Assembly (NCBI GenBank): GCA_029253285.1
Contig: JAQWZU010000044.1
Span: 1 to 43,999 of the forward strand
Source of the DNA: Akkermansiaceae bacterium
GTDB lineage: Bacteria; Verrucomicrobiota; Verrucomicrobiia; Verrucomicrobiales; Akkermansiaceae
Direction of reading: 5' to 3'
Length of the DNA: 43,999 bases
Part shown: in pieces, positions 1 through 43,999 of the stretch
Position numbering within the stretch: the stretch's first letter is position 1
How the letters are laid out: each line of letters starts with the position of its first letter
The notes under the pieces: generated by a model
What the model saw: the letters and a program-made list of their open reading frames with translations, nothing else
Databases searched by the model: none
Told to the model about the DNA's origin: nothing
Made by a program: the position numbers and the translations under genes

Positions 1-668
1 GCCAACTCAGCTATCTCCGAAGGCTTACCCATCCGTCCGATCGGTTGATACTCGGAGAGCTTCTCAAACATCTCCGCGCGCTCTTCCTCGGGATAGTTCT
101 TTTCAAGGTAGCCGTCCACAAAGGGCGTATGCACCCGAGCCGGGCAAATGCAGTTCGAGCGAATCCCCTGATCAATATAATCCTTCGCCACCGAGAGCGT
201 CATCGAGAGAGCTGCTCCTTTCGACATCGAATAGGCAAAGCGATCTTGAATTCCCACCTTCGACGCAATGGACGCCATGTTGAGAACCACACCGCCACCT
301 TCCGCGAGCATCTTAGGAACCGCGAAGTGGAGGCAATGATAGATCCCCTTCACATTCACCCCGTAGATTTTGTCCAACTCCTCGGGTGTGGTATTGGTAA
401 CATTGCCAATCGAGGCAATCCCCGCGCAATTCACCAAAATATCCACTCGCGGAATCTTCTCAAAAACCGCCCGCACCGACTCGGTATCAGAGACATCGCA
501 CTGGAGGCATTCCGCACTTCCGCCAGCCTCCTTGATCAAAGCCACCGTCTCTTCGCCCGTTTCCTCTTGCAGATCAAGAATGACGATATGATTTCCATCC
601 CGGGAAATCCGCTCGGCAATCGCCCGACCAATCCCTGATCCTCCTCCGGTAATAATCGCGTTTTTCAT
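1..668 (-). CDS. Short-chain dehydrogenase/reductase, 3' end outside window
   Basis: Classical SDR oxidoreductase, probably NAD(P)-dependent and cytosolic. I translated it from the ATG at 668; 222 codons are visible and the C-terminus lies beyond base 1. The cofactor motif TGGGSGIG is at residues 7-14, the NAG-type motif appears as NCAG at 80-83, and the catalytic Ser133, Tyr146 and Lys150 keep the usual spacing (YSMSK). An acidic Asp32 after the second strand would favour NAD over NADP. The visible tail resembles sugar-acid dehydrogenases such as 2-keto-3-deoxy-L-fuconate dehydrogenase, which would fit polysaccharide use, but substrate cannot be read from the sequence. A purine-rich stretch (GAGAGAGAAG) precedes the start. 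It is divergent from the DUF1552 gene. The family is certain; the substrate is a guess. Confidence 0.9.
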   Translation of the reverse strand, partial: MKNAIITGGGSGIGRAIAERISRDGNHIVILDLQEETGEETVALIKEAGGSAECLQCDVSDTESVRAVFEKIPRVDILVNCAGIASIGNVTNTTPEELDKIYGVNVKGIYHCLHFAVPKMLAEGGGVVLNMASIASKVGIQDRFAYSMSKGAALSMTLSVAKDYIDQGIRSNCICPARVHTPFVDGYLEKNYPEEERAEMFEKLSEYQPIGRMGKPSEIAEL

Positions 669-981
669 CTTCTCTCTCTGGAACGTGGGAGAGCTTACAT
701 CTTCCGTTCCCTTTGCCCATGCCAGATCCTCCCTTTTTTACAGGAAGAAACATCCGGTATTGAGCCGACACCCTCCTCTCTGAGCAAAAGCGGAGCGTAG
801 CCGCGGACCTTTTAAAAAACCGCTCGTTGACTGAAATAACCGGGCTCTCCAGCCAGCACTTCGATCACCCGACACCTCAATATTTACCCAAAAACTGTGA
901 TTTGGGTGAAATTAATTAATCGCAGATTCTCCGTAGAATTTGGGCCAACACGTCGTATTCTTCCGTGAGAAAAATTTTGAT
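669..981. other. Divergent intergenic region, no gene
   Basis: This 313-base gap separates two divergent genes and must hold both promoters. No coding frame here looks real. The notable element is an imperfect inverted repeat at 882-912, listed separately. An AT-rich palindrome (ATTAATTAAT, 911-920) follows it directly. I could not settle on a sigma-70 type promoter by eye. Confidence 0.6.
882..912. promoter_or_regulatory. Inverted repeat, possible operator
   Basis: Left arm ATTTACCCAAA (882-892), 8-base spacer, right arm TTTGGGTGAAAT (901-912). The arms pair over 11 positions apart from one extra G in the right arm. It lies 70 bases before the DUF1552 start and about 210 bases before the SDR start. 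The size and symmetry suit a dimeric repressor site, but it could also form a short RNA hairpin. No regulator gene sits next to it. Confidence 0.4.
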
Positions 982-2289
982 ATGAAGTCACGCCGCCAAT
1001 TTCTTCGCGACCTCGGAGCCTCCGCCGGTACCCTGCCGTTTATCTCGGCTCTGCCTTCATTTGCTGAAAAAGCCGCCGTGGGTCGGAGACAGCGCATTAT
1101 TTTTATGTTTTCGCCCAACGGAACCTTGCCCGACAAGTTCTGGCCTGGTGGTGACGGGAAGCTCGTCAATTCCAAGATTCTTTCCTGCCTCGCTCCCTTC
1201 GAGAACCAAACTGCCGTTCTGAAAGGCCTCTCGAACCGCGTCGGCGGCGACGGCGACCGTCACATGCGCGGGATGTCCTGTCTCCTCACCGGAGCTCGTC
1301 TTCACCCCGGAAACATCCAGGGCGGATCGGACTCCCCTGCCGGCTGGGCTTCTGCCATCTCCATCGACCAGGAACTTAAAAACTTTCTCCAGAAAAACGA
1401 AACGACTCGCACGCGTTTCGGCTCGCTCGAGGTCGGCGTCGCCGTCCCTGATCGCGCGGATCCATGGACTCGCATGAGCTACGCCGGCTCCAACCAACCT
1501 CTCGCCCCCCTTGACGACCCCTACCAGATGCTCAACAAGCTCTACGGTCAGTCGAAGGACCGCGAAGCCTACGCCTCGGTCATCGATGCTCTCGGCTCCG
1601 ACTTAAAAAAGATCTCCAAGACTGTGGGTGCGGAAGACCGCCAACTCCTCGAGCAACACCTCACCCTCGTTCGCGAAATGGAGCAGGAGATGGCGGCCTC
1701 GGCCAAGTCAGGAAAGCTCGTTCATCCCGAGCCCGAGCTCGACCCCAACATCGAACTCACCAACGATAATACCCCGCAACTCGCCCGCATGCAGATGGAC
1801 CTTCTCGTCAACGCGATGGCCAACGACATGTGCCGCGTGGGAACTCTTCAGTTCATGCGCTCGGTCGGACAAGCCCGCATGCGCTGGCTCGGCATCGAGG
1901 ACGGCCACCATTCGCTCAGTCACGAGCCCGACAAAAACGAAGGGGCTCAGGACAAGCTCGAGAAGATCAATATTTGGTTCTCCCAGCAACTCGCCTACCT
2001 CGCCAAACGCCTCCGCGACACTCCGGAGCCCGGCGGCAATGGCAACATGCTCGACAACACCTCCATCGTTTGGGTCAACGAACTCGGCAAAGGCAACACC
2101 CATACTCTCGACGACATTCCTTTCGTCATCGTAGGAGGAGGGTCCGGCATCAAACCCGGCTATCGCCAAGTTGGCAACAATGTTCCCCACAACCGTCTGC
2201 TCCTCACTCTCGCCCAATCGATGGGCCACAACATCACGACCTTCGGTGAAGGAAAGTGGTGTGAAGGCGGCGCGCTGAATTTAGCGTAG
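982..2289 (+). CDS. DUF1552 secreted protein
   Basis: 435-residue member of the DUF1552 family, common in Planctomycetes and Verrucomicrobia and without an assigned reaction. I start at the ATG at 982, not at an upstream in-frame TTG at 940, because residue 1 onward then gives a Tat-like leader: an RRQFLRDLG motif, a weakly hydrophobic stretch and a likely cleavage after ALPSFA. The family usually sits beside DUF1549/DUF1553/PSCyt1 proteins, and here the next gene, 197 bases downstream, is exactly that. The mature part contains a conserved-looking HHSLSHEPD stretch and a GGGSGIKPG loop, but I recognise no catalytic signature. Probably periplasmic and working with the cytochrome protein that follows; the role is inferred from neighbours only. 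Confidence 0.88.
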   Translation: MKSRRQFLRDLGASAGTLPFISALPSFAEKAAVGRRQRIIFMFSPNGTLPDKFWPGGDGKLVNSKILSCLAPFENQTAVLKGLSNRVGGDGDRHMRGMSCLLTGARLHPGNIQGGSDSPAGWASAISIDQELKNFLQKNETTRTRFGSLEVGVAVPDRADPWTRMSYAGSNQPLAPLDDPYQMLNKLYGQSKDREAYASVIDALGSDLKKISKTVGAEDRQLLEQHLTLVREMEQEMAASAKSGKLVHPEPELDPNIELTNDNTPQLARMQMDLLVNAMANDMCRVGTLQFMRSVGQARMRWLGIEDGHHSLSHEPDKNEGAQDKLEKINIWFSQQLAYLAKRLRDTPEPGGNGNMLDNTSIVWVNELGKGNTHTLDDIPFVIVGGGSGIKPGYRQVGNNVPHNRLLLTLAQSMGHNITTFGEGKWCEGGALNLA

Positions 2290-2486
2290 AGTCTCCCCTC
2301 TCTCAAGGGCTCCACTCTTCAGACTTATCCCACAGGCAAAGCCGCTATCCAAAGCATCCCATGCCCCCCGCAGCAAAGCCGGATTGTTGGGTGCCATCGC
2401 CTTGGAATCCCCTTGCCACACAATGAAATCCCTCTAATTTCACCCCTTTCGATAGCTCCCTCAAGATTGTTCCGTTTCCTAGTTTC

Positions 2487-5400
2487 ATGCATTTCCGCAC
2501 TTTCCTCTTCCTCGGCTGCCTTTTGGGTCTCATCAGCAATAGTTTAGCTGCTACCGAGTCTCCAAAACCAGTCAGCTACTACACCGACATCCGCCCGATT
2601 TTTGAGGCAAACTGCGTCGGCTGCCACCAACCTTCCAAGAACAAGGGTGGCTACATCATGACCGATTTCGCCCGTCTTCTCGAAGGTGGCGAAGATGATG
2701 TCGCAGTTGTTCCCGGAAAGCCGAAGGAAAGCTATCTCATCGACGAAATCACGCCCGACGCCGAGGGCAAGGCCGAGATGCCTAAGAAGAAGGACCCGCT
2801 TCACGAAGTTGAAATCGCTCTCATCACCCGTTGGATTTCCGAAGGAGCGAAAGACGATACTCCGGAAAACGCCCGTCAGCGTTACGATCAAGACAACCCG
2901 CCGATTTACACCAAGCCGCCCGCCATCACATCAGTTGACTTTTCGCCTGATGGACAACTCCTCGCCGTCGCGGGATTCCACGAAGTCCTCCTTCACAAAG
3001 CCGACGGATCAGGCAGCGTCGCTCGTCTCGTAGGGCTCTCCGAGCGAATTGAGTCCGTTCGCTTTTCACCCGACGGCACCAAGCTCGCCGTCACCGGCGG
3101 TCGTCCCGGTCGCATGGGCGAAGTGCAGGTTTGGGATGTTGCCAAGAAGAGCCTCATCCTCTCCGCGTCCTCCACTTTCGATACCGTTTACGGAGCGGCT
3201 TGGTCACCGGACGGAACCAGAATCTCTTTCGGCGGATCCGACAATACGGTGCGTGCCATCGACGCCAAGACCGGCGAACAAGTCTTCTTTCAGGGCGGAC
3301 ACAACGACTGGGTCTTCGACACTGCATTCAACCCCAAAGGCGACCACGTTGTTTCTGTCAGCCGCGATATGACGGTCAAGCTCACCGAGTTCAAAACCGA
3401 GCGCCTCATCGACAACATCACTTCAATCACTCCCAAAGCTCTCTCCGGTGGCATCAGCTCCGTTGTCAGCCACCCCACCCGCGATGAAATTGTCGTCGGA
3501 GGTGCCGATGGCGTTCCCAAACTCTACCGTATCTTCCGAAACACCGCTCGCAAGATTGGCGACGACGCCAATCTCCTCTTCGAATTCCCTCCCCTTGAAG
3601 GCCGCATCTTCGCTGTCGACATCTCCAAAGACGCCAAACGTATCGCTGCCGGCAGCAGCCTCGATGGCAAAGGTGCAATCCACATTTACGAAGTCGATCC
3701 CAACGCCAAGATCCCAGCCAACGTCGCGGCCGCCATCAAGCAACCCACTCATCAGCGCAACGCCGACATGAAAAAGGCGCTGAAGAAATATTTCGCCGAA
3801 GGACAAAAAACCCTCGCCGCTATTCCAGTCGAAGACAGCGGTATTTATGCCGTCGCTTTCAATCACGACAGCTCCCGCCTCGCCGCTGCCGGCACCGATG
3901 GAAAGATTCGCCTTATCGATACTGCCAATGGCAAACTCATCAAGTCCTTCCTCCCCGTTCAGATCACTCAGGAGCCAGCCCTGGCCAAAACCGGCACCAC
4001 CAAGAAAGCCGCTCTGGATAAACGCAAGCCCCTCGACGCCGAAAAGATCCCCGCCGGACGCACCGTCACCAAGCTCAGCGTAGCGCCAAATAACATCACC
4101 ATCGATACCCCCTATCGCTACGCGCAGATCGTCGTTTCAGCCACTCTCGATTCCGGCGACGTCATCGACGTGACCCGCCTGGTCAAAAAGCAGATCAAGG
4201 GCAAGGGCACCACTGTTTCAAATACCGGCATCGTGCGCAGCGCCATCAACGGCACCAGCGAGATCACCTTTTCCATCGCCGGACAGAGTATCGCCACTCA
4301 AATCAAGACCTCCGGCCAGGAACAGGACACCACTCTATCATGGACCAAGGACGTCAATCCCGTCATCGCCAAGATGGGGTGCAACGCCGGCACCTGCCAC
4401 GGCGCGAAGGATGGCAAGAACGGCTTTAAACTCTCGCTGCGGGGTTACGACCCCATCTACGACGTGCGCGCCTTTACCGACGACATCGCCTCGCGTCGCG
4501 TCAACCTGGCCTCGCCCGACAATAGCCTTATGCTTCTCAAAGCAACCTCCGCCGTCCCACATGAAGGAGGCCAACTCACCACGCCCCACGACGACTACTA
4601 CAAGATCGTCCGCTCTTGGATCGCCAAAGGTGCCAAGCTTGAAAAGAAGACCACCAAGGTCACCAAAATCGACGTCTTCCCCCTCAACCCCGTGGTGCAA
4701 AACATCGGCGCAATGCAACAGATGCGCGTCGTCGCCACTTACCCAAATGGTGAGACCCGCGATGTCACCACCGAGGCCGTCGTCTCCAGCGGAAATGGCG
4801 AAGTCGCCGAAACAGTCAAAGGCTATCCCGCGCTCGTCAAGGTTCTCCGCCGTGGCGAAGCGCCCATCCTCGTCCGTTACGAGGGCGCCTACGCCGCCAC
4901 CACCGTCACCGCAATGGGCGACCGCAGCGGCTTCGTTTGGAACAACCCGCCCAAGTTCAATCAGATCGACTCCCTCGTTTCAGAGAAGTGGTTGCGCATG
5001 AAAACCCTCCCTTCCGAAATTTGCACCGACCTTGATTTCGTCCGCCGCATCTATCTCGACCTCACCGGCCTCCCTCCCACCGCCGCTCAGGTAAAGTCAT
5101 TCCTCTCCGACGTTCGCCACTCGCAAGTCAAACGCGACGCCTTGATCGACTCGCTCATCGGCAACCCGGAGTTTGTGGAATTCTGGACCAACAAGTGGGC
5201 CGACATGCTTCAAGTCAACCGCAAGTTCCTCGCCCCGCAGGGTGCCAAGCTCTTCCGCGAATGGATTCGCAAGGAAGTCGCCAACAACACCCCTTATGAT
5301 GAGTTCGCCCGCAAGGTCATTACCGCCACCGGGTCCAACAAGGACAACCCGGCCGCGTCTTACTACAAGATCCTACGCACTCCGGAAGAGACGATGGAAA

Positions 5401-7580
5401 ACACGACCCACCTCTTCCTCGCCACGCGATTCAATTGCAACAAATGCCACGACCATCCCTTCGAACGCTGGACTCAGGACAACTACTACGAGATGGCTTC
5501 ATTCTTCGCGCATGTCGGATTGAAAAGCGACCCCGCCAGCGGCAAGAGCAAAATCGGCGGCACCGCGGTCGAAGGGGCCAAGCCGCTCTACGAGATTGTT
5601 TATCAAAACAAAAAAGGCGAATTGAAGCACGAGCGCACCGGCGAAGTCATCACGCCCGCCTTCCCCTACCCAGCCAAGCATGCCGGGAAGAAAGAAGCCC
5701 CCCGCCGCGATAAGCTCGCCGGATGGATCACTTCCCCCGACAACCGCTACTTCGCCTCCAGCTACGCCAATCGTATTTGGGGCTACATGATGGGCACCGG
5801 CATCATCGAGCCACTCGACGACATCCGCGCCGGCAATCCTCCCTCTAATCCCGAGCTTCTCGATTGGCTCACGAAACACTTCGTCGAGAGCGGCTTCGAT
5901 GTCCGCGAGTTGATGCGCGTCGTTTGTAAATCCCGCACCTACCAACTCTCCATCGAAACCAACAAGTGGAATAACGACGACACCATCAATTTCTCCCACG
6001 CCAAAGCCCGACGCCTTCCCGCCGAAGTTCTTTACGACTCCATCCACGCCGTCACTGGAGCCAGCAGTCGCTTCCCCGGAGTCCCTGCCGGAACACGCGC
6101 CGCTTCTTTGCCCGACGTCGGCGTCAAGCTCCCCGATGGTTTCCTCTCCAACTTCGGTCGCCCCGTTCGTGAAAGCTCCTGCGAATGCGAACGCAATACC
6201 GACATGCAACTCGGCCCCATCATGGCTCTTCTCAGTGGACCCACTGTCGGCAATGCCATCAACGATCCCAAGAACGCCATTTCCCTGATCGTCAAGGACA
6301 CCAAGGATGATCGCAAGATGATCGAGGAACTCTTCTACCGCATCCTCAACCGCCCACCCGCCGAGGCCGAGGTTAAGGCCACCCTGACCCACTTCAGCGA
6401 AGGCATTGATCAAGACCACGCCACTTTGGAGAAAGCTCTTGCCGAGCACTTGCAAAAACGCGATCCCGCCTTGCCGGCCGCCGAAAAAAAACGCGAAGAC
6501 GACATCAATGCCGCCAGGCTCGCCATCACCAATCGCGAGAAGGAGATTAAGCCCGATATCGACGCGAAGGAAAAACAACGCAAAGAACGCATCGCAAAAC
6601 TCGACGCCGAAAAGAAAGCCTACGACAAAGGCTTTCCAGCCAAGATCGCAGCCTGGGAACAAGACCTCACCGGAGGCGCCTCACCTTGGACTCACTTGCA
6701 AGCAAGCGAGCTCAAGTCGACCAGCGGAAGCAAACTCACCGTGGAAGCCGATCAGACGATCTTCGCTTCCGGTAAGAATGCCAAAACTGAATACTTCGTT
6801 TCCACTCCCACCAAGCTCACCGGCATCACCGCGGTCCGGCTTGAAATGCTCGCCGACGATCGTCTTCCCGGCAAAGGGCCCGGACTCGGAGGCGGTAACT
6901 TCGTACTCGGCGAATTTGAATTAGAAGTCGCCCCCGCCTCCAATCCCACGAAGTTCCAGAAAATCAAATTCAACACCGCCAAGGCCAGTTTTAGTCAGAA
7001 GAGCTACGAAGTGGCCAAAGCCATCGACGGCAAACCCGGTGGCCCCAATGCCGGTTGGGCCATCTCCCCGCAGGTTGGCAAAAACCAAACCGCCATCTTC
7101 GGCATTGGCCAGCCCATCGGACACGACGGAGGCAGCATTCTCCGCTTCACCCTGAAGCAGCACTTCGACGACCGACACCTCATCGGAAAGTTCCGCCTCT
7201 CCATCACCACCAGGACCGGCCCCTTGCCTTTCCTTGTTCCCGATAGTGTGAAGGCTGTTCTTGCCCTCGCTCTGGAAAAGCGAAACGACAAGCAGTCTGC
7301 CGAACTCACCAAGTATTTCCGCGAGAACGATTCCGCGCTCAAGGCTCTCGACGGACAATTGGTAAATGCCAAAAAGCCGCTCCCCACCGACCCCGAGCTG
7401 GTCAAACTTCGCAACCATCTCGCAGCGATGGAAAAAGTTCCGCGTGCCGATGCCCTGCACGATCGCCTACGATACGATCTCGACCTCAGCACCAGGCAAC
7501 TTTCCCAACGCCGACTCACCGGCGCCCAGGATCTCGCTTGGGCTCTCATCAATACACCCGCCTTCCTCTTCAACCGATAA
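2487..7580 (+). CDS. Giant PSCyt1-WD40-Big2-DUF1549-DUF1553 cytochrome protein
   Basis: 1697 residues, secreted (signal peptide about 1-21). In order: a planctomycete cytochrome domain with haem motif CVGCH at 43-47; a WD40-type propeller about 145-500 with repeated F/W-SPDG motifs; a Big2-like domain about 525-605; a second cytochrome-like segment with the unusual spacing CNAGTCH at 632-638; another Big2-like domain about 723-805; DUF1549 from about 823 ending in CNKCHDHPF (haem motif 984-988); DUF1553 from about 1072; a charged coiled-coil region about 1330-1390; a jelly-roll-like domain about 1395-1570; and a typical DUF1553 end (INTPAFLFNR). The family is thought to act in periplasmic oxidative attack on carbohydrates, but no reaction is proven. 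The DUF1501 gene follows after 18 bases, so they are very likely cotranscribed. A weak promoter-like TTGCCA (2413-2418) with TAATTT 16 bases on precedes the gene. Confidence 0.92.
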   Translation: MHFRTFLFLGCLLGLISNSLAATESPKPVSYYTDIRPIFEANCVGCHQPSKNKGGYIMTDFARLLEGGEDDVAVVPGKPKESYLIDEITPDAEGKAEMPKKKDPLHEVEIALITRWISEGAKDDTPENARQRYDQDNPPIYTKPPAITSVDFSPDGQLLAVAGFHEVLLHKADGSGSVARLVGLSERIESVRFSPDGTKLAVTGGRPGRMGEVQVWDVAKKSLILSASSTFDTVYGAAWSPDGTRISFGGSDNTVRAIDAKTGEQVFFQGGHNDWVFDTAFNPKGDHVVSVSRDMTVKLTEFKTERLIDNITSITPKALSGGISSVVSHPTRDEIVVGGADGVPKLYRIFRNTARKIGDDANLLFEFPPLEGRIFAVDISKDAKRIAAGSSLDGKGAIHIYEVDPNAKIPANVAAAIKQPTHQRNADMKKALKKYFAEGQKTLAAIPVEDSGIYAVAFNHDSSRLAAAGTDGKIRLIDTANGKLIKSFLPVQITQEPALAKTGTTKKAALDKRKPLDAEKIPAGRTVTKLSVAPNNITIDTPYRYAQIVVSATLDSGDVIDVTRLVKKQIKGKGTTVSNTGIVRSAINGTSEITFSIAGQSIATQIKTSGQEQDTTLSWTKDVNPVIAKMGCNAGTCHGAKDGKNGFKLSLRGYDPIYDVRAFTDDIASRRVNLASPDNSLMLLKATSAVPHEGGQLTTPHDDYYKIVRSWIAKGAKLEKKTTKVTKIDVFPLNPVVQNIGAMQQMRVVATYPNGETRDVTTEAVVSSGNGEVAETVKGYPALVKVLRRGEAPILVRYEGAYAATTVTAMGDRSGFVWNNPPKFNQIDSLVSEKWLRMKTLPSEICTDLDFVRRIYLDLTGLPPTAAQVKSFLSDVRHSQVKRDALIDSLIGNPEFVEFWTNKWADMLQVNRKFLAPQGAKLFREWIRKEVANNTPYDEFARKVITATGSNKDNPAASYYKILRTPEETMENTTHLFLATRFNCNKCHDHPFERWTQDNYYEMASFFAHVGLKSDPASGKSKIGGTAVEGAKPLYEIVYQNKKGELKHERTGEVITPAFPYPAKHAGKKEAPRRDKLAGWITSPDNRYFASSYANRIWGYMMGTGIIEPLDDIRAGNPPSNPELLDWLTKHFVESGFDVRELMRVVCKSRTYQLSIETNKWNNDDTINFSHAKARRLPAEVLYDSIHAVTGASSRFPGVPAGTRAASLPDVGVKLPDGFLSNFGRPVRESSCECERNTDMQLGPIMALLSGPTVGNAINDPKNAISLIVKDTKDDRKMIEELFYRILNRPPAEAEVKATLTHFSEGIDQDHATLEKALAEHLQKRDPALPAAEKKREDDINAARLAITNREKEIKPDIDAKEKQRKERIAKLDAEKKAYDKGFPAKIAAWEQDLTGGASPWTHLQASELKSTSGSKLTVEADQTIFASGKNAKTEYFVSTPTKLTGITAVRLEMLADDRLPGKGPGLGGGNFVLGEFELEVAPASNPTKFQKIKFNTAKASFSQKSYEVAKAIDGKPGGPNAGWAISPQVGKNQTAIFGIGQPIGHDGGSILRFTLKQHFDDRHLIGKFRLSITTRTGPLPFLVPDSVKAVLALALEKRNDKQSAELTKYFRENDSALKALDGQLVNAKKPLPTDPELVKLRNHLAAMEKVPRADALHDRLRYDLDLSTRQLSQRRLTGAQDLAWALINTPAFLFNR

Positions 7581-7598
7581 CCGATACCCACCAAAGCC

Positions 7599-9068
7599 AT
7601 GTTTAGAATCCCAGGACAAGCCGCCAAAGACGTCTGCGACCCGAACGCCGGAGTCACCCGACGCGATGTATTACGAGTAGGCGGCGCCGGCATGCTCGGC
7701 ATGTCGCTCGGCACGCTCTTCCAGGCCAAAGCCCTCGCCGAAGCCAAGAAGGAAAACCACGCGCCCGGTTGGGGCAAGGCCAAGAGCATCATCATGGTCT
7801 ACCTGCAGGGCGGACCGAGCCACCTTGACCTTTGGGACCCGAAGGAAAACGTGCCCGACAATGTGAAGAGTGCCTTCAAGTCCATCCCCACCAAAATCCC
7901 CGGCACGCACTTCACCGAGATCCTGCCCAAACTCGCCAAGGTTAACGACAAGTTCACCATGATTCGTTCGATGAGTTACACGCCGAACGGGCTCTTCAAC
8001 CACACCGCCGCGATCTATCAAATGATGACCGGCTACACCACCGACAAGGTGAGCCCCTCCGGCCAACTCGAGCCGCCGAGCCCGAAAGACTTCCCCAACT
8101 TCGGTTCCAATCTCGTCAAGATCCGCCCGATGGAGGAACCCATGCTTCCCTTCGTCATGCTCCCCCGCCCGCTACAGGAAAGCAACGTCGTCGGAAAAGG
8201 TGGCGCAGCCGGATTCCTCGGCAAATCATACGATCCCTACACCCTCTATCCCGGTGGCGACGACATGGACATGACCAAGATGACGCGCATCAAGATCGAC
8301 GATCTCCAATTGCGCCCCGACGTCTTTTCGCTGCGTCTCAAACGTCGCGCCAGTCTCCGCAGCGCCATCAACGCGCAGATGCCTACCATCGACAAGGCCG
8401 TCGAGGAATACTCACTCGACAAATACTACGACCGTGCGCTCAACCTCATCGTAAGTGGCCGCGCACGCGAAGCCTTCGCTCTCGAACAAGAAACCGAAAA
8501 GACCCGTGAAGCCTATGGCAAAAATACCTTTGGCGACAGCTGCCTCCTCGCCCGCCGCCTCGTCGAAGCCGGCACCCGCGTCGTCGAAGTGATCTGGCCC
8601 AAGGTCGCCAACTCCGACAACCACTCCTGGGACACTCACAAAGGCCTCACCAAACGCATCAAGGATCAATCCGGCCCCATGCTCGACAACGGCCTCTCCA
8701 CCCTCATCTCCGACCTCGATGACCGCGGCTTACTCGACGAAACCCTCGTCGTCGCCGTCGGTGAATTCGGCCGCAGCCCGCAAAAAGGCGTCAGCACCTC
8801 CGGCAACGGAAACAGCGCCGATGGCCGCGACCATTGGCCCTACTGCTACACCAGCGTCATCGCTGGAGCCGGCATCAAACGCGGCAACGTCCACGGTAAA
8901 TCCGACGCCACCGGCTCAGCCCCCACCGAGGACCCCGTCCACCCAGGCGAGCTCCTCGCCACCATCTACCACGCCTTCGGCATCGACCCTGAAACCATGG
9001 TCATGAACCACCTCAACCAACCGAGGGAATTGGTAAAAGCCAAACCGGTCCTGGATCTCTTTGCCTAG
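7599..9068 (+). CDS. DUF1501 protein, Tat-like leader
   Basis: 489 residues, DUF1501 family, a branch of the alkaline phosphatase/sulfatase fold often paired with DUF1549/DUF1553 cytochrome proteins. The N-terminus carries a [10 protein letters not shown] motif at about residue 25 followed by a Gly/Leu-rich stretch, typical of Tat export of a folded protein. Family landmarks are [15 protein letters not shown] near residue 68, a late VGEFGRSPQ motif, and [10 protein letters not shown] with an Asp-His pair that would suit metal binding in this fold. It lies 18 bases after the giant cytochrome gene and is probably translated from the same mRNA. The substrate is unknown; a hydrolase acting on sugar esters in the periplasm is the usual guess for this family. 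Confidence 0.92.
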
Positions 9069-9354
9069 TAATTCTGGGGACTGACTTCGAGCCACAAGAA
9101 TCCCGAATCTTGGGACTCTACAGGCCCAGCAATCTGGAGGGCCCGAGCGATAGGCTGCGGGAAGCGATGGTAAGTCTCCCATCAAGGGAGGGAAGACCTC
9201 CCGGGCATCGAGATCATCTGCACCGCAAAAATTGGGAGAAGCTTACAGTCGTTCCACTGCAATTCGCGCCCTTCTGGGTCTTCGTGATCGAGAGGAGCGA
9301 AGAAGAAACGATCGATTAATCCAAGACACGGCAAGTGGCATGGTTCGGAAGAAG

Positions 9355-10716
9355 TCATTTTGGTTGATAAGGCATCTTGGCTTTCGACTCCTTTAACCAA
9401 TCATTGAGTTCCTTGAGCATCTTCTGCGCAATCTCTGGCTTCGACTTGGAAAGATCGTTCTTCTCACCAATGTCAGCCTTGAGGTCATAAAGCTCGATCG
9501 AATCGTCATCGTAGAATCGAATCAACTTATGGCGCCCTGTCACCACGGCTCCAGCGAGACGATTTCTCTTGTGAAAAGCGTAGTTGGGATAGTGAAAGAA
9601 AACCGACTTACGCTTCAACTCACTCTTTCCAGTGATCAAAGGAATGAGGCTCTCGCCATCTTGGGGCACTCCGGGCTTGGGCTTGAGGCCAGCCACTTCG
9701 AGGAGAGTCGGAAAGACATCAGTGGTCACAATAGGCACCCCGTTCTTACTTCCCGGCTTCACTTTGCCCGGCCAGCGAATGACCCAGGGAACTCGAATGC
9801 CACCTTCGTAGATGTGTCCTTTGTTGTCTCGGAGCGGACCATTGGTAAAGAGCGAGCCGTTGTCCGAAGTGAAAATGACAAGCGTGTTGTCTGCGACACC
9901 AAGATCATCGAGTGACTTCAGAACCCGACCAATCGAACGGTCCATTCCTTCGATCATCCCGGCATAAGCAGGGTTCTCGATGCCACGCTTCTTGTATTTC
10001 TCGATCAAGTCTTCGGGAGCCTCGATGGGATAATGCACCGAGTAATTCCAAAAGGTCAGAAAGAAGGGCTTCTCTTTATTCTTCTTCAAAAAAGAGATGC
10101 ATTCATCTGCCATGCGCGCAGGCAAATACTCACCCTTCTCACCATCCTCGAGCGCCGGAATACGATAAGGAGCAAAGAAGCTCGGCGGCCCGCCACGGTC
10201 ACACCCTCCGATATTCAAATCGTAGCCCTGAAACTCCGGACGCAGCAACGGCTCCCACTTTTCCCCCGACTCGTTGTTCCCTTTGCGATGAGAGAGATGC
10301 CACTTCCCAACAAAGCCGGTGGCGTATCCCGCTTCCTTCTTCAACCGTTCCGCAATCGTCTCCGCGGCAAGCGGCAGATAGGTCAGCTTCGTGGCTCCAG
10401 CTTGGACTCGTCCTTTGGGAACCATCCCCTCTTTATGGCCAGGAGCATGATTGGTGATCCCGAGTCGCGCGGGAGAAATACCAGTCATCATCGCGGCCCG
10501 GGTGGGCGTGCAAACCGACGCGGCAGCATAACCTTGCGGGAAGATCATTCCTTCCTTCACAAACTGATCGAGAAAAGGTGTCTCAAGATCTTTGTTTCCC
10601 TGAAAGCGGGTATCCCACCATCCAAGATCATCGGCCATGATAACCACGATATTGGGAGGGGCGGCAAAGCTCGAAACCGCCGAAGCGATCAGCAGAGAGA
10701 TGATTGATTTTTTCAT
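9355..10716 (-). CDS. Sulfatase (arylsulfatase family)
   Basis: 453-residue formylglycine-dependent sulfatase that should remove sulfate esters from a sugar or aryl substrate in the periplasm. Signal peptide MKKSIISLL... to SSFAA (residues 1-19). The metal-site pair DD is at 29-30, and the sulfatase signature CTPTR at 69-73 makes Cys69 the residue to be converted to formylglycine. A later FTSDNGS motif supplies more metal ligands, and a GKWHLSH motif carries the usual Lys-His pair. Length matches small S1 sulfatases. The start codon overlaps the stop of the upstream DUF1501 gene (TGATG at 10718-10714), so translation is coupled. A sulfatase in this operon points to a sulfated polysaccharide as the target of the whole cluster; the S1 subfamily cannot be set by eye. 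Confidence 0.96.
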   Translation of the reverse strand: MKKSIISLLIASAVSSFAAPPNIVVIMADDLGWWDTRFQGNKDLETPFLDQFVKEGMIFPQGYAAASVCTPTRAAMMTGISPARLGITNHAPGHKEGMVPKGRVQAGATKLTYLPLAAETIAERLKKEAGYATGFVGKWHLSHRKGNNESGEKWEPLLRPEFQGYDLNIGGCDRGGPPSFFAPYRIPALEDGEKGEYLPARMADECISFLKKNKEKPFFLTFWNYSVHYPIEAPEDLIEKYKKRGIENPAYAGMIEGMDRSIGRVLKSLDDLGVADNTLVIFTSDNGSLFTNGPLRDNKGHIYEGGIRVPWVIRWPGKVKPGSKNGVPIVTTDVFPTLLEVAGLKPKPGVPQDGESLIPLITGKSELKRKSVFFHYPNYAFHKRNRLAGAVVTGRHKLIRFYDDDSIELYDLKADIGEKNDLSKSKPEIAQKMLKELNDWLKESKAKMPYQPK

Positions 10717-12164
10717 CAGACTAAAAGATCTTTGACGACGTGCCCGTGAACGTCGGTGAGACGGTAATCACGTCCCTGAAAGCGGTAAGTAAGCTTCTCG
10801 TGGTCGAATCCAAGAAGATGCATCCAGGTGGCTTGCAAGTCATGCACGTGCACCTTATCGCGAGCGACCGAGAATCCGAGTTCGTCCGAGGCGCCGTGAG
10901 TGTATCCGCCCTTCACGCCGCCCCCGGCCATCACCATGGTGTAGCAATCCGGGAAGTGATCGCGCCCGAGAACTTTCCCTTTGGAGGTCCGTCCTTCACG
11001 GAAAGGCGTGCGTCCAAATTCACCACCGAGAATGATCAGCGTGTCATCGAAAAGCCCGCGCTCTTTGAGATCTTTAATTAACGCGGCAACCGGTTTATCC
11101 ATCGTGGCACATTTGTTCGTCAGACCATCGCGGATATCTTCCTTCGGATTAGTTCCGTGGAAATCCCACCCCCAGTCAAAGAGCTGCACAAAGCGCACGC
11201 CATCTTCGGCGAGGCGCCGAGCAAGAAGGCAATTATTGGCAAAGCTCGACGCTCCGGGTTGCGCGCCGTAGTTCTCGAGCGTCTTCTTCGACTCCTTGGA
11301 AATATCCATCACTTCGGGCACCGACATTTGCATGCGGAAAGCCAACTCGTATTGCGCCATGCGGGTGAGCGTTTCGGGATGAGCAAAGTCTTTTGATGCC
11401 GCTTCATTGAGATCACGCAGGGCATCCAGACTGGCACGACGCAAACTCCGGTCCATTCCCGGCGGGTCGGAGACATAGAGAACAGGGTCACCTTTCGAGC
11501 GACACTGCACCCCTTGATACACCGATGGAATAAAGCCCGATCCAAAGGAGCTTTTTCCGCCATTCGGCTGCACTCCGCTGGAGATCAACACTACGTAACC
11601 CGGCAGGTTTTGGTTTTCTGACCCCAAGCCATAGGTCGTCCATGCCCCGAAGGTCGGACGTCCCGGTTGCTGGAATCCGGTATGCACGAAGAGCTCGGCC
11701 GGCGCGTGATTGAAGTGATCCGTCGTCATCGAATTGATGACGCAGAAATCATCGGCAAGATCGTGAAAATGCGGAATGGCATCGGACATCCACATGCCAT
11801 TTTTGCCATACTGCTTGAAGGTGCGCGGGCTGCCCATCAACTTGGGCGTTCCCGAGGTGAAGGCGAACTTCTTACCCTTGATGTATTCGTCAGGACATTC
11901 CTGTCCATCGCGCTTCACCAACTCCGGCTTGTGATCCCACATGTCGAGATGCGGCGGCGACCCGGTAAGGTGCAGGTAAATCACGCGCTTTGCCTTGGCT
12001 GCTTGAGGCGGCAATTTCGGCAGGAGCGGATTGCTCGGCGCCTCCAACGCCATGGCATCAGTCGCCAGCATATCGCCCAAGGCGACTCCCCCGAGTCCCA
12101 TGGAGCATTGTTTAAAAAAGTGCCGCCGCGTTTTGTATTGCAGGCTTTCGAGTTGTGGGTTCAT
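10716..12164 (-). CDS. DUF1501 protein, second copy
   Basis: 482 residues, same family as the gene at 7599-9068 but clearly diverged. The leader has a TRRHFFKQC motif at about residue 12 and then a Gly-rich hydrophobic run, a Tat-type signal. Family motifs are present: YLHLTGSPPHLDMWDHK near residue 64, ILGGEFGRTPF, and GRDHFPDCYTMV with the Asp-His pair. It lies 20 bases after the DUF1549/DUF1553 gene and overlaps the sulfatase start by one base, so the order is cytochrome protein, DUF1501, sulfatase. This mirrors the plus-strand cluster at 982-9068, where a DUF1552 gene takes the additional place. The function is inferred from context only. Confidence 0.93.
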   Translation of the reverse strand: MNPQLESLQYKTRRHFFKQCSMGLGGVALGDMLATDAMALEAPSNPLLPKLPPQAAKAKRVIYLHLTGSPPHLDMWDHKPELVKRDGQECPDEYIKGKKFAFTSGTPKLMGSPRTFKQYGKNGMWMSDAIPHFHDLADDFCVINSMTTDHFNHAPAELFVHTGFQQPGRPTFGAWTTYGLGSENQNLPGYVVLISSGVQPNGGKSSFGSGFIPSVYQGVQCRSKGDPVLYVSDPPGMDRSLRRASLDALRDLNEAASKDFAHPETLTRMAQYELAFRMQMSVPEVMDISKESKKTLENYGAQPGASSFANNCLLARRLAEDGVRFVQLFDWGWDFHGTNPKEDIRDGLTNKCATMDKPVAALIKDLKERGLFDDTLIILGGEFGRTPFREGRTSKGKVLGRDHFPDCYTMVMAGGGVKGGYTHGASDELGFSVARDKVHVHDLQATWMHLLGFDHEKLTYRFQGRDYRLTDVHGHVVKDLLV

Positions 12165-12184
12165 CTGATTGGGAAGGTAAGACT

Positions 12185-15100
12185 TTAGCGTTTCATTAAG
12201 GTCTCATCGAGATTGAGGAGAACATTGGCGATGACGGTGAGAGTTGCCAGATCAGCGGCGTTGGCTCCCTTCGGAAGCGGGCCGATGGGATTGGTGGCCA
12301 TCTCCTGGGCGAGCTTGGTCTCGGCGGAGTATCTGACACGAGTGGCATCGTAAAGCGAGATGAGTCGCGTTGTTTCGATCTTGGTCGGCGGACGAGAGAG
12401 AGTGAGTTGAAATCCAAATTCGATCTGCGCTGCCAAGGCTCCCTCCTGCACCGACATGCGACGCGCCAGGGCCTGGGCTGCTTCGATGAAGACCGGATCA
12501 TTCAAAGTCACGAGCGCTTGCAGCGGGGTGTTGGTACTACCACGTCGCACCGTACAAACTTCGCGGTTCGGCGCACCGAAAGTCGCCATGGAAGGATAGG
12601 GACTGGAACGGCGCCAACTAGTGTATAAACCACGACGGAACTTATCCTCACCCGCACTGGTCTTCCAATCAGTTCCTCCACCAAAGGCCGCCTTGAGCCC
12701 AAGATTAGGCTGAGGTGGGCGCACTGGTTGGCCATACATTTTTGAACTGAGCAAGCCCGACACCGCAAGCGCCTGATCGCGGATCATTTCCGCTGAGAGG
12801 CGCACGCGAGGACCACGGGCGATGAGGCGATTGTCCGGATCACGAGCGGCCATTTCATCGGTAACGTGAGAGTTCTGACGGTAGGCCGACGAGGTCACGA
12901 GGAGCTTGAGGAGCTTCTTCACGTCCCAACCTTCCTTCATGAATTCAATTGCCAACCAATCCAACAACTCTGGATGGGAAGGCCGCTCACCCTGGGAGCC
13001 AAATTCCTCACTGGTCAGGACGATGCCAACACCGAAGAGGTTTTCCCAAAATCGATTCACCACAACCCGGGCTGTAAGCGGATTGTTTTCGTGCACCAAC
13101 CACTTCGCCATCGCGAGGCGATCAGGGCTCATTCCCTCGGGGAGTGCCCCAAAGACTTCCGGCACTCCGGCTGAGACTTCTTCTCCTAAACTTTGGTAGC
13201 TGCCGCGAAGTTGGATGTGCGTCTTGCGATGCTTCGCAGTCGGCAAATCCCGCATGACGGGCACCGTAGTGAGAGGCTTAAGCGCGGCCAGTTGCTTCTT
13301 CAATCCAGCCAGCCTCTTTCTGTCCGCCAAGGCTTCGGGATTCGTCTTGGCATAGAAATCCAATACCGACTTCTTCTCGGCATCGCTTCGCTGCGCTGGC
13401 TGTTTCTTGAGAACTTCCACAAGCCCGGAGGAAACTGCCGGAGGCGGCGAAGACTCATCCGTCACCGAAATCCGGAAAAGCCCCAAGGCATGATTCGGGT
13501 AACGCTGAAGAATCTTCAAGGTCAGCTCCTTCCCTTCAATCGGCTTTTCAAGCTCCACCACGAGATGATGATCCTTCCCCAGAGAACCTGCGACGGCCCA
13601 ACCTGAATCTTTCCCGCCATTCCCGTCGATGGCCGCATTGGCTCCGAACTTACTTTGGTCGTATGTCGAACTGGCATTGGCAAAAACCGCTTTGGTCTTG
13701 CCTGAAGTAAGTTCGATCTCATTGATGACGAAATTCCCTTTCCTCCCCGGACCTTTGCTTCCCAATTCCTCATCAGCCAGAGCCTCGATTTTAATCGCGG
13801 TAACCTTTTGCAGTTCCCCGGAAACAACGATGGTGTAGTCGTCGGTCTCCCCTTCCTTGCCACTTGCCGAAATCGCTCCGTCCGAACCAGACTTCAAAGT
13901 CGCGCCCGAACTTGCTGTCATTTTCCTGGGCTTCAAGACCTGCCACTTCGCTGACTTCTTTTTCAACTCATCCTCCCACTGGACGAGAGCCTTGGCATCG
14001 GGCGCGTTTGAACTCGGAGCTCCTTTTTCGAGAACCGCGATCTGTTCTTTCAACTCAGCAGATTGATCACTCCGCTCATCCCCCATCACTTGAATGATGG
14101 GCGCTTCATTTCTCCGGTCGGCGTCTTCCGATTGATTGAAGATCGCGAACATCTGGAAATATTCGGCATGCGTGATGGGGTCATACTTGTGCGTGTGGCA
14201 CTGGGCGCAGGCCGCCGTCGTTCCCATCCAGGTCGCCATGGTGGTATTCACACGGTCGACCACCGCAGCATTGCGAAATTCCTCGTCGCTGGTACCGCCC
14301 TCGTTGTTCGTTTTGGTATTGCGATGAAAGGCCGTCGCAATGAGCTGGTCCTCGGTGGGATTAGGAAGCAGGTCTCCGGCGATCTGCTCAATGGTGAATT
14401 GATCAAAGGGCATGTTCGCATTCATTGCGCGGATCACCCAATCGCGATACGCCCAGATCGTGCGACCCGGATCATCGGCATAGCCCGCCGAGTCAGCATA
14501 GCGTGCGAGGTCCAACCACGTCCTTGCCCAATGTTCACCAAAGGCCGGTTTGGCCAAGAGACGGTCGACCAACTTTTCGTAAGCGTCCGCCCTTTTGTCC
14601 GCGAGAAACACCTCCACTTCTTCCTTCGTCGGAGGCAACCCGTTCAAATCCAGCGAAACACGTCGAATCAGGGTGTGACGATCCGCTTCCTTGCGGGGAG
14701 AAAGCCCCTCCTTTTTCAAGCGATCCAACACAAAAGCATCGATGACGCTCCGCACCTTCCAGGACTGGCTGTCCACTTTGGGCACCTCCGGATTCACCGG
14801 CTTCGCATAGGACCAATGAAGCTCGTAATTCGCGCCCTCCTTAATCCACTGTTTGAAAAGTTCGACTTCCTCTTTCGAAAAGCGCTGCCCCTTCCCCGGA
14901 GGCGGCATCATGTCATCCTCGTCGTCCGTCACGATTCGGTAGATCAATTCGCTGTCCTTGAGATTCCCCGGCACGACGGCGGCAAAGCCCTTCCTCTCGT
15001 GCATGGCCCCCTCTCTGGTATCGAGCCTTAACTTACCCTTCCGATCCTCCTCATCCGGCCCATGGCAGGCGTAACAACGGTTCGACAAAAGCGGACGAAT

Positions 15101-15190
15101 ATCTTCGTTGAAACTGACTTTGGCACGGGCGGCAGAGAGACAGCAAACGAGGGCTAGAATTGAGCGGAAGAGCATCAGGTTCGATTTCAC
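12185..15190 (-). CDS. PSCyt1-DUF1549-DUF1553 cytochrome protein
   Basis: 1001 residues from a GTG start at 15190; an ATG at 15175 (MLFRSILAL...) is an equally good signal-peptide start. Domains: planctomycete cytochrome with CYACH at 39-43 and the MMPPPGKG motif near 94; DUF1549 about 145-345 ending with CAQCHTHKYDP (haem motif 328-332); a coiled/charged linker; a jelly-roll-like domain about 410-575; DUF1553 about 690-1000 ending in NVLLNLDETLMKR. Expected to be a periplasmic c-type cytochrome with one or two haems. First gene of an operon with DUF1501 and sulfatase. A short inverted repeat ATCTA/TAGAT (15195-15209) lies just before the GTG and may be part of its promoter. The electron donor and acceptor are not visible. 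Confidence 0.93.
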   Translation of the reverse strand: MKSNLMLFRSILALVCCLSAARAKVSFNEDIRPLLSNRCYACHGPDEEDRKGKLRLDTREGAMHERKGFAAVVPGNLKDSELIYRIVTDDEDDMMPPPGKGQRFSKEEVELFKQWIKEGANYELHWSYAKPVNPEVPKVDSQSWKVRSVIDAFVLDRLKKEGLSPRKEADRHTLIRRVSLDLNGLPPTKEEVEVFLADKRADAYEKLVDRLLAKPAFGEHWARTWLDLARYADSAGYADDPGRTIWAYRDWVIRAMNANMPFDQFTIEQIAGDLLPNPTEDQLIATAFHRNTKTNNEGGTSDEEFRNAAVVDRVNTTMATWMGTTAACAQCHTHKYDPITHAEYFQMFAIFNQSEDADRRNEAPIIQVMGDERSDQSAELKEQIAVLEKGAPSSNAPDAKALVQWEDELKKKSAKWQVLKPRKMTASSGATLKSGSDGAISASGKEGETDDYTIVVSGELQKVTAIKIEALADEELGSKGPGRKGNFVINEIELTSGKTKAVFANASSTYDQSKFGANAAIDGNGGKDSGWAVAGSLGKDHHLVVELEKPIEGKELTLKILQRYPNHALGLFRISVTDESSPPPAVSSGLVEVLKKQPAQRSDAEKKSVLDFYAKTNPEALADRKRLAGLKKQLAALKPLTTVPVMRDLPTAKHRKTHIQLRGSYQSLGEEVSAGVPEVFGALPEGMSPDRLAMAKWLVHENNPLTARVVVNRFWENLFGVGIVLTSEEFGSQGERPSHPELLDWLAIEFMKEGWDVKKLLKLLVTSSAYRQNSHVTDEMAARDPDNRLIARGPRVRLSAEMIRDQALAVSGLLSSKMYGQPVRPPQPNLGLKAAFGGGTDWKTSAGEDKFRRGLYTSWRRSSPYPSMATFGAPNREVCTVRRGSTNTPLQALVTLNDPVFIEAAQALARRMSVQEGALAAQIEFGFQLTLSRPPTKIETTRLISLYDATRVRYSAETKLAQEMATNPIGPLPKGANAADLATLTVIANVLLNLDETLMKR

Positions 15191-15257
15191 CGAAATCTAT
15201 ATTTTAGATACGCTAAGCGCTACCCCAAAATTGCGAAAATCCGAGGGATTTTAGGAC

Positions 15258-15297
15258 AAAAAAGCGGCAGCGAGGTCAGCAGCTAGAAGCCGCTGAC
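15258..15297 (-). terminator. Rho-independent terminator
   Basis: Read on the minus strand, a GC stem AGCGGC (15294-15289) pairs with GCCGCT (15268-15263), with an inner AGC/GCT pairing, and runs straight into six T residues (15263-15258). It lies about 40 bases after the stop at 15336 and so should end transcription of the dehydrogenase gene before the next minus-strand operon. Confidence 0.75.
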
Positions 15298-15335
15298 AGG
15301 AGGGAAAGAGTTGCTGGCCTCAAACTTCAATCCCA

Positions 15336-18299
15336 TTACTCTTTGAGAGAAGCGAGATATTCGATGAGGTCGGTGAATTGACCGACGGTGAGGGTGCTGG
15401 CGAGGCCGGGAGGCATCATGGAGGTTGTTTGGTGATCGCGCTTCTTGATGTCGACCTCTTTGATCTTGGTCACGATACCGGCGATATTGCGGAGATCGAT
15501 CACCCCGTCCTCCTCCTTGGTCACAAAGCCCATGTGGACTTTTTTATCATTGGTCGTGATCAGTTCGGTTTGGAATCCCTGGGCTACAACGGCGTTGGGA
15601 TCGAGAACCGACTCAACAAGGTAATCACGCGTGAACTTACTTCCGGCAGAACCGAGGTAGGGACCTTTCTGCTCAGCCTTTTGGTCGATGGCGTGGCAGG
15701 CAATACAACCCTGACGAAGATAGAGGGCCTTGCCGTTGGCGACGTCTCCTCTCTGCGTCATGGCCAGCTTGGTCACTTCGGCAGGCTTCACCTTGTCGAC
15801 CGTCTTCCCGCCGCTGGCCTTTGCTTTGGCGAGGAGCTCCTTGGTATGTTTGGCCACTTCAATGAGAGTGTCGTTATCGCTGTTGATGGCATTCTCGATC
15901 TGCTTGTCGAAGCCGGTCATGCGGAGATCGGCCAGAGCGAGGAAGAAGCCTTCTTCACGCGGATTCTTGGCGATCATTTTCAGAATCTGACCTTTGGGCC
16001 CTTGCTTGACCAAGGGGCTTTCTGTCATGGTCAGGAGCGAACGCCAGGCGACACGACTTTCATGAACATTGCCCTTCGCGGCGATCTTACGGATATTTTT
16101 GAATTGGAGGAAGAGTCCGCCGCGATTGGTGAACTCGGAGATCTCGCGTTCCAAATCAGCAGGATCGATTTTCGTTTCCATCCAGTTTCCTAGAACCCCG
16201 ATTTCATTGGCAATCCCCTTCCCGTCCGGCGCTTTAGAGATATTGCGCAAGGCTGCCACCCGGACATCCCAGGGCCGTTTGGCATCCTTGGCCGCAGCAG
16301 TGAGGAGCTGAACCTGACTTGGATTAGGAACAGCCGACATGAGAGCGAGATCGACCGGATCCTGATCACCAAGATCGAGCTGGGTCACGTCGATACGATT
16401 CTTGCCAAGAAGCCCGAGAGCTTGCATTTGGTCGTCCTTTTTGAATTCGGAGAAGGCTGTTTCGAGAGCTTTCTTGATGGCGGGAGTCTCACTCCATTCT
16501 TCGACGAAGAAATACGGACCGCGGTCGTCGGGACGAGTCCCCCACCAAAACTTCAAATCCCATGGCCCTTCCTTGTGGTAGAGACGGGCGAGGGCACCGA
16601 AAAGCGGAATCTTGCTTTTGCTGGTGGCTAGTTGAGCGATAAGGGAGGAAATGACGCTGGGATTGTGGAGACGCTGAAGCACCTGAAGAGCGACGGTATG
16701 GTCGGTATTTTTCAGGAGCACGTCGATTTCGGCGATCGCAACGAGAGCCTGAATGCAGGTGTGCTTAATTCGCTCATCATTGGTGACGGTCGCCAAATTG
16801 ATGAGAGCCTCGGAGCTTCCTGACGCTTTCTGCCCCAGACGCATCAGACCAATGACAGCCTGAAGTTGGAGGCGAGGAGAAGAACTGCCGAGGAGCTTCG
16901 AAAAGGTGCCGGGAGAAACTTTGTCGAGACGTCCCTTGCGGTCGCCAAGAGCACGGAGGACGAACTCACCCAAATCGGGAGCTGCAAGACCACAGGCCTT
17001 CAAATTTTCGATCCCCTTGTCATCTTTCAATTGCGCAATCGTGAAGATCGCCGCGACGCGACTGGTCTTGCTGTTTTTTTTGTCACCGACGACGGCAATG
17101 AGACTTTCGATATCCTTAAAATCTTTCCGGGAGAGAAGCTCCCGTTGGGCTTCGAGACGACGCACCGCAGAGGGATCTTTGTGAAGCGCAACCAGCTGGG
17201 CATTTGAGAGCTTGGCAAACTTAGGAAGCGGAGGAGCTTTGAGACCTTTCTTGACGATCTTCTGAAGCATGCCGACTTTCTTGCCTTTGCCTGCGAATTT
17301 GAATCGACCATCACGCCAGTCGCAGACATAGAGATTGCTGCTACCGTCGACGTCGATATCCACTGCACGAACGAGGTCCAGGAAGATAGACTCTTCCGCT
17401 TTAAAATCGGCGCCTTTTTCGGTGAGAGCATCGTGGTAAATCTTACCGGTAGTCCAATCACAGTTGAGGAACATTTCCGGGAGACCAGGCTCGGCAAGAT
17501 AAAGAGCCCCGGTACCACTGCCGCCGCCGAGATCGAGCATGGGCTTGACCGCTTCGTCTTTGAAATTTTTATAGAGACGCGGATAGCCGTGATCTGATCC
17601 GTTGGTGAAGTGATGCACGCGGATGTTCCATCCTTTTCCGTCGTTGGTGTTGTCGCGGGTGAAGAGGTCAAGCGTCGGACTGATCGCCACGTCGCAGATG
17701 TTGCGCGTGTTATAGGAATAGACTTCCAACTCAGTGCCATCGGGACGCACCCGGGCTACTCCTCCGCCGTGCAATCTCACCACTTTTCCGTCGGTGCCCT
17801 TGGTGTCTTCCATGCCAAAGTCACCCACTGCGATGTAGAGCCAACCATCGATGCCCATGCGGCAGCCATTGGTGGTGTGATCCGATCCACGCGGATGGCG
17901 AAGACCGAATCCAATGTTTTCAAGAAGGACTTTGTGTTCATCGGCCACGCCGTCTCCGGTGGTGTCGCGGAACGAGCTGAGAAATGGCGGATGAATGAGA
18001 TATAGCGTGTCACCGACGAAGTGCCCTCCCCTCGGGCTGTCAACGTTGGGCACAAAATCCTTAAAGCTGTCCGCCTTGCCGTCGCCATTGGTGTCGCGGC
18101 AGGAGACAATCTTGCCCATGTTCTTCTCCTTACCGAGCGAGCCGTTGTAGTCGACCGAGACATACACCGTGCCATCAGCGGCGGCGGTGAGTGCGGTGGG
18201 GTACTCGACATCGAAGGGTTCAGCCCAATTGCTGAGTTCGAATTCGGGGGGCAAGGCGAGAGCCGGAGCGGCGAAGAGCAGGAACAGGGATGATTTCAT
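15336..18299 (-). CDS. PVC-type dehydrogenase-like propeller with HEAT region and haem domain
   Basis: 987 residues from the ATG at 18299, chosen because it starts a signal peptide (MKSSLFLLFAAPALA); a longer frame to 18344 adds 15 unlikely residues. Residues about 20-360 form a six-bladed propeller of the soluble glucose dehydrogenase type, with calcium-loop-like DTNGDGKAD and DTTGDGVAD sequences and a GLRHPRG/HTTNGCRMG region usual for this family. About 380-830 is helical with HEAT-like repeats. The C-terminus is the haem-binding domain typical of Pirellula and Verrucomicrobium proteins, with CIACH at 865-869 and a MMPPG motif near 960 that may supply the axial Met. Probably a periplasmic sugar or alcohol oxidoreductase passing electrons to its own haem. 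Single gene ended by a terminator; divergent from the murU-like gene. Confidence 0.92.
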   Translation of the reverse strand: MKSSLFLLFAAPALALPPEFELSNWAEPFDVEYPTALTAAADGTVYVSVDYNGSLGKEKNMGKIVSCRDTNGDGKADSFKDFVPNVDSPRGGHFVGDTLYLIHPPFLSSFRDTTGDGVADEHKVLLENIGFGLRHPRGSDHTTNGCRMGIDGWLYIAVGDFGMEDTKGTDGKVVRLHGGGVARVRPDGTELEVYSYNTRNICDVAISPTLDLFTRDNTNDGKGWNIRVHHFTNGSDHGYPRLYKNFKDEAVKPMLDLGGGSGTGALYLAEPGLPEMFLNCDWTTGKIYHDALTEKGADFKAEESIFLDLVRAVDIDVDGSSNLYVCDWRDGRFKFAGKGKKVGMLQKIVKKGLKAPPLPKFAKLSNAQLVALHKDPSAVRRLEAQRELLSRKDFKDIESLIAVVGDKKNSKTSRVAAIFTIAQLKDDKGIENLKACGLAAPDLGEFVLRALGDRKGRLDKVSPGTFSKLLGSSSPRLQLQAVIGLMRLGQKASGSSEALINLATVTNDERIKHTCIQALVAIAEIDVLLKNTDHTVALQVLQRLHNPSVISSLIAQLATSKSKIPLFGALARLYHKEGPWDLKFWWGTRPDDRGPYFFVEEWSETPAIKKALETAFSEFKKDDQMQALGLLGKNRIDVTQLDLGDQDPVDLALMSAVPNPSQVQLLTAAAKDAKRPWDVRVAALRNISKAPDGKGIANEIGVLGNWMETKIDPADLEREISEFTNRGGLFLQFKNIRKIAAKGNVHESRVAWRSLLTMTESPLVKQGPKGQILKMIAKNPREEGFFLALADLRMTGFDKQIENAINSDNDTLIEVAKHTKELLAKAKASGGKTVDKVKPAEVTKLAMTQRGDVANGKALYLRQGCIACHAIDQKAEQKGPYLGSAGSKFTRDYLVESVLDPNAVVAQGFQTELITTNDKKVHMGFVTKEEDGVIDLRNIAGIVTKIKEVDIKKRDHQTTSMMPPGLASTLTVGQFTDLIEYLASLKE

Positions 18300-18373
18300 G
18301 GAATGGTGAAACTTAAGACGGAGGAAGTTGATTGATTCTTCCAATGAGCGCGGGATACCAGCATTGTCCGCGC

Positions 18374-19261
18374 ATGCGCAAAGCTTTTTTACTCGGAGCC
18401 GGACTGGGGACTCGCCTGAAGCCCCTCACCGACACCCTGCCAAAGCCCCTCATTCCCTTCGCCAACCGGCCCTTGATCACCCATGTGATGGATCACTGCA
18501 TCGCGGCGGGCATCACCGACTTTGCGATCAACACCCACCATCTCGCCGAAGCCTGGGATCGGGCTTTTCCCGACGGAACCTACCGCGGAGCCTCCCTGTC
18601 CTTCTTCCATGAGCCCGTCCTCCTCGAAACCGGCGGCGGCATCAAAAACATCGAAGAGTGGATCAATGGCGACCCGATTCTCGTCTACAATGGCGACATC
18701 ATCACCGACCTCCCAATCGACCGCCTTATCACGGGCCACATGGGCTCGAATAATACCGCCACGCTCGCGGTGCAGCCCCACGGACCCGCTCTCCACCTCG
18801 CCATCGAGGGCCGCCGAGTCACCGACATTCACGGCAAAGTCGCGGAATTGGCCGGAAGCCATCAATTCACGGGAATCTATTGTATCGACCCGGAAATTCT
18901 CGATCTCATTCCTACCGGAGAAAAAGTCTCCGTGATCCCGGCCTTTCTGGAATTGATCAAGCGCAATGAGCTCGGCGCCTACCTCGTCAAAGGCGAACCG
19001 CGCTGGCTCGATCTCGGAACGCGCGAGGCCTACCTCAGGGCCAGCTTTGAACTGACTCCAGAAATCCACCCCACCGCGCAAATCGACGGGACCGTCACCA
19101 ATAGCTGGATCGACGGGAATTGTCGTATCGAGGAAGGCGCTACCGTGGAAAATTGCATTCTCTGGCCCGGAACAACGGTTTTGCGGGATGCGCAATTGAC
19201 AAATTGTATCGTTCACAGCACTTCCCCCGCAGCTGGTCGTCATCTCGACGCCGACCTGTAA
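18374..19261 (+). CDS. murU: Sugar-1-phosphate nucleotidyltransferase, MurU-like
   Basis: 295 residues from the ATG at 18374; an upstream ATG at 18332 would read back into the divergent gene's leader and adds residues without family likeness. The nucleotidyltransferase signature GAGLGTRLKPLTDTLPKPL spans 8-26, with Lys24 expected to bind the phosphate; LETGGGIK (84-91) and NGDIITD with Asp108 for metal follow. After about residue 235 there is a short left-handed helix of hexapeptide type (HPTAQIDG... VENCILWPGTTVL), which makes it longer than Pseudomonas MurU (about 220). The next gene, 18 bases on, is an AmgK-like kinase, the partner of MurU in peptidoglycan MurNAc salvage, and this pairing is the main reason for the name. 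Mannose-1-phosphate guanylyltransferase or another sugar nucleotide enzyme remains possible. Confidence 0.72.
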   Translation: MRKAFLLGAGLGTRLKPLTDTLPKPLIPFANRPLITHVMDHCIAAGITDFAINTHHLAEAWDRAFPDGTYRGASLSFFHEPVLLETGGGIKNIEEWINGDPILVYNGDIITDLPIDRLITGHMGSNNTATLAVQPHGPALHLAIEGRRVTDIHGKVAELAGSHQFTGIYCIDPEILDLIPTGEKVSVIPAFLELIKRNELGAYLVKGEPRWLDLGTREAYLRASFELTPEIHPTAQIDGTVTNSWIDGNCRIEEGATVENCILWPGTTVLRDAQLTNCIVHSTSPAAGRHLDADL

Positions 19262-19279
19262 ATCTTATCACACCTCACG

Positions 19280-20221
19280 ATGCCAGCCGACACTCTTCTC
19301 ACCGCCGTCCGCGCTCACCTCAACCTCGCTCCGACTCATAAGGTTCTCATGGAGCCGATCCAGAAGGGCGCCTCCGGCCGCACCATCATCCGGATCACCG
19401 CCGAAGACCATCCGAGCTTCATCGGGGTGCACTACACTCTCGAACGTTCCGACAACGCTAACTTCCTCCCCGTCGCGGATTTCCTTACCGCCGCCGGGCT
19501 GAACATCCCAAAAGTTCTTTATGACAATATCCGCCGTCAGGTTGCTCTTGTCGAGGATTTGGGCGATACCGATCTCCTCTCGTTAAAGGATAGTCCCTAC
19601 GAGGACCGTGAGCCCTTCTACCGTTCCGCCTTTGAGCAACTCGACACACTTCTCTACACTCGTCCACCGAAGGACTTCGAACTCCAGCCGATTTTTGACG
19701 AACCACTTTACCACTGGGAGCAGGATTACTTCCTCGAGCACTACGTTGGCACTCATCTTGGAAAAGACCCGGAAGCTTTCCGCGACGACCCCGCCCTCGC
19801 CGCTCTTCGCAAGCGCCTCGGCGCCACCGCGCCCCACATGATTCACCGCGATTTCCAATCGCAAAATCTCCTCCTCAAAGACGGCAAGGCATTTATCATC
19901 GACTTCCAGGGACTTCGCATGGGCCGCCAGGAATACGACCTGGCCTCCCTCCTCTACGATCCCTACATGAATCACTCTAGGGAGGATCGCGACAAGATGC
20001 TCGAGCTTTGGGAAGACGTCACCGAGGAGGCCCCCATCGAACCGCTTCTCAGGGACTGCGCCACCCAGAGACTCATGCAGGTCCTCGGAGCCTTCGCAAA
20101 TCTCGCTCACAATAGCGATCTCCCCTGGTATCTTGAGCAAATCCCCGCCGCCGAGACTTTCCTCAAGGAAGTCATCGACGACACCCCGCTCGAAGACTCC
20201 CTTGGTCCTATTCTCGACTAG
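19280..20221 (+). CDS. amgK: Anomeric sugar kinase, AmgK-like (APH fold)
   Basis: 313-residue phosphotransferase of the aminoglycoside/choline kinase fold. The catalytic loop is HRDFQSQN at 189-196 (Asp191 base, Asn196 metal) and the metal motif is IDFQG with Asp208, followed by GRQEYDLASLLYDPY. The IDFQ...G...YDLASLL pattern is that of AmgK, which phosphorylates MurNAc or GlcNAc at carbon 1. The product would be the substrate of the nucleotidyltransferase just upstream, giving UDP-MurNAc and bypassing de novo synthesis. The CHASE2-like gene follows after 20 bases. Other APH-fold kinases share the catalytic motifs, so the assignment leans on the motif detail and the gene pair. Confidence 0.75.
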   Translation: MPADTLLTAVRAHLNLAPTHKVLMEPIQKGASGRTIIRITAEDHPSFIGVHYTLERSDNANFLPVADFLTAAGLNIPKVLYDNIRRQVALVEDLGDTDLLSLKDSPYEDREPFYRSAFEQLDTLLYTRPPKDFELQPIFDEPLYHWEQDYFLEHYVGTHLGKDPEAFRDDPALAALRKRLGATAPHMIHRDFQSQNLLLKDGKAFIIDFQGLRMGRQEYDLASLLYDPYMNHSREDRDKMLELWEDVTEEAPIEPLLRDCATQRLMQVLGAFANLAHNSDLPWYLEQIPAAETFLKEVIDDTPLEDSLGPILD

Positions 20222-20241
20222 TGATCTGAGAATTGCTAGAG

Positions 20242-21660
20242 ATGGCCTCAGTGAAGCGCTTCTCCTCACCTCTCTCGACCTTTGTTGTTCCGGTTCTGGC
20301 CGGATTGCTGATGGCGTGGGGGATTGGATATCTGCCCTTCCTCGTCAAACTGGAGCATTCGGCTTTTGTGTTTCCCAAGAAGTTTTTCACCGACACTCAT
20401 CTGGCTCTTCAAGATATTGAAACCAAAAAATTCGTCGTAAGCGTCTACGATATTCGCTCCAAATATAGTCCGAAACTTAACTTGGAGTCCTACGCCCTCG
20501 GCAGTGAAACAGCCGCCATATTAGGGCGCTCTGATCTCACCCCGGCCAACTGGGTATTCCTCATCAACAGCATCCAGGAGGCCGGTGCCGAACATTTGGT
20601 CATCACGCAATCCTTGTCATGGGAGAATACCGACGAGTTGGTTTTGCGGGCGATCCAACACGAACTGTCACAACTGGAGTCCTTTGCAATAGGGATCGAC
20701 CTTCAACGAGGTCCCATCACTCAGGAATTTCCAAGCTATTTGGAGGGATCAGTCATTCAATTCCCCGAAGACGCCGTCCTTGATGAAATCCCCAGAATTA
20801 ATCAAATCGGATCGCATCCATCGATCGAAGCTCCGATTTACGGCTTTACCCAATTTGAAAACATTCATCCTGATGAAGAGAGTGACACGATCGAACTCCC
20901 GCTCTTAGTTCGCTGGAATGACAAACTACTCCCCTCTCTCGAGCTCGCATCCCTCATGGCTCAAAATAGGTCGAATCCTAATAACGTCTTCTGCCTTCCC
21001 GGAAAATCGCTGCTCCTAAAGGGCCAATCTCTAATCATCATCCCGATCGACAAAACGGGACGCACCTCGATTCCTCTCAAAAAACTCAAGCCTCTCTCTT
21101 CCGCAAAGTTACTAGAATCACCTGAAAACACTCCTTCCATCGTAGCCCTGATCCCAGAAAACAGCTCCCTTCAATTACAACAATTTCCTTTCTCCGTCCA
21201 ATACCTGGATTCTCTCAAGCCGCAAAGAGCCTCGGCCCGCTACTCCCGCCTTCCCTTTTGGAGAGAGACCGCCTTCCTCGCGATCTTCGTCCTTATCCTC
21301 CACCGCCGAAAATGGTGGCTCTCCACCGCCGCAGCGCTGACCTACTTCGTCTTTCCCTTCAGCACCGGCGAGTGGCTCCTCTTTTCCCCTCCCCTCACCG
21401 CAGCTCTCGCCTTTACCGCTCTCAAAATCCGCGGCACCAGAGATCCAGGCGAAGACTCCACACCCTCCGAGTCTCCTGTTGAAACCGAAGAAACCGTCGA
21501 AGATCCCGAACCCCCGCTCCCTGAGGCCTCACTCCCTGAGGCCCCGGTCAAAGAATCCGAAAACTCCCCGACCAACAAGCTCCCGAAGCGTCATTCCTCC
21601 TCCAGTCGCCAGGCCACGTCCTCCAGGGAGCGCCTCGCAAAAAAGAAGCGCGCTCACTAG
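20242..21660 (+). CDS. CHASE2-like membrane protein of unknown function
   Basis: 472 residues from the ATG at 20242 (a TTG three codons earlier is possible). One transmembrane segment lies near residues 10-30, followed by an extracytoplasmic region of about 300 residues, then one or two membrane segments about 335-395, and an acidic, Pro/Glu-rich tail ending in Ser/Arg/Lys residues. The external region has the flavour of a CHASE2 sensor domain: a central IELPLLVRWNDKLLPSLELA stretch resembles the 'PLLVRYDGKLYPSLALA' element of that family. CHASE2 is usually attached to kinase or cyclase domains; here only a disordered tail follows, so the output is not visible. It sits between the cell-wall salvage pair and a zinc-ribbon gene. 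Assignment is tentative. Confidence 0.6.
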   Translation: MASVKRFSSPLSTFVVPVLAGLLMAWGIGYLPFLVKLEHSAFVFPKKFFTDTHLALQDIETKKFVVSVYDIRSKYSPKLNLESYALGSETAAILGRSDLTPANWVFLINSIQEAGAEHLVITQSLSWENTDELVLRAIQHELSQLESFAIGIDLQRGPITQEFPSYLEGSVIQFPEDAVLDEIPRINQIGSHPSIEAPIYGFTQFENIHPDEESDTIELPLLVRWNDKLLPSLELASLMAQNRSNPNNVFCLPGKSLLLKGQSLIIIPIDKTGRTSIPLKKLKPLSSAKLLESPENTPSIVALIPENSSLQLQQFPFSVQYLDSLKPQRASARYSRLPFWRETAFLAIFVLILHRRKWWLSTAAALTYFVFPFSTGEWLLFSPPLTAALAFTALKIRGTRDPGEDSTPSESPVETEETVEDPEPPLPEASLPEAPVKESENSPTNKLPKRHSSSSRQATSSRERLAKKKRAH

Positions 21661-21710
21661 TCGCGAGCTTTCCGCTTTCCCCCTGCCAATTGACCCGCTA
21701 GTCATAAGCC

Positions 21711-22415
21711 ATGCGCGACGACGTTCAGCAACTGCTTAGCCTTCAGAAAATTGATCAGACGATTCAATCCCTCAACAAGGAACTCGTCAAAATCCCCCAA
21801 CAACAGGAAGCCGCCAAGGAGCGTCTCGCCAACGACACTGCTGCCGTCGCAGCCGCCAAAAAGGCTTATCAGGAAAACGAAGTTGCCATCAAAAATGTCG
21901 AACTCGACATCGGCACCCGCAAGGACACCGTGACCAAGCTGAAGAACCAGCAATTCGAAACCAAGAAAAACGAGGAATACACCCGCCTCGGTAGCGAAGT
22001 TACCCGCTACGAAGAACAAATCGACGAGTTCGAAACCCAGGAGCTTGAACTCATGGAAGTAGCCGACCAGCGAAAGTCCGACATCGCGACAGCCGAAGAG
22101 GCCCTCGGCAAAACCCAGACCCTCGTTGACGAAGAAATCTCCGGTCTTGAAGCCCGGGCCACCCAGTTCAAGGAACAACTCGCCGAAGCTGAAAGTCAAC
22201 GCGCCCAAGCCGCCGACGGACTTGAAGAGGATCTCATGGACACCTACAACCGTCTTTACGACAAACGCGAAGGCGCCGCCGTCGCAGCAGTCACACGCGA
22301 GCGTAGTTGCAAGTCCTGCCACGTTCAGGTCACCCCGGCTACCTACGCCCTCGCACAATCCGGCGCAGCCATCTCGCACTGCGACAACTGCGGAGCGATC
22401 CTTTACCCCGAGTGA
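21711..22415 (+). CDS. Coiled-coil protein with C4 zinc ribbon (CT398/CdsZ-like)
   Basis: 234 residues. Residues about 5-180 are almost wholly charged heptads and predict a long antiparallel coiled coil; the C-terminus is a zinc ribbon with Cys200, Cys203, Cys224 and Cys227 (CKSC...CDNC). This layout is the C4-type zinc ribbon family that includes chlamydial CT398/CdsZ, reported to bind sigma-54 and type III secretion ATPase; in most bacteria its role is unknown. Probably cytosolic, perhaps a nucleic-acid or protein scaffold. It starts 50 bases after the CHASE2-like gene, and its last 13 bases overlap the end of the convergent DUF1731 gene. No secretion genes are near, so I do not transfer the chlamydial function. 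Confidence 0.85.
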   Translation: MRDDVQQLLSLQKIDQTIQSLNKELVKIPQQQEAAKERLANDTAAVAAAKKAYQENEVAIKNVELDIGTRKDTVTKLKNQQFETKKNEEYTRLGSEVTRYEEQIDEFETQELELMEVADQRKSDIATAEEALGKTQTLVDEEISGLEARATQFKEQLAEAESQRAQAADGLEEDLMDTYNRLYDKREGAAVAAVTRERSCKSCHVQVTPATYALAQSGAAISHCDNCGAILYPE

Positions 22416-22669
22416 TTTTTTAAATCAACCAACGCAGCCGAGAAATCCGGCCAGCGAAATTCGAAGCCTTCGTTTTTCAACCTACTGCCTTGAACCCACC
22501 GGCTCTTGAGAATGAGCTCGGTCTCCGTCCCCATGACGAATGTTCCAATCTCGGACGTCCACTTCGGCGCCGGCAATCCAAAAACACGAGCGGCGAGATT
22601 CACCACCACCAAGCCCAGACAAATCAAACCAGCCAGGCGCAAAGCCCACATTTGTATTTCAGGGTCCAT
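22403..22669 (-). pseudogene. Stand-alone DUF1731 domain, remnant of a TIGR01777-type epimerase
   Basis: 88 residues. The last about 55 match the C-terminal DUF1731 of TIGR01777 sugar-epimerase-like proteins: a GLPAP...TETELILKSRWV stretch then a GFEFRWP motif and the final AL..L. In that family this sits after a Rossmann domain of about 220 residues. Here only a 20-residue hydrophobic stretch precedes it, and no Rossmann motif exists in the 100 bases up to the DCC gene, so the gene looks truncated at its 5' side. It does have a start with AGAGG just upstream and could still be made as a small membrane-anchored protein. A 27-codon basic ORF (22757-22674) lies in the gap and may be chance. DCC and TIGR01777 genes often occur together, which fits a decayed operon. 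Confidence 0.6.
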
Positions 22670-22768
22670 TCCTCTAAATCTCCATCATCCGGGCCAATCG
22701 TCCCGATTTACGATCCGGAGTTTTCCTCCGAAAAATTTTCTTAATCCACGTAATCATTGTTTCGGATT

Positions 22769-23254
22769 CTACTTCATCAGTTCACGACGCCATTCGTCCT
22801 GCTCGGTGACACAAAAATTTCCTTCACAAGCCGGAACCTCCATCGTGTGAAGAATCCGCCGAACTTCGCGGTCTTTCTTCCGGAAGAAAATCTTACTCAG
22901 CCCGTGACGATTCGCAGACAGCAAGCGACAGGTCCAAATCGCGACTGGAAGCAGATAAGGCCCGCTCAAGCGCTTCGCGAAGCTCCGGTAATCCGCACAA
23001 CTATAAAGACAGCAAACCCAAGCCTCTGCTCCACGATAAACTTTCTCTTCGTCCGTTCGCACGATCATCTCCCGCGCCGGATCCAAAGTATTCAACCCCG
23101 GAAAAACCAACTCAGCCTCCCCCGCCTGATAGGGAATAAAGTCGACCTCAAAGGCCCGAGACTGCCTGCTAATCCATTCATGGAAGGTGCAACACATTCC
23201 ACAACGTCCGTCGTAAAACACTTCGATTTTTTTGGTGATTAATGGCAGTTTCAT
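22769..23254 (-). CDS. DCC-family thiol-disulfide-type protein (DUF393)
   Basis: 161 residues. The family motif DGRCGMC (Asp15, Cys18, Cys21) follows a beta strand IEVFY, the classic start of DCC/DUF393 proteins, which are predicted to have a thioredoxin-like fold with a CxxC pair. The C-terminus keeps the RFAKR...LLPVAIW pattern typical of the family, with hydrophobic stretches that may contact the membrane. No physiological reaction is established for the family. An inverted repeat at 23270-23289 lies 16 bases before the start, matching the site in front of the GbsR-type regulator, so the gene is likely under its control. An A-rich leader without Shine-Dalgarno sequence precedes the ATG. 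Confidence 0.88.
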   Translation of the reverse strand: MKLPLITKKIEVFYDGRCGMCCTFHEWISRQSRAFEVDFIPYQAGEAELVFPGLNTLDPAREMIVRTDEEKVYRGAEAWVCCLYSCADYRSFAKRLSGPYLLPVAIWTCRLLSANRHGLSKIFFRKKDREVRRILHTMEVPACEGNFCVTEQDEWRRELMK

Positions 23255-23269
23255 TTTTTTGTTTTTGTT

Positions 23270-23289
23270 TTTTCAGTAAGAACTGAAAG
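23270..23289. promoter_or_regulatory. Operator site 2 before DCC gene
   Basis: TTTCAGT (23271-23277), spacer AAGA, ACTGAAA (23282-23288). Together with flanks it matches the site at 23855-23874 at 21 of 26 aligned positions (TTTCAGTA...ACTGAAAGTTTGT), differing mainly in the central three bases. The match runs past the repeat into GTTTGT, so the sites share ancestry or a longer recognition sequence. It is expected to bind the GbsR-type protein encoded next door. Confidence 0.72.
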
Positions 23290-23329
23290 TTTGTTTCCGA
23301 GTTACATTGTGTTTTCTGTTTTACGGGCG

Positions 23330-23851
23330 TTAGCCCAAAAGCTTCATCGCCAACTTAATGGCCTTACCATGTTGCATCGACCCCACACGGTCGCTCATCT
23401 TGGACCCAAAACTCACAAAATCCTCGAGTTCGCTGATCTGCTTATGAAACACCTTCGCATCGCGGTTCTTCATGCTTTTTGTTGCATCCCGACACTTCCG
23501 GAGAGTCTCCAAAGCTGGATCAATCTCCCGACGCTTCCGCTCACGAGTGATTCTCCGGAACATTTCCCAAACATCTTTCTCCGCTTCGAAAAATTCCTTC
23601 CGCTCGCCCTTCTTGGTGATGATTCGAATCAAGCCCCACCCCACAAGGTCCTTGAGATTGGTATGAGCATTTCCCCGACTAATCTCGAGATACTCCATCA
23701 CCTCGTCCGTGCTCATCGCCTCAGCAGCCGTCATGAGAAGAGCATGGATCTGAGCCATCGTGCGGTTGATCCCCCACTGCGCTCCCATGACCCCCCACTG
23801 GGCCACGAATTCCTCGCGAACATCTTCCAAGGCCAAATTCTCTTTGATCAT
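23330..23851 (-). CDS. GbsR/MarR-family transcriptional regulator
   Basis: 173 residues, winged helix-turn-helix of the GbsR branch of MarR proteins. The N-terminal FVAQWGVMGAQWGINRTMAQIHALL segment and the recognition region STDEVMEYLEISRGNAHTNLKDLVGWGLI are the standard pattern of this family, followed by a basic wing (KKGERKEFFEAE) and a helical dimerisation C-terminus. GbsR of Bacillus controls choline/glycine betaine genes; no such genes are present here, so the ligand is unknown. A 20-base perfect inverted repeat lies 3 bases before its ATG, over the predicted -10 region, pointing to autorepression. The same element precedes the DCC gene immediately downstream. Confidence 0.9.
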   Translation of the reverse strand: MIKENLALEDVREEFVAQWGVMGAQWGINRTMAQIHALLMTAAEAMSTDEVMEYLEISRGNAHTNLKDLVGWGLIRIITKKGERKEFFEAEKDVWEMFRRITRERKRREIDPALETLRKCRDATKSMKNRDAKVFHKQISELEDFVSFGSKMSDRVGSMQHGKAIKLAMKLLG

Positions 23852-23854
23852 CTA

Positions 23855-23874
23855 CTTTCAGTATTTACTGAAAG
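23855..23874. promoter_or_regulatory. Operator site 1 before gbsR-type gene
   Basis: Perfect inverted repeat CTTTCAGTA TT TACTGAAAG. Nine-base arms with a two-base centre suit a winged-helix dimer. It lies 3 bases upstream of the regulator start and covers the predicted -10 element, so a bound repressor would block RNA polymerase. Confidence 0.8.
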
Positions 23875-23890
23875 TTTGTGATTTTGTCAA
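23862..23890 (-). promoter_or_regulatory. Promoter of gbsR-type gene
   Basis: On the minus strand a perfect -35 TTGACA (23890-23885) is followed after 17 bases by TAAATA (23867-23862), a poor but AT-rich -10. The start of transcription would fall near 23856, giving a leader of at most a few bases before the ATG at 23851, so the mRNA may be essentially leaderless. The -10 lies inside the inverted repeat. Confidence 0.5.
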
Positions 23891-23949
23891 TTTTTTCCTT
23901 AGAAAATCTCACTCCCCAAAGAGCACCTCTTCATCAAACCGATAATCAC

Positions 23950-25125
23950 TCAACTCTCGAGCATCTGCCAGCAATACCACTGCATTCTCGGGAGGTGGAA
24001 AGGACCCTTGAATTGGTTCCCTTTTACCGGCGATGACACCCGGCCATCACGATGGAGGTAGCCAAACCATTCTCCATGCTCTTTATCAGAAAAAGTCTTG
24101 TGGGCATACTCGTGAATGTCGCGGTGCCATTGGGCATACTTTTCATCTCCGGTCAGCTGATACGCTAAAAGAGTCGCAATGATGGCCTCGCACTGGGGCC
24201 ACCAGAACTTCATATCGTGCCAATATTCCTGGACCGGTTTGTCGTAGACATCCTTGAAGTAAATAATCCCGCCGTGCTCCTTGTCCCAGCCACGCTTCCA
24301 CATGTAGTCGAGCATGCGACACCCCAGATCGATCAAGCCCGCATCATTTCCGCGGCGCTTTGCTTCGTCCAAAACAAACCAAGCCCCTTCGATGGCATGT
24401 CCGGGATTCAAAGTCCGCTCTTCGATGTGATCAATGACCTCGCCATTCATTCCGATGACTTCCATCACACATTCGATGTCGTCTTTCACGAACTCCCGAA
24501 TCTCTTCGATGAAGTCATCGATCTTTCTCTCCGCCAATCGACATCCCCCATTCGCTACCAAAACCTGCGCCACCTGCAAAAAGATCATCGGAACTCCGAT
24601 CCCTTTACTCAACCGTTCACCGGTTGACTTGGGCTCTCCGGGAGAAACCCGCCCTTCGGCGTAATCCATGCACTTCGCGAAGAGCGCTCGGGCTTCCTCA
24701 AGCCAAGAATCCTCGCCCGATGCCTTGCCATAAGCGGCAAAAGCCATAATCGCGAAGGCTTCCGAAAAATAATACCGCCGCTTCCGCAAGGGCTTCCCTT
24801 CCCGTGTCACCAGAAAAAACATACGCCCGTCTTCATCGAAGCAATGCTCCTTTAAAAACTCCACCCCACTCTTGGCGGCCGACATCCACTCCTCGCGCTT
24901 CTCCACCGTATTACAAAGCGTCGCCAACATCCAAGCAAAGCGACCTTGCAACCAAACCGACTTATCATCGTCGATCAGACTCCCGTCACGATCTCGCATC
25001 GCGAGGTATCCACCGAATTCTTGATCAACAACCTCCGGCAACCAGAATGGCAGAGTGTCATCCATCAAACTCGCCCGATAAAAATCCCGCAACCCACCTA
25101 GCTCTTCTTTCGAATATCCGCTCAT
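23950..25125 (-). CDS. AGE-family N-acylglucosamine 2-epimerase
   Basis: 391 residues, an (alpha/alpha)6-barrel epimerase expected to interconvert ManNAc and GlcNAc. I start at the ATG at 25125, which overlaps the upstream stop as TAATG; an ATG at 25143 would add six residues inside the previous gene. Family landmarks include VWLQGRFAWML, YYFSEAFAIMAF, the NPGHAIEGAWF histidine motif, FWWPQCEAI and the late FHLPRMQWY. As last gene of the operon with a sialic acid lyase and a mutarotase-transporter fusion, it fits the Bacteroides-style route, in which the lyase product ManNAc is epimerised before phosphorylation. Cellobiose 2-epimerases share the fold, but the neighbours favour ManNAc. Confidence 0.88.
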   Translation of the reverse strand: MSGYSKEELGGLRDFYRASLMDDTLPFWLPEVVDQEFGGYLAMRDRDGSLIDDDKSVWLQGRFAWMLATLCNTVEKREEWMSAAKSGVEFLKEHCFDEDGRMFFLVTREGKPLRKRRYYFSEAFAIMAFAAYGKASGEDSWLEEARALFAKCMDYAEGRVSPGEPKSTGERLSKGIGVPMIFLQVAQVLVANGGCRLAERKIDDFIEEIREFVKDDIECVMEVIGMNGEVIDHIEERTLNPGHAIEGAWFVLDEAKRRGNDAGLIDLGCRMLDYMWKRGWDKEHGGIIYFKDVYDKPVQEYWHDMKFWWPQCEAIIATLLAYQLTGDEKYAQWHRDIHEYAHKTFSDKEHGEWFGYLHRDGRVSSPVKGNQFKGPFHLPRMQWYCWQMLES

Positions 25126-27737
25126 TACTTTTTCTGAGTCCAAATGGTCAGCCCGGCAACCTCCTCATCAGTCGCCCGCAGCACGAAGCCCAATACGATT
25201 CCCGCCACCAGAGTCGTCAGGAACCCCACGGCCCCATAGAGCAAAGGCATTAGATCAACCACGCCGGCTTCATTCAGAAAATACACCGTCACGACACTCG
25301 CTACACCACTGATTAAAGCCAGCAGTCCGGCTCGTCCATTTGGCCTCCGTGAAAAGATCCCCAAGGCGAACAAACCTCCCAAGGGCCCTAGCGCAAAACC
25401 AATGAAGCGATTGAACAACATGAAGACGCCATCGGTTCCCATTTTCGCAAGGACACACGACACTCCAATCCCGACAACCCCCAGTGTGATTACGACCCAC
25501 TTCGCCACTTTGAGCCTTCTCTCATCGGAGCTTTCAGGCTTGAGCAAGCGCCCATAGACATCCGTCACGAAAGCCGTCGCTACCGAATTCAAAGAACTCG
25601 AGATCGTCGACTGCGCCGCCGCGAACACTCCCGCGATAATTAAACCCGCTACCCCAACCGGCAGGTTCTGCATGATGAAAAACGGCAGCACACTGTCCGT
25701 CTTCGGAAGCGCCGGGTCCATCAACTCGGGCTTGCTTTGGTAAAAGACATACAAGGCGGTTCCCAGTCCAAAGAAGATCGCCGAGCCCACCAGAACCATC
25801 ACGATATTCATCCAGAGCGACTTCGCCGCCTCCTTCTCGGAGGAAGTCGTTACGTAGCGCTGTACCACATCCTGCCCCGAGGTATACGATGGTAGATTCG
25901 CCAACATAAAGGCCACGAACAACACAAAGCCCGAAGTCGACCCCTTACCAATTGAGAGATCACTCAGGCTCCAACTCGCCGCAATCCCTTTCCCCTGCTC
26001 ACTCATCGCCGAGCCAATCGCCCCCATGCCGCCATCCACTTGCGAAACAACCAACCAAAAACATAAAAGCGCACCCCCAATCAACACAATCGCCTGAATC
26101 GCATCGGTCCAAACCACCGCCTCAATCCCTCCCATCACGGTATAGATCACACATAAAACTCCAATCACGGTGATCGCCGCGTAGATATCGATATTGGTCA
26201 CACTCGAAAGCGCGAGCGCCGGGAGATAAAGCACAATCGCCACCCGTCCGACGTGAAACAACATGAAGGTCACACTCCCGATCACCCGTGTCGCAACGTT
26301 GAAACGTTTTTCCAAATACTCATAAGCGGTCGTAATATTCAGCCGCCGATAAAAGGGCAGGTAAAACATTACGACCAAAGGCACAATAAGTAGAATCGGC
26401 CACTGCCCGATATAGCCATTCCAATTCGTGGCATACGCCGTCCCCGGCACCGCCATAAAGGTGATCGCCGACAACATCGTCGCAAAGATCGATAGCCCGG
26501 CCACCCAGAAGGGAATCTTTTGCCCGCCCCGGAAATAAGCCTCGGTTGACGAAGCTGCTTCCCTCTTCATGAACCAATATCCAATCGCCACCATCCCCAA
26601 AAGATAAACAACAACCACGATCCAATTCACTACGCCAAAACTCATCTTCGTCCCCCCCACTTCCGCGATGAGCACCTGCGGAGATCTCACCCCTGGTTTG
26701 ATCTCACCCGTTGGCAAAATCGCCTTTCCATCCCAAAACACCACCGGAGTCGTCACCGGAGCGAAGGTTCCATCGAGTGGCAAACTCCCCGCCTCGGCCC
26801 AGCGATCCGTCACGATATTGTAGGAGAGAATTGAAGCCGGAAATCCCGGATGCTCCATCCCCTGCCCATTAATCTCCGGTCGCGCGGCAACTTGCTCCCG
26901 CAAAAACTCCACCGGCACTCCTCCCAGCATCAACAAAGAGCTCGCCCCCACCGGCACCGCCATCGACGGAGCTGCCGATCTTGCTTCAGGAAGATCCGCA
27001 AGCTGCTTCCACGTTCCCTCAGCGACATTCAGCTCCCAGCAATCCTTCAAAAAATCCAATCCAAAAATCCGATCCTCTTGCTCCTCTCCACCCTCCGCCA
27101 AATCCCGACCTCCAAAGAGATAAAACTTCCCACCCTTCCCGCCGCTAATGGCATACATCCGCCCACGAGCTTTCTCCGGCCAACCGAGTTCATTCCATTT
27201 TCCCTCACTGAAGCGATACATCATTCGACCAGTCGCTTCTCCATTCGTTCCCGCTCCGACCAAAATATCCTCACCCACCACTCCGGATACCCCTTCGGCA
27301 ATCACCTCCGGCAATGACGCTTTCTTTTCAAAGCCCAATCTCCCCCCCAACATTGTCACCTCTAAAACATCCGCAACACATCCCTCATCATTCTTTCCGC
27401 CCATGAACCAACTGGCCCCACTCTCCAAACTTACCGACATGCCATAGCCTATCTTCGACGGCAACTTTACCTCCGATACCCGCCACTCCCCACCTTTCTC
27501 TAAAGGGAGAACATAAACCGCATCATAGTAAACTTTCTTTCCATCCTCCCACGGTCGTCCCTCCGGAAAATTCGCACCCCCGGCAACCACAAGAAATTCC
27601 TCGCCGCCCTCCTTCACGATCCCGGAGTAGACTCCGGCAAATCCTTCACGATCAGGCAAATCAGGAAGCCGCTCCCAGCTCAGGGCTCCCCACACCGGAG
27701 CCCAAGCAAACAAACAAAGGACGAGTAAGAGTCTCAT
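25125..27737 (-). CDS. Kelch mutarotase (NanM-type) fused to sodium:solute symporter
   Basis: 870 residues. A signal peptide (about 1-17) leads into a Kelch beta-propeller of about 345 residues with NanM/YjhT-like motifs (VAGGANFPEGRPWEDG, MFRFSEG-type blades, FGGRD), which in sialic acid mutarotases interconverts the alpha and beta anomers. From about residue 370 to 855 follows an SSS-family transporter with many membrane helices, including the YFRGGQKIPFWVAGLSIFATMLSA segment and a Ser-rich sodium-site helix (AQSTISSSLNSVATAFVTDVY). Together they suggest a mutarotase tethered outside the membrane to a sodium/sialic acid symporter. The first ATG overlaps the lyase stop (ATGA) and its stop overlaps the epimerase start (TAATG), so all three are coupled. 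Fusions of this kind occur in related phyla; transported sugar is inferred from the operon. Confidence 0.9.
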   Translation of the reverse strand: MRLLLVLCLFAWAPVWGALSWERLPDLPDREGFAGVYSGIVKEGGEEFLVVAGGANFPEGRPWEDGKKVYYDAVYVLPLEKGGEWRVSEVKLPSKIGYGMSVSLESGASWFMGGKNDEGCVADVLEVTMLGGRLGFEKKASLPEVIAEGVSGVVGEDILVGAGTNGEATGRMMYRFSEGKWNELGWPEKARGRMYAISGGKGGKFYLFGGRDLAEGGEEQEDRIFGLDFLKDCWELNVAEGTWKQLADLPEARSAAPSMAVPVGASSLLMLGGVPVEFLREQVAARPEINGQGMEHPGFPASILSYNIVTDRWAEAGSLPLDGTFAPVTTPVVFWDGKAILPTGEIKPGVRSPQVLIAEVGGTKMSFGVVNWIVVVVYLLGMVAIGYWFMKREAASSTEAYFRGGQKIPFWVAGLSIFATMLSAITFMAVPGTAYATNWNGYIGQWPILLIVPLVVMFYLPFYRRLNITTAYEYLEKRFNVATRVIGSVTFMLFHVGRVAIVLYLPALALSSVTNIDIYAAITVIGVLCVIYTVMGGIEAVVWTDAIQAIVLIGGALLCFWLVVSQVDGGMGAIGSAMSEQGKGIAASWSLSDLSIGKGSTSGFVLFVAFMLANLPSYTSGQDVVQRYVTTSSEKEAAKSLWMNIVMVLVGSAIFFGLGTALYVFYQSKPELMDPALPKTDSVLPFFIMQNLPVGVAGLIIAGVFAAAQSTISSSLNSVATAFVTDVYGRLLKPESSDERRLKVAKWVVITLGVVGIGVSCVLAKMGTDGVFMLFNRFIGFALGPLGGLFALGIFSRRPNGRAGLLALISGVASVVTVYFLNEAGVVDLMPLLYGAVGFLTTLVAGIVLGFVLRATDEEVAGLTIWTQKK

Positions 27738-28669
27738 CGGACACTCACTTGGCTATCCTGACCAACCCAGTCAAACCAACCCATCTTTTCCAACTCCACT
27801 CGCAATGCCGCAATCTGTTCCGGACTGGCTGGATCGATGGGACGTCGAACCGGGCCGCAATCGATCCCCACCATCTGCATCATCACCTTCAACGAAGATC
27901 TCCCGCAAGTCCCGAACATCGCTCCGATCATTTCCAGCGCACGGGATTGCCAAAGCCGGGCTTCTTGCAAATCTCCCGACTCCACCGCTTCTCTCACCCG
28001 ATCATAAATCGGCGCGGCATAGTTGTAGGTGCTCCCGACCGCCGAACGAAACCCCTGAGCCACCGACATAAGATAAGCCTCATCCGATCCCGCCAAGAAT
28101 TCCAATCCCGGGCCCACTTTCTCCAACAAAGGAAGATTATGAAGCGACCCTCCATCGGAATACTTGATCCCGCAAAAGGTCGGCAAGCGATCCATCGCCC
28201 GGCCCGTGAACTTCATTGGATCCAAATTCACCCCGGACAAAAAAGGAATGTGATAATAATAAAAGGGCGTCTTTGCGGCCGCCTCAACAATCGGCAACAA
28301 GCCTTCCACCAGCTCTTCTTCGCTGCTCACTTTAAAATACCCGGTCGGCGTCGCCGAGACCGCATCCGCTCCGATCGCTTCTGCATGACCCGCCAACTCA
28401 GCAGAAGCTCGCAGGCTATTGTGCCCTACTTGCACGAAGGTTTTCAAACGTCCCTTGGCCGCTCCAACATAAGCCTCGGCCACAGCCCGCCGCTCATCGT
28501 CAGTCAAAGACATCCCCTCGCCAGTACTCCCCGCGATATAGATCCCCGTGATCCCGTTCGATTCCAAATGATCCACAATCTGCGGAACAATCCCCAAATT
28601 CAAATCGCCCCGATCATCCATCGGCGTCACCACAGCCGCCACCAGCCCACTCATATTTAAAGGATCCAT
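27734..28669 (-). CDS. nanA: N-acetylneuraminate lyase (DHDPS family)
   Basis: 311 residues from the ATG at 28669, preceded by AGGAAG; an upstream TTG at 28675 is less likely. Class I aldolase of the dihydrodipicolinate synthase fold: GSTGE at 47-51, catalytic Tyr139 in a YHIP motif and Schiff-base Lys169 in GIKYSD. The Tyr-x-Ile-Pro-(x)-Leu-Ser-Gly pattern is closer to sialic acid lyases than to DHDPS. It would cleave N-acetylneuraminate into ManNAc and pyruvate in the cytosol. First gene of the operon, with a 4-base overlap with the transporter fusion. No regulator is adjacent; 173 bases separate it from the next minus-strand gene and should hold the promoter. Other keto-acid sugar lyases in the family are the alternative. 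Confidence 0.88.
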   Translation of the reverse strand: MDPLNMSGLVAAVVTPMDDRGDLNLGIVPQIVDHLESNGITGIYIAGSTGEGMSLTDDERRAVAEAYVGAAKGRLKTFVQVGHNSLRASAELAGHAEAIGADAVSATPTGYFKVSSEEELVEGLLPIVEAAAKTPFYYYHIPFLSGVNLDPMKFTGRAMDRLPTFCGIKYSDGGSLHNLPLLEKVGPGLEFLAGSDEAYLMSVAQGFRSAVGSTYNYAAPIYDRVREAVESGDLQEARLWQSRALEMIGAMFGTCGRSSLKVMMQMVGIDCGPVRRPIDPASPEQIAALRVELEKMGWFDWVGQDSQVSVR

Positions 28670-28841
28670 TTTCAAAAGTCTTCCTGAGTATCTACGTCAG
28701 GACAAGATTCGACCTTCAAAAAATGGTCTGCTCTCCCAACCAGTGACCTTAGGGCATGCCACAAATCCCGCACCGTCAAGCCCTCCCAGTTCAATCTGCC
28801 TCGCCCCTCCACCTCAAACAAGCTCCGAAAACCGCCCTCTT

Positions 28842-31397
28842 CTAACTTCCACCCCGCAAAATTTCCAGCGGCGGGTGGCTTGTGACTCCTCGGCTCAGGG
28901 CAAGCCCACCAAGCACCGAGATCCCCATCACTGCTCCAAAGACTGTGAAAAGAAGCATCGCATCCGGCCATGGCGAAGCGTCAAACACGGAGGTCGCCAG
29001 CGCGGCGTTCGCCGCTACGGCCAACAACACTCCGGTGAGGGCGGTGAGAAACCCCAGCGTGGCATACTCAATCACAAGGATCCTACGGACTTGTTTCGCC
29101 GAGGCTCCCAATGTTCTCAAGAGCACGCTCTCTTTCAATCGGACGTCCCGGCCATTCAACAAAGTTCCTATCAAGATCGGCAATCCCGCCAAGACCGTGA
29201 ACCCGACCATAATGGTAACGCCCGTCGAAATCTTTACGAGAATATCCCGAATCATCTCAAGAATTTGGGTCAGGTCAATCACAGTCACGTTCGCGAATTT
29301 TCCGGCTAATTTACGCTGAAGATCTCCCGAAGCTTCCGGCGTTGGAGTCCGGGTGGTCACGACATTGAACCCCGGAGCCTCCTCCAATACGCCCGGAGGA
29401 AAGACCATAAAGAAATTGAGATTGAATCGACTCCAATCAACCCGCCGGATACTCGTCACTTTTGTTCGAATGGGAATCCCCTGTACGTCCATCGTGATCT
29501 CATCGCCGATACTCACTTTCATATCCCTCGCGATCTTCTCCTCCAGCGACAGCGGCACGATATCTTCAATATCGGCTCGCTCGGTTGCAAGTTCACCTGC
29601 AATCAGCGTCTCGGTGAAATTCAATTGATCACGATAGGTCGAACGAAACTCCCGCCTTCCCACCCAACGAGGCACGTCTTTGAGATCACCCACCTCGACA
29701 CCACGAATCGATTGAATCCGCATCGTAACCATTGGCGTAGCCTCCAGAACAGGCAATTCCTCACCTGCCAAAAGCGCCTTTACGCCGGCCACTTGATCAG
29801 GTTGCACATCGATCAGATACAAATTCGGACTCTCTTCTGATTGCTGCAGACTGAGTCGATTATTCAAGAGCTTCCCCGCTGAGAGAATCGTCACGAGAAG
29901 GAATGTCCCCAATCCAAGCGAGAGTAGGAACAGGAGCGTTTGATTGCCAGGTCGATGCAAATTCGAAATACCCTGACGAATCATGTAGGGCCAGCGAACA
30001 CTCACCACACGACGACTCATCGCCATCAAACCACGCGCTACTCCCACTAAAACCAGAAAGGCTACCACCATTCCTCCCACCATCGCAAATGCCTCCTTCC
30101 AGCTTGGATCATTTCCATAAGCCACCATCAACAGCAGCCCCAACAACAGTCCATAAACCGGCAATGCCCGAAGGAAGCTTCCTTTCAAAGTGGCTCCACT
30201 TCGCAAAGTAACCGCAGGAGAAATTTCCCGGATCTTCATTAATGGCAACAAGGCAAAGCCACAACAAACAGCAAAGCCCATCGCCGTGGTCTGACCCACA
30301 ACCAGCCACTCCGGTGTCGGTCTCACCGAAACCGGTAATTTATCCCCAAGTGCTGCCAGCAATCCCGTCTGCATGCAAATTCCAAGACCGGCACCGATCA
30401 ACGCCCCTAACAAACCCAGCGCAATCGCCTGAGCAAAATAGACACCGAAGGCCAAATTTCCCGGGCAGCCAAGACAACGTAAAATCCCTACCGTTTGAAT
30501 TCGCCTCGTGACATGCGCATGCACCGCACCTGCCACGCCGATTGCTCCCAGAGCCAACGAAGCCAGCGCAATCAACCCTAAAAACTTTTGGAAGAAGTCG
30601 AGCGCCTTCCCCAAATTCTCACGACGATTTTCCGGCGTTTCCATGCGCCACCGGGTATCTGGAAAGCCCTCAAGCACCTTGCCTTTTAACTCACGCGACC
30701 CCGGCGCATCTGGAATTTCCAGATGCACTTGATACCCCGCCATGCTATTTTTTCCCAATAGACCACTTCGCTCGATATCTACCAAATTGACATAGGCCTC
30801 CGGCGCAAATCCACTAAAGCGACTCCCTCTTGGAGCAGGTTTGTCGACCACGCCGAGAATTTCTAACTGTATCCCGCCCAACTCAACCCGATCTCCCACC
30901 GCGACCGAAAACTGATCAAGGATCGACGGCTCTACCAGGACTCCACCTTCTTTCTGCAACCTTTCCCAGGCCTCCACCGGGCGGGTTTCTACCTTTCCAT
31001 AAAATGGATATCCCCCCTCGATCCCCCGCACTTGCATGAGACGAGCTCCTTTTTCAGGGAGAAATCGCATCATCGATGGAAAACTAATCTCCCGGCTCAC
31101 CCGGCTCGCCATCTCAGCAAGCCTGTCGACCTCTTCAGGAGTGATCTCCTTTCGCGAAGAAACCCGCAGATCCGACCCAAGAAGTGACTTCGCCTCCGAC
31201 TCGATCCCCCGCTCAACACTCGTCTTCAAGGAATGAATCGCCGTCAGCGCCGCAATCCCCGAAACAATCGCCAGAGAAAAAATAACCAAGCGCAAGCGCT
31301 GCGAGCGACTATCCCGCCAAGCCATCCGCCAGACCCAGGGATGAAACAAGGCCGTCCACAAGCTCCGTGGCAGGGGTTTCTTTTTAGAAGATGGCAT
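28842..31397 (-). CDS. ybbP: FtsX-type ABC transporter permease (YbbP-like)
   Basis: 851 residues from the ATG at 31397 (14-base overlap with the ATPase gene); an in-frame ATG at 31424 is possible. Large MacB/FtsX-family permease with duplicated layout: a membrane segment near residue 40 (VIFSLAIVSGIAALTAI), a periplasmic domain to about 260, several helices about 265-480, a second periplasmic domain, and three helices at the C-terminus. The length and the arrangement match YbbP, and the adjacent ATPase and the divergent TesA-like gene reproduce the E. coli ybbP-ybbA-tesA neighbourhood. Such transporters usually move lipids or lipoproteins or transmit force across the envelope; the cargo of YbbAP is not settled. 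Confidence 0.85.
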   Translation of the reverse strand: MPSSKKKPLPRSLWTALFHPWVWRMAWRDSRSQRLRLVIFSLAIVSGIAALTAIHSLKTSVERGIESEAKSLLGSDLRVSSRKEITPEEVDRLAEMASRVSREISFPSMMRFLPEKGARLMQVRGIEGGYPFYGKVETRPVEAWERLQKEGGVLVEPSILDQFSVAVGDRVELGGIQLEILGVVDKPAPRGSRFSGFAPEAYVNLVDIERSGLLGKNSMAGYQVHLEIPDAPGSRELKGKVLEGFPDTRWRMETPENRRENLGKALDFFQKFLGLIALASLALGAIGVAGAVHAHVTRRIQTVGILRCLGCPGNLAFGVYFAQAIALGLLGALIGAGLGICMQTGLLAALGDKLPVSVRPTPEWLVVGQTTAMGFAVCCGFALLPLMKIREISPAVTLRSGATLKGSFLRALPVYGLLLGLLLMVAYGNDPSWKEAFAMVGGMVVAFLVLVGVARGLMAMSRRVVSVRWPYMIRQGISNLHRPGNQTLLFLLSLGLGTFLLVTILSAGKLLNNRLSLQQSEESPNLYLIDVQPDQVAGVKALLAGEELPVLEATPMVTMRIQSIRGVEVGDLKDVPRWVGRREFRSTYRDQLNFTETLIAGELATERADIEDIVPLSLEEKIARDMKVSIGDEITMDVQGIPIRTKVTSIRRVDWSRFNLNFFMVFPPGVLEEAPGFNVVTTRTPTPEASGDLQRKLAGKFANVTVIDLTQILEMIRDILVKISTGVTIMVGFTVLAGLPILIGTLLNGRDVRLKESVLLRTLGASAKQVRRILVIEYATLGFLTALTGVLLAVAANAALATSVFDASPWPDAMLLFTVFGAVMGISVLGGLALSRGVTSHPPLEILRGGS

Positions 31398-32121
31398 TCT
31401 CCTCCTCCGAGACAATGGTTCCACCGCTCATCGTTACCACCCGACGCGCTTTCGCGGCCAGAGCAGGATCATGCGTCACCAGAACCAAGGCCGTCCCGGC
31501 TTCTCGATTCAAACGAAACAACATTTCCACAATCGGCCCGCTCGTTCCCGAGTCCAGGTTCCCCGTCGGTTCATCAGCAAAGAGAATCTTTGGGCGGTGA
31601 ATAAACGCCCGCGCCAAAGCCACCCGTTGTTGCTCCCCACCGGAAAGCTGCAAGGGATAGTGATCAAGCCGATCCCCCAGGCCTACTTCCGTGAGTAATC
31701 TTTCCGCCTCCGCCCCTTGCCCGGACTCCCCGCGCAATTCCAGCGGCACCAGGACATTTTCGATCGCGGTGAGCGTTGGGATCAGCTGGAAACTTTGAAA
31801 GACAAATCCCACCAGACGATTCCGCAAAGCCGCCCGCGCATCCTGATCCAACGATTCAATGGCCTGCCCATCCAACTCCACCGATCCCGCGCTGGCATCA
31901 TCCAAGCCCGCACACAATCCGAGCAAGGTCGTCTTGCCACTCCCCGAGGGCCCGACAATTGCCAGCGTCTCTCCTTCTTTAAGACACAGATCAACATCCT
32001 TGAGCACGGTGAGATCATGACTCGCAGTTTGATGAACTTTCCCCAAACCGGTGACCTTCAGGATGGGTCGTTTGACAGTGCTCGGTGTGGATTCTAGACT
32101 AGCGGTCGATGGAGATGACAT
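31384..32121 (-). CDS. ybbA: ABC transporter ATPase (YbbA/LolD-like)
   Basis: 245 residues. Walker A GPSGSGKT at 57-64, Q-loop in FVFQSFQLIPT, signature LSGGEQQ at 159-165, Walker B ILFADE with Asp183 and Glu184, and a late VTHDPALA switch histidine. The sequence is of the MacB/LolD class that works with FtsX-type permeases, and its partner is the next gene. An N-terminal Ser/Thr-rich stretch of about 18 residues is not part of the family core; no later ATG is available before the conserved part. The ATG at 32121 overlaps the 5' end of the divergent esterase gene by some 7-13 bases. Confidence 0.9.
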   Translation of the reverse strand: MSSPSTASLESTPSTVKRPILKVTGLGKVHQTASHDLTVLKDVDLCLKEGETLAIVGPSGSGKTTLLGLCAGLDDASAGSVELDGQAIESLDQDARAALRNRLVGFVFQSFQLIPTLTAIENVLVPLELRGESGQGAEAERLLTEVGLGDRLDHYPLQLSGGEQQRVALARAFIHRPKILFADEPTGNLDSGTSGPIVEMLFRLNREAGTALVLVTHDPALAAKARRVVTMSGGTIVSEEENAIF

Positions 32122-32759
32122 TTCGGAGGAGATTTTTAATAGGCCTATTGCTAAGCTCTAGTGGGGCAATATTCGCAGAGGAATCTCCGAATGCAACCGA
32201 TACGGAGAAACGCATCGTCATTCTGGGGGATAGCATCACCGTCGGCTACGGACTCGGCCCCAAAGAAGCCTACCCTGCCCTCCTTCAGAAAAAGATCACC
32301 AAAGCCGCACTCCCCTACACCGTCGCCAATGCCGGAATTAGCGGCGACACCACCGCCGGTGGCCTGCGGCGCGTTCATTGGGCCATGGCCAAAGGAGCCG
32401 ACGTCCTCGTCATCGCCCTGGGCGGCAACGACGGCCTTCGTGGAATCCCTCCCGGAGAAACCAAAAAGAACCTCCTCGGAATCATCGCCAAGGCCCGCGC
32501 CAAAAACCCAAAAATTAAAATCCTCATCGCCGGCATGCAAATGCCCGACAACATGGGCCCCAAGTTTACGGCAGCCTTCAAGACCCTCTTCCCCGATGTC
32601 GCCAATGAATCCAAAGCCACTCTCATCCCCTTCCTCATCGAAGGCGTCGGCGGTGTCGAAAAACTCAACCAAGAAGATGGCATCCACCCCACGGCAGAAG
32701 GACAAATCAAAGTTGCTGACAACGTCTGGAAATTTCTCCACCCAGTGATCTCTCCTTGA
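32115..32759 (+). CDS. tesA: TesA-like SGNH esterase/lysophospholipase
   Basis: 214 residues from the ATG at 32115; another ATG at 32109 adds two residues. A signal peptide (MTFRRRFLIGLLLSSSGAIFA) sends it to the periplasm. SGNH hydrolase blocks are all present: GDSITVGYGLG with nucleophile Ser40, GISGDTTAGGLRR, ALGGNDGLRG and the final DGIHPTAEGQ with the catalytic Asp-His pair. It should hydrolyse acyl esters or thioesters, like E. coli TesA (thioesterase I/protease I/lysophospholipase L1). It is divergent from ybbA with overlapping 5' ends, as in the enterobacterial arrangement but tighter. Confidence 0.9.
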   Translation: MTFRRRFLIGLLLSSSGAIFAEESPNATDTEKRIVILGDSITVGYGLGPKEAYPALLQKKITKAALPYTVANAGISGDTTAGGLRRVHWAMAKGADVLVIALGGNDGLRGIPPGETKKNLLGIIAKARAKNPKIKILIAGMQMPDNMGPKFTAAFKTLFPDVANESKATLIPFLIEGVGGVEKLNQEDGIHPTAEGQIKVADNVWKFLHPVISP

Positions 32760-32762
32760 TTT

Positions 32763-33062
32763 CTATCCCTCCACCTCAATCCCCAGCTCCTTCAACAACA
32801 GCGCATCCAGATCGCCCTCGCCCGGCGACAAGCACTCCGACCTCCCCAGCTTCACAATTTGCACCTTCAAATCCGTTTCCCCAATCGCCAGAAAAAGATC
32901 TCGCCCCACAGGAAGCCCACCATATCTCGTCGCGATCACCTTCCCCATAAAGCGCCCATCTCCTCCCTCACTCGTCATCATCTCTCCGGATTCCGAAGTA
33001 AACTCCTCAAAATTTGCGCCAATCGCCGCGTCGATGTATTGCTGAATTTCCTGAGTCGTCAT
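32763..33062 (-). CDS. Small conserved-looking protein of unknown function
   Basis: 99 residues. An AAGGA sequence 7 bases before the ATG supports the start. I do not recognise a family. The N-terminal half is acidic (MTTQEIQQYIDAAIGANFEEF...), the centre has a Gly-rich GGDGRFMGKVIATRYGG part, and the C-terminus is again acidic; there is no signal peptide or membrane segment. The gene is convergent with the TesA-like gene, their stops only 3 bases apart. Codon use resembles that of its neighbours, which is why I accept it as coding. Confidence 0.6.
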   Translation of the reverse strand: MTTQEIQQYIDAAIGANFEEFTSESGEMMTSEGGDGRFMGKVIATRYGGLPVGRDLFLAIGETDLKVQIVKLGRSECLSPGEGDLDALLLKELGIEVEG

Positions 33063-33341
33063 GAAGTATCCTTGGAGCCACAGCCTTCGTCACCGCTCCT
33101 CCAAAATCAAGCTCCTCTTGGCATCAAACTCGCCGGAGCCTCTGGTGACATCAAGAGCGCGAAAGGAGTTTCCTCAACCAAGCTCCGCGACACGCCCTAC
33201 GTCCCTTACCCCCTCGACAAAGGCCTCTCCAGCCCTCGTCGGGGGAGCTCGTTGCTCTATTGCCTAAGTGACGGGAAAAGCGCTAAGTAGTGAATATCGT
33301 CTCGACCTTCCCCCCCAATAACACGATGAGGGGGGCCGCAA
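33063..33341 (+). promoter_or_regulatory. Structured leader upstream of pdxA
   Basis: No convincing gene lies in these 279 bases. Two G/C hairpins can be drawn. The first pairs C-rich 33209-33218 with GTCGGGGG at 33238-33245, with one bulged T. The second pairs seven C residues (33310-33316) with six G residues (33330-33335) across a 13-base loop. The G-run is also the only plausible Shine-Dalgarno sequence of pdxA, 6 bases before its ATG, so the second hairpin could hide it. I found no match by eye to a known riboswitch class. Confidence 0.4.
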
Positions 33342-34265
33342 ATGAAGAGCCCATTGATCATCACCCAGGGAGACCCGGCCGGCGTGGGGCCGGAGCTGGG
33401 TCTGCAGGTGCTTTCGGAAGATCGATCCGGAGATTTGAAACTCCTTGGATGCCGCGAACTTCATCGCAAGATTGCAGACCGCCTTTCTCTCCCATTCAAT
33501 CCTGACCAGATCATCGACCTTCCTCTCGAAGGTGAAATCGAACCTGGAAAAGTTTCGGCGATCTCTGGTGATCATTCTTTCCGCTGCCTTGAAGCGGCTG
33601 TCGAAGGTGCTTTGGCCGGCAAGTATTCCGGAGTGGTGACAAATCCCATCCACAAGGAAGCGTGGCATCTCGCCGAACATCCCTTCCCGGGACATACCGA
33701 GTATCTCGTCGAGAAAACCAATTCGCCACGCCACGCCATGATGCTCACCTCCGACGAGATCACCTGCGCATTGGTCACGACCCATGTCGCTTTGGCCGAT
33801 GTTCCCGATCTCCTCGAAGCCGATCGCATGCTGGAAGTCATCGAACTCACCCACGAAGCGATGAGCGCCATCAAAGGACGCCCAGCCAAGCTTGCCATGC
33901 CTGGACTTAATCCCCATGCGGGTGAAGCCGGACTTTTTGGTCGCGAGGAAATCAACCTCATCATTCCCGTCTTGGAAAAAGCCCGGGCGAAGGGCATCGA
34001 CATCATTGGCCCCATATCACCCGACACGGCATTCCTCCCGACCCTACGAAAAACCATCGATGCCTACGTCTGCACCTACCACGATCAGGGACTCATTCCG
34101 CTCAAAACGCTGGCATTCGATCTCGGAGTCAATGTCACCCTGGGTCTCCCCATCGTGCGCACCTCCGTCGATCACGGCACCGCTTTCGATCTGGCCTGGC
34201 AGGGAAAAGCCCGTGCTACGTCTCTGCAAGAAGCCGTCAAGCTGGCTCGGCGACTATGCCTCTAG
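33342..34265 (+). CDS. pdxA: 4-hydroxythreonine-4-phosphate dehydrogenase
   Basis: 307 residues. Oxidises 4-phosphohydroxy-L-threonine in the DXP-dependent pathway to pyridoxal phosphate, as a cytosolic metal-dependent dimer. Family blocks are present in order: ITQGDPAGVGPEL at 7-19, VTNPIHKEA, PFPGHTEYL, THVALADV, PGLNPHAGEAGLFG and YHDQGLIPLK; the histidines in the last three are the expected metal ligands. It also ends as usual with VRTSVDHGTAFDLAWQG. Its last 12 bases overlap the end of the convergent cyclotransferase gene. The leader before it is discussed separately. Confidence 0.96.
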   Translation: MKSPLIITQGDPAGVGPELGLQVLSEDRSGDLKLLGCRELHRKIADRLSLPFNPDQIIDLPLEGEIEPGKVSAISGDHSFRCLEAAVEGALAGKYSGVVTNPIHKEAWHLAEHPFPGHTEYLVEKTNSPRHAMMLTSDEITCALVTTHVALADVPDLLEADRMLEVIELTHEAMSAIKGRPAKLAMPGLNPHAGEAGLFGREEINLIIPVLEKARAKGIDIIGPISPDTAFLPTLRKTIDAYVCTYHDQGLIPLKTLAFDLGVNVTLGLPIVRTSVDHGTAFDLAWQGKARATSLQEAVKLARRLCL

Positions 34266-34625
34266 CCAATCACCGGACTCCACGACGGGGTATCCTTCGA
34301 CGCCTTTGAGCCATTCGTAAATCCAGACATTGAGCGACTCTCCTTCAAAGCTCACTTCGGCCTTCACGCGATGATACTCGCCGTTGCGTTCGTCTTCCAA
34401 CCCGATGCCTTCGAATTCATCGAGCTCATTGATCAACTCAGATCCGACTTCGTAAACCTCCCCCAACACCACAGACCCGCCTTCTAAGACGAGCCCGGGA
34501 TACCAATCGACCTTCACGAGAGTCCCCGCCACTTCAGCAGGCCCAAGCCACCGCGCACCCTTCATTCGCCAATCATTGGAAGCCCCCTTACGGAGAGCTC
34601 CATAGACAAAAATCAACTCACTCAC
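34254..34625 (-). CDS. Gamma-glutamylcyclotransferase-like (AIG2/GGCT fold) protein
   Basis: 123 residues with a GTG start that overlaps the obgE stop by 8 bases. The YGALRKG motif at 8-14 and a central FEGIG segment with an acidic residue, followed by the late 'WIYEW' strand, are those of the GGCT/AIG2 fold. These proteins cleave gamma-glutamyl amino acids or related amides, but many bacterial members have no tested substrate. It is last of an operon-like run with holB-like and obgE genes; the linkage looks positional rather than functional. Confidence 0.87.
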   Translation of the reverse strand: MSELIFVYGALRKGASNDWRMKGARWLGPAEVAGTLVKVDWYPGLVLEGGSVVLGEVYEVGSELINELDEFEGIGLEDERNGEYHRVKAEVSFEGESLNVWIYEWLKGVEGYPVVESGDWLEA

Positions 34626-35682
34626 CGTCGCTCAAGATCTTGGACATCTCCACCTTCAGATCATCAATGCCGTCGCCCTCCATCGCGGAAATCGGGATGA
34701 TAGGCACTTTGGGAAATCTGTTTTGGAAGATCGCAAGATTCTCATCCGCTCCTTCAAGATCCATCTTATTGGCGACCACCATCCAGGGGAATTTCGCGAG
34801 ATCTTCGTCATAGAGCTTAATCTCTTTGCGAAGAGTCTGAATATCCTCGATGGGATCACGCATTTCGCTCCCCGCGATATCGACGACAAAAAGCAAAACC
34901 CGACAGCGCGTGATGTGACGAAGAAATTCATGTCCTAACCCGCGGTTGTCATGAGCACCTTCGATGAGCCCGGGAATGTCCGCCACGGTGCAACGTGACG
35001 AACCACCATCCAGGCTCACCACTCCAACCTGCGGAGTGAGCGTGGTAAATGGATAGGAAGCGACCTTCGGCTGCTTCGCAGAAATCTTGCCCAGTAATGT
35101 CGACTTGCCGGCATTCGGAAAACCAACCAGACCAATGTCCGCGATACGACGAAGTTCGAAATAGAAAATTCCTTCGCTCCCCTCGGTTCCGAGTTCTCGT
35201 TCCTGGGGAACTTGATTAGTTGCAGATCTAAAGTGGAAATTCCCCCGCCCTCCTCGCCCGGGCTCGAGCAGAACATATTCCTGACCCGGTTCAGTCAAAT
35301 CGATCACGGGCTCCAACTCGACGCCTTCGTCGCTCCGCTCCATCGCAACCGCTTCGGTAACATCAGTCGCCGGGCTTTTATAAATCACCGTCCCGGGAGG
35401 AACACGTCCGATCTTGGTCTTTCCATTCTTGCCATGCCGTTTCCAGCTCTGGCCGTGTGCGCCGTCTTCGGCAAGCAACTTGGGATCGTAATGAAACGAA
35501 CGAAGGTTATCGGTGTTCTCGTCGACGATCAGAACGACTTTCCCGCCATCGCCGCCATCACCGCCATCGGGGCCACCCCGGGGTACGAATTTTTCCTTAC
35601 GAAAACTCACCACGCCATGCCCACCGTTACCGGCGCGGCAATGAACCCGGATGTGATCGACAAAAGATTTATCTCTCTTCAT
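34618..35682 (-). CDS. obgE: GTPase Obg (ribosome assembly)
   Basis: 354 residues. N-terminal Obg fold with the Gly-rich FRKEKFVPRGGPDGGDGGDGG block, then the G domain: GFPNAGKST (G1, 187-195), a G3 DIPGLIEGAH and NKMD for guanine recognition. The optional C-terminal OCT domain is missing, as in many bacteria. Essential for 50S maturation and stress control in most species. Its start overlaps the stop of the delta'-like gene as TAATG, so they are coupled. Confidence 0.97.
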   Translation of the reverse strand: MKRDKSFVDHIRVHCRAGNGGHGVVSFRKEKFVPRGGPDGGDGGDGGKVVLIVDENTDNLRSFHYDPKLLAEDGAHGQSWKRHGKNGKTKIGRVPPGTVIYKSPATDVTEAVAMERSDEGVELEPVIDLTEPGQEYVLLEPGRGGRGNFHFRSATNQVPQERELGTEGSEGIFYFELRRIADIGLVGFPNAGKSTLLGKISAKQPKVASYPFTTLTPQVGVVSLDGGSSRCTVADIPGLIEGAHDNRGLGHEFLRHITRCRVLLFVVDIAGSEMRDPIEDIQTLRKEIKLYDEDLAKFPWMVVANKMDLEGADENLAIFQNRFPKVPIIPISAMEGDGIDDLKVEMSKILSDGE

Positions 35683-36701
35683 TAGCTTATCTTTCCAAAT
35701 GTTTTCATGAAGGACACCTCGAGCGCGAGAGCCTCCACCACGTTTGTCTCGAGGAGACTGCGCAGCTCCTCCATGGCCGCAACGCGCCTCAATAGCACGT
35801 CTAAATCTTCCTCGGCGACCGCTTGAGCCATTGTTTCGGCATATTCCGGGAATTCCAAACCGCCTCCTCCGGCCTTCTGACGCACCAAATCCCCCACCCA
35901 GGCATGAATTGTCTCGATCATCAGGGCCCGCTCGCCCAGATAATCCGCCGAGGACTGGGCTTCGTAGACCTTCTCGCGATCCTTCATCCAGTCGGCCTCC
36001 ACGACCTTCTGATACTTGAGCTTCTCCTCCTTAAAAATCTCCGCGTATTTTTTCTCAATAACCTGCTTCCTCTCGGCCAGAAGCGCTTCCAGTCCCGACT
36101 TTACCCGCAATCCGGATTCCATCGTTCCCAAGCCATCACGCGTCACTTCATCGAGTAGCGGAATAATTTGCTCCACCTCTTCTGAACGAACCGCACCGGC
36201 AGGCCTCACCAGCGGAAGATGCACGCAGCGGGACCAAATCGTTGGAAGCAACCTTTCCGGCTCACTCGACAACAAAAGGAGAAGACTTTCCCGGGGAGGT
36301 TCCTCAAGCGTCTTCAAAAAAGCATTCTCCGATGATTCATTCATCCGATCGGCGTCCACAATCACTCCGATTTTCCACGTCCCGTCCGGCGACGATTGAT
36401 TCATCATTTTTTCAAGCGCGCGAATGTCATCGACCGCAATGCGACGCGACTTTGAGCGAGGACGCACCGCCCGGATAAATTCCCCTTCCAGTTCCTCCAG
36501 CGACGGCGCAGTGGATTCCACCGGCTCGCCCCAAAGATCCTCACCCTCGTCTCCCCTGCCATTGAGCAAATCCCCCATCCGGGCCGCCAGCTCTGACTTC
36601 CCGCTCCCCTTGGGTCCGGTGATGAGAAAGGCATGCGCCAAGCGCTCCCGCTCATGCGCGGAAGAAATCAACTCGAAGGCTTTATCAACAGTGAAGGCCA
36701 C
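35682..36701 (-). CDS. holB: DNA polymerase III delta'-like clamp-loader subunit
   Basis: 339 residues from a GTG start. AAA+ fold with Walker A GPKGSGKS at 29-36, a VDADRMNESSENAFLKTLEEPP region and the SRC sensor motif (TIWSRC) of the clamp-loader family. The C-terminal half is longer than usual and carries a coiled stretch rich in Lys and Glu (EKKYAEIFKEEKLKYQK). The zinc-binding cysteines of DnaX are absent, which favours delta' over tau/gamma. First gene of the run with obgE and the cyclotransferase. Confidence 0.85.
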   Translation of the reverse strand: MAFTVDKAFELISSAHERERLAHAFLITGPKGSGKSELAARMGDLLNGRGDEGEDLWGEPVESTAPSLEELEGEFIRAVRPRSKSRRIAVDDIRALEKMMNQSSPDGTWKIGVIVDADRMNESSENAFLKTLEEPPRESLLLLLSSEPERLLPTIWSRCVHLPLVRPAGAVRSEEVEQIIPLLDEVTRDGLGTMESGLRVKSGLEALLAERKQVIEKKYAEIFKEEKLKYQKVVEADWMKDREKVYEAQSSADYLGERALMIETIHAWVGDLVRQKAGGGGLEFPEYAETMAQAVAEEDLDVLLRRVAAMEELRSLLETNVVEALALEVSFMKTFGKIS

Positions 36702-36847
36702 GCACAGGGTTTAGTCGGCGCGAAGGAAACCCGCAAGCCCAGTGTCATCCAAGAGCTGCCCTCAAGCCTATCCCCGGCCAATCGCCTTTCTCTGGGTCGA
36801 TCTTCCGCCCGAAAAAAGTTCTCACCAGGAATCGATGAACACACCGG

Positions 36848-39784
36848 TCACGGGTAGCGCTTCAGCAACTCTTCAGGAGTAAAGGTCGTTTCTCGATCTC
36901 CCAATTCCTTGCGTATCTCACTGATCGTCTCTGGCTTCACGCCGCCCTTGCCATTATTCCAGGCAAAGCGAACAAAGGTGGCGACATCCGCGAGGTCAGT
37001 ATTGGTAATCTCAGGAGCCGCCTTCAAGCCTGGCATCGCGGCGGCTGGAGTATAGGTTTCTCCCTTTACCTTAATCGGCCCCATGAGCCCTTGCAGAAGA
37101 ATTGCGGCAAGTTTCTTGGGAGATCCCGTCACCCATTCGGCCCCCACCAATGGTGGCCCCAACAACTCGAGGCCGTTCCCGTCCGGCCCATGACAGGCCA
37201 TACAATTGGCGACATAAAATTTCTCGCCTCGCTTAAATGAAGCCAGATGGTTTTTGTCCCGCGGCGCTTTGAAGGCGGCCGCAGTCGTTTTTGGAGTGAG
37301 ACAGTGAACTAAATACCTACGGAATTTCTCGTCGGCAAAATCGCTTCCAATCAAATCCTGAAATTCCTTTTCGCGTCCCGCCAAGCCATTGATGGCGACC
37401 TCCCGAAAAAAGGGCTGGTTGATATTCTTCACGAGAACATCCCGCAGCAATTCCAGCGACTTTTCTGAACGAATGCGCCCCAGACTTGCTGCCAATTGAA
37501 GTTGCACGACCAAATCCGGTCGTTTTGACAATTCCACGAACTTTGGCAACAAGGGCTCCGCGTCAGGAAGTAATTCGCTAAGACGAATCGCCGATTCCAA
37601 CACGTATGGATCCATCGATAACAAGGCCCCGGAAACGGCCTCGAGATTCAGCGCCCCCAACCCCTCCAAAGTCCAAAGCGCATGAATTTGCCCGAGCGGC
37701 TCACTGACATCCTTCGCCAACTTATTAAGCGCAGGAACCGCCGAAAGGTCACCTTGATCGATGATTAATTGCTGTGCGGCGTCCCGCCACCAACCATTGG
37801 CATGCGCAAGAAAAGGAACCAAGTCCACCGACTTCCTCCCCAACAACTTTGGTTGCGCTCCCCGAGGAGATCCCTTGTGCTTCACCCGATAAATCCGGCC
37901 GAGCTTGGGATGGCTTTCGAGATCTCGATGCTCGATGTGCTCGCGCAAATAACGCGTCAGGTAATGTTTGTGCTGAATGATCCCGTGATAGAGATCGACG
38001 ACATACAAAGTCCCGTCCGGCGCATTGAAAAGATTAACCGGACGAAAGCGCTCGTCCTTGGACGCAAGAAACTCACGCTCGCCCATGAGATGTTCACCCG
38101 AAAGCAATCCGTCCTTCCGACCGACATGGATCATTCTGACCAAATTGGCGGCAGGCTCACAAAAGAGCGCCGTATTTCTGAATTTCAGCGGGAATTGATC
38201 GCCCCGATAAACCATTGGCCCACACGCTCCGGTCGCGGCCTTGAGATACCCCTTATCATCAATATCCCCTTCGCCTCCCCGGTTCACTCCGGGCGTGATG
38301 CGTGCAGGATAAAGTTTATCGCGGAAGGAAATCCTCGTGCTGTCATTGCCACCGAGCAAGTAGTTCGGATTTCGACTCAAGAGATTCGGCATCAGATGGT
38401 CGGCCTGAATACCAAACCAATTCTGATTGTAATGAAGCCGACCATAGTTGTCCTGCGACATTCCCCATTGCCCTCGAAATTTTGTTTTTTCCTTCACCCA
38501 TTTGCCGTCGACCTCCCGATAGCGCGTGTCTGATTTCACATTGTAGATCCAATTATCCAAGCCCCGCATCAGCGCATTGGTGCGATGTTCCACATTGCCG
38601 CCCTGGGTGTAGTTCTCATCAATGACCGTCATCCTGCCGGCCTTGCCATTCTTGTTTTCAATGAAGAACAATTTCTCATGCCCACCAAAGAGAATGCCGT
38701 TTTTATAGAGTGCAATTGAACGCGGCTGGTTCAGACCATCGAGAAAGACACTCGACTTGTCATAGAAGCCATCACCATTGCTGTCTTCGTGAATGGAGAT
38801 TCTCCCGATCGGTTCCTCTTCACCCTCGCCATTGGCGTTGGTCATGTAGGCTCTCATTTCAACCACCCACATCCGGCCATCGCCATCGAAGCGCAAAGCG
38901 AGCGGGTTCTGAATCTCAGGCTCGTGCGCCACCGTGCTCATCTCGAAGTCCTCATGGAGAACAAAACTCTTCAAACCCTCCTTCGGCGACAAAGCCGGCG
39001 ACGGCGGGATTTCATCGAACGGAATGACATACGTGTAGCCCTTCTTCTTTTTCTTTGGAGCTTCTGCTTTTTCTTCAGCCGCCTCCAACTTCAACCTCTG
39101 GATCCAAACATTGCGAAATTTCACCGGGTTGTGATGCCCTTGTAATTTGATCGGCAAGGCTTCAGGCCCTTCTTTCTTTCCAGCCCCGGTCTTATTCTTA
39201 AAGGCGTAGTCGTCATGAATCAGCACCCCGTTGTGCCTCACTGAAATGCGCGCGTTCTCGGTTTTCTTATTGCCCTCAAACCGAGCCGCCCGAAACACAA
39301 TATCGTAAGTCTGCCACTCGCCCGCCGGTTTCGAAACCAACTTGTCGGGCTTCTTCTGACGGTAGAGGCTCCCGGCATAACTCGCCTTGTAGTCCTCGGC
39401 GGATACTCCGTGGGAATTGAGAATCTGAAGCTCATAGCGCTGCTGAATATAGACTCCCGAGTTCCCGTTCTTCTCAGGGTCCTTGGCATCAGGCACGTCG
39501 TTCACATTGAACTCCACGTGCATCAAAAAATCTGAATACACACCGGGCGTGATCACGCTGTCCCAGACCGGCGAGGCAGTGAGGATACCATCCTTGAAGA
39601 CCCACTTCGAATCACCCTTTCCTTCGGGAACCATCACGTGTCCTTGATTCCCCACGAGCTGAACCGCGTCACTTGGACGTTTTAAGGGATCTTTCCCCAT
39701 CACGTTCTTGGTGGTCCCGCCAGCTGCACCTGCTGAAAGCAGAGCCATGATCATCGAGGCTCGTCGCAATTGATTAAAAAACAT
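36848..39784 (-). CDS. DUF1080 domain, dehydrogenase-like propeller, HEAT and cytochrome c fusion
   Basis: 978 residues from the ATG at 39784, which begins a signal peptide (MFFNQLRRASMIMALLSAGAAG); a frame to 39862 adds residues without family likeness. Residues about 40-235 are DUF1080 (3-keto-disaccharide hydrolase family, concanavalin-like fold), with NSGVYIQQRYELQILNSHG and VKFRNVWIQRL. A Lys-rich linker follows, then a PVC-type sugar-dehydrogenase-like propeller (about 285-640) with an EDSNGDGFYDKSS calcium-like loop, a helical HEAT-like region, and a class I cytochrome c with CMACH at 861-865. One polypeptide thus seems to combine oxidation of a sugar, electron transfer and cleavage of the keto-glycoside. 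Divergent from a ThuA-like gene, 87 bases between starts. The reaction is inferred from domains. Confidence 0.9.
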   Translation of the reverse strand: MFFNQLRRASMIMALLSAGAAGGTTKNVMGKDPLKRPSDAVQLVGNQGHVMVPEGKGDSKWVFKDGILTASPVWDSVITPGVYSDFLMHVEFNVNDVPDAKDPEKNGNSGVYIQQRYELQILNSHGVSAEDYKASYAGSLYRQKKPDKLVSKPAGEWQTYDIVFRAARFEGNKKTENARISVRHNGVLIHDDYAFKNKTGAGKKEGPEALPIKLQGHHNPVKFRNVWIQRLKLEAAEEKAEAPKKKKKGYTYVIPFDEIPPSPALSPKEGLKSFVLHEDFEMSTVAHEPEIQNPLALRFDGDGRMWVVEMRAYMTNANGEGEEEPIGRISIHEDSNGDGFYDKSSVFLDGLNQPRSIALYKNGILFGGHEKLFFIENKNGKAGRMTVIDENYTQGGNVEHRTNALMRGLDNWIYNVKSDTRYREVDGKWVKEKTKFRGQWGMSQDNYGRLHYNQNWFGIQADHLMPNLLSRNPNYLLGGNDSTRISFRDKLYPARITPGVNRGGEGDIDDKGYLKAATGACGPMVYRGDQFPLKFRNTALFCEPAANLVRMIHVGRKDGLLSGEHLMGEREFLASKDERFRPVNLFNAPDGTLYVVDLYHGIIQHKHYLTRYLREHIEHRDLESHPKLGRIYRVKHKGSPRGAQPKLLGRKSVDLVPFLAHANGWWRDAAQQLIIDQGDLSAVPALNKLAKDVSEPLGQIHALWTLEGLGALNLEAVSGALLSMDPYVLESAIRLSELLPDAEPLLPKFVELSKRPDLVVQLQLAASLGRIRSEKSLELLRDVLVKNINQPFFREVAINGLAGREKEFQDLIGSDFADEKFRRYLVHCLTPKTTAAAFKAPRDKNHLASFKRGEKFYVANCMACHGPDGNGLELLGPPLVGAEWVTGSPKKLAAILLQGLMGPIKVKGETYTPAAAMPGLKAAPEITNTDLADVATFVRFAWNNGKGGVKPETISEIRKELGDRETTFTPEELLKRYP

Positions 39785-39871
39785 GCTCCCGCCAGGCCCC
39801 CGAACAAGACTTTCTTCCGCTTTCAAACAATCCATGTTCACAACGAGTAAAAAATCCGCCAAGCTCCGTCC

Positions 39872-40903
39872 ATGACATTTTCATCACTCCTGTTCCCAGC
39901 GCTGCTTTGCCTTGGTCTGGCTTCGGCCCACCCCGTGCCGGAAAGCCCCAAATGGCTCACCTATTCCGGAGAAAAAGGTCCGGGAAAAGGGAAACACATC
40001 GTTCTGATTACCGCAGACCAGGAATACCGTAGCGAACAGTCAATGCCAATGATGGCGAAGGTTCTCAGCAAGCACCACGGCTTCGACACCACGGTTCTCT
40101 TCGGAGTGAATGAGAAAGGCGAAGTCGACCCCACCATGCCGGTCTATCCCAAGAAGGGAAAAGAAGCGGAATTCAAATCGCACAACATCCCTGGCCTCGA
40201 ACATCTGGCCAAGGCAGACGCTCTCATCATCATCACCCGACTCCTCACTCTCCCGATGGAGCAACAAAAGCTCATCGTGAGCTATCTAGACTCAGGAAAG
40301 CCCATCATCGCACTCCGCACCGCAAACCACGGCTTCCGTGGAAACCTTCCGTATGAAATCGACGGCAAGAAGGTCAACTTCGGCCGCGACCTCCTCGGTG
40401 GCGCTTTCATGGGCCATCACGGACGCTGGCACGCCGACTCCACCCGCGGAACCATCGTCGAAGCCCTAAAAAACCACCCCATCGCTACTGGCGTCACTGA
40501 CATCTGGGGACCGTCCGATGTCTACCGAACCTATAAGGAAGGCACCAGCCTCCCCGGGGACTGCACCGCCTTGGTTTGGGGGCAGCCCCTGATGGGACGC
40601 AGCTACGAAGACAAGCCCAACCCAAAAAAAGAACCTCTTCCCGTGGCCTGGTTCAAGAACTGGAAAACCACCACTGGCAAAAACGCCCGCGTCTTCCACA
40701 CCACCATGGGCAGCGGTAAAGACCTCGAGAGCCCCGGCCTCCGCCGCCTCGTCGTCAACGCTACTTACTGGGGTTTGAAGATGGAAAAACAAATTACTGC
40801 CAACCGAAGCGTCGAGACCGTTGGTGAATACAAACCCCTCGCCAGCGGATTCAACTACGAGAAACTCGGCGTTGTGCCCAAGTTACCCGCAGCTTACAAG
40901 TAA
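39872..40903 (+). CDS. ThuA-like secreted protein
   Basis: 343 residues with a signal peptide (MTFSSLLFPALLCLGLASAHP). ThuA belongs to the glutamine-amidotransferase-like fold and is linked to trehalose utilisation and, in recent views, to 3-keto-sugar metabolism. Recognisable elements are HIVLITADQEYRSEQSMPMMAKVL near 42-65, the LIIITRLLTLP strand, GKPIIALRTANHGF, GHHGRWH and the late RVFHTTMGSGKD. The divergent gene carries DUF1080 and a dehydrogenase domain, so both may act on the same oxidised glycoside in the periplasm and share a short promoter region. No cysteine nucleophile is evident, as is usual for the family. Confidence 0.85.
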   Translation: MTFSSLLFPALLCLGLASAHPVPESPKWLTYSGEKGPGKGKHIVLITADQEYRSEQSMPMMAKVLSKHHGFDTTVLFGVNEKGEVDPTMPVYPKKGKEAEFKSHNIPGLEHLAKADALIIITRLLTLPMEQQKLIVSYLDSGKPIIALRTANHGFRGNLPYEIDGKKVNFGRDLLGGAFMGHHGRWHADSTRGTIVEALKNHPIATGVTDIWGPSDVYRTYKEGTSLPGDCTALVWGQPLMGRSYEDKPNPKKEPLPVAWFKNWKTTTGKNARVFHTTMGSGKDLESPGLRRLVVNATYWGLKMEKQITANRSVETVGEYKPLASGFNYEKLGVVPKLPAAYK

Positions 40904-41288
40904 GCCTCACCCCACTTGGGCGCTATCGTTCGACTCTGAAAGGTCCCTTCTCTTGCTCAACAATCCCGAGTGCGCTCAAACTAACTTCCCTCTACTTTCC
41001 GCTCGATGGCCAGTGGTCTATTCTGGGAGGAAGGCGAACGTATCGTGGGTCTTTATCTTCTGAGGCGGTAAATGACGGCTGGGGCTCTCCTTTCTCCACC
41101 CTGACTCCATGAACGGTTTTACGATCTCGCAGAGCGCCGGGTGCGACCACTTCATTGTGGCCCCGAGTGCCGCCCGTCACGATCAGCTGCAAAGAATAGT
41201 TCAGCGCCGCTCCCAGAAAAAACCGCTGTCCAGCGCGAAGCTGGGCAGCGGTGTGAAAATAACTGACTTGGTCAATCTGGCCAGAAGA
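40904..41288. other. Intergenic region, no gene
   Basis: These 385 bases lie between the ThuA-like gene and the convergent PEP-CTERM gene. Short frames exist on both strands, but none resembles a protein family or keeps the coding character of the neighbours. The only clear element is the terminator near 41217-41252. I see no equally good terminator for the plus-strand ThuA-like gene. Confidence 0.6.
41217..41252 (-). terminator. Rho-independent terminator of the PEP-CTERM gene
   Basis: A 13-pair stem with one G-T wobble (41222-41234 with 41240-41252), loop of five bases, followed on the minus strand by six T residues (41222-41217). It lies 37 bases after the stop at 41289. The stem is also near-symmetric on the plus strand, but there it lacks a T-run. 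Confidence 0.85.
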
Positions 41289-42113
41289 CTAGCCTCGGCG
41301 GCGGCGCAACATCATCGCTAACCCGACCATCCCGAACAGCGACAAAGCAGTCGGCTCGGGAATAGCGAGGCTCTCAATGCTGGCACCAGTACCACCATTC
41401 CAGATCTGCTGGACGTCTGCATCAGTGAGTGCTGTGTCCCAGAACCCGACATCGTCGATCAATCCGTCCCAACCTCGGTTAAGATCATTACCATTGTTAC
41501 CGATCGCAAATGGTAATCCGTTCCCCGTGGTATTCCGCGGTGTGGCATTGGCGGTGAGAGCACCATCGAACCAGATTTGAGTGCCATTCGCAGCATCATT
41601 GGAAACGGCAAGGTGGTGCCAGGTTCCATCGCCAACACCGCCGACCGTGATATCGGGTGTGTTCATAACACCTTGACCGCCCATGTTGATCTGCAGAGCT
41701 TGGTTACTGCTTTGTCTGTGGATGCGCCATGCAGCGCCCTCGCCAGCCGTCACCAGCGCCTGCCAACCACGGTCGAACGACTCAACCTGAAACCAGAGGG
41801 AGATAGTTCCGATGTCGTTGTCCATATCGAAAGTGTTGTCCGCGTCATCGACGCTAACCCATGCATTGGCAGCGCCAGTGCTCTCGAGATCAATCGCCTG
41901 TCCGAACTTACCGGCGACATATGCTGAGGTTCCTCCGTTGTTACTCAGGATGGTGCCGTCATTGTTGGCGTTATCGACACCTGCGAGGACATCCCCGTTA
42001 AAATCCCAGTACTCAAGCGGGGAAGAGGTGAGCGCAGCATCCGAGGAAGCTGAACTGAAGGAGACAATGCCAGCGGCAAGAGTCAGGACGGATTTCAATT
42101 TGTCTGTTTTCAT
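41289..42113 (-). CDS. LamG-domain protein with PEP-CTERM sorting signal
   Basis: 274 residues. Signal peptide about 1-27 (ending SSDAA), then a LamG/concanavalin-like domain with the typical YWDFNGD start, GKFGQAIDLE, ISLWFQVES, WHHLAVSND and GLIDDVGFWDTALTDADVQQIW. The C-terminus is a textbook PEP-CTERM tail: Pro-Glu-Pro at 252-254, a hydrophobic helix and RRRR. Such proteins are exported, cut and released or anchored by an exosortase, which must be encoded elsewhere. Probably a surface or matrix protein that binds glycans. Single gene with its own terminator. Confidence 0.93.
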   Translation of the reverse strand: MKTDKLKSVLTLAAGIVSFSSASSDAALTSSPLEYWDFNGDVLAGVDNANNDGTILSNNGGTSAYVAGKFGQAIDLESTGAANAWVSVDDADNTFDMDNDIGTISLWFQVESFDRGWQALVTAGEGAAWRIHRQSSNQALQINMGGQGVMNTPDITVGGVGDGTWHHLAVSNDAANGTQIWFDGALTANATPRNTTGNGLPFAIGNNGNDLNRGWDGLIDDVGFWDTALTDADVQQIWNGGTGASIESLAIPEPTALSLFGMVGLAMMLRRRRG

Positions 42114-42661
42114 GTGTTTAAGTTAATTTAGAATGCCTGCGTGCACGAAAAAAGGGGGGTAAAATCCAACTAGTTCGCCTGCAGCCCACTCACATAGACT
42201 GATTTACAGAGTCCTGGCAATGATTAATTGCGAAAAAAAAATCCGAACCCCTGCATCTTTTATATACAGGTTGTCCTCATGGGTGAATTGGCGACACTCT
42301 CCATTGTGGAGCAGGTTGCTTCGCACCTGCGTGAGATATTACACAATCGAAATGCACCTTCTGCTTGGCTTTCACTCAAGAAATCGTCCCTTCCACCCCG
42401 ACGAACCCCTTCAGAGTTTTCCTTCATCACGAATAGTCCTTGCTCAAAATCCACCGACAGAGTTGTGAACGGGACGATGGAAAAAGGTTCAATGAGTAAA
42501 AAATTGTGAGAAGAGGTCTTTCGGGTGCACCCAGACCCTCCCCATTATCGTTTCGCTGTCTCATTTGAGACCTTACCCAGACTTCTTTTTTTCTTGTCCG
42601 CACTCTGCGCGGCCACCATCTTTCCAACAATTCACGGTCTAAGACCGCAAAATTGCAAACC
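42114..42661. other. Intergenic region with a possible gene remnant
   Basis: 548 bases between divergent genes, lower in GC than the rest of the window. It must hold the promoters of the PEP-CTERM gene and of the beta-helix gene. A short frame at 42279-42509 with a GntR-like beginning is listed separately. I could not place a convincing promoter by eye. Confidence 0.5.
42279..42509 (+). pseudogene. Possible decayed GntR-type regulator, N-terminal piece
   Basis: 76 codons from the ATG at 42279. The first 20 residues (LATLSIVEQVASHLREIL) look like the N-terminal helix of the GntR winged-helix regulators that in Verrucomicrobia often precede a sugar-binding domain. After about residue 25 the frame loses the family pattern, although a W and an LPPRRTPSE piece recall the LPGERELA element. 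No ligand domain follows. I read it as a remnant, but chance similarity is possible because the match is short. Confidence 0.3.
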
Positions 42662-43999
42662 ATGTCCAAGCAACCGAAACAAGGCAAAAAATACCTCGTC
42701 GTTTCAGTGATCATCCTGACGGCGGTTGTGGTCATCACCGCCTACTCAGGGCTTTTCAATTTCCGTAAAGACAACTCATCAGGTCTGGAAAAGTCAACAT
42801 CACAAGAAAGATCGACCAGTAATCCCGCCATGCTCCAGACGCCGGGAAAACCAGATTCAAAAGGAGTGTTTCACGTGTGGCCGGGCATGTCGATCCAGGA
42901 GGCGCTGGATGCCGCGGCAGCACACTCCGAACATAAGACAGTCAAGGTGCACGAGGGCACTTACCGTCCTCAGCAACATGGCCAGGCGATGATTTGGCTA
43001 AATTCCCAGCATGAGGGAATCACCTTGCTGGCAGAGGGAGAGGTGATACTGACTGCGGAAAATCCTGAGATCGCCGACTCATCGTTGGCGAGCTATCCCG
43101 CCGTCGTCAACCATGTCGTGTATTTCGGAGATGGCATTTCCAGATCAACGGTTATTCGAGGCTTTAAGATTACCGGAGCCAATCATTATGTGACACGAAG
43201 TGAAAACCCCGTCATCCAGCCTCCGGTCGACCTGCCGAGATTAAGGGTGAAAAGCTTCATTCATTATGCCGATGGTGGCGGCATCAAAACTTGGGGCCGA
43301 TGCTACCCCACTATTGATCGCTGTGAGATTTATGGGAATTACGTGTCGCCTTGCGCGGGAGCAATTTCGATTGAAAACTGCGGCTACACAGAGAACGCGC
43401 TGCTGATTGTCAATTGTATCTTCCGCAACAACAGCTCTCAGATCACGGGATCCGCAATTGATTTGTTCGGCCCCGGTAATCGTGCAGAGATTCGCAACTG
43501 CCTTTTCGTTGGCAATGTGGCCAACCGCGGAATCAATTTCTTCACCTTTCCCAAGCCCGGCATTAACGAAGATCACGGCTCGGGGGCATTGACGGTCTTC
43601 AGCGGCTCACATGTGACGGTAGATGGCTGCACGTTCACAGGAAATTACAATGGCATTGATGATGCCGGCACTGACAGCACCTATACAAATTCCATTTTCT
43701 GGAACAACAATGCAACTGGCGGAATTGCACCCCGAAAGCGATATGAAATGGATGTTCGCAACGCCCAGAAAGTTTCGAATTGTTACTTGGGTGGTGACAC
43801 AATCCATGATTTGCGCGGAACCTTAAGGAAAAACAATGTAGTTGACGCGCCCGATCCCGGGTTTGACTCCAAATACCGTCCGACAAACCGACTTTATGCT
43901 AATGTGGGTTATCGACCTGTAGGTTCCGCTGGTAATTACAAGACGCACGATGCCAGACTGACGGATCAACATGGAAACCCTTTCTCAAGTTCCCAGCTG
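42662..43999 (+). CDS. Right-handed beta-helix protein, 3' end outside window
   Basis: I translated this frame myself: 446 codons without stop to the last base. A single membrane segment (about 12-34, YLVVSVIILTAVVVITAYSGLF) is followed by a polar linker to about 75 and then a parallel beta-helix: an IQEALDAAA.....KTVKVHEGTYRP entry typical of pectate-lyase-like folds, and later coils with repeated N-C/G-x-F patterns (IVNCIFRNNSS, IRNCLFVGNVA, VDGCTFTGNYNG, YTNSIFWNNNA). Probably an envelope-anchored protein that binds or cleaves polysaccharide; no lyase catalytic site can be named. GC content and codon use are lower than in the central part of the window. The start at 42662 gives the shortest N-terminus before the helix; no Shine-Dalgarno is obvious. 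Confidence 0.85.
   Translation, partial: MSKQPKQGKKYLVVSVIILTAVVVITAYSGLFNFRKDNSSGLEKSTSQERSTSNPAMLQTPGKPDSKGVFHVWPGMSIQEALDAAAAHSEHKTVKVHEGTYRPQQHGQAMIWLNSQHEGITLLAEGEVILTAENPEIADSSLASYPAVVNHVVYFGDGISRSTVIRGFKITGANHYVTRSENPVIQPPVDLPRLRVKSFIHYADGGGIKTWGRCYPTIDRCEIYGNYVSPCAGAISIENCGYTENALLIVNCIFRNNSSQITGSAIDLFGPGNRAEIRNCLFVGNVANRGINFFTFPKPGINEDHGSGALTVFSGSHVTVDGCTFTGNYNGIDDAGTDSTYTNSIFWNNNATGGIAPRKRYEMDVRNAQKVSNCYLGGDTIHDLRGTLRKNNVVDAPDPGFDSKYRPTNRLYANVGYRPVGSAGNYKTHDARLTDQHGNPFSSSQL

Follow-up and report, generated by a model that had tools for sequence, protein, structure and literature searches.

What do two closely similar palindromes do on either side of a GbsR-type regulator gene in an Akkermansiaceae bacterium, and which protein reads them? 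The window analysed here is a whole contig (C89) of 43,999 nt, from an assembly of 4.31 Mb in 224 contigs that is 96.7% complete.

Two palindromes beside a GbsR-type regulator gene

Operator 1 is a perfect 9+2+9 palindrome, CTTTCAGTA-TT-TACTGAAAG, at 23855..23874; its end lies 3 bases from the ATG (23851, minus strand) of the regulator gene (23330..23851, minus strand). Operator 2 (23270..23289) is a near copy, TTTTCAGTA-AG-AACTGAAAG, which differs by one mismatch in the 16-base core and lies between the regulator and the DCC gene, 15 bases upstream of the DCC start (23254). Neither site is assigned to a strand. The original prediction had described both repeats exactly at these positions, and two further observations that it made hold: the likeness extends into a GTTTGT flank, which forms part of a 37-nt direct repeat with 76% identity, and no third match occurs in the window at up to three mismatches (shuffled windows lead one to expect 0.06 matches, and 0 of 100 contained two). 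Across the organism's own genome, operators 1 and 2 were the only matches at up to two mismatches; eight more sites with three mismatches carry no meaning, because the reversed pattern gave 41 matches at up to three. A chance origin of the palindromes is ruled out by the window shuffles, by this genome scan and by the recurrence of the sites at orthologous loci.

The regulator, a protein of 173 aa, had been assigned to the GbsR type within the MarR superfamily, and both sequence profile and fold support that assignment. It scored 27 bits against the Pfam family MarR_2 (PF12802), exactly at the cut-off of 27 for this MarR-type winged helix. The closest solved relative is Mj223 (1KU9), with a profile E value of 8.5e-22 over positions 8-156 of 173; a predicted structure of mean pLDDT 91 returned the same entry at rank 1 in Foldseek (TM 0.61/0.69), and 1KU9 served as the structural template for the GbsR family in PMC6207618. 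The protein falls outside the CudC equivalog (NF047500; 51 bits against a cut-off of 218), and its Pfam matches, to MarR and other winged-helix families with none to MerR, place it outside the LitR/CarH-type photoreceptors. In an alignment of 40 orthologues the wing-helix core is invariant and Cys120 is kept in at least 90%; with regard to a possible aromatic-cage inducer site for choline/betaine, F88, W95 and F98 are conserved in this alignment.

Far from being absent at orthologous loci, the outcome that the original prediction had named as damaging to it, the palindrome recurs almost throughout. A search of the genome collection provided 54 named orthologous gbsR loci, all titled as members of the Verrucomicrobiota, with their genes assigned by tblastn; 53 had enough upstream sequence for a test of site 1, which was found before the gbsR orthologue in 48 of the 53 at up to two mismatches and in 52 at up to three. 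At the same 53 loci the reversed pattern never came closer than six mismatches, and of 300 shuffled palindromes none matched any locus at up to two mismatches or more than 8 loci at up to three. The first in-frame start codon lies 0-4 nt past the 18-bp core in 52/52 loci, and 2-4 nt past it in 50. A second site follows within 150 nt after gbsR in 30/52 loci at up to two mismatches and in 39/52 at up to three.

Beyond these loci, 107 of 286 genomes of the class contained a regulator match at E ≤1e-20, and the site stood upstream at up to three mismatches in 29 of 30 further loci outside the 54, of which ten were fetched (L260-L270 without L262) and 20 were hand-picked down the match table; L279 is the exception. 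Within the family, the motif was found in 56 of 99 genomes with a GbsR match versus 2 of 18 without one (Fisher 5e-4), and in one of those two, a genome 69% complete, the site precedes what by eye is a DCC-like gene (L201). In 11 genomes (seven of the Rubritalea group, three of genus g7 and one of g13) the site is carried by a DCC operon whose contig is not the one with gbsR.

The same sites thus stand beside the same genes across a bacterial class, and they are therefore very likely the docking sites of the repressor. Judged by comparison of these loci, site 1 is, with high confidence, the putative operator of the adjoining regulator, and the DCC gene very probably falls under the same control; autoregulation and control of the DCC protein, both of which had been predicted, are borne out to that extent. 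Overall, the best explanation, and one that we hold with considerable confidence, is a GbsR-family autorepressor that acts as a dimeric winged-helix protein on an 18-20-bp palindrome.

Recognition helix and operator type

Among 131 distinct regulator proteins, two recognition helices predominate, with other helices in 2 of the 131, and each is accompanied by its own form of the palindrome. For the 94 proteins with an SRGN helix the site was nearer to TTTCAG-N6-CTGAAA in 90 and tied in four; for the 35 with an ARSN helix it was nearer to TTTCTG-N6-CAGAAA in 30, nearer to the TTTCAG type in one and tied in four. A site within one mismatch of the better operator type was present for 79/94 SRGN and 35/35 ARSN proteins, and the best of four control half-sites came that close for only 4/94 and 2/35. 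L253, L292 and L293 had no recognisable site. Two operator specificities, TTTCAG and TTTCTG, thus appear by computation to track the recognition helix.

In a tree of 86 proteins, a single branch, supported at 100/100, sets the SRGN proteins apart from the rest, which points to essentially one change of specificity that has long been held. Since the correlation between helix and operator is mostly one deep split, its Fisher value overstates the independence of the cases. The exceptions on the ARSN side with the TTTCAG type are L296 and L295 (the latter with an ARSA helix), hybrid operators occur at L308, L315, L324 and L329 on the ARSN side and at L080 on the SRGN side, and mixed cases (L295, L296 and L315) branch off early on the ARSN side. 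One genome (G215) has both regulator types, and each of them stands next to the operator form that matches it (L276 and L302). In the ARSN-type genomes the strict pattern gave 17 sites in 13/25 genomes, mostly at the regulator's own gene. As a separate observation, two genomes of genus g3 have an ARSN-type regulator followed by an NmrA-like epimerase, and another ARSN genome has a TTTCTG site upstream of a similar NmrA-like gene (L308, L312 and L333 together, with L308 by eye).

Promoter geometry, the DCC operon and rival explanations

A putative -35 hexamer of the regulator promoter, TTGACA, lies at 23885..23890 (minus strand), and a putative -10 region, TAAATACT, weak by itself, lies inside operator 1 at 23860..23867 (minus strand). 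The window offers TAAATA at a spacing of 17 (3/6 to TATAAT) or AATACT at a spacing of 19 (4/6). A clean TTGACA-N17-TAAATA promoter was dropped, as its -10 element matches only three of six positions of TATAAT. Upstream of site 1, 28/52 loci have a hexamer that agrees with TTGACA in at least five of six positions (shuffled flanks: mean 9.6, maximum 17), and in those 28 loci an NNTACT hexamer of the palindrome stands 16-19 nt from the -35 box, with two to five of six matches to TATAAT. A promoter scan of the window reported no promoter at site 1; given this and the weak -10 match, the -35 box is the firm part of the promoter.

At site 2 of linked loci, where the DCC gene follows gbsR, the corresponding hexamer occurs in 6/40 loci, no excess over shuffled sequence (mean 5.4, maximum 13), and the best -35 match at site 2 of the window is 3/6. 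At linked loci no separate promoter is therefore visible for site 2, and we infer either read-through transcription with a roadblock or a second docking site. At DCC operons unlinked to gbsR, a hexamer with at least five of six matches lies at -15/-16 in 7/11 (shuffled mean 0.12, maximum 2). At loci L097-L111, an extra half-site-like NTTCAG follows directly past site 2 in 13/15, an arrangement that would suit the binding of a second dimer.

We propose that a dimeric GbsR-family winged-helix repressor would bind the 18-20-bp palindrome. The promoter at the regulator gene would be near-leaderless, with TTGACA as its -35 box and with its -10 region under operator 1. As the operator would lie over the -10 region, with its core 0-4 nt before the start codon in relatives, a bound repressor should exclude RNA polymerase, with autorepression as the result; repression by such a steric block is the reading that we favour, with some confidence. 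The second copy would control the DCC operon. Where that operon lies apart from gbsR (the Rubritalea group is an example), the site below the -35 box would be its promoter-operator; where it lies behind gbsR, as in the window, site 2 would most likely affect read-through transcription, either as a roadblock or as a second docking site, with roadblock action itself put at just short of an even chance.

The DCC gene (22769..23254, minus strand) encodes a DCC1-like thiol-disulfide oxidoreductase family protein of 161 aa (PF04134, 47.1 bits against a cut-off of 27.8). Behind it lies an 88-aa ORF (22403..22669, minus strand), a likely deletion fusion by its residue-level likeness to two operon proteins: residues 2-24 resemble the start of an operon membrane protein, and residues 25-84 match residues 244-303, the DUF1731 tail, of a short-chain dehydrogenase (SDR). 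Relatives (Rubritalea profundi L115; L082) have a fuller operon of gbsR, small membrane proteins, DCC, an MBOAT_2 acyltransferase and a full SDR with its DUF1731 tail. The 'DUF1731 protein' of the window thus seems to be a fusion, by deletion, of two operon genes that are otherwise lost, and the DCC/DUF1731 unit proposed by the original prediction is rejected as a native pair. Remnants of the SDR tail occur in separate genomes of the genus (window 22403-22669, minus strand; L069, 7989-8521; L074, 7735-7866); the recurrent retention of this tail may reflect chance, a protected operon end or a working remnant, and an assembly error may lie behind the deletion in any single genome bin. Between the two genes is a 27-aa basic ORF, MITWIKKIFRRKTPDRKSGRLARMMEI (22674..22757, minus strand), with similar ORFs in L069 and L074; beyond these, a pattern search of the 54 named loci gave only unrelated stretches (L073 and L076). 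Elsewhere the window contains a sialic-acid-type cluster (23950-28675, minus strand) of a GlcNAc 2-epimerase family protein, an 870-aa fusion of NANM/Kelch with a sodium:solute symporter and a DHDPS-family protein, and, at 2487-9068 (plus strand), a 1697-aa protein with PSCyt1, WD40, PSCyt2 and PSD1 followed by a DUF1501 protein.

The palindromes alone do not name a protein, and in relatives the site stands before many genes, so that they might be operators of another, unlinked regulator for which gbsR is merely one target. We regard this as very improbable, given that site and GbsR protein co-occur (56/99 versus 2/18), that recognition helix and operator change together and that throughout the class the regulator's own gene carries the site. 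The change of operator with the protein helix would be unexpected if the repeats acted in RNA, as a hairpin or terminator. A scan does report a terminator-like element at 23854-23875 on the plus strand, but no plausible plus-strand gene was seen to end there, the repeat has no Rfam match, and most of the palindrome would be untranscribed if the promoter call is right; a role in RNA is the least credible of the readings considered here.

Repression also has to be weighed against activation at some or all sites, for which the TetR_C-ABC1 kinase loci L136 and L138 speak, with the site upstream of the TTGACA box rather than downstream. At gbsR and at the unlinked DCC operons of the Rubritalea group, however, the site lies at -10 distance from the -35 box, and the characterized proteins GbsR, OpcR, OpuAR, CydE and CioR are reported as repressors (PMC7396694, PMC6207618, PMC11837568); we consider activation unlikely. 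Nor do we think it probable, if by a little less of a margin than for activation, that site 2 of the window is a decaying relic whose operon has been deleted down to the DCC gene and the fusion ORF. The operon is indeed truncated here, two other target genes of this genome (polyprenyl synthase and photolyase) lack sites, and site 2 has a core mismatch and no -35 box; yet a single core mismatch is common among sites elsewhere, the DCC gene is intact, and L065, with a regulator 93% identical, also retains a site with one mismatch.

Regulon targets, known systems and possible function

Targets were tallied in 39 genomes, 12 of the Rubritalea profundi genus and 27 of the window's own genus, where 82 sites at up to one mismatch compare with 14 for the reversed pattern. 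As about 14 chance sites are expected from that control, single assignments may be wrong, and it is recurrence that carries weight. Each target class was checked against Pfam in at least one example and the other members were assigned by eye or by tblastn; the SRPBCC examples score under their Pfam cut-offs. The 39 sites of the Rubritalea group comprise the regulator (5), the DCC operon (8), SRPBCC-like proteins (7), polyprenyl synthase (5), an SDR-photolyase operon (3), a membrane-protein pair (4), TetR_C_23 with an ABC1 kinase (3), DUF2071 (2) and two unassigned sites; the 43 of the window's own genus comprise the regulator locus (34), polyprenyl synthase (5), a sigma-70 factor (2) and the membrane-protein pair (2). 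The conserved A/T-rich palindromes at these targets are candidate inverted-repeat operators.

Recurring target genes account for 80 of the 82 sites (L128 and L192 are the other two), and these families are other than the betaine-synthesis and Opu-transport neighbours of the GbsR/OpcR/OpuAR group. Taken as a whole, the original prediction is supported in part. Among the matches listed outside the two tallied genera, L204, L207, L210 and L212 have no recurring target, nor does L211, a site with two mismatches in a genome of the window's genus (G040) and thus beyond the tally. In three genomes a site stands before the gene for a sigma-70 factor of some 285 aa (L194, L197 and L213, the last with two mismatches); with such a factor among the targets, the regulon may feed a second tier. 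In the window's genome the polyprenyl synthase has no site (best match near its start, six mismatches), nor has the photolyase homologue, for which the scan covered the whole assembly and not just the flanks; in this genome the recognisable regulon is reduced to its own locus.

Photolyase operons with a site were found in three genomes (G022, G087 and G041; L126, L178 and L188) of the Rubritalea profundi genus. Photolyase as a general target was rejected: the photolyase family was found in 79/117 genomes, and no site at up to three mismatches occurred in 30/30 fetched family photolyase loci (L216-L245, the window's genome included), which span about 1500 nt either side of the match and could miss distant sites, since that of L126 lies about 2.2 kb before the photolyase.

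As described in PMC7396694, GbsR and OpcR of Bacillus subtilis share with the present system the protein family, an A/T-rich palindromic operator, effects at their own genes and repression, and in OpcR the operator overlaps a promoter element, there the -35. They differ in controlling choline and osmoprotectant genes rather than a membrane and isoprenoid gene set, and the GbsR half-sites are separated by 4 bp and placed downstream from the transcription start (a roadblock), whereas here they are 2 bp apart and in the -10 region of the regulator's own promoter (PMC7396694). The cytochrome bd operon repressors CydE and CioR resemble the present regulator in being encoded by the first gene of the operon that they repress (PMC6207618, PMC11837568), but no cytochrome bd gene was identified at the sites examined here. 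The grouping in PMC6207618 sorts GbsR-type proteins by betaine-synthesis, Opu-uptake, cytochrome bd and mixed transporter neighbourhoods and leaves 73 of 179 with neighbourhoods that give no readable role; the verrucomicrobial group fits none of the neighbourhoods named there.

CrtR of Corynebacterium glutamicum is likewise a MarR-type repressor of isoprenoid genes; its crt genes are light-inducible, and in vitro its binding to DNA is disturbed by isoprenoid pyrophosphates (PMC5401885, PMC6739363). It differs in its TTAA-centred binding region and carotenoid operon, and the likeness drawn here is one of description. Part-likeness extends to the class II LitR regulon of Pseudomonas (PMC9758184), where a gene of the photolyase/cryptochrome family and a short-chain dehydrogenase are in the light-induced set under LitR, and to the MerR/ChrR blue-light response of Vibrio cholerae (PMC5241685), with the photolyase/cryptochrome family in its light-induced set. 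Those regulators are of the LitR/MerR type or ChrR, not MarR/GbsR, and the light link here is one of gene content; the parallel with LitR and CrtR is an analogy at that level.

On a reading of the family names, the targets belong to metabolism of the membrane-lipid, isoprenoid and quinone-like kinds, to which three genomes add a photolyase. That the regulon has a photo-oxidative or membrane-lipid role is a tentative suggestion. The 30 photolyase loci that show no site within the stretch fetched speak against the parallel with light-induced systems, and the open-access literature searched yielded no light experiments in Verrucomicrobia, nothing that combines Verrucomicrobia with photolyase, carotenoid and light induction, and nothing on DUF1731 in an operon context. 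Equally speculative is a class-wide photo-oxidative and membrane-protection regulon of the Verrucomicrobiae, a counterpart of LitR/ChrR under a GbsR-type autorepressor with near-leaderless promoter-operators, split into TTTCAG and TTTCTG forms with a matching helix switch; if true, it would bring photolyase, isoprenoid synthesis, lipid-binding, acyltransferase and DCC membrane operon under one regulator.

The mechanism proposed is that of an ordinary repressor, and in the open-access literature searched we found no description of the operator, the gene set or the specificity split. A place is given to uncharacterized membrane genes, namely DCC, MBOAT_2, TIGR01777/DUF1731 and small membrane families that no Pfam entry matches with confidence. 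One large conserved GbsR-type group now has an operator of defined form, a list of targets and two naturally occurring specificity classes, through which its role and inducer become directly testable in cultured relatives.
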